Under the pieces are notes generated by a model that did not search any database, was not told the origin of the DNA, and saw only the letters and a list, made by a program, of their open reading frames with translations. DNA of 64,000 bases from Hydra vulgaris (lineage: Eukaryota; Cnidaria; Hydrozoa; Anthoathecata; Hydridae): the NCBI RefSeq assembly GCF_038396675.1, contig NC_088934.1, positions 5,990,501-6,054,500 on the forward strand, written 5' to 3'. The translations under genes and the position numbers were made by a program. Shown piece after piece: positions 1-64,000 of this stretch. Within the stretch, counting starts at the first letter, position 1. The number at the start of each line of letters is the position of its first letter.

Positions 1-489
1 TTTCACATCTTGATTGTCATAAAAACTTGTTAAACCTAAATTTTGTACCTTTGAAAATAACAGATAAGTTTTTATATTATTGATTAACAAATACAAACAA
101 TATATGATATTAAGATATAATGAAAAAGTTTAAATGCTATTCTAATAAATAATTAAGTAACAAAAACCTTTCTCCATACTGCCTGCCCAAAATGAAAAAA
201 ACATCCACGAACTGTCACTCTTAGGAAAGTTATACTTAATGCAGATACAACTGCTAATTCAAAATCAATTAAAAAACATGAAACTTCACTTTCCATATCA
301 TTTTCAATAAATAATTAAACTTTTATTAAGTATATACCAAATTAAAAAAAGTAATTTTATAATGCTATTTATTATCTTAAAACTTGTAATAAATGCAAAT
401 TTTTTTTTTAACATCTTCGATTCCAACAAGACTGCAAGCAATCACGTATTAAAGTAAAAAATTATTGGAAAAGATTAAGAGAATTATAG
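1..489. other. A+T-rich non-coding stretch
   Basis: No coding region or recognisable repeat is visible. It lies downstream of the 3' end of the minus-strand non-LTR element. Confidence 0.5.
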
Positions 490-2640
490 TTAAGAGAAAA
501 GATGAAGATTGTATAGCAAGATAACGATTGACAGACGACTAAAAAGATTGCAAATTATATGAATCAAGAAAGCAAGATGAAGAAAGCGAATTCCAAAGAA
601 CTGATATTCGAGGAAAAAAACTAGATGAATAAAAGTTTTTGAAGAACTTAGGAACAATCACAGAAAAAGGATGACACTTGATTAAATGACGAGTAACACG
701 AGAATGAATTATAGTAGATGGCACAAGAGACGCTAGCTTTTTAAAGCAGGGCCCATTATAGTATTTGTAGAAAAGAGAAAGAGAAGCAACATGACGACGA
801 TGTGATAATGGTTAGTGGTTGGCTGCAAGAGCAGGTCCAACAATGTTTACAATGCGTTTTTGCACCTTGTCTAAAAAAGAAAGGGCATCATTAGAAGATC
901 CGCCCCAGATATGGCAACAGTATTCCATACAAGGCCGGATTTGAGATTTATAGAGATAGAATCGAGAGTAAGAAAGTGTTGAGTTCCATAAAGAGATGCA
1001 ACCTTAACAGATGCTAATTTTGCAACTGATTTAATATATGGTTTCCAAGAAAGATTAGAAATAAGAGCTAACCTAGAAGATGAAGAGTAGATGACTCATC
1101 GAGTACATCACCGTTCATAAATATAGAAAGAACTAAATTATTGCGATAACGATTGGTGAAAAAAATTGAGTTTTATCTGTATATCCCATGCTGTAGCAGA
1201 AGTGAGATCTATTTCAAGCTCAAATGCCCCCTCGAAGCAATCAGAGAGTGTTGGTTTCTTATCACGATAAGAGTAAATGGTAGTATCATCAGCAAACAAT
1301 GCCACCTTAGGTGTGAGAGTATCTGGAAGATCATTAATGTAAATTAAAAAGAGTATTGGGCCAAGAATAGTACATTGAGGAACCCTTGAAGTTACAGAAT
1401 AAGAAGAGTGCTGTCCATCGAGGACAACTTTTATACTACAATTGGAAAGGAAGGATTTAATAATCTTAAAGATGTTGCCAGACACACGATAAGAAGAAAG
1501 TTTATGGAGAAGACCAGCCTGCCAAACTTTATCTAAAGCTTTTGAAATGTCAAAAGTGATGACCTTAACCTCTCCACCTTTATCTAATGCACGATAAAAT
1601 CTATCTGTTATTACTGCTAGCAAAACAGCTGTAGAACGAGAAGATCAAAATCCATATTGATGTTCATAAAGTAAGTTATTAGATTCAAGATAAGAATTTA
1701 AGTGTTTGTTAATTAAAGGTTCAAAAACCTTGCTTATGATAGGAAGAAGACTAACGGGACGGTAGTTAGACGAATCAGATCGCTCTCCATAATTTTTGAA
1801 GATAAGGATAACAGATGCCGCTTTCCAGCAGGCTGGAAACAAGACTCTGATAAGCACATTTTGAATAGTTTTGAGAGTATAGATGACAGCTCTGGAGAAC
1901 ATTTCTGCAAGACAATAACAGGTATTTTGTCTAGGCCACAAGCTGTTGAAGTCTAAGCAGGAAATCACTTTAGATACAGATGCTGGAGTGATATGAATGT
2001 CAAGCAATGGATCAACCTGTTTGTTGGCAATATCAGGTAGAACGCAACTAGTGGAATCAAGAGATGATATTGATGAAAAGTTTTTAGCGAACAATTCAGC
2101 TTTGTCTTTAGGTGAGGTGACAAAGTCTGAACCATACAAGAGAGGTAGAATTAAAGATTTACCCTTATCATTAATACTATTAAAGATTCTCCAGAAGTCT
2201 GAGAATTGCGGGCTTTGGCATTAGACAAAACCTTTTTACAATGGTCTCTAGCAGTAATATATAGAAATCTGTTTTTTGGAGAGTTGTTTTGCTGATAAAT
2301 ATGGAAGTAACGGTTTGGATTAGCAATTGCAGAAGTGCGAGGCAAACCATGGGGGAGAGTGCGGCTTGACCTGGAATCGTCGAGAGGTAACTAAAGATTC
2401 CATGCCTGCCTGAATCCACGAAGTTATGTAAGATGCGCATTTGTCGACAGGAAGACAAAAGATTTCTAACCAAGGATCATCACGAAGAAAATCAAGGAAA
2501 GAATCCCAGTCAGCTTTACTGTAGTTGTAAGAGGTACGATAATAGGGGGATTCAGGTAATGAAGAAGAATGAGATATTAGTTTTAGAGAGATCAAACTGT
2601 GATCAGAAGCACCTAAGGCTAAATGTGGAGTAACTGCGTG
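490..2640 (-). pseudogene. Non-LTR retrotransposon relic (jockey/CR1-like reverse transcriptase)
   Basis: This is the 3' part of an ORF2 polyprotein, read on the minus strand. Reading 5' to 3': the linker upstream of the RT (about 2595-2150, split over frames), the RT fingers (2139-1645, with a SNYRPVSLLP motif), the palm (1623-1138, with PILFLIYINDLPD and the catalytic FADD), and the C-terminal region (about 1130-539). The 2139-1645 and 1623-1138 blocks are in one frame separated by a single TGA. Other joins are frameshifted. The endonuclease domain and 5' end are missing, as is usual for 5'-truncated LINE insertions. The family is inferred from the FADD motif and domain order. The element is certainly inactive. 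Confidence 0.85.
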
Positions 2641-3530
2641 ATGATGATGGTTTTTTGTATTTTATAGTTTTTGATATTTTATTCGTTTTAAAATTCGATT
2701 GAAGAACTTGACTCAAAGCATGGATAGTACTCAGAACACTGTTTAATAGCCCAAGCAATTGCCTTATTACTATTAATAAACCCTAAGCCGTAACAAAGGG
2801 GTCTAAATGTGGCCTCTGCAATGCACACCAAAAGTACAAACAAGGACACCATCTATGCGCAACATGGCACTGTTAATACTTTGATATATTTAGCTGCTGA
2901 TGGTATCAGCCTCTCTGAGAGCTACCACAGAGTTCGAGAAAAAAATATGACTACCAGCTGGGCTCAGAACCATAAAACTGAGTTTTAGAGCTGTACCCTC
3001 ATTAAGAAATAATAGAATGAGTTGCCTAGTCATAAAAAACAGAGGCATTAGCAAAATCCATGCATTGAGTCAAGAAAATCCAGCATTCAACATCCTAAAC
3101 TGGAAACAATTTATTAAAAATACATCTGCGCCAGCCTAATAGATGAAGTGGTGCGAGACTGGTTAACAATTAGAATCTATTAACCCCTTAAGTCTTTGCT
3201 TAGGAGACCTTCTACAAGACAGTAGCCAGATGCATTTAACTTCTGCCCAAGATGAGTATTTTTATTGAGACACCATCTCTAGCCTTTACTGAACCAAGAG
3301 CTCAAGGCAGAGGATGTTTTAAGTCGGAGTTTGCGTCTCCTAGCCTTTGCCTAAAAAGGCGTATCTTACAAAGGCAGCAGGACATGAGACAGATTGTACT
3401 GGATTACATGTTACTAGTAGCAGGATAATCTGACCTAACCTGTCATGCCTGACCGTAATGCCTCCACAATAATGAAATAAAATTTTAAAGTACTTACCCA
3501 AAATTATTTCTTTTATTAGGTTAAACAACC
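2641..3530. other. Unassigned repeat-like stretch
   Basis: No gene can be supported. A 64-codon open frame on the minus strand near 3340-3534 shows no recognised domain and ends in what looks like an anonymous repeat. Confidence 0.3.
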
Positions 3531-3935
3531 TCACATAGGTAACATAATACAGGAAACATCCTCACATAATACAGGAAACATCTGATCGGACATAAAGCAA
3601 TGAATTGTATAAAGTTGAGCAAACAAATCTGGTGATGATTTAAATGTACCATCCATATACCATGATTTTGAACGACATAAGCGTTCAAGAAAATCTACAG
3701 TTCCAAATATAAGACTTTTATCATCAGATCCATTATTTTTCAATAAAAAAATATTACCGTTAGAAGTCAATTCCCATTTTAACTCAAGAATTAAGTCTTT
3801 TCTATCAGTTGGTTGAGGTGGAATTACTTCTATTTTTCCCTTTTTAATAATTTCTTTTGTAGCTTGATAACGTGGGAAATTTGCTACAACTTCTTGACGT
3901 AAATCTAAACTTGAGCCGCATGCATCATCAAGCAT
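3531..3935 (-). pseudogene. MULE-type transposase fragment
   Basis: About 134 codons. The segment with WYMDGTFKSSPDLFAQLYTIH is typical of the start of the MULE transposase catalytic domain, where the D of the DGTF motif is the first catalytic acid in the family. It breaks off soon after, so the catalytic domain is incomplete. A FLYWCH zinc-finger fragment lies upstream on the same strand at 4573-4238, separated by a (TA)n tract. FLYWCH plus MULE is a known architecture, so the two are probably one gene split by an intron or by microsatellite growth. Confidence 0.6.
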
Positions 3936-3972
3936 ATTTTTTCTGTTTTCCTTAAAAATATAAAAAGAGTAG

Positions 3973-4190
<218 letters not shown>

Positions 4191-4237
4191 CTATAATCAA
4201 ACATGTAACCAATGTAACATTAAAATTGTATAAATTT

Positions 4238-4573
4238 TTATTTTTTATTAATTATTAATTTTACATAAAGGAAAATGATAAAACTTAACTTTGGCATAGG
4301 TTTTGTTGGAGATTTTCTAACAGCATTTCTAATTTTAGCATAAAATTCTTTTTTTCGCACTCCTGCACTATCTGGTTCGTGATTGTGAGAAGAGGAAGAC
4401 ATCAAGTATAACCCATTAAGTGTGGTAATTCTCGCTTTGCGATAAATCCTATTTAAAGTACATCTCCAATAACCTTTATTGTTACGCGAAGAATCTTTTT
4501 TGAAAAAATTTTCTTGAAAAATAGCATATATTGTTTTTCTTCCGGTTTCAATAAACTTTATTGAACAATCCAT
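4238..4573 (-). pseudogene. FLYWCH zinc-finger fragment
   Basis: The segment has the FLYWCH pattern in order: an F...GRKTIYAIF start, YWRCTL (W and first Cys), a degraded second Cys position, and SHNHEPD (paired His). FLYWCH domains bind DNA and are common at the N-terminus of MULE transposases. The upstream methionine at 4573 is a plausible start. The downstream part after HNH is basic and runs into poorly coding sequence. Confidence 0.6.
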
Positions 4574-4814
4574 TTCTGCTATTGATAACTTTTACTGTTT
4601 TTTTGTAGATTAAAATATATATATGTATTATATATTTAATTTAAGTATATAATAAATTTATATTTATTTGTATATTACAATATAATATTAAGGTTTGAAA
4701 CCTTGAACTTATCATGATACTTGATTTCCCGGATTTTGATTTCCTGACTTTTCGCTTTCGCTTTTAAACTTTTCGCTTTAACGTTCTTTCGCTTTTAAAC
4801 TTTTCGCTCTAACG

Positions 4815-6590
4815 TCCCATTACCCTTTGGACAGCACGTTTTTTTGAATATTGCTATTACTTTCTGCAACCAAGAGGATATGTTCTTTTTCATAATAGCG
4901 TCGCAATACTTGAGCAATTGGATTCTGAGGCTTTCTCACCATTTTTTTTATTTGACCCAAACAATTTTCATAAGGAAATGATGATATTTTATCTAGGGCT
5001 CGAAAATTGCTACAATCTTGTGGTAAATAAATCACTGAGTGTACATTATATATGAGCTGGCTAGCACCATATATGGTGCCAAAATCTGTAACAAACATAA
5101 GCAACAATTTCTCTGCATAGTCACAATACTGCAAAACTGTTAGCAAATTCAGGTCGCAGTAAACATATCATAGCAACAGTGTGAGAAAGTTTTGATACAT
5201 ATTGATGGGAATAACATCACAAAGAACAACTGCTCCCAAATATAACATAATCTGCCGAGACTCAGTTGCCTTTCATTGTTTGTATTCCAGAATTGATCGT
5301 GGTTGCCTGGCAAATTCACGAGGCAAGTAGCTTCTCAACTTTATTAAGTTAACAGAAATATCATTCACTACCTTCGCTGGCAACCTGTAATGCAAATCGT
5401 CTTCCAACTAGAGACTAACAATTCTTCTAACCATGCCCAAACAAGTAAGCTGCATATAGTCAAGTAGGCATTTAGAAACTAACCCAATATTTAATTCTAA
5501 CAAAGGTGACTGTCTATTCGGTATCCTTATTTTTTTGTCTTATAAGGTCATCATCGGTTCCAAGAGACGCGTGCTAATTTGGATATGTCATTTTGTTGTT
5601 CAAGTAAGTGCCTTCTTCTGTACAACGTTCACAGGCATTATAACCTCCTTGCCCCTTAATTTGCTTTACAAATGATTGTGCTGGTGCATCACAAATAATT
5701 GCATTCACTTTAATAAGATAAATTTGATCTGAATATTTCACGCTATTTTGAAGTATATGTTTCATTTGAATGGTAAAGTCATTTAAAAATGTAGTGACAC
5801 ATAAAGGCTTGGATGATCCAGCATATAAGCCAATAACAAAAATATCTGCTTTTGGTAATTCAACGACAGTGCCTAATAATGACCAAAGCTGCATACGTGA
5901 GCTGCGAAATAATGGCAAACCATCAATATTTATATTTAGAGAATATATTTTTATTTCAAAGTTAGTCAGATTAATTTTTCTTCTTAATGATGTGACTATT
6001 CCATTTTCAATGCCAAAACGGTAATAGTTTCCGCAGGAATTTGCTTAATCTGTTCACTTTTAGGTGTTTGTTACAGAGTTCTGGAATCTTTTAGTACAGA
6101 TAAACCGGCTAGCTAAAAAATATGAAGTAGTGCTGTTACAGCTGTAAGAGAAAGGTTGAACGACGTAGCCCAGTCACGTAAACTACTGTTAATGTCAAAT
6201 TCACTCTCATAATCACATAAATCATTTTCACCCTCACTTGTTTCACTATCTGAGTCAAAGCTTTTATTTGAGTCATTTTTGTAAACATGTGGAATGTAGG
6301 TGTCAGCATTTATTTGTAATTCAGATACAGTATCTGCGCATAGTTCTGGGTCAAATGTATCACTAACATTATTAGCAATTTTAGGCACCTGTGGTCCCAT
6401 AGTAGGTAATGTTACTTGGTAACTTGCAAAATCCTCACTACTAGTTTTGTTTTGGAGATTTGACACAACTGAATCAAACGCTCTTTTAGTTTTTCGTTGT
6501 ATAGTTCTAATGCTAAACACCATAGTGATGCCTTGGTGATAAAAGAAAACATTGAAACAGTCAAACTTTCCCAAATGTTCAAGTTTATAA
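4815..6590 (-). pseudogene. CACTA/EnSpm-like transposase relic
   Basis: A decayed transposase of the EnSpm/CACTA-related type seen in cnidarians and insects. N-terminal block 6574-6113: a Ser/Asp-rich acidic linker ending in DWATSFNLSLTAVTALL. Middle block 5918-5574: LPLFRSSRMQLW-like start and a CDAPAQSFVK...GYNACERC segment with paired cysteines. C-terminal region 5570-4820: pieces corresponding to DYMQLTCLG, EFARQPRS and KATESRQIMLY motifs, broken by stops and shifts, then 5146-4820, which contains FPYENCLGQIKK. No terminal inverted repeats were identified. It is non-functional. Confidence 0.7.
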
Positions 6591-6599
6591 ACAATTTAA

Positions 6600-7391
6600 A
6601 TATATAAAATGTTTAAAACCTAACACCCTGGTATACCCAGGGTGTTAGCCAGTCCAATGCTACCACGTATACCATGGAATTCTTAACGGACTTCTATGGT
6701 ATACATGGTATTCCATTAAGAATTATATCAATGCATGGTATAACTCCTAATGTAAAATTTAAAACTCATAAAGTTCAATTACCTTTTATTTTTTAAGTAA
6801 TAGGAGAATATCAATAAAAATTCCTAATATTTTGTAGAACGATAACAATAAATATTCCTAATACCACACAAATGTGATATAAAAAATATATTCCGAGCGA
6901 ACACTCTGATACCATATACATATTAATAAATTAAATATAATACTTTAGCTAAGAAATGAATATAAAATTATGGAGTAGCTGTGAAGTGAGAAAAAACATA
7001 AGAAGTGCATCAAAGTTCATCTGATGCTCAAAATTCCTGCATAACATATATATAGTTGTACAACTATGTGCAAGATAAAACTGTGAGCACTACCTAATCA
7101 CGTGTGAATAAGCTGATTTTTTTGCAGGTATCTGAATCATCTGATTTTTCACTGTTATCCCTGTACTGTCAGATACCCTGAATTCAACAGTACATGTAGT
7201 ATAATTTAAATATAAAAAAGAGCAATATAAACAACCAACAAATAATAAATAGCAATAAGCTTTATAATAATAATCAATAGAGAAATTGAGCCGTCTATAT
7301 ACTTACCTGTATATAACGATTAATACATCTGTTATCGCTAACAAAAAAAGAAACAAATTTTACAAAACGTAATGAAATAATGAAATATTAT
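6600..7391. other. Non-coding stretch with a short palindrome
   Basis: An imperfect palindrome with AACACCCTGG arms lies at about 6622-6652, and the GGTATAC motif recurs to 6745. Otherwise it is A+T-rich without a coding signal. Confidence 0.4.
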
Positions 7392-7507
7392 AAATAAGAA
7401 GGCTCTTTTTAAATACTAATTAGGGAAGTAATGAAAATTTGAAGCACTTGTGTGTTTTACATTTTTATTACTTCCCTAATTAGTATTTAAAAAGAGCCTA
7501 CTTATTT
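7392..7507. repeat. Foldback element, about 45-bp arms
   Basis: The left arm 7392-7437 is matched almost perfectly in reverse complement by 7461-7507, around a 23-nt loop. The arms include AGGCTCTTTTTAAATACTAA. It looks like a MITE or palindromic insertion. Confidence 0.8.
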
Positions 7508-7523
7508 GTGTAGAATTTATTTA

Positions 7524-7642
7524 TTGTGTGCTCCATCGCTACACAATAATAATACTAGAAACCGTATTTTAAAAAGTTCTGTACAGAACTTTTTAAAATT
7601 AAGTTTGTGGTAATATTATTGTGTAGCGAAAGATCACACAAC
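7524..7642. repeat. Second foldback element with a perfect 34-bp central palindrome
   Basis: Outer arms (TTGTGTG...CTACACAATAAT at about 7524-7552 and its complement at about 7609-7642) enclose a perfect 34-bp palindrome at 7566-7599 centred on GTAC. It is adjacent to the previous foldback, which suggests clustering of hairpin-forming MITEs. Confidence 0.75.
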
Positions 7643-8300
7643 AATATTTATAAACGAAGTTTATAATGAAAACATATTTTGTAATAATTATTATCATAAA
7701 TTTGTATACTTACAAGTAAAAATTGCTAATATTTTGCACAAAAAAGTATGCACAAATTATAAAACAAATTGCAAGACCGGCTTAATAACGCGCATAGAAA
7801 AATAAAGTTATTAAAGGTGTCTTTTTTAACTAAATGTTATATTCAAGGGCTAGCTCATATGGGGTCCGTTTATGTAATACCTGCATAGGGCCTATATGGG
7901 CAAGCCAATATGGGCCCCAATAGGACCTGTTAGCTGGGTTATGTTAGTATATTTTACAAATAGAGTGCTCAATGTTCTTAAAGAACAGATCAGTAATAAA
8001 TTAGTAAAAATACTCAACTGTCTTCAACAAGCTGTTCCGCCAAAAGCCTCTTCAAGAAGTCAGGCTTCCTGAAGAGTTTTGTAGCAAAACAGCTTGTATA
8101 TCATATTTAGGGGTGTGCCGAATATACCTGACTCAAACCTTTTAACTACAGTTGTTTAGATAGAAATCAAAATAGAAAATTCCACCCAGGATATTTTATT
8201 TGTCTTCATCTTTTATCTAACCAAAACTGTATCCATAATGAAACATATAAAAATATTATTGTAATTCGATAACTTGAAAATATATATTTTACAATAAAGT
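7643..8300. other. Non-coding, with small inverted repeats
   Basis: No gene. A GC-richer MITE-like segment with ATATGGGG/GGGCCC motifs lies at about 7848-7935. A hairpin with CAAGCTGTT and CTCTTCA arms lies at about 8027-8096. Confidence 0.4.
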
Positions 8301-8302
8301 TT

Positions 8303-8907
8303 CCCTAATTTAGAGCATTTAGATATCTTTTCATTAATTTCACTTCATTAAATCATAATTTTTGTACCTATACCAAAGAATTGCTATAGAAGACTTTGCA
8401 TTGGTCATCTTACTTTCAAAAAAACAGGAACATACTTTTCAACAAGTTTGTGAATTCGCATACTTTTCAACAAGTTTCAACAAATTCGCATACATTCGCA
8501 ACAATTTTCAACAAATTCGCATAATTTTCAACATACTTTTCAACAAGTTTGTGAATTCCCTAATTTAGAGCATTATAGATATCTTGTCATCAATTTCACG
8601 TCATTAAATCATAATTTTTGTAGCTATACTATAGAATTGCAATAGATGACTTTGCATTGGTCATCTTACTTTCAAAAAAACAGGAACATACTTTTCAACA
8701 AGTTTGTGAATTCGGGCTGATTTCTTATGAATTTTCATCACATTTCTTAAAAATGTATATGAATATTATATTTAGAAGTATGCAGAGTAAACGCAATTCA
8801 TTCCCTTTACATTAGAATTAAAAATAATGAACTGTTCAGACCAATGTTAAAAAAAAAGTCATGTTAACTAATTCGTGCTGATTTTTTAATGCACAATGAA
8901 TATATCA

Positions 8908-8985
<78 letters not shown>

Positions 8986-9390
8986 TCACATTTCCAAATA
9001 AGATAATGTATAATTATATCATAACTAGAGGTGTGCCAAATATACCTGACTCAAACCCATTAGTTGCAGCAATTTTGCAAGGGCTAATAGAAAATTCCAA
9101 CCAGAATATTTCATTTGTCTTCACCTTTTATTCAACCAAAACTGTATCGATAATGAAACATAAAAATAATATCGCAACTTTGATAACCTAATATCATATA
9201 ATTTACAATAAAGTGTACCTAATAATTAACATTATAGGATCTTGTCATCAATTTCACGCCATTAAAATATAAGTTATTAGGCAATACTATAGAGATGCTG
9301 GACTTCATATTGGTTATCTTCTTTAAAATGAGACAAAACCTGATTAAGCAGAGCATTGTGCATACTTTTCAACAGGTTTGTGCATTTGTA
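8303..9390. repeat. Three diverged copies of a dispersed repeat
   Basis: A unit of about 155 bp starting CCCTAATTTAGAGCATT and ending near CTTTTCAACAAGTTTGTG occurs at 8303-8457 and 8558-8715, and in a diverged form at about 9207-9390. A second shared segment (GGTGTGCC...ATATACCTGACTCAAAC) occurs at about 8110 and 9030. The first copy also has a short run of CAACAAATTCGCATA-type repeats at 8450-8550. Confidence 0.7.
8911..8982. repeat. (TA)n microsatellite
   Basis: About 72 bp of alternating TA. Confidence 0.95.
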
Positions 9391-10384
9391 TTGATTTCTT
9401 ATAAGTATTCATCACTTTTTCCTAAAAAATTTAATCTATACGTGAACCATAATTCAAAATTATATCATACTCGAACCCTTTACATTAGAATTTAATTAAT
9501 GTACCATTCAGAACAATTAACAGTAAATTTTAGGGAATTCAAGAACCTCACAGTTTTTCCGAACCATGTTTTGCAATAGGGGCTCCAATACATATACATA
9601 TACAGAACCAGAACAAACATTTTTTTCAATGTGTTTGTGCTCTAGAAGTAAAAATGGTAAAACAAAAAATAGTACAAAAATGGTAAAATAACAAACCGTG
9701 TCACAGTTATGCCTAGAATTTGATTTTCATTCATTTGTTGATTGTAAACAAAATCCTAAATAAAAAACAATTCAAAATAAAAAAATATTCAAAAGCAAAT
9801 ACAATACAAGAAAACCAAAATACAATTTTAAACTTTCATATTTAAATAAGAAAAAAATAACATAATCATGTTCATACTTATTTTGAATAACTTCTCCATA
9901 AAGCATTTTTTTTTTTTAATAAAAGCATAAAGAGTAATTTGCTTGAATCAAAAACAGCTAACCTGCACTTTTTTAACATAAAATAAGGAGTTATGTTTGA
10001 CAAAACATGCCTAATTTTGATATGAATATTAAAATAATCCATGTGATGATGAAACTTATTCACTTTTTATATAATTGACATTTACATACGATTTGTCTTT
10101 GGTAACATGCAATAAACAAAATTTTCACAATCACATTGCATTCTAATACGTATACATAATATGAAGCTGATTTTAATTTTTTTTTATAATGATAGCATGA
10201 AAAATTCTTCCTGCAACTTTAAGACCGGTTACAAAACTGATAAAGATTTATGTCAATATTAAAGTCATTTCAATCTATATTCCCTAATTTATCTGATATG
10301 TTTAGTGCCCGCACCTAACACTAATTTATCTGATATGTTTTGTGCCTAATACAAAGGGATGCAAAGGAAAATTCTTCAAGTGAT
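9391..10384. other. Non-coding, A+T-rich
   Basis: No gene or repeat family is recognised, apart from a short direct repeat (CTAATTTATCTGATATGTTT) at about 10286 and 10322. Confidence 0.4.
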
Positions 10385-11170
10385 CTTCCATTTGAAATCG
10401 AATAAATTTTTCAGCATTTGTCTTCCATACCCTTTAGTTCCTGAAACAGTCCTTTTTAGTTGGCGATTTACATTTTCAAAAACCATAGCGGATGTTGTTG
10501 TATAAGGTCTAAATTTTTTTATCTGGTCAGAGAGATGGGCCAAAGCACGGAAAGCGAAAGTTCGAATACCTTAACAGAAATAAAACCGTATTGCTTTTTG
10601 TAATAAATATATTAGTTGCTGACAAGCATCAATATCATTTGGTGAAACAATCTCATTGGATAATGTATAAATAGATGTTGAAAGCATTAAATAAAGAGAA
10701 CAAATATCAGCATTACCCAGAACAAATTTCAGCATTACCCAAGCGCAAATGGTTCATAATACAATAGAAAATACTTATGCTCCTGAGCTTTTCACTTAAT
10801 AAGTTCATTAGTCAAATTTTTTGGCTTCCGCCAAAAAAATGTGGCAATTTTATTGAGCCTATTGTTTTTGATAACCTTGAAATATTTACTAATTCTTTTG
10901 AAACAATAAAAATTAAAAATGTTGTTAAATTAAATGCATTAAATCAAGAGGTGCACAAATAGGAAGAGAAATCAAATCTGTTAACGCTGTCTCTTCCTTA
11001 ACACCAAAAACAGGAATTGCTTCAGTTGCACACATACGATGATCAGCATCAGTTGCTTTTTTTCTAAGAATAAATATTTTTTGAATAGGCAAAAGCATCT
11101 TATGATGATCTTTGCTATATGCGCCTCCAAATAAACATAAGCTGCATCCAAATCTAAAAAAAGATAAGCT
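10385..11170 (-). pseudogene. Second CACTA/EnSpm-like transposase relic
   Basis: Reading the minus strand, this contains in order a GCSLCLFGG...DHHKMLLPIQ segment, LPICAPLDLMHL (the family's DLMHL motif), IGSIKLP, and a RPYTTTSAMVFENVNRQLKR block typical of the C-terminal part of these transposases. Several stops and frameshifts separate the blocks. The motifs resemble the relic at 4.8-6.6 kb but derive from a different copy. Confidence 0.55.
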
Positions 11171-11532
11171 TTAATAAAACATCTGCTATTTTCATATAGA
11201 AGAATAACTCTTATATTTATTATGAACAGTTAAATCATAACATTACTTTAATAAAAAATAAACCGTTACCTGATGTTGACTGTCTACACATGTTATGAAT
11301 ACAACGTTTAGTTTCTAAAATAAATGTTATATGAATAATAAACATAATAACAAACACCAAAGGTTTTAAATTATAAACTAGCAAAACCAGAAAAATTTCT
11401 ACAATATATGTTCTGTAGTGTAAAAAATAATGTGTACTTTTTAGATATTAAAATTTTGTAAAATATATATAGTATACTATATCTTAAAATATAAAAAGTG
11501 TATCATGAAAAACATTTTTAAACATATCATTA

Positions 11533-11538
<6 letters not shown>

Positions 11539-11608
<70 letters not shown>
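11539..11608. repeat. (TA)n microsatellite
   Basis: About 70 bp of alternating TA with one TATG interruption. Confidence 0.9.
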
Positions 11609-11764
11609 AAATTTATTTAAATGTGTCAACAAATTTTATTTTTTTGTCAACAATTTTATTTAAATGTGTCAACAAATTTATTTATTTATTATTTATTTAA
11701 GGTTAAGAAAAAGGCTACAGTAAGAAATGCTTAAAAATATAATTGTTCAAAATATTTTATGATT

Positions 11765-12095
11765 GAGCATGCTCTGCAATAAATTTACGTTCACGCAATT
11801 TTGTCAAGAGCATTTACAGCCGCAATACCAGTAGTTACATCTTGATCAGCACAAAAATGTCCTTTAATAGCATTTTTAAACATGTCAGAGTGACAGGGCG
11901 ATAAATTGGGTCTACCTGATTCACGTGCTTAAACAGAATATGAGTTTTTTATTCGTCATCTGTAAATAGTTTTCGAGCAACACAGATGGCAAATTTTGTA
12001 ACTTCCATATTTCTTGCTCCAATCATTACCAAATCTCCACCATTATACATTACTGGATCATGGTTAGGAATTGCCTTATCAGCTACAATGATTAA
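11765..12095 (-). pseudogene. Possible BEN-domain-like remnant
   Basis: Minus-strand reading gives a MIGARNMEVTKFAICVARKLF segment, then after a one-base shift PNLSPCHSDMFKNAIKGHF and DVTTGIAAVNALDKIA. The order resembles the conserved core of cnidarian BEN-domain proteins, which bind DNA and are often carried by transposons. The match is by eye only and could be wrong. A stop and a frameshift make the region non-functional. Confidence 0.35.
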
Positions 12096-12636
12096 TTTTT
12101 TTTTTTAATTGCTATATTATTGATTTTAACTCAAGTAATATCTTATTTTTGACCTTTAATTGTTGTTTCAGCCGATTGTTTTGTAAAAGCAGATCACTTG
12201 TTGGAAGAGGCTTAGCGACTGATTCATGTTTTTTCTTAAATTCTTTATTTGTGATTCTATCTCTAAATCGATATTTGACAATCAATCATCCGATTCTTCA
12301 TAACAAATATCTGTTGTACATATAGTCTTCTGATTCTTATTTGATGGAAGAGACTCATTGATGAATTTGTTTAGGAAACTAAATCAGTCATTCAACACAT
12401 CAAAATCTTTTGATCTTTTAAGCTCCATCCTTCTTTTTTGCACTTCCATATACTACATGTACTTTGATTTTGAAATGACTATTGCTAAAATGACAGGCTT
12501 TAGCATAATCTCTCGCGTTTCCATCACATCGTTAAAGAGTAAACTATTAGGTAACAGTATTGAATTGCTTGATATAACATAATATTGGTTTTCTTCTTTA
12601 AAAAAACAAGATAAAACCCTGACAAGAAAATAGTTA

Positions 12637-12740
12637 CCAGGAGCTGGTTGACAGTACATGTTTTGAGATGGTTACTGAACTAAAAATGAAATATGTGTGT
12701 GTGTATATATATATATATACATATATATGTATATATATAT

Positions 12741-12809
<69 letters not shown>
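12637..12809. repeat. Dispersed repeat with long (TA)n tail, copy 1
   Basis: A segment TACCAGG...GACAGTACATG...GAACTAAAAATGAAATA (12637-12700) runs directly into (TA)n (12704-12809). The same segment plus TA tail recurs at 14861-15003, so the tract seems to travel with, or nucleate from, a small repeat family. Confidence 0.75.
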
Positions 12810-12817
<8 letters not shown>

Positions 12818-12896
12818 TTATATATAGTATATGTGTTACTGTTACCCGCAGTACCAGGAATTTGCTAAATGCTAATGTTTATAATATAATTTAATT

Positions 12897-12938
12897 TTGC
12901 AACTCTAAGTTTCATGTGTTATCACAATCATCAGGCAA
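12897..12938 (-). ncRNA. Hammerhead-ribozyme-like motif (minimal type I) downstream of a Penelope-like element
   Basis: On the minus strand all core elements appear in the right order: stem I 5' strand TTGC, core CTGATGA (12934-12928), a stem II hairpin TGTG-ATAA-CACA with a U.U mismatch at its base, GAAAC (12913-12909), a 3-bp stem III ACT/AGT with loop TAG, the cleavage triplet GTT, and stem I 3' strand GCAA. Penelope-like retroelements are known to carry minimal hammerheads in their terminal repeats. This one lies just 3' of the Penelope-like coding region on the same strand. Activity is not shown; the stem II mismatch is unusual. Confidence 0.6.
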
Positions 12939-13289
12939 GTAGTAAAACTTTAACTTTGCTACGATTTGTTTAGTGGACGTTACAGTTTATATTTGTATTT
13001 TTGATCGTTACGGGACGGAAATTGATTAGTAGTTAGGTTAATAATATTATTAATTTGTTTTTAGTTGGCTAATAATTGTGAAATATTTATATGTTTAATG
13101 TTGTTTAAAATAATTTTTATGTGTTAATTAATGTGTATTATTTGTGTATTAAAAAATAAGAAAATAAGAATTAAAATTGATGTAAAAATATGCATAATAT
13201 TATGAAATATATTACAAAAGCTGTGTATGTGAGTAATTTATTAGTTAGATATATGAAGCAGATTAGTATAGTTATTTTTCTTTATAGTT

Positions 13290-14658
13290 GTTAGTCCAGT
13301 TTGTAGCAAGCTTTGTAATTTTTTAATAAGAATTTATTTTCGTGGCGGCACTTTGATATAATTTTGGTTCTCTTATTTAACAGTTCTTCAGGTTTTGGAT
13401 ATGATATAGTAGTAAATTTCTCATACAGACATAGTGAGCATCTTTTTGAAATATTTGAGTAGGGGGGTACTGATTTGAGAATAGACCATGTTAGCATAGG
13501 GGTTTCATTAAAATTGTTTTTTAAATCCCAGACATAGTTTGATAGGGCGGTAGAATTTTTGTATTTAATATTGTTGAATGATAATTTGTGGTTGTTGTAT
13601 CTGGTTTTCCATTCACCTTCCGTTAATCCTATATAAACTTTGCTGGGTTGGTTTTTTGCTGCGATGATGCATTTTTATATAATATTTGTGGATTTGCACT
13701 TACCATTCAGGGGGCATTCTGTTTTGTTTCGACAGTTGCATTTTGGATCATTATTTTCAATTCTTGGGATGATAATTTTTTTGTTGTGGTTTTCTATAAT
13801 TTTTTCTATATTTTCAGTGCAACTGTAGCTTACCTTTACAGTGTTTCTGTTTAAGATTTTGTGGAGTTTGTGTGTCCTAGGGAAGTTTTTTTCTAGTAAA
13901 TACAAGAACATCTTTGCAACATTTGTGGAGACGTTTTTATTAAATGGGGGGTTGAAGCATATCATATTGCGGTTACGATTTTTCTGGGGTATTTTTGTTT
14001 GATCTGATATTTAAGGGAGTAGTTTTTGTATCCGCTTTTTTTTAGTGCTTGTTCATATTCGTTTTTAGATTGATTAAATATAACTTCGCTGAGGGAATTT
14101 TGTGATAGTCTGTTTGATATTGAAGTAGGTAAGTGTTTAATAATTTGTGGTGGGTGATTAGAAAATATGTGGATATATTGAAAATTATCGTTGGGTTTTT
14201 TGAAAGGCTTATGGGTGTTTTGGGCTAAATTGAAAGTTACATCAAGGAAGTTAACTGATTTAAGATTTGTTTTTATGTCTATTTGAAATCCAACGTCTTT
14301 AAACTTTTGGATTATGTTTTTTCGCATTCGCTCCATTTCTTGGCCGTTAGAATTGCGTATTATTAACAAGCCATCATCATGGTAAAGCCCAATGTCGGTT
14401 TTTATAATTATATTAGATAATTCGTTGAGAATGTAGATCCCTACAAGTTTGCAAATTTCAGCGCCATCGTTGCTGCCCATTGTTACATCAAAACTTTCAT
14501 GGTTCAATTTTTTTATCCATGTGTTATTGTTGTGTAGTAGAGGAGGGATTTTCGGCTATGTGTTATAATTCTAAGTTGATCGTCTGTTATTGTGGTGTGT
14601 TGTTTTGCAAAAGAAACGGCTTTAATAAATATTTCTGTTGTTATAGATGGATAAAATT

Positions 14659-14722
<64 letters not shown>
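13290..14722 (-). pseudogene. Penelope-like retroelement: RT C-terminal part plus GIY-YIG endonuclease
   Basis: Reading the minus strand: RT blocks with NEFYPSITTEIFIKA and DDQLRIITHSRKSLL (14722-14513), then FDVTMGSNDGAEICKLVG and the catalytic-box equivalent GLYHDDGLLII (14507-13962), then the linker with a CNCRNKTECPLNGKC cysteine motif (13965-13675), then a GIY-YIG-type segment starting KVYIGLTEGEWKTRYNNH with a conserved downstream region (about 13640-13291). RT followed by GIY-YIG endonuclease is the canonical Penelope-like order. Frame changes occur near 14510, 13963 and 13650. The 5' part is cut off by a (TA)n tract. Confidence 0.85.
14664..14719. repeat. (TA)n microsatellite at the 5' break of the Penelope-like element
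   Basis: Alternating TA; the RT homology ends at this tract. Confidence 0.95.
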
Positions 14723-14724
<2 letters not shown>

Positions 14725-14860
14725 GTTTATATTTGATTTAAAAGACAATTTGAACAGAAATTCAAAACATTACAAGTTCCAATTTAAGTTCAACGTGATC
14801 AAAGATATATCGATTGGATAATCATACCTTATTACATTATATATAAATGAAAATAGTTAC

Positions 14861-14939
14861 CAGGATATATAAATGAAAAAAGATACCAGGTGCTTTTTGA
14901 CTGTACATGATTTGACAGTGATATTGAACTAAAAATGAA

Positions 14940-15003
<64 letters not shown>
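14861..15003. repeat. Dispersed repeat with long (TA)n tail, copy 2
   Basis: Homologous to 12637-12809: TACCAGG, TTGACTGTACATG and GAACTAAAAATGAAATA are shared in order, then (TA)n at 14944-15003. Confidence 0.75.
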
Positions 15004-15009
<6 letters not shown>

Positions 15010-15429
15010 ACCATATTTTTTTAAAACAAAAAGAGTAAATTTCCGATTCCCCACAACAAGCCAATAAAAGCATTACGCTTTTATCGCATTGATCACAAGA
15101 CAAGAAAGAAAAATACACATTGAAAAATATTATCTCTTTTTTATGCATATTAAACGTCTTGCCTTTACTGAAATGATTTTAGTCAAAATATTTTTAAAGG
15201 CTTAAAAATGCATAGTAAAGTTTGCATAGCAAATATAAACTTTAAATACAATATTTTGTAGAAGAAACTAGTTTAGTTATACTTTTTAGCGTTCTTTGTA
15301 TAAACAAATTTTTATTTCTGGTTTATACCCTCTAAAATGGTTTCCAACCTCGAAATTATGGCAACAGACTTAGCCTTCCAGTCTTTCTGATTTATACCTT
15401 AAGCAAGTAACTATTTAAAAATCCTTTTT

Positions 15430-16300
15430 TTTTAAAGATTATCTGCCGTAAATGCTATGAATCTGCATTCAAGCCTATTTTAATAATTAAATAATAACTT
15501 GAAGAACTCAGTTAATACCTCCACTGCACTTCTATAATTTCCTTCTATTTTTTTAAGGTCTCACAAAGTAAATGAAATTGACGTTCAAGAAAAGGCAATC
15601 AAAATTCTGTAGATTCAGAATTAAAAAAATTTTAAACTACAAGTAGTGAGTTTTCTTCGCTTAGAAAGTAAGACTTTAAAGGTTCAAACATTACAGGTAT
15701 TCAGTCTATTCATAGTGATAATAAGAGCCATCGTGTCTTTGAATATGGGAGAATCATTTTGAATTAGCAACCTATAAAGTTGCAAAACTCTTTTAATGTT
15801 TTTGTCCAAACAGTAAATTTATTAAATTGATGATATATTTTTAACATTATTTTTTTGATATCTATTGGTATTACATGTGAAGTAGCTGCAGAGAGTGCAT
15901 TATGCACTATATGAACAGCACATTCTATTGTCAAAATTTCACACTTAAAATTCTTTTCAAGCTTCGCATGAATATTACCTGCAGTTTTAATAGCAGATAA
16001 ACCACAAAAGTGGATTGTGTGCTGAAAATCAAATAATTATATCTTGTATATTGTAAAAGGTAATATCTTTTAAAATGATATTTGCTATTGCTTCTGCAGT
16101 TTCATTTGGAAGATTATGAACTTTAAAAACACAAGGGTTTATTTCAAAAGCTGGTTTAACAACACAGAATCTTACTATAACAGGTAAAAGTTTTATATTT
16201 TTGTGGTTTGATGCATCACATGCAACAAAACAAAGTTTGCTTTTTGAAAATCTTCTTTTAACAAATCTTCATGCCAATTTAAAATTACATTGTTAATAAG
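15430..16300 (-). pseudogene. hAT-like transposase relic
   Basis: Minus-strand reading gives KLCFVACDASNHKNIKLLPV (16240-16180), a region ending in NLPNETAEAIANIILK, then after a shift HFCGLSAIKTAGNIHAKLEK, ECAVHIVHNALSAATSH and FCNFIGC...KTRWLLL segments. D-A-S-N-H-K-N and the C-x2-H-style ECAVHIVHNA motif followed by a TRWLSL-like block are typical of a hAT-like transposase family common in animals. Multiple stops and shifts are present. Confidence 0.6.
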
Positions 16301-16324
16301 ATAAGACAACAAGTTACTCCGACT

Positions 16325-16471
16325 TGGTTCTTCCACACGTAATCTTATAATCACACGTAATCTATTGATCACAGATTACGTCTGGAAGAACCACACTTGG
16401 TTCTTGCATCCGTAAACTTATAATCAAATTTATTAAGAAAATCCTCATTCATTGAGGATTTTCTTAATAAA
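16325..16471. repeat. Two small foldback hairpins
   Basis: 16325-16346 pairs with 16372-16394 (TGGTTCTTCCA.ACGTAATC arms). 16429-16471 is a near-perfect hairpin with 19-bp arms (TTTATTAAGAAAATCCTCA and its complement) around a 5-nt loop. Confidence 0.8.
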
Positions 16472-16672
16472 TGAGGAAAAAAGTACTACTTTTAAATACA
16501 ACCGCGCAAAGTCGTTCATTATAGTTTCTTTCAAATAAATAAATTTTTTAAATCAATAGCTTTAAAAAAAGAAAATATTTTGTGATTTTCAGAAAAACAA
16601 GGAGTATAAAAAATATTACTTCCAAAAGAATATAATACTCTAAAAAAGCGTACGTCTGGCGTCTGATCACCC

Positions 16673-16706
16673 TATACACACACGCACATGCACACACACA
16701 CACGCA
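16673..16706. repeat. (CA)n-rich simple repeat
   Basis: Imperfect CA/CG dinucleotide run. Confidence 0.8.
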
Positions 16707-16989
16707 CAAAATCGAACAATGCTAAAAAGTGTTCCTAATTTTACATGTCTTAAAAACGAAACGAACTATACTACCACAGCAAACAGTTCAGGAGTCTGGA
16801 GTCATAGCAGGCCACGACATGAGCAATCAGCTGACACGTGACAGCACACAGGCAGAATTTCGTTGACACGTGCCATTTTGCAGCGGACAAAACAAGTGCA
16901 ATTTTTTTGGTTTAATTCATTTTATTAAGTCTGGTCCGTGTCAACGTCACGGAAATTTTTTAATAAGTAAAGGAAGTATCCAGAGGTTT

Positions 16990-17215
16990 CCAGAAGCATG
17001 CAGAAGCTTCTAGAAGTTTACAGAAGAAGCATCTGGAAGCATCCAGTAGCATCCAGAAGTATCCAGAAACATTCAGAAGCATCCAGACGCATCCAGAAGC
17101 TTCCAGAAGCATTGAAAAGAAGCATCTAGAATCTTCCAGAACAGGTTCACACAGGTTCATTTTGCTATATAAAAGACATGTAAATCGACATGTAATTCAG
17201 TCAGTATATGGAAGA
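16990..17215 (+). promoter_or_regulatory. Heat-shock-type promoter of the Tc1-like element
   Basis: Many AGAAGCATCC-type pentamer repeats contain canonical heat-shock elements of the form nGAAnnTTCnnGAAn, at 17002-17016 (GAAGCTTCTAGAA) and 17128-17142 (GAATCTTCCAGAA). The latter lies about 25 bp upstream of a TATA box TATATAAAAG (17166-17175). A TCAGT initiator-like motif follows at 17197-17201, about 30 bp after the TATA box. The same order recurs in the second copy of the element. Function is inferred from motif spacing. Confidence 0.65.
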
Positions 17216-17436
17216 CAATTAGTATTATCAAGACAGTTTATCGCAGTGAGTTTTATCAAAGTGTTTTATCGAAGAACATCAATACAAGAAGTGAAATAAA
17301 ACAAGTGTTTCATTACATCAATACAGTCCACATCCAACCATAACGTTGTGTTCCACAGAGCATTATTGTATCATCACAAGATAAATGAAACTCGGTTAGC
17401 TTTGAGAAGCGTGATTATTTATTTTTATTATTTTTT

Positions 17437-18430
17437 ATGACTTCAAGTGCAAAAATTGCTCCCGACAGTCTTGGATTGGAACTAAGAAAGAAAATTATTG
17501 GAGATTACGTAAGTGGAATGCCACAAAAAAGTATTTGTGAAAAAATGGACCGTATCAAGACTATGTTCCAAATATCGTTCTTCGGGGAAGTTGGCAGCAG
17601 ATAACAAAGGTGGAAAACCGCGTTCAACCACTTTTAGAGAGGATTCTATGATCGTCAGATCCGTCAAGAAGGATCCCGGGATATCATCAGTCGAGATACA
17701 AAAGCAATTAGAGCTGCCTGTATCGGACCGAACAATCAGACGACGTGCTGTTGAAGCCAGATTGTTTTCTCGACGCCCTGCAAAGAAACCGCTAATTTCA
17801 CTAAAAAACCAGAAGAAAAGACTCCTGTTTGCTACATCTGATATTGACTGGAATGTGCAGAAATGGCGAACTGTCCTGTTCAGTGATGAATCGAAGTTCA
17901 ACATCATTGGGAGCGATGGCATTTGCCGTGTACGTCGACCGGCCGGAAAACGCCTCGATTTACGTTATTGCCATAAGACCGTGAAGCATAGTGGAAGCAA
18001 TGTGATGGTCTGGGGGTGTTGTTCTGCTAACGGTCTAGGTCCAAAACATCGAAACGATGGAATAATGGACCGTTTCATGTATAAAAATATCCTCAAAGAT
18101 GTTATGTTACCTCATGCTGAATGGAATATGCCAAAAAAATGGGTTTTTCAGCAAGACAACGATCCGAAACACACTGCAAATGTAGTCAAGCAGTGGTTTC
18201 AAGACAACATCTTATCGGTGATTGATTAGCCGCCTTAATCTCCGGATCTCAACTCTATCGAGAACCTGTGGGAGATCGTCAACCGCAGAATTAATTGTGA
18301 AGCTGTTCTTAATAAGGATCAACTGTTTGAACAAATTCAAAAGGCCTGGGTAGCGATTCAACAAAGTTGCCTTGATCACCTGATCGAATCTATGCCTCGA
18401 AGATGCAATGCTGTGATCGACAACAAATGA
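17437..18430 (+). pseudogene. Tc1-like transposase (broken)
   Basis: A DD34E-type transposase that would cut and paste the element. It starts at ATG 17437, with helix-turn-helix segments (LGLELRKKIIGDYVSGMPQ; WTVSRLCSKYRSSGK; VSDRTIRRR). The catalytic acids lie in LFSDESKF, in QQDNDPKHT, and in the downstream SPDLNSIENLWE segment. There is a frameshift near 17545. A TAG at about 18228 and a TAA at about 18236 precede the last catalytic Glu, so the protein is dead. In the other copy an in-frame ATG stands where this copy has ATT, so the original start may have been downstream. Confidence 0.85.
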
Positions 18431-18697
18431 TTTGCCACGAAATATTGATAGCGAACTACAGCTTGGTCAACATTTTGTTGAGTTGCACTTGTTTTGTCCA
18501 GAAGGAAATCAACTTTTTTTAATACTTTTAGTTAATTTATTAATTTTCGTGTACAAATAATGAACTTTATGATGAATAAAACTTGAAGAACTTTGTCTCT
18601 AAACAGTTACATAGTTATTTCTCTAATTTGAAAAAATGCAGCACTTTTATATAAAGAAACTAAAGTAGGATTATTGTTTGCACTCGTTTTGTCCGAT

Positions 18698-19147
<450 letters not shown>

Positions 19148-19242
19148 ACAAATTTCCAAAGTTTCTCTTCAGCACAAAATGAGTAAATATTCTAATATAT
19201 AAGAAAATTTCTTTAAATTTTGATAAAATCATTTATTTTATA

Positions 19243-19281
19243 GATACGTGTTTCGACAATATCGTAGCCATCATCAGTTAA
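19243..19281 (-). ncRNA. Hammerhead-like motif (weak), second Penelope-like element
   Basis: The minus strand reads CTGATGA (19277-19271), a possible stem II with GGC/GTC pairing, then GAAAC (19254-19250) followed by ACGTA. The ACGT after GAAAC is self-complementary, as in very short stems III that work as dimers. Stem I pairing is poor, so the motif is probably degenerate. It lies 3' of a Penelope-like relic on the same strand. Confidence 0.35.
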
Positions 19282-19479
19282 AATATATTAAAATGCTTAA
19301 ATCAAATTAGTAAAATTAGGTAAATTAATAGGAACCTTATTATAAAGAATTTAATAAAAATGCAATTAATTAATTTAACAAATGTTTTAAAAAAGTAAAA
19401 GAACCGGTAATGTTAAAAGGAACTAGATTAAAAGTGTCACTTTCACATGGTTCATTTGTTTATTAATAGTGGGTTTTTC

Positions 19480-19900
19480 CCACTCTATTTACATGCTTTC
19501 TTTGAGTTTTAATATAATTTTGTTGAAGGCCGAATCCAAAATTGAAAAATTAGCATGATAAAACTATTAAAACAGCTTTCATTTGAATGAATGTGTTTAT
19601 AAATGTTAAGTTTTTATCCCTTTTTTGGCGCTTGATTATTCGTGTCTTTAAATGGCGAGTAGTTTCGCCAATATAACAGAATTAACGAATGAATTAAAGT
19701 CTGTAGGAAAGGCATTTTTTGCGAAAAAAATTTTTGAAATTTAAATGAAGTAAAAACCAATCTTACGGTGTTTGATTTAAAATATCTTTTAATGAAAAAT
19801 TTGCGTTTAGTCTTTGTTTAATTAAATCGGATATTTTGCCAATATAAGGAAGTTTAAAATTTTGATACCTTTGTAGTTTTCCCGAATGTTATGAAATTTC
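19480..19900 (-). pseudogene. Penelope-like element relic: linker and GIY-YIG domain
   Basis: Minus-strand reading: FKLPYIGKISDLIKQRL (about 19870-19815), then CYIGETTRHLKTRIIKR, the GIY-YIG signature region (about 19675-19620), and a downstream FNFGFGLQQNYIKTQRKH segment. The RT domain is missing. A second Penelope-like element begins about 200 bp to the right on the opposite strand, so the two are head to head. Confidence 0.6.
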
Positions 19901-20077
19901 GATAATGGTGTTGTTAACATAAGAGCTATGGATTTAATATAATTTAATATTGACCATCAATTTGGTCAGAAATTTTATCTTTTCAAAACACTTGTTACAT
20001 TATTTACTTGCATTTTATTGTAATTTTTATCATAGAGTCTCTTTTAATTTACTTAATTTTACTAAGTTAATTTAAAG

Positions 20078-20150
20078 ATTTTAATATATTTTAACTGATG
20101 ATGGCTATGATATAGTCGAATCATGTATTTATAAAGTAAATGGTTTTAAC
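20078..20150 (+). repeat. Inverted copy of the Penelope terminal repeat with degenerate hammerhead
   Basis: 20078-20150 is close to the reverse complement of 19195-19295. CTGATGA is intact (20095-20101), but GAAAC has become GAATC, so this hammerhead copy should be inactive. Confidence 0.6.
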
Positions 20151-20189
20151 AGAAAGTAAAAAAATAGTCTTATTTATTAGAATCATTTT

Positions 20190-22125
20190 GTGCTGAAGGG
20201 AAATTTTGGAAATATAATTAATGACATAGCACACAAGTACATGCAATTTTCGAAAAGTGATTTTAAAAAACAAGAAAAATTACAATTAAAGTTATGCAAA
20301 GCAGATTTAGATATTAATTTTTTAAATAATTTCAAAAAGCTTGGAGTTTTGCTGAAGTTTATTTGTTTTAATTTCACTCGTCTTATAAGGAAAAGATTAC
20401 TCTGAAGCGCAATAGTAAAACGCAACAAGGAGAAACAACAATTTTATAATGAGGTTATTTTAATTGAAAATAGTTTTAAATTTCCCCTATCTACAGTTGA
20501 TTGGTTTATTTTAACAAGAGCTTTGTAAAATAACATCAAAAAAGAAAAAGAAAATTTTTTGAAAATACACGAAAAGAAATTAAAGAAATTATCAAAATGG
20601 TCATAGTTTACTTTTTAATATTTCAGATTTTATATCTTTCTTTATTTAAGCTTTCAAAAGACGAATTAGACATCTTACCCTCCACAACATCTTTAAAAAA
20701 CCGATATATATTCTTCATTCGAACTTATAAACCGATATCTTCAAAATAATTTAAAAAGCAATAATAACTCCAGTCGACTTAAAGCTGAACTTTCTTATCT
20801 TGCTAATTCCTATATATATAAATATTGTCCATCTAAAGAAACTTTAAAAAAGCATGGGATTCTGAAAAAATTATGTAACAATCCAATATCATTATTTTAA
20901 AACCAGTTAAAGGAAATAGCGTGGTTATTCTAGATAAAGAAATTTATGACAATGGTCTCTTTAAAATCATTTATGATCTATCCAAATTTAAAAAACTTAA
21001 AAATAATGTCACTATCACCAGAGAAACACAACTTCAAAACTTTCTAAGAAAACTCAAGAAAAAAGGTTTCTTTGGTGAATCCAATATAATAATTTTTAAC
21101 CTTCAGGCTTTCATCCAGCCCGCATCTATGGTCTTCCGAAATTACATAAGATGATTTCTTCTGACGATAATATAAGTTTCAGACCTATTGTATCATCCAT
21201 TGGTACTTATAATTATCAATTATCTAAATTTCTTAGAAAGCTACTATCTCCACTAATACCATCGGAATTTTACACTAAAGATTCTTTCATCTTTTCTAAA
21301 GAAATAAATCAAGCTAGTCTTCATGAACATTTCTTAGTATCTTACGATATTACAAGTTTATACACCAATATTCCACTACAAGAAACAATTGATATTACCT
21401 TCAATAGCGTAATAAATAGTAAAATTAATCTTAAAATTAGTAAAAGTGATTTAAAAAAACTCTTCAATTTTGCGACATCTCAAACTCATTTTCTCTTCAA
21501 AGGACAAATTTACGACCAAATTGATGGTGTTGCCATTGGTTCAACCTTAGCACCTAATCTTGTTATAGGAAATTTTGAAGACAAATGGCTCAAATCATAT
21601 AACGGAGAAAAACCAGCTTTTTATAAACGGTATGTAGATGATATTTTTGCTGCTTTTACTTCTAAAAATCACGCCGATTTATTTTTGGAATATATCAATA
21701 ATAAACACAATTCTATTACTCTTACAACGGAAAAACAAATTCAATCAAAAATATCATTTTTGGACCTAATTCTAAGTAAAACAAACGATTCCACAATTAC
21801 CACTGATTTTCATAAGAAAACTTTCTAGGGACTCTACACAAACTTTTTTAGTTTCACTTCATTTTCAAACAAAGTTAGTCTAGTTAAAAGTTTAATTAGA
21901 AGAGCTTATAAAATAAACACCAATAGTCTCAGTCTTTTCAAACAAAGTTAGTCTAGTTAAAAGTTTAATTAGAAGAGCTTATAAAATAAACACCAATAGT
22001 CTCAGTCTTAGTCATGATATTAACGATCTTTTTAAAGATCTGAAACGCATTTTATACCCGCCTTTCATATGTGACTGTAAAAAGTTTAAATCAATTTCTA
22101 ATAGTTATAGTTTAATGCGATCAAT
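20190..22125 (+). pseudogene. Penelope-like element: reverse transcriptase (broken)
   Basis: N-terminal pieces lie at 20190-20405 (MQFSKSDFKKQEKLQLKLC) and about 20920-21154 (GNSVVILDKEIYDN-like block). The main RT segment is 21151-21828 with SFRPIVSSIGTYNYQLSKFL, LVSYDITSLYTNIPLQETID (catalytic Asp), GVAIGSTLAPNL and YVDDIFAAF (YxDD box). A C-terminal block KDLKRILYPPFICDCKKF lies near 22030-22090. There are frame changes near 20405, 20900, 21150 and 21825. The GIY-YIG domain is absent because the next transposon begins. Confidence 0.85.
21862..22007 (+). repeat. 73-bp tandem duplication inside the Penelope RT
   Basis: Two copies at 21862-21934 and 21935-22007 are essentially identical. The 73-bp unit is not a multiple of three, so it shifts the frame. 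Confidence 0.9.
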
Positions 22126-22800
22126 CAAAACTTGCTCTGTTGAAGCTTGCCAATCTCCCTCGTAAACCTTCTGTGCCAAATGTCCCCAAAAATTTTCAAT
22201 TGGTCGTGCTTGAGGCACATTTGGGGAATGGGATTCTTTATTAACGTAATAGACATATTGGTTCATCCAATTTAGAGAATCTTCAGAATAATGAGAACTT
22301 GCTAAATCTGGCCAAAATAAATAGTTAAAGTCTCCATGCTACTTGTGACTAAATGGAAGAAGTCGTTTTTCAAAACATTCATTAATATAGATTGATGAAT
22401 TGATCGCTACAGTCTTGGAAGTGCGAAACAATGGCTCGGATATACCACGGTCAGATATGGCTATCCACATTAATAATTTTTTTGGAAATTTCTCTTTTCC
22501 TATAAAACAAACACTTTCTGGGCATGTCTTTTTGTTGTTTGTGTAGTATCCAGAATTTCCAGGCATGTTGTCCCCTGCAAAACAAAAGTATTTTTCGTCA
22601 TCGATGACTACAAGCGATTTTGTGTTAAAGAGTTGGTTTACTAGTTTCCTGCTTCTTTTCTTTGCATTTATTTGTTGTTCTACAGTGTATTTTGGAGTCT
22701 TTTCACGTTTTCTATATTTAATATTCATTTTTTTTAACTGACGACCAATTGTCGAATGATTTACACCGAATTTAATACCCATTTTTCTCTGACTGACCCT
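22126..22800 (-). pseudogene. Tc1/mariner (IS630-like) transposase fragment
   Basis: HTH part: FGVNHSTIGRQLKKMNIKYRK (22780-22720). Catalytic region: LVVIDDEKYFCF (first Asp), PGNSGYYTNNK, KLLMWIAISDRGISEPLF, then after a TAG at 22339, FWPDLASSHY (second Asp) and ARPIENFWGHLAQKVYEGDW (third acid, E). The order D...PDLASSHY...PIENFW identifies the superfamily. The N-terminal start is uncertain, and the fragment is broken by at least one stop. Confidence 0.75.
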
Positions 22801-23059
22801 TTTTCGATTGTTGACAAGTCAATTACCATTTGCGTTTTTTTCAAATAATAAAGTTTATATTTTATAGAACGTTTATGCCTACGCATAAAACCACAAAAAC
22901 TAATTATTATGCTCAAGTAATGAAATTAGGATTTGTCCGATAACTTCCGCATCACCCGTTAAATAATTAAAAATATATTAAAAAAATCCTGCCGGCAATT
23001 AATCGCAGGATTAGTTTCCGACACTGCCGGCAATTACCATTTACGTTTTTTAATTGTAA

Positions 23060-23835
23060 ATGGCATCTTCAAAATCAAAACAACGAAAAATCGACAAGGA
23101 ATGTCGTTTATTTAATGATGAATGGCAAACAAAATAATTTTTTGTTGAATGAAATTCAGTGCTAGTATGTTTAATATGTAATGAATCGGTTTCAGTGTGC
23201 AAAGAATATAATTTAAGGAGGCACTATGATACAAAACATTCAAAAACTTATAATCAGTTTGTCAACAAATAAGTTATTTAAACAACAAGATTTGTTAAAA
23301 AGAGGGAAACACTGAAACAGAAAGTGCTGCTATTGCAAGTTATGAAGTGAGTCTTCTTTTAGCTAAAAATTGTAAACCATTCAGTGATGGGGAAATTATT
23401 AAGGAATTTCTTGAAATTGTGTTCAAAAACATTTGTCCTGAAAAATTGAAAATTTTAAATAATATCTCCCTCTCAAGACAAACAATTACACGAAGAACAT
23501 GTGATATTGCTGATGATCTGAGTTTGTCATTGGCTAAAAAAATAAAAGCATTTCAGTACTATTCAATAGCTATTGATGAATCAGCTAATATATCACAAAC
23601 TGCTCATTTAACTATTTTTATTCGTGGTATTGATAATGATTTTCTTGTTACTGAAGAGCTACTTGACATCTATTCTATGCATGGCAGAACAACAAGAGAA
23701 AACATTTTTCTTGCCATGAGGAAAGTTTTTAAAAAGTTCAACTTGACTTACAACAGATTAATTTCAATTACATCAGATGATGGCAGCTCAATGATTGGAA
23801 AAAAAAATGGGTGTTGTTTCCAGACTGGAAAATGA
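23060..23835 (+). pseudogene. hAT-like (ZBED-type) transposase, truncated
   Basis: N-terminus: KQRKIDKECRLFNDEWQ followed by a BED-like zinc finger CLICNESVSV..YNLRRHYDTKH (Cys2-His2 spacing). Then 23347-23835: an IASYEVSLLLAKNCKPFSDGE-type block, SLSRQTITRRTCDIADDL, YYSIAIDESANISQTAHL and RLISITSDDGSSMIG. The Asp of AIDES and the TSDDG block correspond to hAT catalytic and conserved sites. There are stops in the N-terminal part. The C-terminus, including the dimerisation domain, is lost where the Tc1-like copy 2 begins. Confidence 0.75.
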
Positions 23836-23837
23836 AA

Positions 23838-23883
23838 TGCAGAAAACAACTTCTCATTAGTATTTAGCAGAAAACAACTTCTC
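23838..23883 (+). repeat. 18-bp direct repeat at the hAT/Tc1 junction
   Basis: GCAGAAAACAACTTCTCA occurs at 23838-23855 and again at 23866-23883, right where Tc1-like copy 2 begins. It is too long for a Tc1 target duplication (TA) and points to a local rearrangement or filler DNA at a broken end. Confidence 0.7.
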
Positions 23884-25285
23884 AAGCTGTATTTCGCTAT
23901 CAATAATTCGTGGCCAATCCTTTGTCGTCGATCACAGCCTTGCATCTTCAAAGCATAGATTCGATCAGGTGATCAATGAAACTTTGTGGAATTGCTGCCC
24001 TGGCCTTTTGGATTTGTTTAAACAGTTGATCCTTATTACGAACACCTTCATGAAAAATTCTGCGGTTGGCGATCTCCCACAGGTTTTCGATAGGGTTGAG
24101 ATCCGGAGATTAAGGCGGCCAATCTATCACCGATAGGTGGTTATCTTGAAATCATTACTTGACTACTTTTGCAGTGTGTTTCGGATCGTTGTCTTGCTGA
24201 AAAACTCATTTTATTGGCATATTTTATTCAGCGTGAGGTAACATCTTTCAGGATATTTTTATACATGAAACGATCCATTATTCCATTGTTTGAAATTATT
24301 GGACCTAGACCGTTAGCAGAAAAACACCCCCAAACCATTACATTGCCTCCACCATGCTTCACGGTCTTACGGCAGTAACGTCAATCGAGGCGTTTTCCGG
24401 CCGGTCAACGTACACGGCAAATTCCATCGCTCCCAATGATGTTGAACTTCGATTCATCACTGAACAGGAAAGTTCGCCATTTCTGCACATTCCAGTCATC
24501 ATCAGATGTAGCAAACAGGAGTCTTTTCTTCTGGTTTTTTAGTGAAATTAGCGGTTTCTTTGCAGGGCGTCGAGAAATCAATCCGGCTTCAACAGCACGA
24601 AGTCTGATTGTTCGGTCCGATACAGGCAGCTCTAATTGCTTTTGTATCTCAACTGATGATATCCAGGGATCCTTCTTGACGGATCTGACGATCAAAGAAT
24701 CCTCTCTAGAACTGGTGGAACGCGGTTTTCCACCTTTGTTATCTGCTGCCAACTTCCCCGAAGAACGATATTTGGAACATAGTCTTGATACGGATCATTT
24801 TTTCACGCGAAATTTATCAGAAATATTTTTTTGTGACATTCCACTTACGTAATTGCCAATAATTTTCTTTCTTAGTTCCAATCCAAGACTGTCGCGAGCC
24901 ATTTTTGCACTTAAAGTCATAAAAAATAATAAAAATAAATAATCACGCTTCTCAAGGCTTACCGTGTTACATTTACCTTGTGATGATAAAATAATGCTCT
25001 GTGGAACACAACGTCTTGGTTGGATGTGGAATGTATTGATGTAATGAAACACTTGTTGTATTTCACTTCTTGTATTGATGTTCTTCGATAAAACACTTTG
25101 ATAAAACTCACTGCGATAAACTGTCTTGATAATACTTACTAATTGTCTTCCATATACTGACTGAATTACATGTCGATTTACATGTCTTTTATACAGTAAA
25201 ATGAGCCTGTGTGAATCTGTTCTGGAAGATTCTAGATGCTTCTTTTCGATGCTTCTAAAAGCTTCTGGATGCGGCCAGAAAAAAG
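23884..25285 (-). mobile_element. Tc1-like transposon, copy 2 (relic)
   Basis: Closely related to copy 1 at 16,881-18,702, inverted. Transposase pieces: start ATG 24903 (DSLGLELRKKIIGNYVSG), 24752-24405 (LFSDESKF with the first Asp), then decayed C-terminal sequence to about 23930. Changes relative to copy 1 are largely transitions plus stops. Both terminal repeats are missing, so this copy is truncated at both ends. Confidence 0.8.
25187..25233 (-). promoter_or_regulatory. Heat-shock-type promoter motifs of Tc1-like copy 2
   Basis: On the minus strand, GAATCTTCCAGAA (25233-25219, a three-unit heat-shock element) precedes TATAAAAG (25194-25187). The spacing is nearly the same as in copy 1, and a TCAGT initiator-like motif follows. 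Confidence 0.6.
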
Positions 25286-25349
25286 GTGAATTTTGAGGTA
25301 GAAAATTTAGGAATTTTGCATACAAATCATGAGCAGGTTTTTCTGTTAT

Positions 25350-25466
25350 GGTACCCAGTGGGCACAGGACCTAAATAAGACGTCTTTTGAACGTTCAATA
25401 AACGTCCAAAACGTTCGATAGACGTTTAAAAGACGTCTTTTCTACGTCCTGTGCCCACCGGGTACC
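25350..25466. mobile_element. 117-bp hairpin MITE
   Basis: The ends GGTACCCAGTGGGCACAGGAC and the complement of CCTGTGCCCACCGGGTACC form nearly perfect inverted repeats. The interior repeats GACGTCTTTT and AACGTT motifs symmetrically. TTAT flanks both sides and could be the target duplication. Confidence 0.8.
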
Positions 25467-25607
25467 TTATATATACTCAGCACAACTGTCACTAAGAGCA
25501 TTTGCAAAAATAAATTAAAAGATTGAAAGTAAAATAAGGAAAATGTTAAAATGTTACTCTACTTTCATTATGTAACTTGTTATTCCATTATAACAGTTTA
25601 AAATTAT

Positions 25608-25722
25608 GGAAAATGATTAACTCAATTAAAAAAACAAAAAAAAAGAAATTCTGGTAATACAAAACATTATCTTTCAGATACTTTTAAACATGCAAAAAAA
25701 AAATTTGAATGTTAAATAAATG

Positions 25723-25754
<32 letters not shown>

Positions 25755-25906
25755 GTACAGGTAAATATGTATATTACAACCGAGTTCTTGTCATTTATTT
25801 AACATTCAAATTTTTTTTTTGCATGTTTAAAAGTATCTGAAAGATAATGTTTTGTATTACCAGAATTTCTTTTATTTTGTTTTTTTAATTGAGTTAATCA
25901 TTTTCC
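25608..25906. repeat. Large inverted repeat, about 115-bp arms
   Basis: 25608-25722 is matched in reverse complement by 25791-25906 with very few differences, around a loop containing (TA)n (25729-25754). It behaves as a foldback MITE. Confidence 0.85.
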
Positions 25907-26031
25907 ATTTTTATCTGTATGTAGTGTTCAATAATTTAGATAAGAAAACATACATCTCTAAAAATCTTTAGAACCGCTTAAATGTAAAAAATGCTAGATT
26001 CTGTCGGATTTGTCCTTACTTTGTGCCGCCA

Positions 26032-26034
<3 letters not shown>

Positions 26035-26124
<90 letters not shown>
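26035..26124. repeat. (TA)n microsatellite
   Basis: About 90 bp of alternating TA. Confidence 0.95.
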
Positions 26125-26128
<4 letters not shown>

Positions 26129-26336
26129 GCAAAAATACAAAATATCATAAACATTACTAATTTTTCACGTTTATTGGTATTTCTCATTTTTAGTATTATT
26201 GGTAATTCTTATATTGAGTAACTATCAAAATCAATCTCATTAAAAAAACAACAACATATTTTCTAATTTATTAAACATTTGAATATGAAGGAATACACGA
26301 ATATTACAAATTGATTTAAATAGGAAAAAGGTTAGT

Positions 26337-27090
26337 TTAATGATTATTCAAAGTTGCTTTTCTGAAATCGGTAAAACACTTTTTGAGATTTTCAACGACT
26401 TGTAACACATTTTTATTTTTTCGTCTTTTGTGAGGGACAATGAAAAATCTAATATTCTTAAAAAGTTCATTGCCTTTGTTCTTCTCCCATGTTTGCTCAG
26501 GAGTTTTCAGCCACTCAGTGCTCACACCAAGGGTTTCAAACAGAAGCCAAGAGCTTTGTCTAATCAATGACAGAATTTTTGTTTTTTTTATCACTATAAG
26601 AAAGGTTGATATGCATTTTTTAGCTCACCAAATTGGTAGAATTGGAGTGTCTTAACAATATTCTTTTTTTCGTTGTCAGACAACGTTTTTAAAAATAATG
26701 AAAAAAAATCTCCACGATGAAATACCAAAAATAATTTTTAAATATTCTTTAGGTACTTTCTGATATTTCCTTGTTGATGACTTTGAAGTCCAGCAACTCA
26801 TTGAAAAGTTTCAATTCATTAAAAGGAGCGTCAATTCCACTGGAGCATGTTGTTAACCAGTGCTTGACATACACTAGAGCATTAAAAAGACATTCAACTC
26901 TTAGCTTCGCTGTAGTTACCTCATTATAGCCCATAGAATCTCTAAAGAGGTACATTTTAGCAGCATATATCATCGACGACATCCATCTTGTATAGAATCT
27001 CTAAAAAAGTACATTTTAGTAGCGTATGTCACCGACGACATCCATCTTGCATGATGAAAGGACCCAGGCTTGCGCCAATGTACACTTCCC
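26337..27090 (-). pseudogene. Transposase-derived relic of unknown family
   Basis: The minus-strand block 26982-26749 (MSSMIYAAKMYLFRDSMGYN...CLFNALVYVKHWL) and the following 26594-26337 block (LIRQSSWLLFETLGVSTEWL) read as one decayed protein. I recall this pattern from repetitive, transposase-like cnidarian and arthropod proteins but cannot name the family. A 56-bp tandem duplication at its 5' side (26937-26992 and 26993-27048) disrupts it further. Confidence 0.4.
26937..27048. repeat. 56-bp tandem duplication
   Basis: Two diverged copies starting GAATCTCTAAA and ending GACATCCATCTTG. Confidence 0.8.
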
Positions 27091-28009
27091 GTAGAAAATG
27101 AGTTAGCGATTAGCTGGCTTTATAGCAATTTTCAAGCTATTTTTTTTTAATTTGATTTTTCCTAACATCTTTAAAAATTTTTAGTGTTGAGTCTATTATA
27201 ATTATGAGGATAATTGAACTTTAAACATTGTGATTTTGTAGTAAAATGTGTCACTAGCTACATATTGTAGCTTTGAGCTAGCTACAAAATATCTACAAAT
27301 CTATAGCTGGTTGATAGTTTCCTATCAAAACTTTTTAGACAGCGATTTTATTACGATATGACGCCAGTTACAATAGCCAGTGGGTCTTTAGCTTATAAAG
27401 CTAACTGTCATCGTAGCCAAATTGCTACCTTTATCTTTATAAATATCGATAGCTTTTTGCTAACTTAAAAAAGTTAGTGATTCTTGTAACCAAATCGCTG
27501 TTTTTATCGTTACAACTATAGCTAATTACTTGCTAGCCAATTTCCCACCCGCTCTATCTGGAATTGATTCAAGGAAAATTAGCATAAGTTCTGTGCATTA
27601 CTTTTGATTAGTTCTCTTAGTTCGGAATTTTTATTCTTGAGCTGCTCTTTGAAAATTGAAGCTGCAGAATTTTGCTGTAGCTTCATATTTCTGGCTTAAA
27701 CATCTATGCATTTGATGTCATCTTTGTCTAAGAAAGAGTCCCATTTTTTCTGGAACACCTAAAAGTATTCATTATGTGGGCTTTCAAATGGCGCTTGCCA
27801 GGCTGCACTCTACAGTCTTTCCAGTATAAGATGTCTGCATGCAAAATAAAACAACTTTTTTTCTTAAAGAATTTCAATTTTTGCGCATGCGCCATTCTGC
27901 CACCCTGAATTTAAAGCAGTTGTGTCAAAAGGTAATCCAACTATATTATCTGCTAAATCCAAAAGTTTTATTTAGATGCCCCAAGAAGTCTTTACGATCT
28001 CATCACAGA
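27091..28009. other. Non-coding, TAGC-rich stretch
   Basis: 27250-27545 is enriched in short AGCTA/TAGCT motifs, suggesting a degenerate foldback element. No gene is seen. Confidence 0.4.
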
Positions 28010-28160
28010 GTACCGCGGATGAGCATTTAGTTGGAAGTTCACGCCTCTTTCCTAACCGATATTGTAAAACTTGCCCAGGGGTGGGGTTGTGAACAACGGA
28101 TCCTTTCTTTCTGAAGCAAGTGCGCTAATACTGCGCCATGGCTGCTCATTAAATAGTGTT
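28010..28160 (-). repeat. Possible tRNA-derived SINE
   Basis: On the minus strand, TGGCGCAGTATTAG resembles a pol III A box. About 35 nt further, GTTGTTCACAACCCC resembles a degenerate B box. No tRNA cloverleaf closes, so it is not a functional tRNA. Confidence 0.35.
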
Positions 28161-28439
28161 AAAAGATAATATTAAAGCATGCCAAACTGGTTGAAGTAGT
28201 TCGAGTGGGTTTAAATCCTGTTGTTTTCACACTTAATTTTTTTTAAATCTTTTCTAATTTTCTAGAAGTAAAACAATTTTAAAGGATTATAGATATTATA
28301 TACATATCATATATAAAGATATTAAACGTTGATTTTTTTGCTGGTATCTCTTTGGCAACCCTGGTTTTGACAGATCACGCGTGCATCGTGTCTTGTGTCA
28401 TTGTCAAACTTGCTCAGTATGGTCAATAATTTAACCACT

Positions 28440-28860
28440 TTAATTTAACCACTATAATTTATCGACTTACTAACGAACAACGCTTGCAAATTATTGAATT
28501 TTACTATCAAAATTCATGCTCGATTAAGAGAGGGTATCGCGTACTTCTTCCAATTTATGGGCAGTTTGGTCTGCCTACAGAGGGAGCTATTCGGAAGCTT
28601 GTGACTAAATTTCGAACCCAGTTTACATTATTGGACATTAAACCACCAACACGCATACGTAGAGTGAGGACCGAAGAAATTATTGCAGCTGTATCCACCA
28701 GTGTTAGTGATGACCGTGAAATGTCGATTCGCAATTGGGCCTCTGTTACTTCACTACGTGGAAAATTTTGCGAAAGGATTTGAGTGTAAAACCTTATAAG
28801 ATACAGCTGGTGCAAGAATTGAAGCCACACAACTTTAGTAAGGCTTTCGAGAAGCCACCA
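28440..28860 (+). pseudogene. Mariner/Tc-like transposase N-terminal relic
   Basis: The block QIIEFYYQNSCSIKRGYRVL, YGQFGLPTEGAIRKLVTKF, IKPPTRIRRVRTEE and IAAVSTSVSDDREMSIR is the N-terminal HTH region of a mariner-like transposase family with insect and cnidarian members. After a shift near 28735, GLCYFTTWKILRKDLSVKPYKIQL continues it. The catalytic domain is lost beyond about 28835. Confidence 0.65.
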
Positions 28861-28929
28861 AAAGAAATAAAAACAAAGGGTGTTACCATGTTTGTCAATA
28901 AAGGAAAAGGAGCAGGAGTTTTTGATTGC

Positions 28930-29300
28930 TCATAAACTCTCGATTTTTAAAAGTGATAAAGAGTTTGTTAAAACAATTGATAGCAAGTGAAAAAACAGCT
29001 TGGTTGTCGTTTGAGGCTGTTGTAAAAAACTCTCTTGGAAATAAAAAAGAAGAAAACTTTGCTGTTTAATTGTTAGAAAATTAAAAGCCTTTTGTGCTCT
29101 TTGATGCAAAATAAGTATAAAACTTCGTTTTATAAATAGGCATCTTAAACAGCTTCTTGGTCAAGATAATTATTTATAGGAGAGCGGTTCCACCAAGATC
29201 TTAAGAAAATGGATGATGTTATCAAGGACGTTTGGAAAAACACATGATGGCAGACTACTGTCTAACGCTACTGTCCAACTTTCTTTTGTCAACTTGCATC
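28930..29300 (+). pseudogene. Relic of a repetitive ERFHQD-type protein
   Basis: The plus-strand reading contains AWLSFEAVVKNSLGNKK, a degraded middle, and GERFHQD-like ERFHQDLKKMDDVIKDVW. I associate this with a repetitive protein family in arthropod and cnidarian genomes. There are several in-frame stops. The family's function is unknown to me. Confidence 0.4.
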
Positions 29301-30175
29301 AAGCAAGTTAGCAAAAGAAAGAGCTCCAAGCAAAAGTTTCTTTCCGATTGAATATTTATGAGTAAACGATTTGTTTGAAATCCTTTCCAATATTAAAACT
29401 TACGTTTTTTATAAATTTATAAAAGGTTTGACTTTGATAGGATGATATTTATGCTATAAATTGTTTATTTTAAACGTGTTGACTTTTGACTTTTTTTTCA
29501 TCTTTTAATTTTGTAAAAAAGAAAATCTTTAAAAATATACCCTAGAATTTCCAAATGAGTTTCAATTCAGAAATACTTTAGAAAAAATGTGCTAACTACC
29601 TAAAATTTGCAAAAAATAAAAAATTCTATGCAAAATATCTGATGTCAGATTTGAATTCAGCGTATCAAAATTAAGTAACAACAAGTGTCAAAATTGATGC
29701 AATAATATTTTTGTTTGCCTGTGTTATTTCTTAACAAAAGTTTTAAAACAAGATTTAGAATTTGGGATTTCTCTTATATTCCATTTCAAAACAAGTGAAA
29801 TTAAATGGAATCCTTTTTTTTATTGCTTATATTATAATATAATTCAAGCTTATTGGAAGAATAATATTATTTTGTCAATTTAAAACTATAGTATATATAT
29901 AAAGATAGTAAATAAAAACTTTTTTTCTATACTCTCCAATTAGATACTTAGGACTTGATAAGTTTTTCCACCATCCTGACGATACTATACAATTTAGAAA
30001 ACAATAAAAAAAATTTTTTTTTTTTTTTATTACATAAACTTTAATAAAAATCAATTTAATCATCGAAACAACTAAATTTTACTGAATCTTCAAAGATAAG
30101 ATTTAAAGTTTTGGTTATGTTTTATATTCCATTTTAAGACAAGTAACATTAAATAGAATCTTTTTTTATATATGA
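29301..30175. other. Non-coding, A+T-rich
   Basis: No gene. Two similar short segments (CAAGTGAAATTAAATGGAATC near 29790 and a variant near 30140) may be ends of an undetected element next to the hAT gene. Confidence 0.35.
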
Positions 30176-32303
30176 TTAACGTAATAAAGAGAATTTGACT
30201 TTGTCAAGCAAATCCAAATTTTGTCTAACTACTAAAATCGCGTTTAATGTTTCATTCGAAAGCCGAGTTCTGAAATGGTTGTAGACTATTGCAAAGATAC
30301 TAAAATCTCGTTCAACTTTGACCTGAGAAAATGCAGCACCAAAAACAACTTGAGAAATATTGTAAAGTTCCTTCCAATTAGGATCATCACGTTTTAAATG
30401 CCAATATTCAAGAATATTAAAATTTTCATTCACACCAATACGTACCTTATACCATCAATAGACCTTAAATCAATAAAAGGTTAAACTATTTTCATTTGAT
30501 TTGTGAAGAAAAAAGAAAAAAAAAATGGAAGAAACGAATAATACTCTATGATGACGAAAATCATTAATATCAAGTTATTGAGTAGTATTGAACTTTTATT
30601 GATACACAGTGTGGAAATTCTTGATTTTTTAATGTAATTGAATAAAATTTATTTAATGAACCGCTTGATATCAAATACTGGTTAAATATCAATTACTGAA
30701 CGATAGTAAAATCTCTACCTGAAAGTTGAGTCAAACGTTCTTCATCCTTATCTCGTAAATTTTCAGGCTGTTGAGCAATTTCAGCAAGTTGTCTTTGTGA
30801 CTTTACAAAGTGATGAAACTTCAGTAGATGATTTACTCGGCGGCTTCTCAATAAATCATTGAAAACTTCATGACTAGCACTATTCAATACACAACGAGGA
30901 TCCAGTAAGAGAGCAGCAATGAAAGCGTCACCTTCAAAGAACCTTTGTGGACGTTAATTTAAAGCTTCTAGAAGTTTAGATGTTAAATTATTTTGTCCAT
31001 CAGCAATCTTTTCTAAATTCATTACCATTCTCATCCATCGTAAAAAGAAGTCAGAGATGGTATAGTCTAATCTTTGAAAATCTTTCATTGCATAAAATAT
31101 CGGCTCAAATGTTCTTGCATATTCCTCAATAAATTTCCAGGTTTCATCATTTAATCATAGCTCGCGGTTATTTCGATTAGTCCCGATTTGTTCATATATC
31201 GCGAGTTTTTCAAACATGCCTGATACCATTATGTAAATACTACTCCATCTCGGAGAAATATCTTTGCGTGGTCTTTTGAGATCAGCAAAAATTGCCTCAT
31301 ATATAGGCGCATGTGCATTTCTTATAAATTTTCTTATTTCAGCAAGAGTGGCTTCAAACGGCTCTGTTACGTCTTTTGCAGCTAATTGACAAATATGCGC
31401 TCCACAAAACATTTTGGTACAGATTGCACCAATATTGTTTTATAACACATTTACTTTTCTCTCTCGTTCTTGAGTATGTGATAGACTTTCGATCCCATTG
31501 TCTGTATCTTCAGAATTTTTTACAAATTCTTCTTCAAAATTGACTCAGTCAAGCAGATCGACATCTTCAAAATCAAACTGTTGTGTTTCCTCAACAAATT
31601 TATTAGAACTGATCATTTGATTTTGCATTTCTCTGATAGCATCAGAAGCTTTGATCATATTTTTACCTTGATCCGAACAAGTTGAGTAAATATCATCTTC
31701 CCCTTTCCCTACTTTCGCAATCAGAGTAATTTGCTGATCACCTAAAACCGCTCCAAGTTGCCGTCCGTGCTGAGTGAGCATTTCCAAAGTTCGATTGTGC
31801 AATTTTCCATCTTTTGTATACCGAATACTTGCAGAAAAAACATTTGTATTGAAACAAGACGCTGAGTCAAACATTAATGATGGATATACATTTTCGATAT
31901 CCTTTGCAATAATTTCATAAATTTGGTCAGCAGCTTTAAGAATAAATTTTTTTGCTTTTCGACGATTCCATTTCACACCAAAAGCTTAAAGAGCCTTTCT
32001 AATCATCTCATTCTTCTCCATGTCATCAGCGACTGTTATAGGCAAATTTCTCATCAGAATCGGTTTTATGAAGTCCCTTACTATATCGTTTATATCGAAG
32101 TCAAATTCAAATTTTTTACGTGAAACGAAAATAGCATTTTCTTCACCGTTACCCTCATTATGATTGTTATTTCGAACTCTCCTCCTTTCCGAAATTCCTA
32201 GTTCTATAGCAATATCCTTGTGTTTTGCAAATGGTTTTTGAGATGAAAAACATTTCCGACAAGAATAGCTGGCTTTTGTTCTGCGCACACTTTGCATTTC
32301 CAT
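30176..32303 (-). pseudogene. hAT transposase with C-terminal dimerisation domain (broken)
   Basis: N-terminus 32303-31986 has a Cys-rich start (SCRKCFSSQKPF). 31976-31545 contains MFDSASCFNTNVFSASIRY and STCSDQGKNMIKASDAI (hAT catalytic region). 31412-31155 contains CGAHICQLAAKDV (C-x2-H-type motif) and SPRWSSIY. The C-terminus at 30433-30176 is a clear hAT dimerisation domain (ILEYWHLK, VERDFSIFAIVYNHFRTRLS, ILVVRQNLD). In-frame stops at about 31985 and 31544 and others interrupt it. The left boundary of the tandem duplication (30,961) cuts through this gene. Confidence 0.85.
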
Positions 32304-33480
32304 GTGTTATTTTCAGTCAAAAAATAATCTTTTACTCGTGTGTTTTGCATTTTTCTCTACATAAAGCTTAAAACATCTAATCAATCTCTCAGAAAAAAAG
32401 GTTAACTAAAAAAAAATAAAAAATAGTATTGCTTATTACTCAAATCTTAATGAATAAGAAATTCGAACAATCAAAATTCCATCGTCTAGAGACACTTTTC
32501 AAAAAAAACTTTATCATACCGGTAAAACACGAGATTTTTAATCCCACCGATTTTGGTGGGATTAAAAATGGGAGCAAAAATTTCATACTAAATTTTTACT
32601 GTATTTTTATGTACAAATTTATTTTGCAACCACGGATTTTGTCAATTCTTTTAAACGTTGCATCGTGTGGGAAAATCTTTAACGTAAATAATTAGTAAGA
32701 AAGCGACAAGGTAAACAGTTTATATATTTATAGTTGTTTAAAATAATTGCACTGAGTTTCCAATTGTGTGATACTTTTATAGTGGTGCAATACTAGCTTA
32801 GTGTGAATGTATTTGGTATGGTGCAGTTTTTGACTTGAAAAAATTCAAAATTTTTAAAGAATCTTTTTTTAAATTTTTGTTCAGAGAAAAGTTATTTGGT
32901 GTAAAGAAGAGTAACACCACATAATTAAGTTTTTGAATAATGCTTATGATATTTCCAATGAGGCAAATGCATTATCTGGCCGCATAGGCATCAATTTAAC
33001 CACAGAAAATATTCAAAAAATTTTTGGTAATAAATGGTATATTACATTGCCACTTTTGTTTCATAATGTAATAACTTTCAAAAAGGCCAAATTAAGCTAG
33101 TATCACACAATCGGTAACATAAAATGAATATAAATGGTATAAACAACTACAAATATATAAACTGTTTACCTTATCGCCAGATTTACCTAGATGACACAAC
33201 TCATTTTTATTAATTATGAATAGCTTTGTTTTTCTTCGAAAATTCGATTTATCAACATCATTTACTCATTGCTGTCTTTGGATTATTTTTTCTTTTAAAA
33301 AAATACAAACGTCAACTAGTTCAGTATACGAAGTTAAATTTTTAATAATGCATGCATGTGACATTTTGTGGCATTTTGAAGAACCCCCACCCCCCTCCTT
33401 GTGTGACGTGACAAAGACAAAAAAAAATTTTATAAGTGTATATTTTAATTGTAATAATTTATTTTTATAAAAAAATACAA
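32304..33480. other. Non-coding spacer in duplication unit 1
   Basis: No gene. It contains an inverted repeat: TATCACACAATC...AACAGTTTATATATTTATAG segments at about 32700-32790 recur in complement at about 33100-33175, suggesting a small MITE. The counterpart in unit 2 is 42,262-43,438. Confidence 0.5.
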
Positions 33481-35495
33481 TTGATGTATATCTAAAAACT
33501 AAATTAGCTCCCAAATCAGACTTTGACCTTCAAGTACTGGAGTTCCATGTTCTTCAATAATTTTTGAAGGCCAGTTGAGGTCAGAGGTATCAACATCGTC
33601 TTGATTATACCACTCAATTGTTTCTTTGTTCGAATTTAAAAAGACACTCATGAGTTCAGATAGACGTTGAGTAACTAGGCGTTGAGGTCTAGTTATTATT
33701 GCATTCAAAACCATCTTATCCTTGGAACAAAGAAATTGGTGGCGGAAGAAAACCAGTTGGAATAAGATGAAACAGTGACCTGCGACGATGACCACAGCAT
33801 TTTTGATCATTACATTTTACAATTTGATGGAAGTATTGACTTTCTCTGACATGTTTAGCATCCCACTCTGCTCCGAAAAGTTTTAACTGTACTCATTTTT
33901 CACTGTTTGGTTTTATGTACTCGGCTTTAGTTTCAAATCCATCAATGACTGTGCTAGAATAAATTTGTGCAAGAACTTCATCTGCTTTGGCAAAGTTTGC
34001 CTTCTCCATGACTTTGCCTGTTGTTTCTCCTCTTGAATTAAAATGGCTTCCAAAATGATCAAATGAAAGTATAATTCCTATGGATCTAGCCATCCTAATG
34101 GATCTAGCCATTCTTCTCTCTACCCTGTTAAAGGCACTTCTGCCAGGAGCATTAGTGGCCACAAAAATTTCATCAAGGTCATGCTCTTTGAAATAAGTCT
34201 TGGCACAATGAATTGTTTATTTATATCTTGGATTTTAATCTGGCCCACCATTAACAGTTATAATCATGACTGGTTTGCTAACTCCATCTTCAGTAAATAA
34301 GTTGCTTTTAAATGCAAGAAGATGCTTTATTTTGTTCATGTCTTCTAAGTGACTAAGTGCTGTTGATGAATCATGTTTTGCACTTCTGATTGCTATGTAT
34401 GTTGGGCCAGAGTATGTGACTGCTTGTTTTTCCATGCAACCCTTTTTAATTTCTATGGCTGCAATTACTGAAAGAATAAGTTTTTGTTGAGGAGCAATTA
34501 CAAAATCATGATCAGCTAAAGTTACCTTGTACTCCATATGCATCATCATTGGTGCTTGTTTGCTTGCAGCTGTCAATCCAATGGGCACCCTGGCTTTATC
34601 ATCCTGGCAGTGAAACGTCACTTCTTTAGGACCCAAGACTGCCGCAAGTTCTCCAAGGGCACTAATGGACCATTTGGCAAACTATGTGTCTGCATGATAT
34701 TTATGCTCAAAATTTTGTGCTCTTATTAACCGGACAGGTACAGTTTTAACATGTCTTTTTTTTTCTCTGCTCAATGATCTGCTTGGAAGTAATCTTAAGT
34801 AAGCTCCTTATCTCGAGAGATTGTAACCATGATTTTTCAATTCTTCAACTAAGTCATTTAATGTTTTTACAGTTCGAACCATTTCAGTTTTTCTCTTATC
34901 ATCAGAAGCAGACCTTTTCATGGCAATATCTACAATTGCTTTCATTAAACTGTCCTGATCACAGGTTAGCGGTCGACCTTTTGATACTGAACTTTTAATT
35001 CCACACAACTTTTTTCTAATATCTGGATCTAATGCTTCTATAGCTTTTTTTCTTTTTAGTCTGGTTGCTGTCTGGCATTCAGTGGCTTTTTGACGAAGTA
35101 CAAGATCTCGGTTTTTTCTACCAAAAAGTTTTTGCTTTTGCCCTAGTATTTGGTAGTCTATTTTGGCGTCAGTCACGCCATCAAAACTGATTTTAGATTC
35201 AACCACATGCTTTTTTGGTGTATTCGGTACTTGGTTCGGTAATTTTGTCCAGTAAGATAAAATACCAATTTTGTATTTTATCTTAAAATACAAATTTATT
35301 TTGGAGTTCAATCTGTATAGCTCTTTTAATTTTTTTTCAACTTCTACATTTAATTCGGATGTTTTGGTATTTGTTTTAATCTCAAACCAGATTTTACTTG
35401 TTTCTTCTTGAGACTTTTGCTTTGGTTTGTTTGCAAATGCTTTTTAAATATCCTTCATAAATAAATTTGTAAAGTTTTTCTTTTTCACTAGACAT
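33480..35495 (-). pseudogene. DDE-type DNA transposon A, transposase (unit 1)
   Basis: N-terminus from about 35495 (SEKEKLYKFIYEGYLKS), then 35311-34808 (KLCGIKSSVSKGRPLTCDQD), 34636-34235 (SGPTYIAIRSAKHDSSTALS and VMIITVNGGPDENPRYK), 34162-33893 (FVATNAPGRSAFNRVERRMA and SFDHFGSHFNSRGET), then a VQLKLFGAEWDAKH...CNDQKCCGHRC region, and the C-terminus 33700-33499. The NGGPD and FDHFGSH blocks look like catalytic regions. I recognise this as a widespread animal transposase but cannot name its superfamily. Several stops and frameshifts are present. Confidence 0.65.
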
Positions 35496-36068
35496 TTTTA
35501 ATCTATAAAAATATCAACAACAAGAAGTTAATTTTCCTTACAATCATTACGATAAATAAGTGTATAGTAAAGATAGTTTTAATAATAGCATTAATAATAG
35601 TACTACTTTTACTAAAATGTTATATCATAGTAAGTAAATAACTTAATATATAATAAAAATGATAACGTAACTAAAGTAGTTCGACAAATTCTTTATAATA
35701 GAGTGACACAAAACATTAAAAATAATTATAACAATAACATTAAAAATTAAAGTATTGTAAAACTAAAATGTTTATAGATCAGATGACAATCAAGATTAAT
35801 ATTATGTTTAAAGATCAAATTTTAAACAACTATTAATACTAAAATTTTTAGTATATTTATACAAATATTCGTTAAAAAATATAATTAGATTTTTAACGGT
35901 AACATAAATTGCTTTTAAATAATCGCCCACTATCTGGTTTTTTTATGTTTTTAGAATCAAAATTTCTTTTTATGTCTGCGATTACCACAAGTAACTTAAA
36001 AAAAAGCTAATTTGAATTTTTTATTTTCATTTTTCACGACTCCGTTAAACAATAAACGCTAACTACTT

Positions 36069-36359
36069 GTGAAGTCGTTGCATAGCATGTTTCTTGAAAA
36101 TTTTCGTATTATATATAAGTATCTTGGAGTTTGCAATTTTAAAAAATTACGCAGTGATAAAAAATTTAATTTAAAAAGTTATTTATCACGTCACACCACC
36201 CCATGTAGCAAACCACCCCCTTTCCCCTGTAATATTCTAAGGATAATGCTAGATTAAGAATTATATAAAACATATGGTTTAAAGCGTGCATAATACCTCA
36301 AATAATACGTTGCGTAATAATAATAAATAATAAGCGTGCATAATACCTCAAATAATACG
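36069..36359. repeat. Right end of transposon A and short repeats
   Basis: Contains ATCACGTCACACCACCCC and a duplicated GCGTGCATAATACCTCAAAT (about 36277 and 36331), leading into the left end of transposon B. The 35,496-36,068 interval before it is A+T-rich with no gene. Confidence 0.5.
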
Positions 36360-38395
36360 TGTTCAAATAATACGTGATACTTTTTTTGTCGTTTTTCTAA
36401 CACCCCCTCCCCTATGTGACATTTTGCGGCATTTTTAAGAACCCCCAAAAGGTGCGACGTGACAAAAAAAATTTTTATAAGTTTATATTTTAATTGTAAT
36501 AGTTTATTTTTATAAAAAAATACAATTGATCAATATCTATCTAAAACCTAAATTTGTTCCCAAATCGGACTTTGACCTTCAAGTATTGGAGTTCCATGTT
36601 CTTCAATAATTTTTGAAGGCCAGTTGAGGTCAGAGGTATCAACATCATCTTGATCATACCACTCAATTGTTTCTTTGTCCGAATTTAAAAAGACACACAT
36701 GAGTTCAGATAGACGTTGAGCAACTAAGCGTTGAGGTCTAACTTTTTGAATTTCATTCGAATATCCAATAGGGTAGAGCGATTTTGAAAATTTTTGAAAT
36801 TTGATTTGCCTGAGCAGCAAACCAATATCTTTTGGTGAAAAAAGAACCTTACTCTTTTTTTTTTTAGTTTAGATGAGTTCTTGGATTCTAAATTTTTGAT
36901 GGGTCCTAATATTGTTTAAATTTTTTTTTTTAAACTATATCAACTTGATACTTAAGAGAAGCAAAATAATATGCTGATTTTGAAAATAATATTTGTTTTT
37001 ATTAAAAAATTAAAATTAAAAAAGTAGAGTTGTTTTTGTCATTAAAAACCCCTGTCCTTAACAAAACGGGGGTTTTTAGGTATATTTTTGCAAGTATTTT
37101 TTTCACTAAAAAATTTTTTTAATAAAATTATTATTTATGAAACAAGCATTTTTTTTCTGCTTTTTTTGAGTCCAAGGTTGATATGGTTTAGAAAAAAAAG
37201 TTCAAAAATATAAGGACCTGTCAAAGAATTTAAATTCCAAAGAGGACCCTCAAGATCTCATCAAAATCAAAAAATATTTTTTTACTTTTATCTTATAATT
37301 AATAGACATTGATTCGTGTCTCAGTAATAGTGGTTTTTAAACTCTTTTTTTTTTTTGCTATGAAAATCACTCCACCCTAATATCCAATACTTGAGCAAAC
37401 TGTTTTGTGTTGTTTCATTGATTGGTAGTTGCAAAATATAAACTGCAATTGGTACAAACTCTTTTTGGTAAGGAATTTTGAATGCTTGGACATGAGTATT
37501 CGTATGGCAATCCATTGGGATACTTTTTTGTAACTGTCGTGGGCAAAATTGTTTTGCAAAGTGATAAGTTTAAAAAGAGAGATGCAAAGTTGTTCTTTGT
37601 ATTATTGCATTCAAGACCATCTTCTCCTTGAAACAAAAAAATTGGTGGTGGAAGAAAACCAGTTGGAATAAGATGAAACAGTGAGCTGCAACGATGACCA
37701 CAGCATTTTTGATCATTACATTTTACAATTTGAAGGAAGTATTGACTTTCTCTAATATGTTTAGCATCCCACTCTGCTCCAAAATGTTTTAACTGTACAC
37801 ATTTTTCACTGTTTGGTTTTATGTACTCGGCTTTAGTTGCAAATCCATCAATGACTGTGCTAGACCAAATTTGTGCAAGAACTTCATCTGCTTTGGCAAA
37901 GTTTGCCTTCTCCATAACTTTGTCTGATGTTTCTCCTCTTGAATTAAGATGGGTTCCAAAATGATCAAATGGAAATATAATTCCAGAGTATTTGACTGCT
38001 TGTTTTTCCATGCAATCCTTTTTAATTTCTATGGCTGCAATTACTGAAGGAATAAGTTTGTGTTGAGAGGCAATTACAAAATCATGATCAGCTAAAGTTA
38101 CCTTGTACTCAATTTTTTTAGAAGTTTTTAGAATCAAGTTTTTAGAATCAAAATTTGTTATTATGTTTGCAATTACCACAAGTAACTTAAAAAAAACCAA
38201 TTTAATTTTTTTATTTTCATTTGATATGACTCAGTTAAATAATAAACGCTAGCTTGTGAAGTCGTTGCATAGCAGGGGGGGTGGTTTGCTACAGTCACAC
38301 TGTAGCAAACCACCCTCCCTCCCCCATAAGATATTTTGTGACACTTTCCAATACCCCCTCCCCCCTAAGACTGTCACGTATTATTTGAACAGCCC
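36360..38395 (-). mobile_element. DDE-type DNA transposon B (internally deleted, unit 1)
   Basis: The terminal inverted repeat TGTTCAAATAATACGTGA lies at the left (36360-36377) and its complement at the right (about 38375-38393, preceded by C-rich runs). It encodes the C-terminal half of the same transposase as A: 38110-37570 (EYKVTLADHDFVIA, FPFDHFGTHLNSRGET, CNDQKCCGHRC), a Cys-rich segment CPSIQNSLPKRVCTNCSLYF near 37450, and the C-terminus 36820-36548. The N-terminal half is deleted. It appears to sit inside the Ty3 LTR. Confidence 0.65.
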
Positions 38396-38484
38396 TTTAT
38401 TTCAAGTAAGTCTATAACACTAGGCATATGTGTATTACGCCGAACACGGATATTACATCTTCCTTCCATAAATTTTTTTTTAAT
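38396..38484 (-). repeat. Ty3 LTR start and polypurine tract (unit 1 copy)
   Basis: Read on the minus strand, a polypurine tract GGAAGGAAGA precedes TGTAATATCC at 38457, the usual start of a gypsy-type LTR. An AATAAA lies about 60 bp further. The LTR is then interrupted by transposon B. The same arrangement is at 48,354-48,442. Confidence 0.6.
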
Positions 38485-38492
38485 GTGTTTAT

Positions 38493-40766
38493 TAGGGATA
38501 TGACTTTTTTGCAACCTACTAGGCCTGTATCGTAATTCAATGAACTTTTATGTAAAAAGAACGAATAGATGTTTCATTTTGACATATTTTGAAAAAAGGT
38601 CACCCCAAAACCAAAAAATCGAATTTTCAATAGGTACACTTTTGTACAGTAAATGAATATTAAAGGCTGAAGATGTTGTAAGAGTCATACTCCTGTTGTT
38701 ATTTTATTTATTTATGCAACATGTACTGTGATATAACAAAAAACATTATGTGATATATAATTATACAAGTATTACAAAATTAACAGTATCAAAGCGTCTA
38801 GTACAACAATATACATAACTGTCTGTGTCTATAGGCCTACTGTGTTTAGTACATGGGTCACATGATGCTCACGTCTCATAAAGAGTCTAGCGCTTATTAC
38901 TTAGAATGAATCGAAGTTGCAGTTTGTCTTTCTTTCTGCAGGAAGCATACAGGTCTTGCATCACCTTGATTGCACGTTCAGCTATCTGATTACTTCGTGG
39001 TATGTCGATGACGGATGGCTCTTTCTTCCAGTGATTTTTGAATGACTGCAATGCCTTTTTGTAAGGCTTCAATACATCAGGAAATTCTTGAAGTCATTGT
39101 CATTGTACTTTTGACTACTAAACCAATGTTCTGCCCACTCATATGAAATGAACCTGCAAACCTTCTCCAAATTCTTTCTTGCTTCAGGCATAAGAATGAA
39201 CGCCAGAATGGCGAGAATGGCTCTTGAGTTCCATCTGGCATTGCTCATATTAGGAATGTTCTGAAAGTGAATCAGAGGGAAGTTTCTTTGTTCTTCATAG
39301 AACCTAAACACTCTTGTTAAATGGTACAAAAACTTCATATCGTCTCTCTACCCTGATTTATCAAGAATTTCTACAGTTCCATTCACAAACTTATCCTTCA
39401 GTTCATCATACTTATTCAACAGTTCAGACACAAATGGGTATTCAATGTTTGGAGATTTGGTATCACCCCCAAGTTCTTCGTCCATCACCAGACGGAGAAT
39501 CCTGTCTAGTACGTGATGCTGACAACCGATAAATTGTGGTATTGTGACACCCTTTAATTTAAACATACGTTGCAACTTCACAACAACTCCATTTCTCTTC
39601 CCAGTATTGACGTTTGTTGTATCAGTAAGGATCATCTTAATTGAATTCCACAAATTGTATTCATCAATAAGTTTGGCAATTTTTTCAGCAACAGTTTCAG
39701 CTTTGCCATCTTTTAAACGCAGTGCATCAAGTTTCACGTCAGTTCTTTCATTCTGAAGTACAACTACCTGATATTCCTTATCATCTATTCGTTTGCCGTC
39801 AAAGTGTAAGGACCACTGTTCCATTTTAAGTTGTTGTATCATTTCTTTTTTTAATTTACCTGCCTCTTTGAATATGGACTTGTAAATTGCTGATTGACTT
39901 GGAGTTGGAATATCAATACCTTGTTGTGATAATACATTGCATATTTTAGCAGCTTTCTTTGTGGAAACTCCACTTGATGTAACCATACTTACAGCAAATT
40001 TACTTTTGTAGTGCTTTCTAGTTTTTTTCTGAGTGTCCTCATCATCGTCTTTATCACCGTCGTCGTCTTCATCATCTTCACTCTTACTTTTGCAGTTTTC
40101 AGATTCAGTACCACTGTCTGTGGTAGACAGGACTTGTGATGTGGAAGGTATTGCTGTTCCAGACTGGACTTTCCTTCTCTTGGAAGGGTGAATGGTTTCT
40201 TTACTTGCCACTTGTCCTGTTGAGTACCCCACCTGTCCTTTACTTTCTTTTTGTAGGTGGTATAGACGTTTATCTTCCGAGGATAACCACTGGCCATTCA
40301 CTTTCGTGATGTCAAATAATGCATTGAGAACATCATATTTTCCACGCTTGACACATTAATCATAGACCTTCAGCACCTTCATAAGCTTTGCTCTTATCAC
40401 TTGATCAGACACACGTGGAAAATTCAGTTTATTGTCCCACAATTTTGTAATTTCCTTAGAAATTTGGTCTATTCGTTCTTTTCTTCCTTTAACATATGCT
40501 CCGAGAAACTGGTATCTTCCTACGATCTGCAATTGAAGTGGTAAATAATGAAATAAATAGAATTAAGCTGAGAATTAAGCTTAAGATTAAAACATCGGTC
40601 AAAAATGATTGTATAAAAATGGTAAATCAAATTTTTATTTTGGGGGTGACCTTTTTTTGTTGCAGAAAGCTATTTGGGCCTTTTTTCATGATTTTAGGTA
40701 AAAGTTCATCGATTTATGATACAGGAAACATTTTATTTGAAAAAAAATTAAAAAGTCATATCCCTA
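38493..40766 (-). mobile_element. hAT-like transposon with 8-bp target duplication (unit 1 copy)
   Basis: The ends TAGGGATATGACTTTTT and its complement form terminal inverted repeats. The flanks GTGTTTAT (38485-38492) and GTGTTTAT (40767-40774) are perfect 8-bp target duplications, the hallmark of hAT. Subterminal GAACTTTTA and AAAAGGTCACCCC motifs are also inverted. It inserted just downstream of the Ty3 pol stop codon. Confidence 0.88.
38887..40530 (-). pseudogene. hAT-like transposase of the 38.5-kb element
   Basis: From about 40530: WDNKLNFPRVSDQVIRAK-type N-terminus, a TAA near 40358, then 40301-39348: an acidic Asp/Glu/Lys-rich linker (about residues 70-95), LHFDGKRI (first Asp), MILTDTTNVNTGKRNG (second acidic region) and FIGCQHHVLDRILRLVMDE (C-x2-H-like). 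After a TAG, 39338-39069 contains ARWNSRAILAILAF. After a shift, 39072-38887 has ERAIKVMQDLYASCRKK. The order fits a hAT-like RNase H-fold transposase. Confidence 0.7.
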
Positions 40767-40918
40767 GTGTTTATATTATATAGTTTAATAAGTTCTTTAT
40801 AATATACACAGTTAAATGAAGTCCCTCAAGTAGGCAGGTCTGTTTTTAGTCCTTGACGACCTTCGAACGTCAGGCTGCGGTTCAGTCGATGGAGTCTCAT
40901 GAATACCTGTAGCTTCTT
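40767..40918 (-). mobile_element. Fragment of Ty3 pol 3' end at the duplication junction
   Basis: Identical to 50,721-50,872: 3' non-coding sequence and the last codons of the integrase tail (RPAYLRDFI then TAA). It is joined at 40,918/40,919 to the middle of the hAT transposase copy. Confidence 0.9.
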
Positions 40919-42261
40919 AAAGCTTCTAGAAGTTTAGATGTTAAATTATTTTGTCCATCAGCAATCTTTTCTAAATTCATTACCATTCTCATCCATCGTA
41001 AAAAGAAGTCAGAGATGGTATAGTCTAATCTTTGAAAATCTTTCATTGCATAAAATATCGGCTCAAATGTTCTTGCATATTCCTCAATAAATTTCCAGGT
41101 TTCATCATTTAATCATAGCTCGCGGTTATTTCGATTAGTCCCGATTTGTTCATATATCGCGAGTTTTTCAAACATGCCTGATACCATTATGTAAATACTA
41201 CTCCATCTCGGAGAAATATCTTTGCGTGGTCTTTTGAGATCAGCAAAAATTGCCTCATATATAGGCGCATGTGCATTTCTTATAAATTTTCTTATTTCAG
41301 CAAGAGTGGCTTCAAACGGCTCTGTTACGTCTTTTGCAGCTAATTGACAAATATGCGCTCCACAAAACATTTTGGTACAGATTGCACCAATATTGTTTTA
41401 TAACACATTTACTTTTCTCTCTCGTTCTTGAGTATGTGATAGACTTTCGATCCCATTGTCTGTATCTTCAGAATTTTTTACAAATTCTTCTTCAAAATTG
41501 ACTCAGTCAAGCAGATCGACATCTTCAAAATCAAACTGTTGTGTTTCCTCAACAAATTTATTAGAACTGATCATTTGATTTTGCATTTCTCTGATAGCAT
41601 CAGAAGCTTTGATCATATTTTTACCTTGATCCGAACAAGTTGAGTAAATATCATCTTCCCCTTTCCCTACTTTCGCAATCAGAGTAATTTGCTGATCACC
41701 TAAAACCGCTCCAAGTTGCCGTCCGTGCTGAGTGAGCATTTCCAAAGTTCGATTGTGCAATTTTCCATCTTTTGTATACCGAATACTTGCAGAAAAAACA
41801 TTTGTATTGAAACAAGACGCTGAGTCAAACATTAATGATGGATATACATTTTCGATATCCTTTGCAATAATTTCATAAATTTGGTCAGCAGCTTTAAGAA
41901 TAAATTTTTTTGCTTTTCGACGATTCCATTTCACACCAAAAGCTTAAAGAGCCTTTCTAATCATCTCATTCTTCTCCATGTCATCAGCGACTGTTATAGG
42001 CAAATTTCTCATCAGAATCGGTTTTATGAAGTCCCTTACTATATCGTTTATATCGAAGTCAAATTCAAATTTTTTACGTGAAACGAAAATAGCATTTTCT
42101 TCACCGTTACCCTCATTATGATTGTTATTTCGAACTCTCCTCCTTTCCGAAATTCCTAGTTCTATAGCAATATCCTTGTGTTTTGCAAATGGTTTTTGAG
42201 ATGAAAAACATTTCCGACAAGAATAGCTGGCTTTTGTTCTGCGCACACTTTGCATTTCCAT
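40919..42261 (-). pseudogene. hAT transposase, unit 2 copy lacking its C-terminus
   Basis: Same as 30,961-32,303, with the same internal stops. The dimerisation domain is missing because the duplication breakpoint joins it to the Ty3 tail. Confidence 0.9.
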
Positions 42262-43437
42262 GTGTTATTTTCAGTCAAAAAATAATCTTTTACTCGTGTG
42301 TTTTGCATTTTTCTCTACATAAAGCTTAAAACATCTAATCAATCTCTCAGAAAAAAAGGTTAACTAAAAAAAAATAAAAAATAGTATTGCTTATTACTCA
42401 AATCTTAATGAATAAGAAATTCGAACAATCAAAATTCCATCGTCTAGAGACACTTTTCAAAAAAAACTTTATCATACCGGTAAAACACGAGATTTTTAAT
42501 CCCACCGATTTTGGTGGGATTAAAAATGGGAGCAAAAATTTCATACTAAATTTTTACTGTATTTTTATGTACAAATTTATTTTGCAACCACGGATTTTGT
42601 CAATTCTTTTAAACGTTGCATCGTGTGGGAAAATCTTTAACGTAAATAATTAGTAAGAAAGCGACAAGGTAAACAGTTTATATATTTATAGTTGTTTAAA
42701 ATAATTGCACTGAGTTTCCAATTGTGTGATACTTTTATAGTGGTGCAATACTAGCTTAGTGTGAATGTATTTGGTATGGTGCAGTTTTTGACTTGAAAAA
42801 ATTCAAAATTTTTAAAGAATCTTTTTTTAAATTTTTGTTCAGAGAAAAGTTATTTGGTGTAAAGAAGAGTAACACCACATAATTAAGTTTTTGAATAATG
42901 CTTATGATATTTCCAATGAGGCAAATGCATTATCTGGCCGCATAGGCATCAATTTAACCACAGAAAATATTCAAAAAATTTTTGGTAATGAATGGTATAT
43001 TACATTGCCACTTTTGTTTCATAATGTAATAACTTTCAAAAAGGCCAAATTAAGCTAGTATCACACAATCGGTAACATAAAATGAATATAAATGGTATAA
43101 ACAACTACAAATATATAAACTGTTTACCTTATCGCCAGATTTACCTAGATGACACAACTCATTTTTATTAATTATGAATAGCTTTGTTTTTCTTCGAAAA
43201 TTCGATTTATCAACATCATTTACTCATTGCTGTCTTTGGATTATTTTTTCTTTTAAAAAAATACAAACGTCAACTAGTTCAGTATACGAAGTTAAATTTT
43301 TAATAATGCATGCATGTGACATTTTGTGGCATTTTGAAGAACCCCCACCCCCCTCCTTGTGTGACGTGACAAAGACAAAAAAAAATTTTATAAGTGTATA
43401 TTTTAATTGTAATAATTTATTTTTATAAAAAAATACA

Positions 43438-45453
43438 ATTGATGTATATCTAAAAACTAAATTAGCTCCCAAATCAGACTTTGACCTTCAAGTACTGGAG
43501 TTCCATGTTCTTCAATAATTTTTGAAGGCCAGTTGAGGTCAGAGGTATCAACATCGTCTTGATTATACCACTCAATTGTTTCTTTGTTCGAATTTAAAAA
43601 GACACTCATGAGTTCAGATAGACGTTGAGTAACTAGGCGTTGAGGTCTAGTTATTATTGCATTCAAAACCATCTTATCCTTGGAACAAAGAAATTGGTGG
43701 CGGAAGAAAACCAGTTGGAATAAGATGAAACAGTGACCTGCGACGATGACCACAGCATTTTTGATCATTACATTTTACAATTTGATGGAAGTATTGACTT
43801 TCTCTGACATGTTTAGCATCCCACTCTGCTCCGAAAAGTTTTAACTGTACTCATTTTTCACTGTTTGGTTTTATGTACTCGGCTTTAGTTTCAAATCCAT
43901 CAATGACTGTGCTAGAATAAATTTGTGCAAGAACTTCATCTGCTTTGGCAAAGTTTGCCTTCTCCATGACTTTGCCTGTTGTTTCTCCTCTTGAATTAAA
44001 ATGGCTTCCAAAATGATCAAATGAAAGTATAATTCCTATGGATCTAGCCATCCTAATGGATCTAGCCATTCTTCTCTCTACCCTGTTAAAGGCACTTCTG
44101 CCAGGAGCATTAGTGGCCACAAAAATTTCATCAAGGTCATGCTCTTTGAAATAAGTCTTGGCACAATGAATTGTTTATTTATATCTTGGATTTTAATCTG
44201 GCCCACCATTAACAGTTATAATCATGACTGGTTTGCTAACTCCATCTTCAGTAAATAAGTTGCTTTTAAATGCAAGAAGATGCTTTATTTTGTTCATGTC
44301 TTCTAAGTGACTAAGTGCTGTTGATGAATCATGTTTTGCACTTCTGATTGCTATGTATGTTGGGCCAGAGTATGTGACTGCTTGTTTTTCCATGCAACCC
44401 TTTTTAATTTCTATGGCTGCAATTACTGAAAGAATAAGTTTTTGTTGAGGAGCAATTACAAAATCATGATCAGCTAAAGTTACCTTGTACTCCATATGCA
44501 TCATCATTGGTGCTTGTTTGCTTGCAGCTGTCAATCCAATGGGCACCCTGGCTTTATCATCCTGGCAGTGAAACGTCACTTCTTTAGGACCCAAGACTGC
44601 CGCAAGTTCTCCAAGGGCACTAATGGACCATTTGGCAAACTATGTGTCTGCATGATATTTATGCTCAAAATTTTGTGCTCTTATTAACCGGACAGGTACA
44701 GTTTTAACATGTCTTTTTTTTTCTCTGCTCAATGATCTGCTTGGAAGTAATCTTAAGTAAGCTCCTTATCTCGAGAGATTGTAACCATGATTTTTCAATT
44801 CTTCAACTAAGTCATTTAATGTTTTTACAGTTCGAACCATTTCAGTTTTTCTCTTATCATCAGAAGCAGACCTTTTCATGGCAATATCTACAATTGCTTT
44901 CATTAAACTGTCCTGATCACAGGTTAGCGGTCGACCTTTTGATACTGAACTTTTAATTCCACACAACTTTTTTCTAATATCTGGATCTAATGCTTCTATA
45001 GCTTTTTTTCTTTTTAGTCTGGTTGCTGTCTGGCATTCAGTGGCTTTTTGACGAAGTACAAGATCTCGGTTTTTTCTACCAAAAAGTTTTTGCTTTTGCC
45101 CTAGTATTTGGTAGTCTATTTTGGCGTCAGTCACGCCATCAAAACTGATTTTAGATTCAACCACATGCTTTTTTGGTGTATTCGGTACTTGGTTCGGTAA
45201 TTTTGTCCAGTAAGATAAAATACCAATTTTGTATTTTATCTTAAAATACAAATTTATTTTGGAGTTCAATCTGTATAGCTCTTTTAATTTTTTTTCAACT
45301 TCTACATTTAATTCGGATGTTTTGGTATTTGTTTTAATCTCAAACCAGATTTTACTTGTTTCTTCTTGAGACTTTTGCTTTGGTTTGTTTGCAAATGCTT
45401 TTTAAATATCCTTCATAAATAAATTTGTAAAGTTTTTCTTTTTCACTAGACAT
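43438..45453 (-). pseudogene. DDE-type DNA transposon A, transposase (unit 2)
   Basis: Duplicate of 33,480-35,495 with the same blocks and breaks. Confidence 0.8.
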
Positions 45454-46317
45454 TTTTAATCTATAAAAATATCAACAACAAGAAGTTAATTTTCCTTACA
45501 ATCATTACGATAAATAAGTGTATAGTAAAGATAGTTTTAATAATAGCATTAATAATAGTACTACTTTTACTAAAATGTTATATCATAGTAAGTAAATAAC
45601 TTAATATATAATAAAAATGATAACGTAACTAAAGTAGTTCGACAAATTCTTTATAATAGAGTGACACAAAACATTAAAAATAATTATAACAATAACATTA
45701 AAAATTAAAGTATTGTAAAACTAAAATGTTTATAGATCAGATGACAATCAAGATTAATATTATGTTTAAAGATCAAATTTTAAACAACTATTAATACTAA
45801 AATTTTTAGTATATTTATACAAATATTCGTTAAAAAATATAATTAGATTTTTAACGGTAACATAAATTGCTTTTAAATAATCGCCCACTATCTGGTTTTT
45901 TTATGTTTTTAGAATCAAAATTTCTTTTTATGTCTGCGATTACCACAAGTAACTTAAAAAAAAGCTAATTTGAATTTTTTATTTTCATTTTTCACGACTC
46001 CGTTAAACAATAAACGCTAACTACTTGTGAAGTCGTTGCATAGCATGTTTCTTGAAAATTTTCGTATTATATATAAGTATCTTGGAGTTTGCAATTTTAA
46101 AAAATTACGCAGTGATAAAAAATTTAATTTAAAAAGTTATTTATCACGTCACACCACCCCATGTAGCAAACCACCCCCTTTCCCCTGTAATATTCTAAGG
46201 ATAATGCTAGATTAAGAATTATATAAAACATATGGTTTAAAGCGTGCATAATACCTCAAATAATACGTTGCGTAATAATAATAAATAATAAGCGTGCATA
46301 ATACCTCAAATAATACG

Positions 46318-48353
46318 TGTTCAAATAATACGTGATACTTTTTTTGTCGTTTTTCTAACACCCCCTCCCCTATGTGACATTTTGCGGCATTTTTAAGAAC
46401 CCCCAAAAGGTGCGACGTGACAAAAAAAATTTTTATAAGTTTATATTTTAATTGTAATAGTTTATTTTTATAAAAAAATACAATTGATCAATATCTATCT
46501 AAAACCTAAATTTGTTCCCAAATCGGACTTTGACCTTCAAGTATTGGAGTTCCATGTTCTTCAATAATTTTTGAAGGCCAGTTGAGGTCAGAGGTATCAA
46601 CATCATCTTGATCATACCACTCAATTGTTTCTTTGTCCGAATTTAAAAAGACACACATGAGTTCAGATAGACGTTGAGCAACTAAGCGTTGAGGTCTAAC
46701 TTTTTGAATTTCATTCGAATATCCAATAGGGTAGAGCGATTTTGAAAATTTTTGAAATTTGATTTGCCTGAGCAGCAAACCAATATCTTTTGGTGAAAAA
46801 AGAACCTTACTCTTTTTTTTTTTAGTTTAGATGAGTTCTTGGATTCTAAATTTTTGATGGGTCCTAATATTGTTTAAATTTTTTTTTTTAAACTATATCA
46901 ACTTGATACTTAAGAGAAGCAAAATAATATGCTGATTTTGAAAATAATATTTGTTTTTATTAAAAAATTAAAATTAAAAAAGTAGAGTTGTTTTTGTCAT
47001 TAAAAACCCCTGTCCTTAACAAAACGGGGGTTTTTAGGTATATTTTTGCAAGTATTTTTTTCACTAAAAAATTTTTTTAATAAAATTATTATTTATGAAA
47101 CAAGCATTTTTTTTCTGCTTTTTTTGAGTCCAAGGTTGATATGGTTTAGAAAAAAAAGTTCAAAAATATAAGGACCTGTCAAAGAATTTAAATTCCAAAG
47201 AGGACCCTCAAGATCTCATCAAAATCAAAAAATATTTTTTTACTTTTATCTTATAATTAATAGACATTGATTCGTGTCTCAGTAATAGTGGTTTTTAAAC
47301 TCTTTTTTTTTTTTGCTATGAAAATCACTCCACCCTAATATCCAATACTTGAGCAAACTGTTTTGTGTTGTTTCATTGATTGGTAGTTGCAAAATATAAA
47401 CTGCAATTGGTACAAACTCTTTTTGGTAAGGAATTTTGAATGCTTGGACATGAGTATTCGTATGGCAATCCATTGGGATACTTTTTTGTAACTGTCGTGG
47501 GCAAAATTGTTTTGCAAAGTGATAAGTTTAAAAAGAGAGATGCAAAGTTGTTCTTTGTATTATTGCATTCAAGACCATCTTCTCCTTGAAACAAAAAAAT
47601 TGGTGGTGGAAGAAAACCAGTTGGAATAAGATGAAACAGTGAGCTGCAACGATGACCACAGCATTTTTGATCATTACATTTTACAATTTGAAGGAAGTAT
47701 TGACTTTCTCTAATATGTTTAGCATCCCACTCTGCTCCAAAATGTTTTAACTGTACACATTTTTCACTGTTTGGTTTTATGTACTCGGCTTTAGTTGCAA
47801 ATCCATCAATGACTGTGCTAGACCAAATTTGTGCAAGAACTTCATCTGCTTTGGCAAAGTTTGCCTTCTCCATAACTTTGTCTGATGTTTCTCCTCTTGA
47901 ATTAAGATGGGTTCCAAAATGATCAAATGGAAATATAATTCCAGAGTATTTGACTGCTTGTTTTTCCATGCAATCCTTTTTAATTTCTATGGCTGCAATT
48001 ACTGAAGGAATAAGTTTGTGTTGAGAGGCAATTACAAAATCATGATCAGCTAAAGTTACCTTGTACTCAATTTTTTTAGAAGTTTTTAGAATCAAGTTTT
48101 TAGAATCAAAATTTGTTATTATGTTTGCAATTACCACAAGTAACTTAAAAAAAACCAATTTAATTTTTTTATTTTCATTTGATATGACTCAGTTAAATAA
48201 TAAACGCTAGCTTGTGAAGTCGTTGCATAGCAGGGGGGGTGTTTTGATACAGCCACACTTTAGAAAACCACCCTCCCTCCCCCATAAGATATTTTGTGAC
48301 ACTTTCCAATACCCCCTCCCCCCTAAGACTGTCACGTATTATTTGAACAGCCC
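46318..48353 (-). mobile_element. DDE-type DNA transposon B (unit 2)
   Basis: Duplicate of 36,360-38,395. The right end differs from unit 1 in a 27-bp block at 48,242-48,268, where a hairpin GGTTTGCTACAGT/ACTGTAGCAAACC is intact only in unit 1. Confidence 0.7.
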
Positions 48354-48450
48354 TTTATTTCAAGTAAGTCTATAACACTAGGCATATGTGTATTACGCCG
48401 AACACGGATATTACATCTTCCTTCCATAAATTTTTTTTTAATGTGTTTAT

Positions 48451-50720
48451 TAGGGATATACTTTTTTGCAACCTACTAGGCCTGTATCGTAATTCAATGA
48501 ACTTTTATGTAAAAAGAACGAATAGATGTTTCATTTTGACATATTTTGAAAAAAGGTCACCCCAAACCCAAAAAATCGAATTTTCAATAGGTACACTTTT
48601 GTACAGTAAATGAATATTAAAGGCTGAAGATGTTGTAAGAGTCATACTCCTGTTGTTATTTTATTTATTTATGCAACATGTACTGTGATATAACAAAAAA
48701 CATTATGTGATATATAATTATACAAGTATTACAAAATTAACAGTATCAAAGCGTCTAGTACAACAATATACATAACTGTCTGTGTCTATAGGCCTACTGT
48801 GTTTAGTACATGGGTCACATGATGCTCACGTCTCATAAAGAGTCTAGCGCTTATTACTTAGAATGAATCGAAGTTGCAGTTTGTCTTTCTTTCTGCAGGA
48901 AGCATACAGGTCTTGCATCACCTTGATTGCACGTTCAGCTATCTGATTACTTCGTGGTATGTCGATGACGGATGGCTCTTTCTTCCAGTGATTTTTGAAT
49001 GACTGCAATGCCTTTTTGTAAGGCTTCAATACATCAGGAAATTCTTGAAGTCATTGTCATTGTACTTTTGACTACTAAACCAATGTTCTGCCCACTCATA
49101 TGAAATGAACCTGCAAACCTTCTCCAAATTCTTTCTTGCTTCAGGCATAAGAATGAACGCCAGAATGGCGAGAATGGCTCTTGAGTTCCATCTGGCATTG
49201 CTCATATTAGGAATGTTCTGAGAGTGAATCAGAGGGAAGTTTCTTTGTTCTTCATAGAACCTAAACACTCTTGTTAAATGGTACAAAAACTTCATATCGT
49301 CTCTCTACCCTGATTTATCAAGAATTTCTACAGTTCCATTCACAAACTTATCCTTCAGTTCATCATACTTATTCAACAGTTCAGACACAAATGGGTATTC
49401 AATGTTTGGAGATTTGGTATCACCCCCAAGTTCTTGTTCATCACCAGACGGAGAATCCTGTCTAGTACGTGATGCTGACAACCGATAAATTGTGGTATTG
49501 TGACACCCTTTAATTTAAACATACGTTGCAACTTCACAACAACTCCATTTCTCTTCCCAGTATTGACGTTTGTTGTATCAGTAAGGATCATCTTAATTGA
49601 ATTCCACAAATTGTATTCATCAATAAGTTTGGCAATTTTTTCAGCAACAGTTTCAGCTTTGCCATCTTTTAAACGCAGTGCATCAAGTTTCACGTCAGTT
49701 CTTTCATTCTGAAGTACAACTACCTGATATTCCTTATCATCTATTCGTTTGCCGTCAAAGTGTAAGGACCACTGTTCCATTTTAAGTTGTTGTATCATTT
49801 CTTTTTTAATTTACCTGCCTCTTTGAATATGGACTTGTAAATTGCTGATTGACTTGGAGTTGGAATATCAATACCTTGTTGTGATAATACATTGCATATT
49901 TTAGCAGCTTTCTTTGTGGAAACTCCACTTGATGTAACCATACTTACAGCAAATTTACTTTTGTAGTGCTTTCTAGTTTTTTTCTGAGTGTCCTCATCAT
50001 CGTCTTTATCACCGTCGTCGTCTTCATCATCTTCACTCTTACTTTTGCAGTTTTCAGATTCAGTACCACTGTCTGTGGTAGACAGGACTTGTGATGTGGA
50101 AGGTATTGCTGTTCCAGACTGGACTTTCCTTCTCTTGGAAGGGTGAATGGTTTCTTTACTTGCCACTTGTCCTGTTGAGTACCCCACCTGTCCTTTACTT
50201 TCTTTTTGTAGGTGGTATAGACGTTTATCTTCCGAGGATAACCACTGGCCATTCACTTTCGTGATGTCAAATAATGCATTGAGAACATCATATTTTCCAC
50301 GCTTGACACATTAATCATAGACCTTCAGCACCTTCATAAGCTTTGCTCTTATCACTTGATCAGACACACGTGGAAAATTCAGTTTATTGTCCCACAATTT
50401 TGTAATTTCCTTAGAAATTTGGTCTATTCGTTCTTTTCTTCCTTTAACATATGCTCCGAGAAACTGGTATCTTCCTACGATCTGCAATTGAAGTGGTAAA
50501 TAATGAAATAAATAGAATTAAAAAGAATCAAAGCTTAAGATTAAAACATCGGTCAAAAATGATTGTATAAAAATGGTAAATCAAATTTTTATTTTGGGGG
50601 TGACCTTTTTTTGTTGCAGAAAGCTATTTGGGCCTTTTTTCATGATTTTAGGTAAAAGTTCATCGATTTATGATACAGGAAACATTTTATTTGAAAAAAA
50701 ATTAAAAAGTCATATCCCTA
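48451..50720 (-). mobile_element. hAT-like transposon with 8-bp target duplication (unit 2 copy)
   Basis: Flanked by GTGTTTAT at 48443-48450 and 50721-50728. The transposase (48,844-50,490) is more broken than in unit 1. One-base deletions near 49,437 and 49,805 split the reading frame that is continuous at 39,348-40,301. The tail pieces 49,295-49,026 and 49,029-48,844 match unit 1. Confidence 0.88.
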
Positions 50721-50765
50721 GTGTTTATATTATATAGTTTAATAAGTTCTTTATAATATACACAG

Positions 50766-51275
50766 TTAAATGAAGTCCCTCAAGTAGGCAGGTCTGTTTT
50801 TAGTCCTTGACGACCTTCGAACGTCAGGCTGCGGTTCAGTCGATGGAGTCTCATGAATACCTGTAGCTTCTTCGATTTCATTGTTTGCTGTTTCCTCATT
50901 TGATGTAGGAGGTGTGATAGCTGCCGGTAATTCGTATGGTAAATCAAGTTGCTCATGCTGATATGCTAGTGGTTGCTCATTGGTTTTAATCAGATGTTTA
51001 CGATTACGCCGATATATTTTTCCGTACTTATCTACCACGTTGTATGATCTGGGTAATATTAGTTTTTCTTTAACTGTCACTTTTTTCCATGTTCCATCTT
51101 TTCTCATCCGGGCAGTGTCATTTGCTACGAGATTTGGGAGTTCAGATGCGTTCCGATCATAGTATTGTTTTTGATGATTTCTGGACTTGGTGATCTGACT
51201 ATAAGCATTTAAAGGAATTGCTGGTATAAGTAAATTATGGTGGACAGGTAGGGTTGTTTGCGTTCTTCTGGTCAT
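50766..51275 (-). pseudogene. Ty3 integrase C-terminal region
   Basis: Last part of pol: NHQKQYYDRNASELPNL (post-catalytic region), a GPQR-like β-rich segment RSYNVVDKYGKIYRRNRKHL, a Pro/Glu-rich spacer and a basic end RRSSRTKNRPAYLRDFI before TAA. No chromodomain is visible. It lies downstream of the integrase core with a frame change near 51,280. Confidence 0.85.
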
Positions 51276-51342
51276 GAGAAGTTAGAATGGAGAGTATTCC
51301 ATACCTGTGAGAGGCATATTGAGGTATTCTAGAAGACAAAGT

Positions 51343-51720
51343 TCAGGGTTGTCGCATTTTTTTAAGTATTTTCTTCATAATTTTCACGCCCATTTCACTG
51401 AGACCATTTGATTGGGGGTAGTTAGGACTTGATGGAGTGAAGTTGAACCCATATTCTTTTGAGAAGTTAAGGAACTCTGCACTGTTGTAGGGGTTGTTAT
51501 CGGGAATGAGAGTTGAAGGTATTCCGTGACGAGTAAAAATGGTTTTCATAAATTTGATTACAGAGACTGCCGTTTTGTCAGGAGTGACACTGTTCTCAAT
51601 AAATTTAGAAAAATAGTCTATAACAATTACATATATATACATGCAACTCATATATGTCTGATCCTACTTTACTCCACGGTAAGTCAGGAATGTGGTGTTG
51701 AATGATTTTTTCCTTTTTGT
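51343..51720 (-). pseudogene. Ty3 integrase catalytic core
   Basis: The PWSKVGSDIYEL segment (first catalytic Asp, before a frame change near 51,650) is followed by VIDYFSKFIE, IPSTLIPDNNP (second Asp) and SPNYPQSNGLSEMGVKIMKK (catalytic Glu). DDE spacing is normal. A zinc-binding CQKCLKYR segment lies upstream near 51,735. A frameshift at about 51,650 and a break before the C-terminal part make it non-functional. Confidence 0.85.
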
Positions 51721-51949
51721 TGTTATTACGGTATTTAAGGCATTTTTGGCAATTAAGTTTTAGTTTATCAATATCGCTTGTAAGCCCTGGCCAATAAACA
51801 GTGTTTCGAGCTCTAGCCTTCGTCTTCTCGGCGCCAAAGTGTGATAAATGAAGCTGTCTTAATATGAGGGGTCTCGTAGCAGTTGATATGACTATTTTAT
51901 TTTATTTTAGAATTATTCCCTCTGCTAGTTGTAAGTTGTTTTTGATGGG

Positions 51950-52471
51950 CTAATATTTATTTTCTTCACTGCAAAGTATTTGTCGGTTTCGGGGCCAACC
52001 ATAAGTTATATAGTTTGTTATTTGAGAGAGCACAGGGTCAAGTTTTGTGTCGTGCTGCAATTGCTTTAGTCTATTTGTTGATATTGACAGATTTTGAACT
52101 GAAGTGTTGACCATAACGTTGCAGTCCTCATTTAGGCTATCATCCTCGTCAAAATTGTTGAGGTGGGCACGTGATAGAGAGTCAGCAATGTGTAGATCTT
52201 TTCCTGGAACATACTTTACCACAACTTGATATTTTTGGAGTCTTATCAAAAGTCTTTGTATGCAAAGTGGTGCTTCTGACAGCGGTTTGTGCAAAATGTA
52301 TTCAACAGGTTTACGATCACTTTCTATGGAGACCTGTCGCCCATAGGTATATTGGTTGAAACGTTCACAAGCAAAAACAATTGCTAAAAGTTCTTTCTCT
52401 ATCTGGGCATATCTCTGTTCTGCTACAGTTAAACTACGAGGTGTATAGCTGATCGGGTGACCTTCTTGCAT
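51950..52471 (-). pseudogene. Ty3 RNase H domain
   Basis: GHPISYTPRSLTVAEQRYAQ, EKELLAIVFACERFNQYTYG (catalytic Glu), VSIESDRKPVEYI (Asp) and YVPGKDLHIADSLSRA (last Asp) are in the expected order for the gypsy RNase H that degrades template RNA. Confidence 0.9.
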
Positions 52472-52800
52472 AATACAGGCTCCTAATCCATGTGAAGATG
52501 CGTCTACCTGAATGTGGACATCTTTTGATGTGTGGAAGAATGAGAGTACAGGGAAAGATGAAAGAACCTATTTAATTTTTTCCACAGCACTTTTATGTTC
52601 ATGGTTCCATGACCAGAGTATGTCTTTTTTAAGCAGCTGGCGGAGGGGAGCTGTTAACTCTGACATATTTGGGATAAATTGTCGCAGATAGTTGACCATT
52701 CCTAAGAGCCGTTGCAAATCTGCTTGACATGCAGGCAATGGGTATGCAGATATGGCTTCTTATGCCTTTATGGCTGATTATATTCCCGAGATACTTGACT

Positions 52801-53358
52801 TCAGATACTCGAAATTGAATTTTTTTTGTAGGTTGAATTTAATGTTTCTATCACGAGCTCGTTGTAGAATTTGTTTGAAAATTGTATCATGCTCTGCATC
52901 TGTTTAGCTGCAATGATCAAGTCATCGTGGATAGTCAGAACATTAGGGATATCACCAAAGTTAAGTTCAATCATCTCCTGTGCAGCATCCGATGCGCATG
53001 ATATGCCGAATGGCATGCGGTTGAATTTGTATCGACCATAAGGAGTGTTAAATGTGCATAGCTCTGAAGAAGGTTCATCTAGTTTTATATGCCAATAGCA
53101 ATCAGCCATGTTAATGACAGTAAAAACTTTGTTGCCACAAAGTTTGCTACTGATTTCTTCTGTAGATGGAGTGGTTTTGTATTGTCTTAAAACAGACTTA
53201 CTTAGTTCTTTCGGATCAATACATAATCTTAAGGATCCATCTTTTTTTTCTATAATGACCATTGAGTGTACCCAAGTTGTCGGTTTAGAAATTTTTGAGA
53301 TAACTGTGGCTTTTACAAAACGGTCAAGTGTGCTTTTAAGTTTAGGTAGGACAATCAT
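52801..53358 (-). pseudogene. Ty3 reverse transcriptase
   Basis: Contains PTTWVHSMVIIEKKDGSLRL, CIDPKELSKSV, KVFTVINMADCYWHIKLDE (first Asp box), YGRYKFNRMPFGISCASD and VLTIHDDLII, where IHDD stands for the YxDD box of active gypsy RTs. It breaks after FNKFYNE. Remaining palm and thumb sequence continues in other frames to about 52,480, with stops near 52,570 and 52,760. Confidence 0.9.
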
Positions 53359-53404
53359 TGGTACTTTCCTTGGTGCATGAATGACTGGGATTGCATTTTT
53401 AGCA

Positions 53405-53770
53405 ACTGCGATATGATAGTTTCATTTAACTAAACCAAGGCCGGTAAAAACGTCACCATAATGTTTAAAATATTAGCTTTATCAATTTCAACATCGTTAA
53501 TGTTTAGTATTTCAATAGATTTGCAGGAACTTAGACCAAGAAGTGGTTTTACATCAGAAAGAGATACAACAATAAATTGGCACACTCGTGAAATGTTATT
53601 CATTTTAACAGTCAGATTGCAATTTCCAAGTACAGGAATATCGTTTCCACCATATGATTTTAGTCTAATTATTGTTTTTTTGAGAGGAGGCTTTCCAGGA
53701 ATAGAGTTGTAGACATTGTATGGAATGACGTTACATTGGGCTCCAGTATTTAATTTAAATGTTATATTTT
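53405..53770 (-). pseudogene. Ty3 aspartic protease with altered active site
   Basis: An open frame with FKLNTGAQCNVIP near its start and a VSLSDVKPLLGLSSCKSI flap/end region. The active-site triad of retroviral-type proteases is D-T/S-G. Here it reads N-T-G, so the catalytic Asp is replaced by Asn (one G to A change), which should abolish activity. It ends at a TAG at about 53,417. Confidence 0.75.
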
Positions 53771-54350
53771 TTATATATTTGTTAATAAAGCGTCAGTACG
53801 TTCCATTGATGCTGCAACATGGTGAATATATAACTCTGCAACGTTGAGGTTGACTTCATTTTGATCAGCTTGGTCTATACGATTAGCATTAAAGCGATTA
53901 GTTTTGGATCGGCACATTCTAGCAAAATGGTTTAGTTTTCCACATGCAGTGCACTTTAGGCCATATGCCGGGCAAGATGAGGTAGTATGTTGTGATCCAC
54001 AGTAATAGCAAAGTTTTTGTAAATTTCTATCAATCTTTAGGGAGTTGAATTTAGTTTTGTTTCCATGTTTGTTTATAGAATCTGCCTGGATTGTATTTTC
54101 GAGTGCTTTTAGTTGTGTTTTCGATGTTTTATATGCTCTCATAATCGTTCTCTGGCAGAGTCGATACTACAGACTGCTCTGTCACGTATTAGAATTTCTT
54201 CGAGGGTTCCTAACTCGCATGTTTTAGCTTTATTTCGTAAATCAATCAAGAAGTCAGTAAATAGTCTGCTGTCTTGCACACATGTATTGAATAAATAACG
54301 TTCATATTTTATGTTTTTTTGGGCTGAAACAACATTCATAAAGGGGTATA
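53771..54350 (-). pseudogene. Ty3 gag, C-terminal half with two zinc knuckles
   Basis: 54350-54139 has the capsid-like QKNIKYERYLFNTCVQDS and LRNKAKTCELGTLEEILIRDR segment. After a one-base shift near 54,140, 54130-53771 carries two CCHC knuckles (CYYCGSQHTTSSC and CTACGKLNHFARMC), which bind genomic RNA. The N-terminal half of capsid is missing at the junction with the virus-like region. Confidence 0.8.
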
Positions 54351-54442
54351 AAAAAAGAAAAAAAAGAAAAAAAATAAGGAATAAAAAAAACACAAAAAAT
54401 GGGATAAAATATATATATTTCTAAATAAAAAATACAAAAGTT

Positions 54443-54708
54443 ACTTTTTTTTTTTTGAAGGTGACAACTTTGGCATACGCCACATTGCTTTATGCAAAAG
54501 TAGCGTTGGTTTATCGTCAGCGAGTGTGCCAATGAATGTTGCTGTAGTTTGAAATAGTAGGAATACATGGCTGTAAAAAAAATAGGATTAATAAATAAAA
54601 AATTTAATGATAAAAAAAAAAAGAAAAAAAAACAGAAAAAAATATACCTTTCATTTGTTTTCTAACTTTTTTGTTGGGTTTTCTGTTGCTGTATCCACTT
54701 GTTTTCAT
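54443..54708 (-). CDS. Small spliced basic protein, function unknown
   Basis: Exon 1 (54708-54648) starts MKTSGYSNRKPNKKVRK, strongly basic. A donor GTATATT follows at 54647, and an acceptor TTTTTTACAG ends at 54571. The continuing exon (54570 leftwards) has two open frames: one matching exon 1 phase, and another ending HKAMWRMPKLSPSKKKK then TAA near 54,443, which looks more protein-like but is out of phase. One base may therefore be missing. The acceptor TATTTATAG (54725) lies just upstream of the ATG. Product unknown; possibly nuclear given the basic start. Confidence 0.4.
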
Positions 54709-54724
54709 TTTTTTATTAGTTTGG

Positions 54725-54961
54725 CTATAAATATATAATATTATTTTTATAATGTACAAAATTGTTTTCACAAACATAATAATATTGATCAACTGACCAT
54801 TGAGCATATTTCATAACACAATTATAAAAAAATTGAACATTATTATCATTAATATAAGGATTAAAATAGTGTGTTCTAAATAAACGGTGTAAATAAAATA
54901 TAATTCTTCTATGTATCCAAAAAAATAAATTATGATCGTTTAAAAAAGTTAATTTATAACT
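54725..54961 (-). CDS. Possible 3' exon of an unassigned viral gene
   Basis: After an acceptor TTTATATTAG (ending 54,962) a 79-codon open segment runs to TAG, with NDHNLFFWIHRRIIFYLH and MKYAQWSVDQYYYVCENN. No upstream exon with matching phase was identified; it could belong to the DED gene by alternative splicing. Aromatic-rich, no domain recognised. Confidence 0.35.
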   Translation of the reverse strand, partial: SYKLTFLNDHNLFFWIHRRIIFYLHRLFRTHYFNPYINDNNVQFFYNCVMKYAQWSVDQYYYVCENNFVHYKNNIIYL

Positions 54962-55031
54962 AATATAAAAAAATTCTTGGTTTTACTATACAAGTAAAAA
55001 AACTATGAATTGATTCCCAAAAAAAAAAAGT

Positions 55032-55481
55032 TTAGATGAATTCTGGTTCTTGGGCACATTCAGGTGCTTCAGCTGGTTCTGGTATATGATTATAAAAATG
55101 AAATAGTTCTTCTTGTTTGGCTTCGATGACTGCACTTGGATATACTGCGTTCGGTGGTGAATAAATAGGTGGTAGATTTTTAATAATGCTTTCTTCATAA
55201 GTCGGTAGACGTGGTATTTTATTTTTATATTTGTTAAAAATATCATTTCGATGAATTACTTTACACATGTTGAGTAAAAATTCCAATTTACTTTCTAAGC
55301 TTTCATGAATATTTCCATTATAATCTTCTATGGCATTATCTTTGATATACTCTACAAGATCGTATGCGTTTTTTAATTTTTGTTTGATACCATGTGGAAG
55401 TATTAACACAAATCTAATACTTCTAACGTTTTCAAAAGTGAGCTCATCAGTTATTTGTCTGAAAACTTCCATTGCATTCAT
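55032..55481 (-). CDS. Death-effector-domain-like protein with PPxY tail
   Basis: 149 codons from ATG 55481, chosen because it follows an acceptor-like TTTTTTTAG (55498) and an ACTAATAAAAAA leader. Residues about 4-85 have the pattern of a DED: VFRQITDELTFENVRSIRFV, LKNAYDLVEYIKDN and LEFLLNMCKVIHRNDIFNKY, with the final R-x-D-(I/L) typical of DEDs. DEDs pair with FADD/caspase-8-type proteins. The tail holds LPTYEES and LPPIYSPP, the latter a perfect PPxY motif that in other viruses recruits NEDD4-type ligases, then a Glu/Pro-rich end. Function (blocking or hijacking death-receptor signalling) is inference. The frame is intact. Confidence 0.6.
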   Translation of the reverse strand: MNAMEVFRQITDELTFENVRSIRFVLILPHGIKQKLKNAYDLVEYIKDNAIEDYNGNIHESLESKLEFLLNMCKVIHRNDIFNKYKNKIPRLPTYEESIIKNLPPIYSPPNAVYPSAVIEAKQEELFHFYNHIPEPAEAPECAQEPEFI

Positions 55482-55596
55482 TTTTTTATTAGTTAATCTA
55501 AAAAAATAATGGGTAATAATGATAGATAAAGTACAAAAAAAAACATATAAAAAAAATAGCAATGATAGAACAAATACATTTTTTACATAAAATATA

Positions 55597-56674
55597 TTAT
55601 TCAATAGTAATCATGATAAATAAATGATTATTAATAATAAATTGTTTTAGTTCTTCGTGTGAAATAAAATTGTTATAACCAACAGCTACATTATATTCAG
55701 TGGTAGGTTTATCAAAAGAACTATCGTTTAAAAGTTGAAGATAATTATTGTTGGTAGTAGTATGAGTAAAAAATTTATCTTTTCTCTCAAGGTTAAATTG
55801 ACATTTTTGGTAAAAGGCCATTTTAAAGAATCGTCCAGGTCACCTCGTAATAATTGAAAGTAAATGGCTAGTTTGTTTACGTCGGTACTTCGAGTATAAA
55901 CTTTTATACGATAACGATAACCTTCTGATGTGTACACGGGTTCTGTATAAAATGGTTCATCTGATAATAGCCTGAGATTCATTTGATCAAGTTTGATGAT
56001 TTGCGTGTCGTTAAAGATGTGTTGTATTACCTTTACTTCTTTAGGTTGTTGAATTGATTTTTTTAAAGCTAAGAATTCTGTGCTATTTTCTTGTAGGATT
56101 TGATAAAGTTTTGTTATTTCTTGTTTGAGATGTTCTGTATCTTGTTGATTTGCTAAAACCATCATGTTGTCATAAAAGAGACTTTTTAATTCTGCCATTT
56201 CTTTGTTCATTTCTGCTAGGGTTTGATGAAGTTTGACATTTTCTTCTTTTAGATTTTTAATTTCTTGGTCTTTTTCTTTAGAGTCAACTATTTGTTTAGT
56301 TGTAATTTCTTGAAGACTCTTCATTCTATTCATGATTTGATTAATAGAAAGATTCAAAATTTAAATTTTTCTTTTCTTCTTGAATTATTTGGTTCAAATT
56401 ACGATTTTGTTGTTCTTTATAATATCGTAAGCAGATGACAGAGTGTTCATAATAATCTTGATCATCGACTTTGGTATTACAAAAAAAACATATTTTTTTG
56501 TATATCTAGAAATTCATAATCACATTCATGGTTTAACAAATCTTGCACCTTTTTCGTACATGTAAAACATTCGTGGGAGTATTGTTCTGTAGAACAATCT
56601 GTTTGATGATTTAAAAGTTCTTCTGCACTAAATTATTTGTCACAAAAACAGCAAGGATATATGTTATCTGCCAT
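55597..56674 (-). pseudogene. TRAF-like protein: zinc fingers, coiled coil, MATH domain (broken)
   Basis: Read from ATG 56674: two Cys/His fingers (YPCCFCD..FSAEELLNHQTDC; HECFTCTKKVQDLLNHEC) and, after a one-base shift near 56,500, a third (ICFFCNTKV...YYEHSVIC). Then a coiled coil (about 56340-56050, heptads such as EIKNLKEENVKLHQTLAEM). Then a TRAF-C/MATH-type domain: EPVYTSEGYRYRIKVYTRS and YFQLLRGDLDDSLKWPF, and after another shift near 55,818 a matching end (FDKPTTEYNVAVGYNNFISH). The order zinc finger, coiled coil, MATH is that of TRAF adaptors. There is an in-frame TAA near 56,634. No RING is visible. Breaks may be decay or sequence error. Confidence 0.7.
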
Positions 56675-56758
56675 TTTTTTTATTAGTTGCTGAAAAAAAA
56701 CATTTATTTATATAAAACTATAAAAAAAAATATACATGTCTTTTTTACCATAAAAGAA

Positions 56759-56950
56759 TTAATAAATAAAATCACTCAATAAAACATATAAAAGAATTAA
56801 AATATAAATAATGTTTGTTTCAATATCTTTAATATCTTGTTCTTGTTTTTGTTTGAATATATCGTTAAAAGTTATGTTTTCAACCTCTTCAAATACGTCT
56901 CCAAAACCAGGAAACATGTCTTCATAATTTTCATTATTATTAGTTGTCAT
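56759..56950 (-). CDS. Small tail-anchored acidic protein
   Basis: 63 codons from ATG 56950, which follows TTTTTTTAGCAAACATAATA. The N-terminal 40 residues are acidic (NYEDMFPGFGDVFEEVENI). The C-terminal end NIIYILILLYVLLSDFIY is a single hydrophobic segment ending the protein, as in tail-anchored membrane proteins. No family recognised. Intact. Confidence 0.55.
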   Translation of the reverse strand: MTTNNNENYEDMFPGFGDVFEEVENITFNDIFKQKQEQDIKDIETNIIYILILLYVLLSDFIY

Positions 56951-56999
56951 TATTATGTTTGCTAAAAAAAGAAAAAAGATATATTTACAAATTAAAAAA

Positions 57000-57426
57000 T
57001 TACAAATAAAGTTCGGGTAAATTGTCCATTTTATTAATAATGTCTAAAATATATTGTTCCCAATCCATTTCATTGAAGATCTCATGAATTTCTTTTTCTA
57101 TTTCTTCCTCTTCTTTTTCCACTTCTTCTTCTAACATCCGTGATTTTAGCTCTTCAATATAATCTGATTCTTCTTCATCCATTTCTTGTACTAATTGTTC
57201 TAAATATTTTTCATGATCTTCCTCTGTTAACTCCATTTCCATTAGTTCTTCCAAATCTTGTTCTTCTTCTTTTGTCAATAACAACTCGTGGTAGCATATA
57301 GTGTCTTCATTAATATTTTCTCCATAACTAATAGAAAAAAATGTATAAAAAGTGTATAAAAAATAAAAAAAATATAAAAAAAATGAAATAGGCTTACCAT
57401 CCACATTTTTTGATATATTGTTTCAT
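57000..57426 (-). CDS. Spliced acidic coiled-coil protein
   Basis: Exon 1 is 57426-57398 (29 nt, starting at an ATG that follows TTTTTTTAGCAAACTAATA). The intron is 57397-57328 (70 nt, GTAAGC...CTATTAG) and exon 2 is 57327-57000. The phase is consistent across the join. Exon 2 encodes a very Glu-rich helical protein (KEEEQDLEELMEMELTEED, VEKEEEEIEKEIHEIFNEM), about 70% charged or helical residues, with no known domain. The short intron with strong signals shows it was expressed through the host spliceosome. Role unknown. Confidence 0.6.
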
Positions 57427-57476
57427 TTTTTTAATATATTAGTTTGCTAAAAAAATAAAAAAAAGTTACAAAAACA

Positions 57477-57791
57477 TTATTGCAATATAAAATGTGTAAT
57501 TATTTCCATAGTTATATCTATATTTTTTTCATGTTCTAATTTATTTTCTTTTGTTGAAATGTCAAGAGACCACATCCATAAAGCATCATATAAAGCACGA
57601 GCTGCTTCGACTTCGGTTCCTTTTTTTTGATATATTAAGTTTAAAAATCTCATCATTCTTTCGTTGATATTATGGTAATCACATTGTATACATTCGATTT
57701 CACGTTTTTTATAGTCAAGATATTCTGCCAAAGTTTGCCATTGTGTTTGCAAATGTGCTGCTATTTTTAGTATTAATTGCATAAAATTCAT
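57477..57791 (-). CDS. Death-domain protein 2
   Basis: 104 codons from ATG 57791, which follows TTTTTTAGCAAAAAAATA. A six-helix death-domain pattern: IAAHLQTQWQTLAEYLDYKK (W...LA..L), REIECIQCDYHNINERMMRF and EAARALYDALWMW. Conserved W and L positions match the family. Death domains assemble oligomeric signalling complexes (receptor, FADD, MyD88 type); which partner it mimics is not visible. The same frame is open upstream into death-domain protein 1, so a fused two-domain protein is possible, though the acceptor site argues for a separate start. Confidence 0.6.
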   Translation of the reverse strand: MNFMQLILKIAAHLQTQWQTLAEYLDYKKREIECIQCDYHNINERMMRFLNLIYQKKGTEVEAARALYDALWMWSLDISTKENKLEHEKNIDITMEIITHFILQ

Positions 57792-57803
57792 TATTTTTTT
57801 GCT

Positions 57804-58103
57804 AAAAAATATAAAAATTTGATATAAATAATTCAATATAAATAATTTACATTGTTGTATATTATATAAAAGTTTTTCATCTTCCCATAATGATACTACA
57901 AAATACAAATGTTTGATTGCCAACTTTTTGTTTGGTTGTGTTAATATATATAGGGTTAAAACGTTTTTTATTTTATCAAATGTTTTTATGTAATTTTTAT
58001 TGATTTTTTTTATTTCACTTCTTCTAAACTTAAATAAAAACGCCAAATGTTTCCATTCGTGATGGAGTTGTTTTGAAGTGTAATTTATTATTTCTTTAAT
58101 CAT
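57804..58103 (-). CDS. Death-domain protein 1
   Basis: ATG 58103 follows CTAGAATAAAAAA. Residues about 10-85 form a death-domain-like pattern: QLHHEWKHLAFLFKFRRSEI, KKINKNYIKTFDKIKNVLTL and LAIKHLYFVVSLWEDEKL. A possible donor TGTAAATTATT at about 57,857 would remove the linker to the next gene; without splicing the frame runs on to 57,477 through a hydrophobic linker. It is weaker than domain 2 but shares the W-x2-LA and helix-6 spacing. Confidence 0.5.
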
Positions 58104-58242
58104 TTTTTTATTCTAGTATATATAAAATAGAAATGTAGTTGCATATAAAAATATTAATGTATATAAAAAAAAAATAAAAAAAAACAACTATAAAATTTTT
58201 ATATTCTAAAAAAATATTTACAAAATTAAAAAAAAACATAAA

Positions 58243-58755
58243 CTATAAATTTTCTGGATCTGGACTCTCTAAAAAAAAAGACACAGAGAATATTAAAAAA
58301 ATATACTTTTTTTTATAAAATAAAAAAGGATCAAGTTTAACTTACGAGGAGAGTAGTCCCAGTGCTAGGGACCCACCTCTCTATTTGGAGGTGGATATGG
58401 ACTTTCTAAAAAAAAGGGAAATATTAAAAAAAATGAATTTTTTTATTATTAAAAAAAACTAGTAAAGTTAAACTTACGACGAGTGCGGGAAGGTGTATCG
58501 TTCATGACATTTCTTAACACTTTGCGAATATTACTTAGTGTTAGTAACTCTTGATCTATAAGAAAAAATAGTATTATGAAAAAATAATATTTTTTTATTA
58601 TAGATGTAAACCATAAAACAATTACCTCTTTTTGCATTGTACGCAAACAGTTGACAAATAGGGCGTTTTTTTCCATTTTCGATAACATAAAACTGGTCTA
58701 TAGTGCTATCATTAAATACTTCGTATTTTACTTTATTTATTGAAATATAATTCAT
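58243..58755 (-). CDS. Four-exon mini-gene with duplicated terminal exons
   Basis: Exon 1 is 58755-58626 (MNYISINKVKYEVFNDS...CQLFAYNAKR), intron 1 is 58625-58556, and exon 2 is 58555-58478 (ELLTLSNIRKVLRNVMND). Exon 3 is 58405-58346 and exon 4 starts at 58268. Introns are about 70-77 nt with GTAAGT-type donors and poly-T-AG acceptors. Exons 3 and 4 begin with similar sequence and continue in the same phase. Exon 3 is 60 nt (frame-neutral) but has a TAG at 58365; exon 4 ends at TAG 58243. Inclusion or skipping of exon 3 gives two different tails. Product unknown. Confidence 0.5.
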
Positions 58756-58855
58756 TTTAACTAAAAAAAGAGGTTTATTTAGGAATAAATACCATATTAT
58801 TTTTTTTGTAATAAATAAAAAATAGTTATAAATAAAAATATCATTTTTTATAAAA

Positions 58856-59119
58856 ATGCCTAAAATAAGGTATACTCCTAGATCATTAAACACTGTCGAT
58901 ATGGCGCATACAAAAACAACAGTTCCTAGAACAAAAAAAGCAGTTCAAACACAAACAAGTACAAAACAAATTTCAACAAATCGTAAACTTGGAAGAGTTG
59001 GTAAAAGAATAAAACGCTGGGTTCATACTGCCGAATCCTATGTCGATATTAAACATCAATTAAAAGAAGCAAACATAAGTCGAAAAATAGACAAAAATAA
59101 TAATGTATTTTATATATAA
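58856..59119 (+). CDS. Small basic protein, function unknown
   Basis: 87 codons from ATG 58856 (AAAAATGCC context). N-terminal half rich in Thr/Lys/Arg (TKTTVPRTKKAVQTQTSTKQ), then RKLGRVGKRIKRWVHTAESY. Net charge strongly positive. No domain recognised. It is divergent from the four-exon gene (starts 100 bp apart), opposite to the main minus-strand array. A virion DNA-binding role is possible but only inferred. Confidence 0.5.
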   Translation: MPKIRYTPRSLNTVDMAHTKTTVPRTKKAVQTQTSTKQISTNRKLGRVGKRIKRWVHTAESYVDIKHQLKEANISRKIDKNNNVFYI

Positions 59120-59257
59120 AAAAAATTTATAAATTTAAATAAAAAAGTCTATTTATATTATATTTTAATTTTCGAAGTTGTTTTCTTCTTAATTTGTATT
59201 CGTTTTTTTTTTTCTAAAATAAAAAAATAAAATTCTTAAAAAAATGTAATTTTTTAT
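59120..59257. other. Short A+T-rich gap
   Basis: 3' ends of two convergent genes; no feature is seen beyond AATAAA-like signals. Confidence 0.4.
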
Positions 59258-59674
59258 TTATAAATAATAATTTAAAAAATTAACTTTTTTTTTCAAAATA
59301 TTGTTTTCTTGGGGTTGAGTTGGAGTTTCTTGAGGTAGTGGTTGAGTTTCTTGAGGTAGTGAATCTTCAGCAAATTCTAATGGTGGTTCATTTGGTTCGT
59401 TTGGTTCATTTGGTTCATTTGGTTCGTTTGGTGGTTCATTTGGTGGATTGTTTGGTGGTTTTATTATGAAATCAATTTCATCTGCGTCGTCAAAAATACT
59501 CAAATTTGGAAAACTTAATTCGGGATCATCCTCGATGACTATAATTTCAGGTTCGTCATCACTAGTTAAAAGCACTTCATCTTCCGATAAATCTATCTCC
59601 TTTCCCACAACTTCGTCGTCCATATAATATTGTGCTTTTTTTACAGAGCGTTTGGTAAAGCGTGTTTTTGTCAT
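59258..59674 (-). CDS. Acidic protein with SUMO-interaction-like motif and NEP repeats
   Basis: 138 codons from ATG 59674 (an in-frame ATG at 59692 is also possible). N-terminus basic (MTKTRFTKRSVKKAQYY). Then EVLLTSDDEPEIIVIEDDPE, where IIVIEDD fits a SUMO-interaction motif (hydrophobic core plus acidic flank). Then repeats of Pro-Asn-Glu (NEPNEPNEPNEP) and Pro-Gln-Glu-Thr units. It is the first gene of the minus-strand array, next to the divergent control region, so probably expressed early. Likely nuclear; family unknown. Intact. Confidence 0.55.
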   Translation of the reverse strand: MTKTRFTKRSVKKAQYYMDDEVVGKEIDLSEDEVLLTSDDEPEIIVIEDDPELSFPNLSIFDDADEIDFIIKPPNNPPNEPPNEPNEPNEPNEPNEPPLEFAEDSLPQETQPLPQETPTQPQENNILKKKVNFLNYYL

Positions 59675-59748
59675 TTTTGATTTTGTTAACAAAAAACACG
59701 CTTTTTATGTATAAAATGTAATCTCTACAGATTAATGTGAAATAATAG

Positions 59749-59980
59749 CTAAAGTGATGCAACTTTATGTAATGAAAAGAAAATGCTGTGTCATGTTGGT
59801 TAAATTTAGAAACTTTTAATACCGCTTTTATGAACAAGATTAAAGAGAATAAAATACTAAATAACTAAAGTGATGCAACTTTATGTAATGAAAAGAAAAT
59901 GCTGTGTCAAGTTGGTTAAATTTAGAAACTTTTAATACCGCTTTTATGAACAAGATTAAAGAGATTAAAATACTGAGCGT
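59749..59980. repeat. 116-bp tandem duplication in the divergent control region
   Basis: Two copies, 59749-59864 and 59865-59980, with very few differences. Each contains AAAGTGATGCAACTTTATG and ACCGCTTTTATGAACAAG. They lie between the divergent arrays. Confidence 0.9.
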
Positions 59981-60302
59981 GTGAGAACGAGTGAGCGCAC
60001 GAGTGTGTGAGTAAGCAGGCTAAGGACTAAGGCAGGATTAAGTAAGTTAAGTAAGGACTAAGTAAGTAAGTAAGTAAGAATAAAATACGGCCGTATAAAA
60101 AATAAAGACAGTAAGAAAAAACATAAGTAAGTAGGCCTACTAAGACAAAGTAAAGACAGAATAAGTAAGGTTGTGTCAGGGTGACACTATGTTTTTTCTC
60201 TTGTAAAAAAAAAGATATAAATAAATACAAGTCAAAAAAAAAATACAAGTCAAAAAAAAGTTAAAGTCAAAAAAAAGTCAAAAAAAAATGTTAGAGTCAA
60301 AA
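59981..60302. promoter_or_regulatory. Simple-repeat-rich divergent intergenic region
   Basis: Contains GAGTGAGCGCACGAGTGTGTGAG, then (AAGT)n-type TAAG repeats (about 60020-60170), and several AAAAAAGTCAAAAA repeats before ATG 60303. Its position between two divergent gene arrays suggests promoters, and possibly a replication origin; no specific motif proves either. Confidence 0.4.
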
Positions 60303-60726
60303 ATGGCTGCAGATAATATTGATTTTTCCCGTATGATTGTAAGACGGAATTTATTTTCAGCACCTTCAAAGTCAAAGCAATTTAAGACCCAAATATACAT
60401 CTAAATTACCCAAATATACAGTAGATGGAAAATGGCCTTTTCATAGGGATGCTTTTTTTGAATTTTTTGATAGGACCTCCTTTGATGAAAACGAGTTAAC
60501 CGATCCCAATAATACAGAACTAAGAGCTCTAAGACGAAAAAGAGTTAAGAAAAATTTAAAAAAAATAAAGCGTCAATATTGTAGAAAAGCACTGATGTGT
60601 TATCGAAAAACGAAAAGCAAGTATATAAATAATAAACAAAATTGCGAAATGAATCGAGTAGGAAAGCCGATATATCGTTTTGTTTTAACAAAAGTGGATC
60701 GCGATAAACACAGAAATATTTATTAA
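60303..60726 (+). pseudogene. Basic protein with a frameshift
   Basis: ATG 60303 opens 33 codons (ADNIDFSRMIVRRNLFSAPS) to a TAA at 60402. From about 60388 a second frame continues to TAA 60724 with WPFHRDAFFEFFDRTSFDEN, a very basic stretch (LRRKRVKKNLKKIKRQYCRK) and GKPIYRFVLTKVDRDK. One base change in the CCTTCAAAG...TTTAAGACCC area would align them. The two pieces read as one protein of about 140 residues, not recognised, probably nucleic-acid binding. Confidence 0.5.
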
Positions 60727-60729
60727 AAA

Positions 60730-60933
60730 ATGAGTCATAGAAGACATAGAGGTCATAAAAATGCTAAAAGATATATTTTTGTTCATAAAAAATCGAGAGC
60801 TCATCCTAGACCTTATCATTCTTTAATCGGTAAAGGACGAAAACGTATACTTAGAAAACGCGGTAAAGGTATCCTTGGTAACCTATTAGGAAATATACCC
60901 GTACTTGGTGGTGTATTTAAAACTATATTTTAA
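60730..60933 (+). CDS. Adenovirus pX/adintovirus-like basic core peptide
   Basis: 67 codons, starting 3 bp after the previous stop. The N-terminal 50 residues are His/Arg/Lys-rich (SHRRHRGHKNAKRYIFVHKK, KGRKRILRKRGKG). The C-terminal end is a hydrophobic glycine-rich helix (ILGNLLGNIPVLGGVFKTIF). A basic DNA-condensing half plus a short hydrophobic tail is the architecture of adenovirus core peptide X and similar adintovirus peptides, where a G-G/G-x-G site is cut by the viral protease. Assignment is by architecture only. Intact. Confidence 0.55.
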   Translation: MSHRRHRGHKNAKRYIFVHKKSRAHPRPYHSLIGKGRKRILRKRGKGILGNLLGNIPVLGGVFKTIF

Positions 60934-60996
60934 TCGGATTAAAAAAATATGTATAAAAAGGCTCAACTCGTTTACTAACAAAATGAATTCAAAAGT

Positions 60997-61400
60997 ATGC
61001 AAACATGCGAGAGAAAAACTCATATAAAAAAGTATTGCAACAAATGTTTTGTACAAAAATTTCGTTGTTATGTTGAAGAAAATTTAAAAGAATATCTATG
61101 GTTAATAAAAGACATGGAAAAGCAAAATCAAAAGCTCAAAAATTTAAGAACGGATACGAGCGCGTTTGGCGATTATATCCTTACTTATGAATACGAAAAC
61201 GGTGTTGTGGAAATTATCAGTGGCGATAAAGAAAATGGACACTTAAAAATATCTACTTTTTGGGGGGGGGGTTTATACTAGATTTAGATATTGTTAATAA
61301 ATTATATTGTTTATCGCATATAAATGATGTTGTTTTTTTTGTAGGTAATAAAATACCAAAAACATATAGATTAATAAAATATTTAATAGTGTTTTTTCTG
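60997..61400 (+). pseudogene. Paralog family member 1, Cys-rich N-terminus, frameshifted at a G10 run
   Basis: ATG 60997 (another ATG at 60983 opens only 14 codons). N-terminus Cys-rich (KKYCNKCFVQKFRCYVEENL), then a helical segment, then RTDTSAFGDYILTYEYENGV, which aligns with the two following genes. Reading continues to 61281, but a run of ten G (61262-61271) probably shifts the frame. In another frame DLDIVNKLYCLSHINDVVFF continues to about 61,400 and aligns with the second half of the paralogs. Function unknown. Confidence 0.45.
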
Positions 61401-61507
61401 TTTTTTTTTAAAAAAAGTACTATAAATTTGGTTTTTTTTTTTTAAATAGAAAATTTCATTTGAAGAAAAAAAAATCATTTGAAATAAACAAAAAAAATAG
61501 AGTTTAA

Positions 61508-61793
61508 ACTTGTTTAAACGAATTTTATAAAACGAATAATAAATTAGAAACTTCTTCCTTTACAACGGATGATAGTTTAAAAAAAGTCCAGGGTAATTTT
61601 AAATTATTTTTTCGTTTGGATGGAAGTAAACAAATCAAAGTAACTCGTGTTAATAATAAAGCCCATATTGTTTTTATTTATGGTGAAAACAAACACGAAT
61701 TTGAAATGGGTTATGAAGACTTTGTTGATGTTATTAAAGAGTCATTTAACGTCTGGCTACTCGAAGAAGTAGACATAAAAAATGAAGCATTTT
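61508..61793 (+). CDS. Paralog family member 2 (start not found)
   Basis: The frame is open from 61508, without an early ATG, to TAA 61793. It contains GNFKLFFRLDGSKQIKVTRV, NNKAHIVFIYGENKHEFEM and SFNVWLLEE. It shares with member 3 the pattern G-(D/N)-F...R-L...IKVTR-x-N...IVFIY...HEF/HTFE...WLL. The N-terminus is lost or in another frame. The stop overlaps the start of member 3. A small β-rich protein is inferred from alternating hydrophobics. Confidence 0.5.
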
Positions 61794-62142
61794 AAAGATT
61801 ATCTAGAGTTGTGTTATCCGTTTCCCGAAATTACAAGATTTTTATTTTTCACTATTTAAAACAAATAGTAAAGCAAAGGGTGATTTTTTATTGATACATC
61901 GTTTAAAATGGGGAACAATTATTAAAGTAACACGTTCCAATGATGAACTCATTATTGTGTTTATATATGAAGAAAGACACGAACATACTTTTGAAATTCC
62001 TTTGAAACATTTTTTATCGTATGTTTGCCGTTGTCAACAAAAATGGCTTTTAAGCGAAAAAGACAAAATTTTAGATCAAAGACACGTAAAAGTAATAGAA
62101 AAAGGATACGTAGAAGAGGAAGAGGATTGGCTGATTTTATAA
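61782..62142 (+). pseudogene. Paralog family member 3, frameshifted
   Basis: ATG 61782 overlaps member 2's end. It opens KHFKDYLELCYPFPEITRFL, then a shift in a T-rich run near 61,845. The homologous part (GDFLLIHRLKWGTIIKVTR, LIIVFIYEERHEHTFEIPLK, QQKWLLSEKD) runs to 62142. The last 100 bp overlap the next gene in another frame. About 35% identical by eye to member 2 over 60 residues. Confidence 0.5.
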
Positions 62143-62207
62143 CTCCTAAAAATGTAAAAAACGCATTGCAAGTGGGTTCGCTGTTATACGGTATAAAAAA
62201 AGCGTAG
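62043..62207 (+). CDS. Second basic core-type peptide, in-frame TAG before a further open segment
   Basis: 54 codons from ATG 62043: FKRKRQNFRSKTRKSNRKRI, RRRGRGLADFITPKNVKN and a hydrophobic LQVGSLLYGIKK end. Very Arg/Lys-rich, like packaging proteins of adenovirus-type viruses; RGRG could be a protease site. After the TAG at 62205 the same frame stays open for 30 more codons to TAA 62298, with Pro-rich NPYMPPDK, so the product was probably longer or the stop is read through. It overlaps the paralog 3 tail. Confidence 0.5.
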   Translation: MAFKRKRQNFRSKTRKSNRKRIRRRGRGLADFITPKNVKNALQVGSLLYGIKKA

Positions 62208-62739
62208 AAAGGCAAAAAAACAAAAACGGCTCCTGTTCCTGTTGTTACAAAACCTGCCAACCCTTATATGCCTCCGGATAAAGTGTTTGAAGTATATTAA
62301 AAAAACAGTTGTAAAAAAATATTATATTAATTCATTTAATGAATATATATGTACAAATAACAAATTGTTTTGTTTTTCTTCTTCTTTTTTCTTTTTGTAT
62401 CGTTGATAGTCAATGTTTTTTTTCCTTTAGGGGTCGTCCATAAAGTACGTACGCCAAAAATTTTGAAATTTGACCCCCCTCCCCCCTGTTGCCATGCGTA
62501 CTTTTATGTCCCCACCCCCCTTAAAAGTACGTACGTTTCTCAAAACCCCCCCCCCCCCCCACATAGCCCCCCCATCCCTCCTTTTTTTTTTTTTCTTAAT
62601 TAAAAAGTTTAATTAAAAAAAAAAAGACGGAGGGTACCTTAGATACTTTATACTATCTCAAAGCTTATTGCTTACGCATTTTAAAAACGTCTTCAAGTAT
62701 AAATGCAAATAATAATTTAAATAAATTTAAAATTTACTA

Positions 62740-62825
62740 ATGTATGTGTGTATTTGGGCGAAAGGTTTATGCGGCGGCAATAGTCAACGGAGATCCAGGT
62801 TCGATTCTCGGTGAAATCTAGGAAA
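62740..62825 (+). repeat. tRNA-like segment with a perfect B box
   Basis: GGTTCGATTCT (about 62802-62812) fits the pol III B-box/T-loop consensus. No good A box or cloverleaf was found upstream. Possibly a SINE fragment inside the larger element. Confidence 0.25.
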
Positions 62826-63132
62826 ATATTTTTTGTTTTTTTAACGAATCAAATGTAAATAAACTATACTTAAGGTGGACGTTTTTTTCAGGCACCCCTC
62901 TTTAGTAAGTAAAAAACGAGTCTAAGGTGAGATCAGTAATATTGAAAACAAAGGGTAAAACCCAGTGGGAGGGAGCAACAGCAAATTTTGTGCCCTTTTG
63001 CTATTTTAAGAAGCTTTTTATTTTAGCAAAACCTAGCGGTCTTTGAGACGCGATTGACACGTTTTTTTTGGGGTGACTCCGTCCCATCAACCACGGCCCT
63101 CAGGTCTTACTCAGGGCCAGTATATAAGGGCG

Positions 63133-63520
63133 GGCATGTGTGCATGGGCCCCCTCAGGATTTTCTGATGTTTTGATTTTTGATGATAGAACACTTTCACA
63201 CAACGTGCAAACTTAAGTTTGTTAATATGCCAAATGAGGTGGCCTTGCAAAAAATTTGGATGGCGGAGGCCATCCAAATTTTTTTCCAAATCTAAAAGTT
63301 ATAACCATGCAAAATTTATACCCCTCTCATTTTGGGGGTAGGGAGGGTAAGCGTTTTAAGGCTTTTTGTTCACAGGCCTCCGCCATCCCGATATTTTGCA
63401 AGGTCTCCTCATTTGGCATAGGTATAAACAAACTTAAGTTATGAGTTTGCACGATGTGTGAAAGTGTCCTATCTGGAACATCAAAAAATTCTGAGGGCGC
63501 CCATACATGTGTGTGCATAA
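63133..63520. repeat. Nested inverted repeat, about 130-bp arms
   Basis: 63133-63268 pairs in reverse complement with about 63376-63520 (shared segments CCATCC, TTTGCAAGG, CATTTGGCATA, AAACTTAAGTT, GTGTGAAAGTGT). Arms diverged by roughly a tenth. It looks like a second MITE nested in the 1.33-kb element. Confidence 0.75.
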
Positions 63521-63763
63521 AGGAAAAATATACCCTCTACTTCATATACCATACATCTTTTTATGTTGGCAAACTAGAATCTTTAGTCAGAATGTAACTT
63601 TTCTATTGATTAGCTGGTTAATTGTGATAAATTAGAAAGTCGAAGTACGTACTTTTAAATTGAACCCCCCCCCCCCCCCCCTCCAATACGCTTTCGTACG
63701 CTTTTTGAAGACCCCCCCCCCTCTCCCCCCTATGAGCGTACGTACTTTTTGGACGACCCCTTA

Positions 63764-63986
63764 CAAGACAAGCAACACGTCTTCTGAAGATGTATTTTGC
63801 CCGCTCTTTTAGTAATGGTGTTAAATATCCATACTTCTTTATTTAATAAGTGAATCGTGCAATTTTTTAATAAAGTGTCATTTTTTTTTCTCTTAACACG
63901 AGGAAATAGAGTTCACCATAACCATTACACGTAGCGCATTTTTCTTCGACAATTTCTTCTAGAAATGTGTGTGCTGTTCTCTTCAT
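63764..63986 (-). pseudogene. Small viral-type gene with CxxC motif, truncated
   Basis: ATG 63986 opens 39 codons with FLEEIVEEKCATCNGYGELY, then TAA at 63867. A shifted frame continues (HLLNKEVWIFNTITKRAGK) toward the transposon insertion at 63,760. It resumes the minus-strand, small-gene style of the virus-like region, showing that the region continues to the right of the insertion. A CxxC zinc-binding role is possible; family unknown. Confidence 0.4.
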
Positions 63987-64000
63987 GATTCTGTTTATAT

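Follow-up and report, generated by a model that had tools for sequence, protein, structure and literature searches.

Polintons, Mavericks and adintoviruses resemble the Hydra element described here in having an integrase gene and in their integration in many copies; candidate polymerase-B-like and packaging-ATPase-like genes would add to the resemblance. Such elements are not new to Hydra: the available text of one paper names a Hydra polinton, P1-HM (PMC11071308), and that of another a Polinton capsid protein of Hydra magnipapillata (PMC4028283), which puts a Hydra Polinton in print by 2014. In large viruses of vertebrates, DEDs and a TRAF have been described one at a time; here a death domain (DD), a DED and a TRAF come together in one element, probably a midsize integrating virus of a non-bilaterian animal. 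The poxvirus vFLIPs MC159 and MC160 touch the death-receptor pathway and have two DEDs (PMC7823800), whereas the Hydra element has a single DED followed by a PY-motif tail. The megalocytivirus TRAF, ISKNV ORF111L, has a coiled coil and a MATH domain like the Hydra TRAF. ORF111L also has a RING (PMC3352826), whereas the Hydra protein has three zinc fingers without a RING, and its gene lies beside DED and DD genes. Among cellular proteins, the RIPK1 DD is matched by DD3 and DD2 described below and the FADD DD by DD3, but the viral DDs stand alone, without a kinase or a DED. The cassette TRAF is also like cellular TRAF1 in having a coiled coil and a MATH domain and no RING. TRAF1 is a RING-less TRAF with one zinc finger, and the cassette TRAF has three.

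The window, the whole stretch of DNA analyzed here, comprises 64,000 nucleotides (NC_088934.1, positions 5,990,501 to 6,054,500). A first-pass annotation had proposed a cell-death-control cassette aimed at a cnidarian host, and the DNA is indeed that of the cnidarian Hydra vulgaris. On the minus strand, DED-like, TRAF, transmembrane (TM), acidic and two DD genes occupy 54.7-58.1 kb, with a further conserved ORF at the left edge:

54725..54982, minus strand: conserved ORF, 85 aa stop to stop, directly after the DED gene (tblastn 52-100% in 4/4 left-flank loci L021, L023, L024 and L025; at L025 over 14 residues only)
55032..55481, minus strand: DED-like protein, 149 aa, with an RxDL-type motif and a C-terminal tail with two [L/P]PxY motifs (Pfam DED)
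55600..56698, minus strand: TRAF-like gene, three C2HC fingers, coiled coil and MATH, without RING, broken (tblastn with the L021 356-aa ORF; Pfam MATH)
56759..56950, minus strand: 63-aa protein with a hydrophobic segment at its C-terminus, the TM protein (adjoins TRAF in 23/25 loci; not found at L045 and L048)
57000..57332, minus strand: acidic protein, main reading stretch (found in 24/25 loci; not found at L045)
57480..57791, minus strand: death-domain protein DD2, 104 aa (Pfam Death)
57831..58103, minus strand: death-domain protein DD1, about 95 aa, continuing into DD2 in the window copy (Pfam Death, and the matches of its relatives)

The annotation had read this region as a DED, a TRAF and two DD genes within 3.1 kb of one strand. 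Profile matches bore out the domains, but in the window the TRAF is broken and DD1 and DD2 form a single 208-aa ORF (they are separate ORFs in L021). The cluster also exceeds four genes, as the TM and acidic proteins belong to it. When the same cluster was sought at other Hydra loci, as had been proposed, the cassette genes present kept one order and one strand in all 25 loci examined. Since its TRAF has decayed, the window cassette is partly a fossil; intact versions are present at other loci. The ORF at 54725..54982, which matched no Pfam family, has two adjoining relatives at L021 (156 and 246 aa). A short upstream exon of the acidic protein near 57.42 kb was recognized by eye only, and a BH3 motif (GFGD core) seen by eye in the TM protein was dropped as too weak.

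The window DED protein has one DED stretch (residues 7-87 of 149) and no tandem DED. It matched Pfam DED with E=1.9e-5 and 25.3 bits; this score and the other one seen, 29.7 bits, are below the curated cut-off of 35.9. All 24 aligned DED proteins, the window copy included (three rows were left out of the alignment), matched Pfam DED at E<=0.01, the best at 7.2e-7, and the family profile matched no solved DED in the PDB. The RxDL motif is a hallmark of DEDs, and [L/P]PxY (PY) motifs are of the WW-binding type and bind WW domains of the NEDD4 type. RxD[ILV] was conserved in 22 of 25 family members, LP[TS]Y in 25 of 25 and a pair of [LP]PxY motifs in 23 of 25.

The fused DD ORF (57477-58103) matched Pfam Death in two stretches (2e-11). 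Taken alone, DD2 scored 34.9 bits (1.7e-8; cut-off 22.6) and the window DD1 17.0 bits (0.0068), under the same cut-off; DD1 of L021 passed it with 25.7 bits, and 11 of 12 DD1 copies matched at <=0.01 (best 2.4e-7). Against the PDB, the DD1 profile found the RIPK1 DD (0.0037). The DD2 profile, in whose alignment row L046 is out of register, found the THOC1 DD (4.7e-5, the best match) and the RIPK1 DD (9.3e-5). With THOC1 as the top match, the pathway concerned cannot be read from the identity of the DDs alone. Sister copies of the element contain a third death domain, DD3, which passed the Pfam Death cut-off of 22.6 with 41.6 bits and matched the DDs of RIPK1 (2.5e-7) and FADD (1e-5), higher WD-40 rows being disregarded as sums of short repeat matches. 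The origins of the DDs were compared by phmmer among 15 sequences only, one of which (L002) was in the wrong frame.

The TRAF of the window is spread over pieces at 55600-55791, 55770-56357, 56356-56499 and 56483-56698, in more than one frame and with in-frame stops. Its MATH domain was matched by TRAF-mep_MATH at 55728-56333 (1.7e-10), the remainder by MATH_2 in another frame at 55600-55839 (5.1e-5), and the PDB matches were TRAF5 (2.4e-5) and TRAF3 (1.4e-4). The intact sister TRAF of L021 was over the cut-off for Pfam MATH (1.1e-18). The zinc fingers were identified from conserved C and H columns in an alignment of ten proteins (one, P0014, lacks the first finger) and the coiled coil by eye; the Pfam TRAF zinc-finger family gave no match in the window copy or in L021. 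Neither the alignment nor Pfam revealed a RING in the cassette TRAF, which starts seven residues before its first finger. A tree that leaves 8 of its 19 inner branches open, and from which L058 and L061 were excluded as partial among ten host loci, grouped the cassette TRAFs in a single clade (98/97) and did not reveal their donor. Compared with eight presumed host TRAFs of Hydra, the L021 TRAF shows 24-31% identity.

On its left side the element reaches to about 54.7 kb, and on its right it continues beyond the window end. The rest of it within the window consists of:

58625..58756, minus strand: start of a small gene, probably multi-exon, exons by eye (DNA conserved in L023, L024 and L025; the query was translated in another frame, so this is DNA conservation only)
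58856..59119, plus strand: small basic protein, 87 aa (conserved in L021, L023, L024 and L025)
59258..59674, minus strand: acidic proline-rich protein, 138 aa (conserved in L021, L023, L024 and L025)
60343..60726, plus strand: late-side ORF L127, 127 aa stop to stop, the marker of the element (at least 149 other matches at 74-98%)
60730..60933, plus strand: very basic 67-aa protein with a hydrophobic end (matched in 11/11 loci L010-L020)
60997..61281, plus strand: conserved 94-aa ORF (matched in 11/11 loci L010-L020)
61508..61795, plus strand: conserved ORF, paralogue of the next, 33-42% (matched in 11/11 loci L010-L020)
61807..62142, plus strand: conserved ORF, paralogue of the preceding one (matched in 11/11 loci L010-L020)
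63763..63986, minus strand: fragment of a 110-aa element gene continuing out of the window (tblastn 65-86% to L026:9240-9572), at which the element picks up again past an interrupting stretch of about 1.3 kb

The very basic protein at 60730..60933 looks like adenovirus pX by eye only (best Pfam E=1.6).

The annotation had placed the cassette inside a virus-like element, and linkage across the genome upheld this. Of 150 scored DED copies, 96 lie within 15 kb of the L127 marker, 92 of them in one arrangement, where 0.7 would be expected if copies were spread uniformly over the genome; the small-gene block and the cassette thus occur together, where the annotation had allowed for host genes unrelated to that block. 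Likewise, 68 of 100 places of the packaging-ATPase-like gene (104 matches minus four second fragments) are within 50 kb of a DED, with 1.6 expected on the same assumption, and 64 show the expected arrangement at a fixed distance. The window's own ATPase copy is at C15:6073179, 18.7 kb beyond the window end and 22.3 kb from L127, which is the expected distance. DD3 is found at 68 of the 100 ATPase places, at the end of the element opposite to the cassette; none was scored beside the window's ATPase or at 31 others. DD3 and DED lie within 50 kb of each other in 78 of 150 cases, always on opposite strands and in 75 of the 78 with DD3 downstream (median 26.8 kb).

Sister pieces encode virus-type genes. 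Pfam identified a dUTPase (1.5e-22) and a Pif1 helicase (1.2e-34), and one piece (L028) has a 431-aa integrase ORF that matched Pfam rve (1.7e-6, 28.7 bits, below the curated 32.6) and NCBIfam IS481 (4.6e-9, 36.2 bits, far below the cut-off of 224). A polymerase-like ORF of 1179 aa (L022), the candidate for a protein-primed family B polymerase, matched Endonuclease_7 under its cut-off (1.7e-4) and neither a DNA_pol_B family in Pfam nor any PDB entry; its exonuclease and DTDS motifs were seen by eye only. The packaging-ATPase-like ORF (420 aa) has a P-loop and a weak FtsK match (0.2). Candidate ORFs for a double-jelly-roll capsid and a maturation protease, of 1048 aa (L028) and 387 aa (L026) gave no convincing Pfam or NCBIfam match, the former also no PDB match, and the protease motif was recognized by eye.

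The cassette genes are under purifying selection. Median dN/dS was 0.23 for DED, 0.28 for TRAF, 0.32 for DD1, 0.42 for DD2, 0.48 for the TM protein and 0.33 for the acidic protein (five intact ORFs), and no pair used reached 1; the comparison was confined to intact ORFs and to pairs with dS of 0.08-1.2, and the pairs are not independent. One pair of copies, located on different chromosomes, shows no difference across 3,312 bp, and the element has spread recently. Given the fixed gene order, the DED-marker and ATPase-DED linkage and the virus-type genes of the sister pieces, the cluster is not a host gene cluster but the accessory gene set of an integrated element present in many copies, probably a Polinton/adintovirus-like DNA virus of Hydra.

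As part of this explanation, we consider it fairly probable that the cassette products are competitive decoys in TNF-receptor/death-receptor complexes; the binding partners, the decoy mode and the direction of the effect are what we infer. The adaptor domains would act alone, as two DDs, a DED with a PY tail and a RING-less TRAF; Pfam found no caspase, kinase or ligase domain in the cassette proteins. The DDs could sit on DD surfaces of the receptor, RIPK1 or FADD type and the DED could cap DED assemblies, to which its PY motifs may recruit a ubiquitin ligase of the NEDD4 family. The RING-less TRAF would join or replace host TRAFs and be unable to ubiquitinate. The net effect would be an infected Hydra cell kept from signalling and from dying. 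Several observations speak against this explanation: the DED scores are under the Pfam curated cut-off and the DED profile found no solved DED, the best PDB match of DD2 is THOC1, no DD3 was scored at the window's ATPase, and the nearest tested viral TRAF promotes cell death, as discussed below. A bolder version, which we put forward tentatively and consider rather doubtful, is a recently mobile cnidarian virus with a full parallel set of TNF/death-receptor adaptors (DD, DED and TRAF). Its genes would be expressed from an operon-like array, each having a splice acceptor of its own immediately upstream of the ATG, which might serve Hydra spliced-leader trans-splicing; the DED would be the bridge whose tandem PY motifs recruit a NEDD4-type ligase to destroy death-effector assemblies, and virus lineages would exchange alleles of the single genes in the manner of an arms race.

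The cassette could instead promote death, its proteins nucleating signalling so that the host is killed for virion release or NF-kB/JNK is driven for the virus. Stand-alone DDs and DEDs can seed assemblies, which favors this account. The viral TRAF ISKNV ORF111L is reported to bind TRADD and, when overexpressed, to raise caspase-8-dependent apoptosis (PMC3352826); that protein has a RING finger, however, which the Hydra TRAF lacks. The cassette proteins also have no detected caspase, kinase or ligase domain, and we regard a pro-death role as unlikely. Less likely still is that integrated copies serve Hydra as domesticated TNF-pathway regulators or as a defence against related viruses. This would fit the 114 of 150 scored DED matches that hold no stop, and the naming of 15 of 17 protein-database relatives of the cassette TRAF as Hydra vulgaris TRAF2-, TRAF3- or TRAF5-like genes (two are uncharacterized), but the window copy is decaying, and an active mobile element better explains the identity across chromosomes, the linkage to virus-type genes and the mosaic alleles.

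A role in the virion or in budding, with the PY motifs as late domains and the death-like folds as structural parts, appears very improbable. The small size and versatility of helical death folds and the paired PY motifs of the DED family would suit it; the cassette and the late-side genes, however, are encoded on opposite strands, and the combination of MATH, zinc fingers, DD and DED points to one signalling pathway. Host TRAF and DD genes gathered by chance beside a repeat are hardly credible and already contradicted: Hydra is rich in DD genes, and the 8 strongest among the 150 Death matches scored have no scored marker or DED copy within 50 kb, but the constant order at all 25 loci, the excess of linked copies over expectation, the single viral TRAF clade and the 24-31% identity of its L021 member to presumed host TRAFs argue against it.

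IMG/VR yielded no relatives of the DED, DD2, pX-like ORF, 61807 ORF or ATPase, and one weak 19-residue match to the polymerase ORF (L066) was not used. The protein database, in a search that requires shared 5-residue words, yielded no relatives of the fused DD ORF or the DED; ten proteins compared with PHROGs gave a best E of 0.029, and a phage collection gave no match for the window's MATH ORF. Our literature search did not find adintoviruses or polintons paired with death domains, and adintoviridae with apoptosis gave nothing related. The word "death" is absent from the main texts of PMC11071296, PMC11071308, PMC10120064, PMC4642659 and PMC4028283.

These results suggest a virus that acquired a way of jamming the death programme of its host, a member of one of the most ancient animal lineages. 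DD, DED and TRAF genes together in such a virus would show that in Cnidaria the TNF/death-receptor pathway is a target of viruses and therefore probably antiviral; if the adaptor-set reading with shuffled alleles is true, extrinsic cell death would protect against viruses in animals that date back to the cnidarian-bilaterian split. Transgenesis is possible in Hydra vulgaris, a laboratory model, so the question is directly testable.

In the TRAF tree, the branch leading to a second viral MATH gene (L065) is long. The public names of the 17 database relatives of the cassette TRAF call for caution in annotation: the five of them that were placed in that tree all fall inside the viral clade.

The cluster of signalling-adaptor genes on the minus strand is almost certainly a cassette of a virus-like element. 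The 150 best-scored copies of the DED-like gene were compared with the 150 best-scored copies of the marker gene, a late-side ORF of the element (window 60343..60726, plus strand). Among the matches listed, 96 of the 150 DED copies had a marker copy no more than 15 kb away, against 0.7 expected under uniform placement, and 92 of these 96 pairs shared one arrangement. This supports the first-pass annotation, which had placed the cluster inside such an element rather than among unrelated host genes. The death-domain gene DD2 had a DED within 8 kb in 99 of 150 cases among the matches listed; in 96 of these it lay upstream and shared the strand of the DED.

The linkage extends to genes farther away. 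The ATPase-like gene had a DED within 50 kb in 68 of 100 places (64 in the expected arrangement), and DD3, a third death-domain gene that adjoins the polymerase-like and ATPase-like genes in sister copies, had one within 50 kb in 78 of 150 matches listed, always on the opposite strand. DD3 lay within 4 kb of the ATPase, on the same strand, in 68 of 100 places; 17 of the 32 ATPase places without DD3 among the matches listed nevertheless lay within 50 kb of a DED, so DD3 is probably confined to certain element lineages. Unlinked copies among the matches listed (DED, 54/150; DD3, 72/150; ATPase, 32/100) could be explained by the number of matches listed, by decay or by breakage.

Among pieces of five sister copies, an integrase, a dUTPase, a Pif1 helicase, and ATPase-like plus polymerase-B-like genes were each present in one piece; large candidate virion genes occurred as well. 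Because the polymerase, capsid and protease assignments have motif, size or position as their sole basis, we file the element as "Polinton/adintovirus-like" and claim no formal membership. At L022:2275-5814, in another locus of the Hydra genome, a polymerase-B-like ORF includes an Endonuclease_7-like stretch (1.7e-4), and the ORF before it has an exonuclease-like motif by eye. Excerpts of earlier work describe a Hydra polinton (PMC4028283, PMC11071308) and place capsid genes of cnidarians outside the main Maverick-Polinton cluster (PMC10120064). Our search found no literature linking polintons or adintoviruses with death domains; the founding adintovirus description lay outside that search and may mention these accessory genes.

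The same cluster was sought at other virus-like loci of Hydra, and it recurred. We compared 25 loci: the window, four left flanks of marker copies, and 20 cassettes picked for diversity from DED matches, in which DED (but no other gene) is present by construction. The genes present kept one order and one strand in 25/25 loci, the window counted, some being partial or stop-containing; DED and TRAF occurred in 25, the acidic protein and DD2 in 24, and DD1 and TM, a protein of 63 aa that is hydrophobic at one end, in 23.

In the window, the small-gene block spans about 54.7-62.3 kb. Its minus strand reads, in order of transcription, DD1, DD2, the acidic protein, TM, TRAF-like, DED-like and a further conserved ORF; its plus strand carries small basic and other late-side genes. 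The adjacent paralogous small genes at 61508-61795 and 61807-62142 were matched in 11/11 sister loci (L010-L020). The DED, DD1 and DD2 frames are open, with DD1 reading through into DD2. The TRAF-like gene annotated at first pass matches MATH (Pfam, 1.7e-10), but it is not intact here: its four parts occupy at least two frames, and stops occur. On the right, an interruption at ~62.4-63.7 kb divides the element, whose continuation is a fragment at 63763-63986. An ATPase copy on the same chromosome (C15:6073179; 94% identity, one stop), 18.7 kb past the window end, very probably belongs to this element, since its distances to the window marker gene (22.3 kb) and DED (27.6 kb) match the medians of linked ATPase copies (22.0 and 28.0 kb). 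As at 31 other ATPase places, no DD3 lay alongside it (within 4 kb, same strand) among the matches listed. By eye, a gypsy-type retrotransposon adjoins the element on the left and transposon debris makes up much of the remainder of the window. A tandem duplication of ~9.96 kb at 30.9-50.8 kb, with blocks 98-100% identical and holding transposon ORFs, is either real or an assembly artefact.

Pfam matched three of the domain patterns first read in the cluster: DED (1.9e-5, below the family cut-off), MATH and Death (2e-11). Across copies, DED was matched in 24/24 aligned DED proteins and Death in 11/12 DD1 members, and an intact sister TRAF of 356 aa gave MATH at 1.1e-18. The DD2 profile matched the death domains of THOC1 and RIPK1, and DD3 matched RIPK1 (2.5e-7) and FADD (1e-5). 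The putative DED is the weakest of the domain calls because its profile matched no solved DED structure. In the alignment, the cassette TRAF has three fingers, a coiled coil and MATH, and no RING. The cassette death domains stand alone, and the DED tail has two [L/P]PxY motifs in 23/25 copies.

What the cassette products have in common is the form of an adaptor module with no effector part detected. RING-less TRAFs and isolated DD or DED domains compete with the intact host proteins, and PY motifs are ligands of WW domains of the NEDD4 family. Taken together, these features moderately favour a role in which the products would block TNF/death-receptor complexes; the DED protein might also bring a NEDD4-family ubiquitin ligase through its PY tail. 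The opposite effect, promotion of death signalling, seems unlikely to us, although the best evidence against a blockade points that way: in the excerpt available of PMC3352826, the viral TRAF of ISKNV, which was tested experimentally, promotes apoptosis.

In the tree, one clade (98/97) united the cassette TRAFs with five relatives from NCBI, and the intact TRAF of sister copy L021 shared 24-31% identity with eight presumed host TRAFs. None of the 12 strongest genomic MATH matches was linked to a scored element gene, and these 12 resemble TRAFs of the host. Among the matches listed, MATH lay beside DED in 83/150 and beside DD2 on the same strand in 16/150; at 14 places it was on the marker's strand and 6-10 kb downstream of that gene, apparently a second, highly divergent MATH/TRAF-like gene in some lineages. 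The one such copy read (L065, C2:12860500-12861300) was 27% identical to the cassette TRAF. DD1 and DD2 were closest to each other, and DD3 was nearer presumed host death domains. Two or more captures are likely.

Pairwise dN/dS, from intact ORFs of 27 loci (two short) at dS 0.08-1.2, was below 1 in all pairs used for all six genes. Medians, from pairs that share branches, were 0.23 for DED (25 ORFs, 282 pairs), 0.28 for TRAF (8, 27), 0.32 for DD1 (14, 77), 0.33 for the acidic protein (5, 9), 0.42 for DD2 (15, 91) and 0.48 for TM (15, 93). Copies on C2 and C10 were identical over 3,312 bp and a C3 copy differed from them by one gap, which indicates that the element spread very recently. DED identity was uncorrelated with that of DD1 (r=0.11, 66 pairs) and DD2 (r=-0.07, 78 pairs); the other values were 0.81 for DD2-TRAF (21), 0.58 for DED-TRAF (21), 0.42 for DD1-DD2 (45) and 0.11 for DD1-TRAF (10). 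The window shares death domains 96-98% identical with L025 (DED, 64%), and a DED 97% identical with L033 (death domains, 54-59%). Recombination between lineages offers the simplest reading of these mosaic alleles.

Immediately 5' of the ATG of every cassette gene checked (DED, TRAF, DD1, DD2) lies a sequence that resembles a 3' splice acceptor. The sequence at DED is (T)n-AG-ATTAACTAATAAAA-ATG or one that deviates slightly from it (21/21 shown), and at TRAF it is (T)n-CAG or TAG-CAACTAATAAAA-ATG (8/8); DD2 has a similar sequence (5/6 rows in register), and DD1 an AG in a less U-rich context (12/12). The near-invariant motif lies at:

Window 55482-55510, minus-strand cassette, acceptor and start motif
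Window 56675-56702, minus-strand cassette, acceptor and start motif
L021-L052, other loci in the Hydra genome, equivalents of these motifs

Spliced-leader trans-splicing exists in Hydra, and this or a common leader would explain the motifs. The motifs suggest an operon-like transcript with leader or spliced-leader splicing. Three NCBI Hydra gene models (P0008, P0015 and P0017) fuse TM to TRAF across the acceptor, and P0017 also takes in the acidic protein; these fusions are either model errors or a membrane-anchored splice form.
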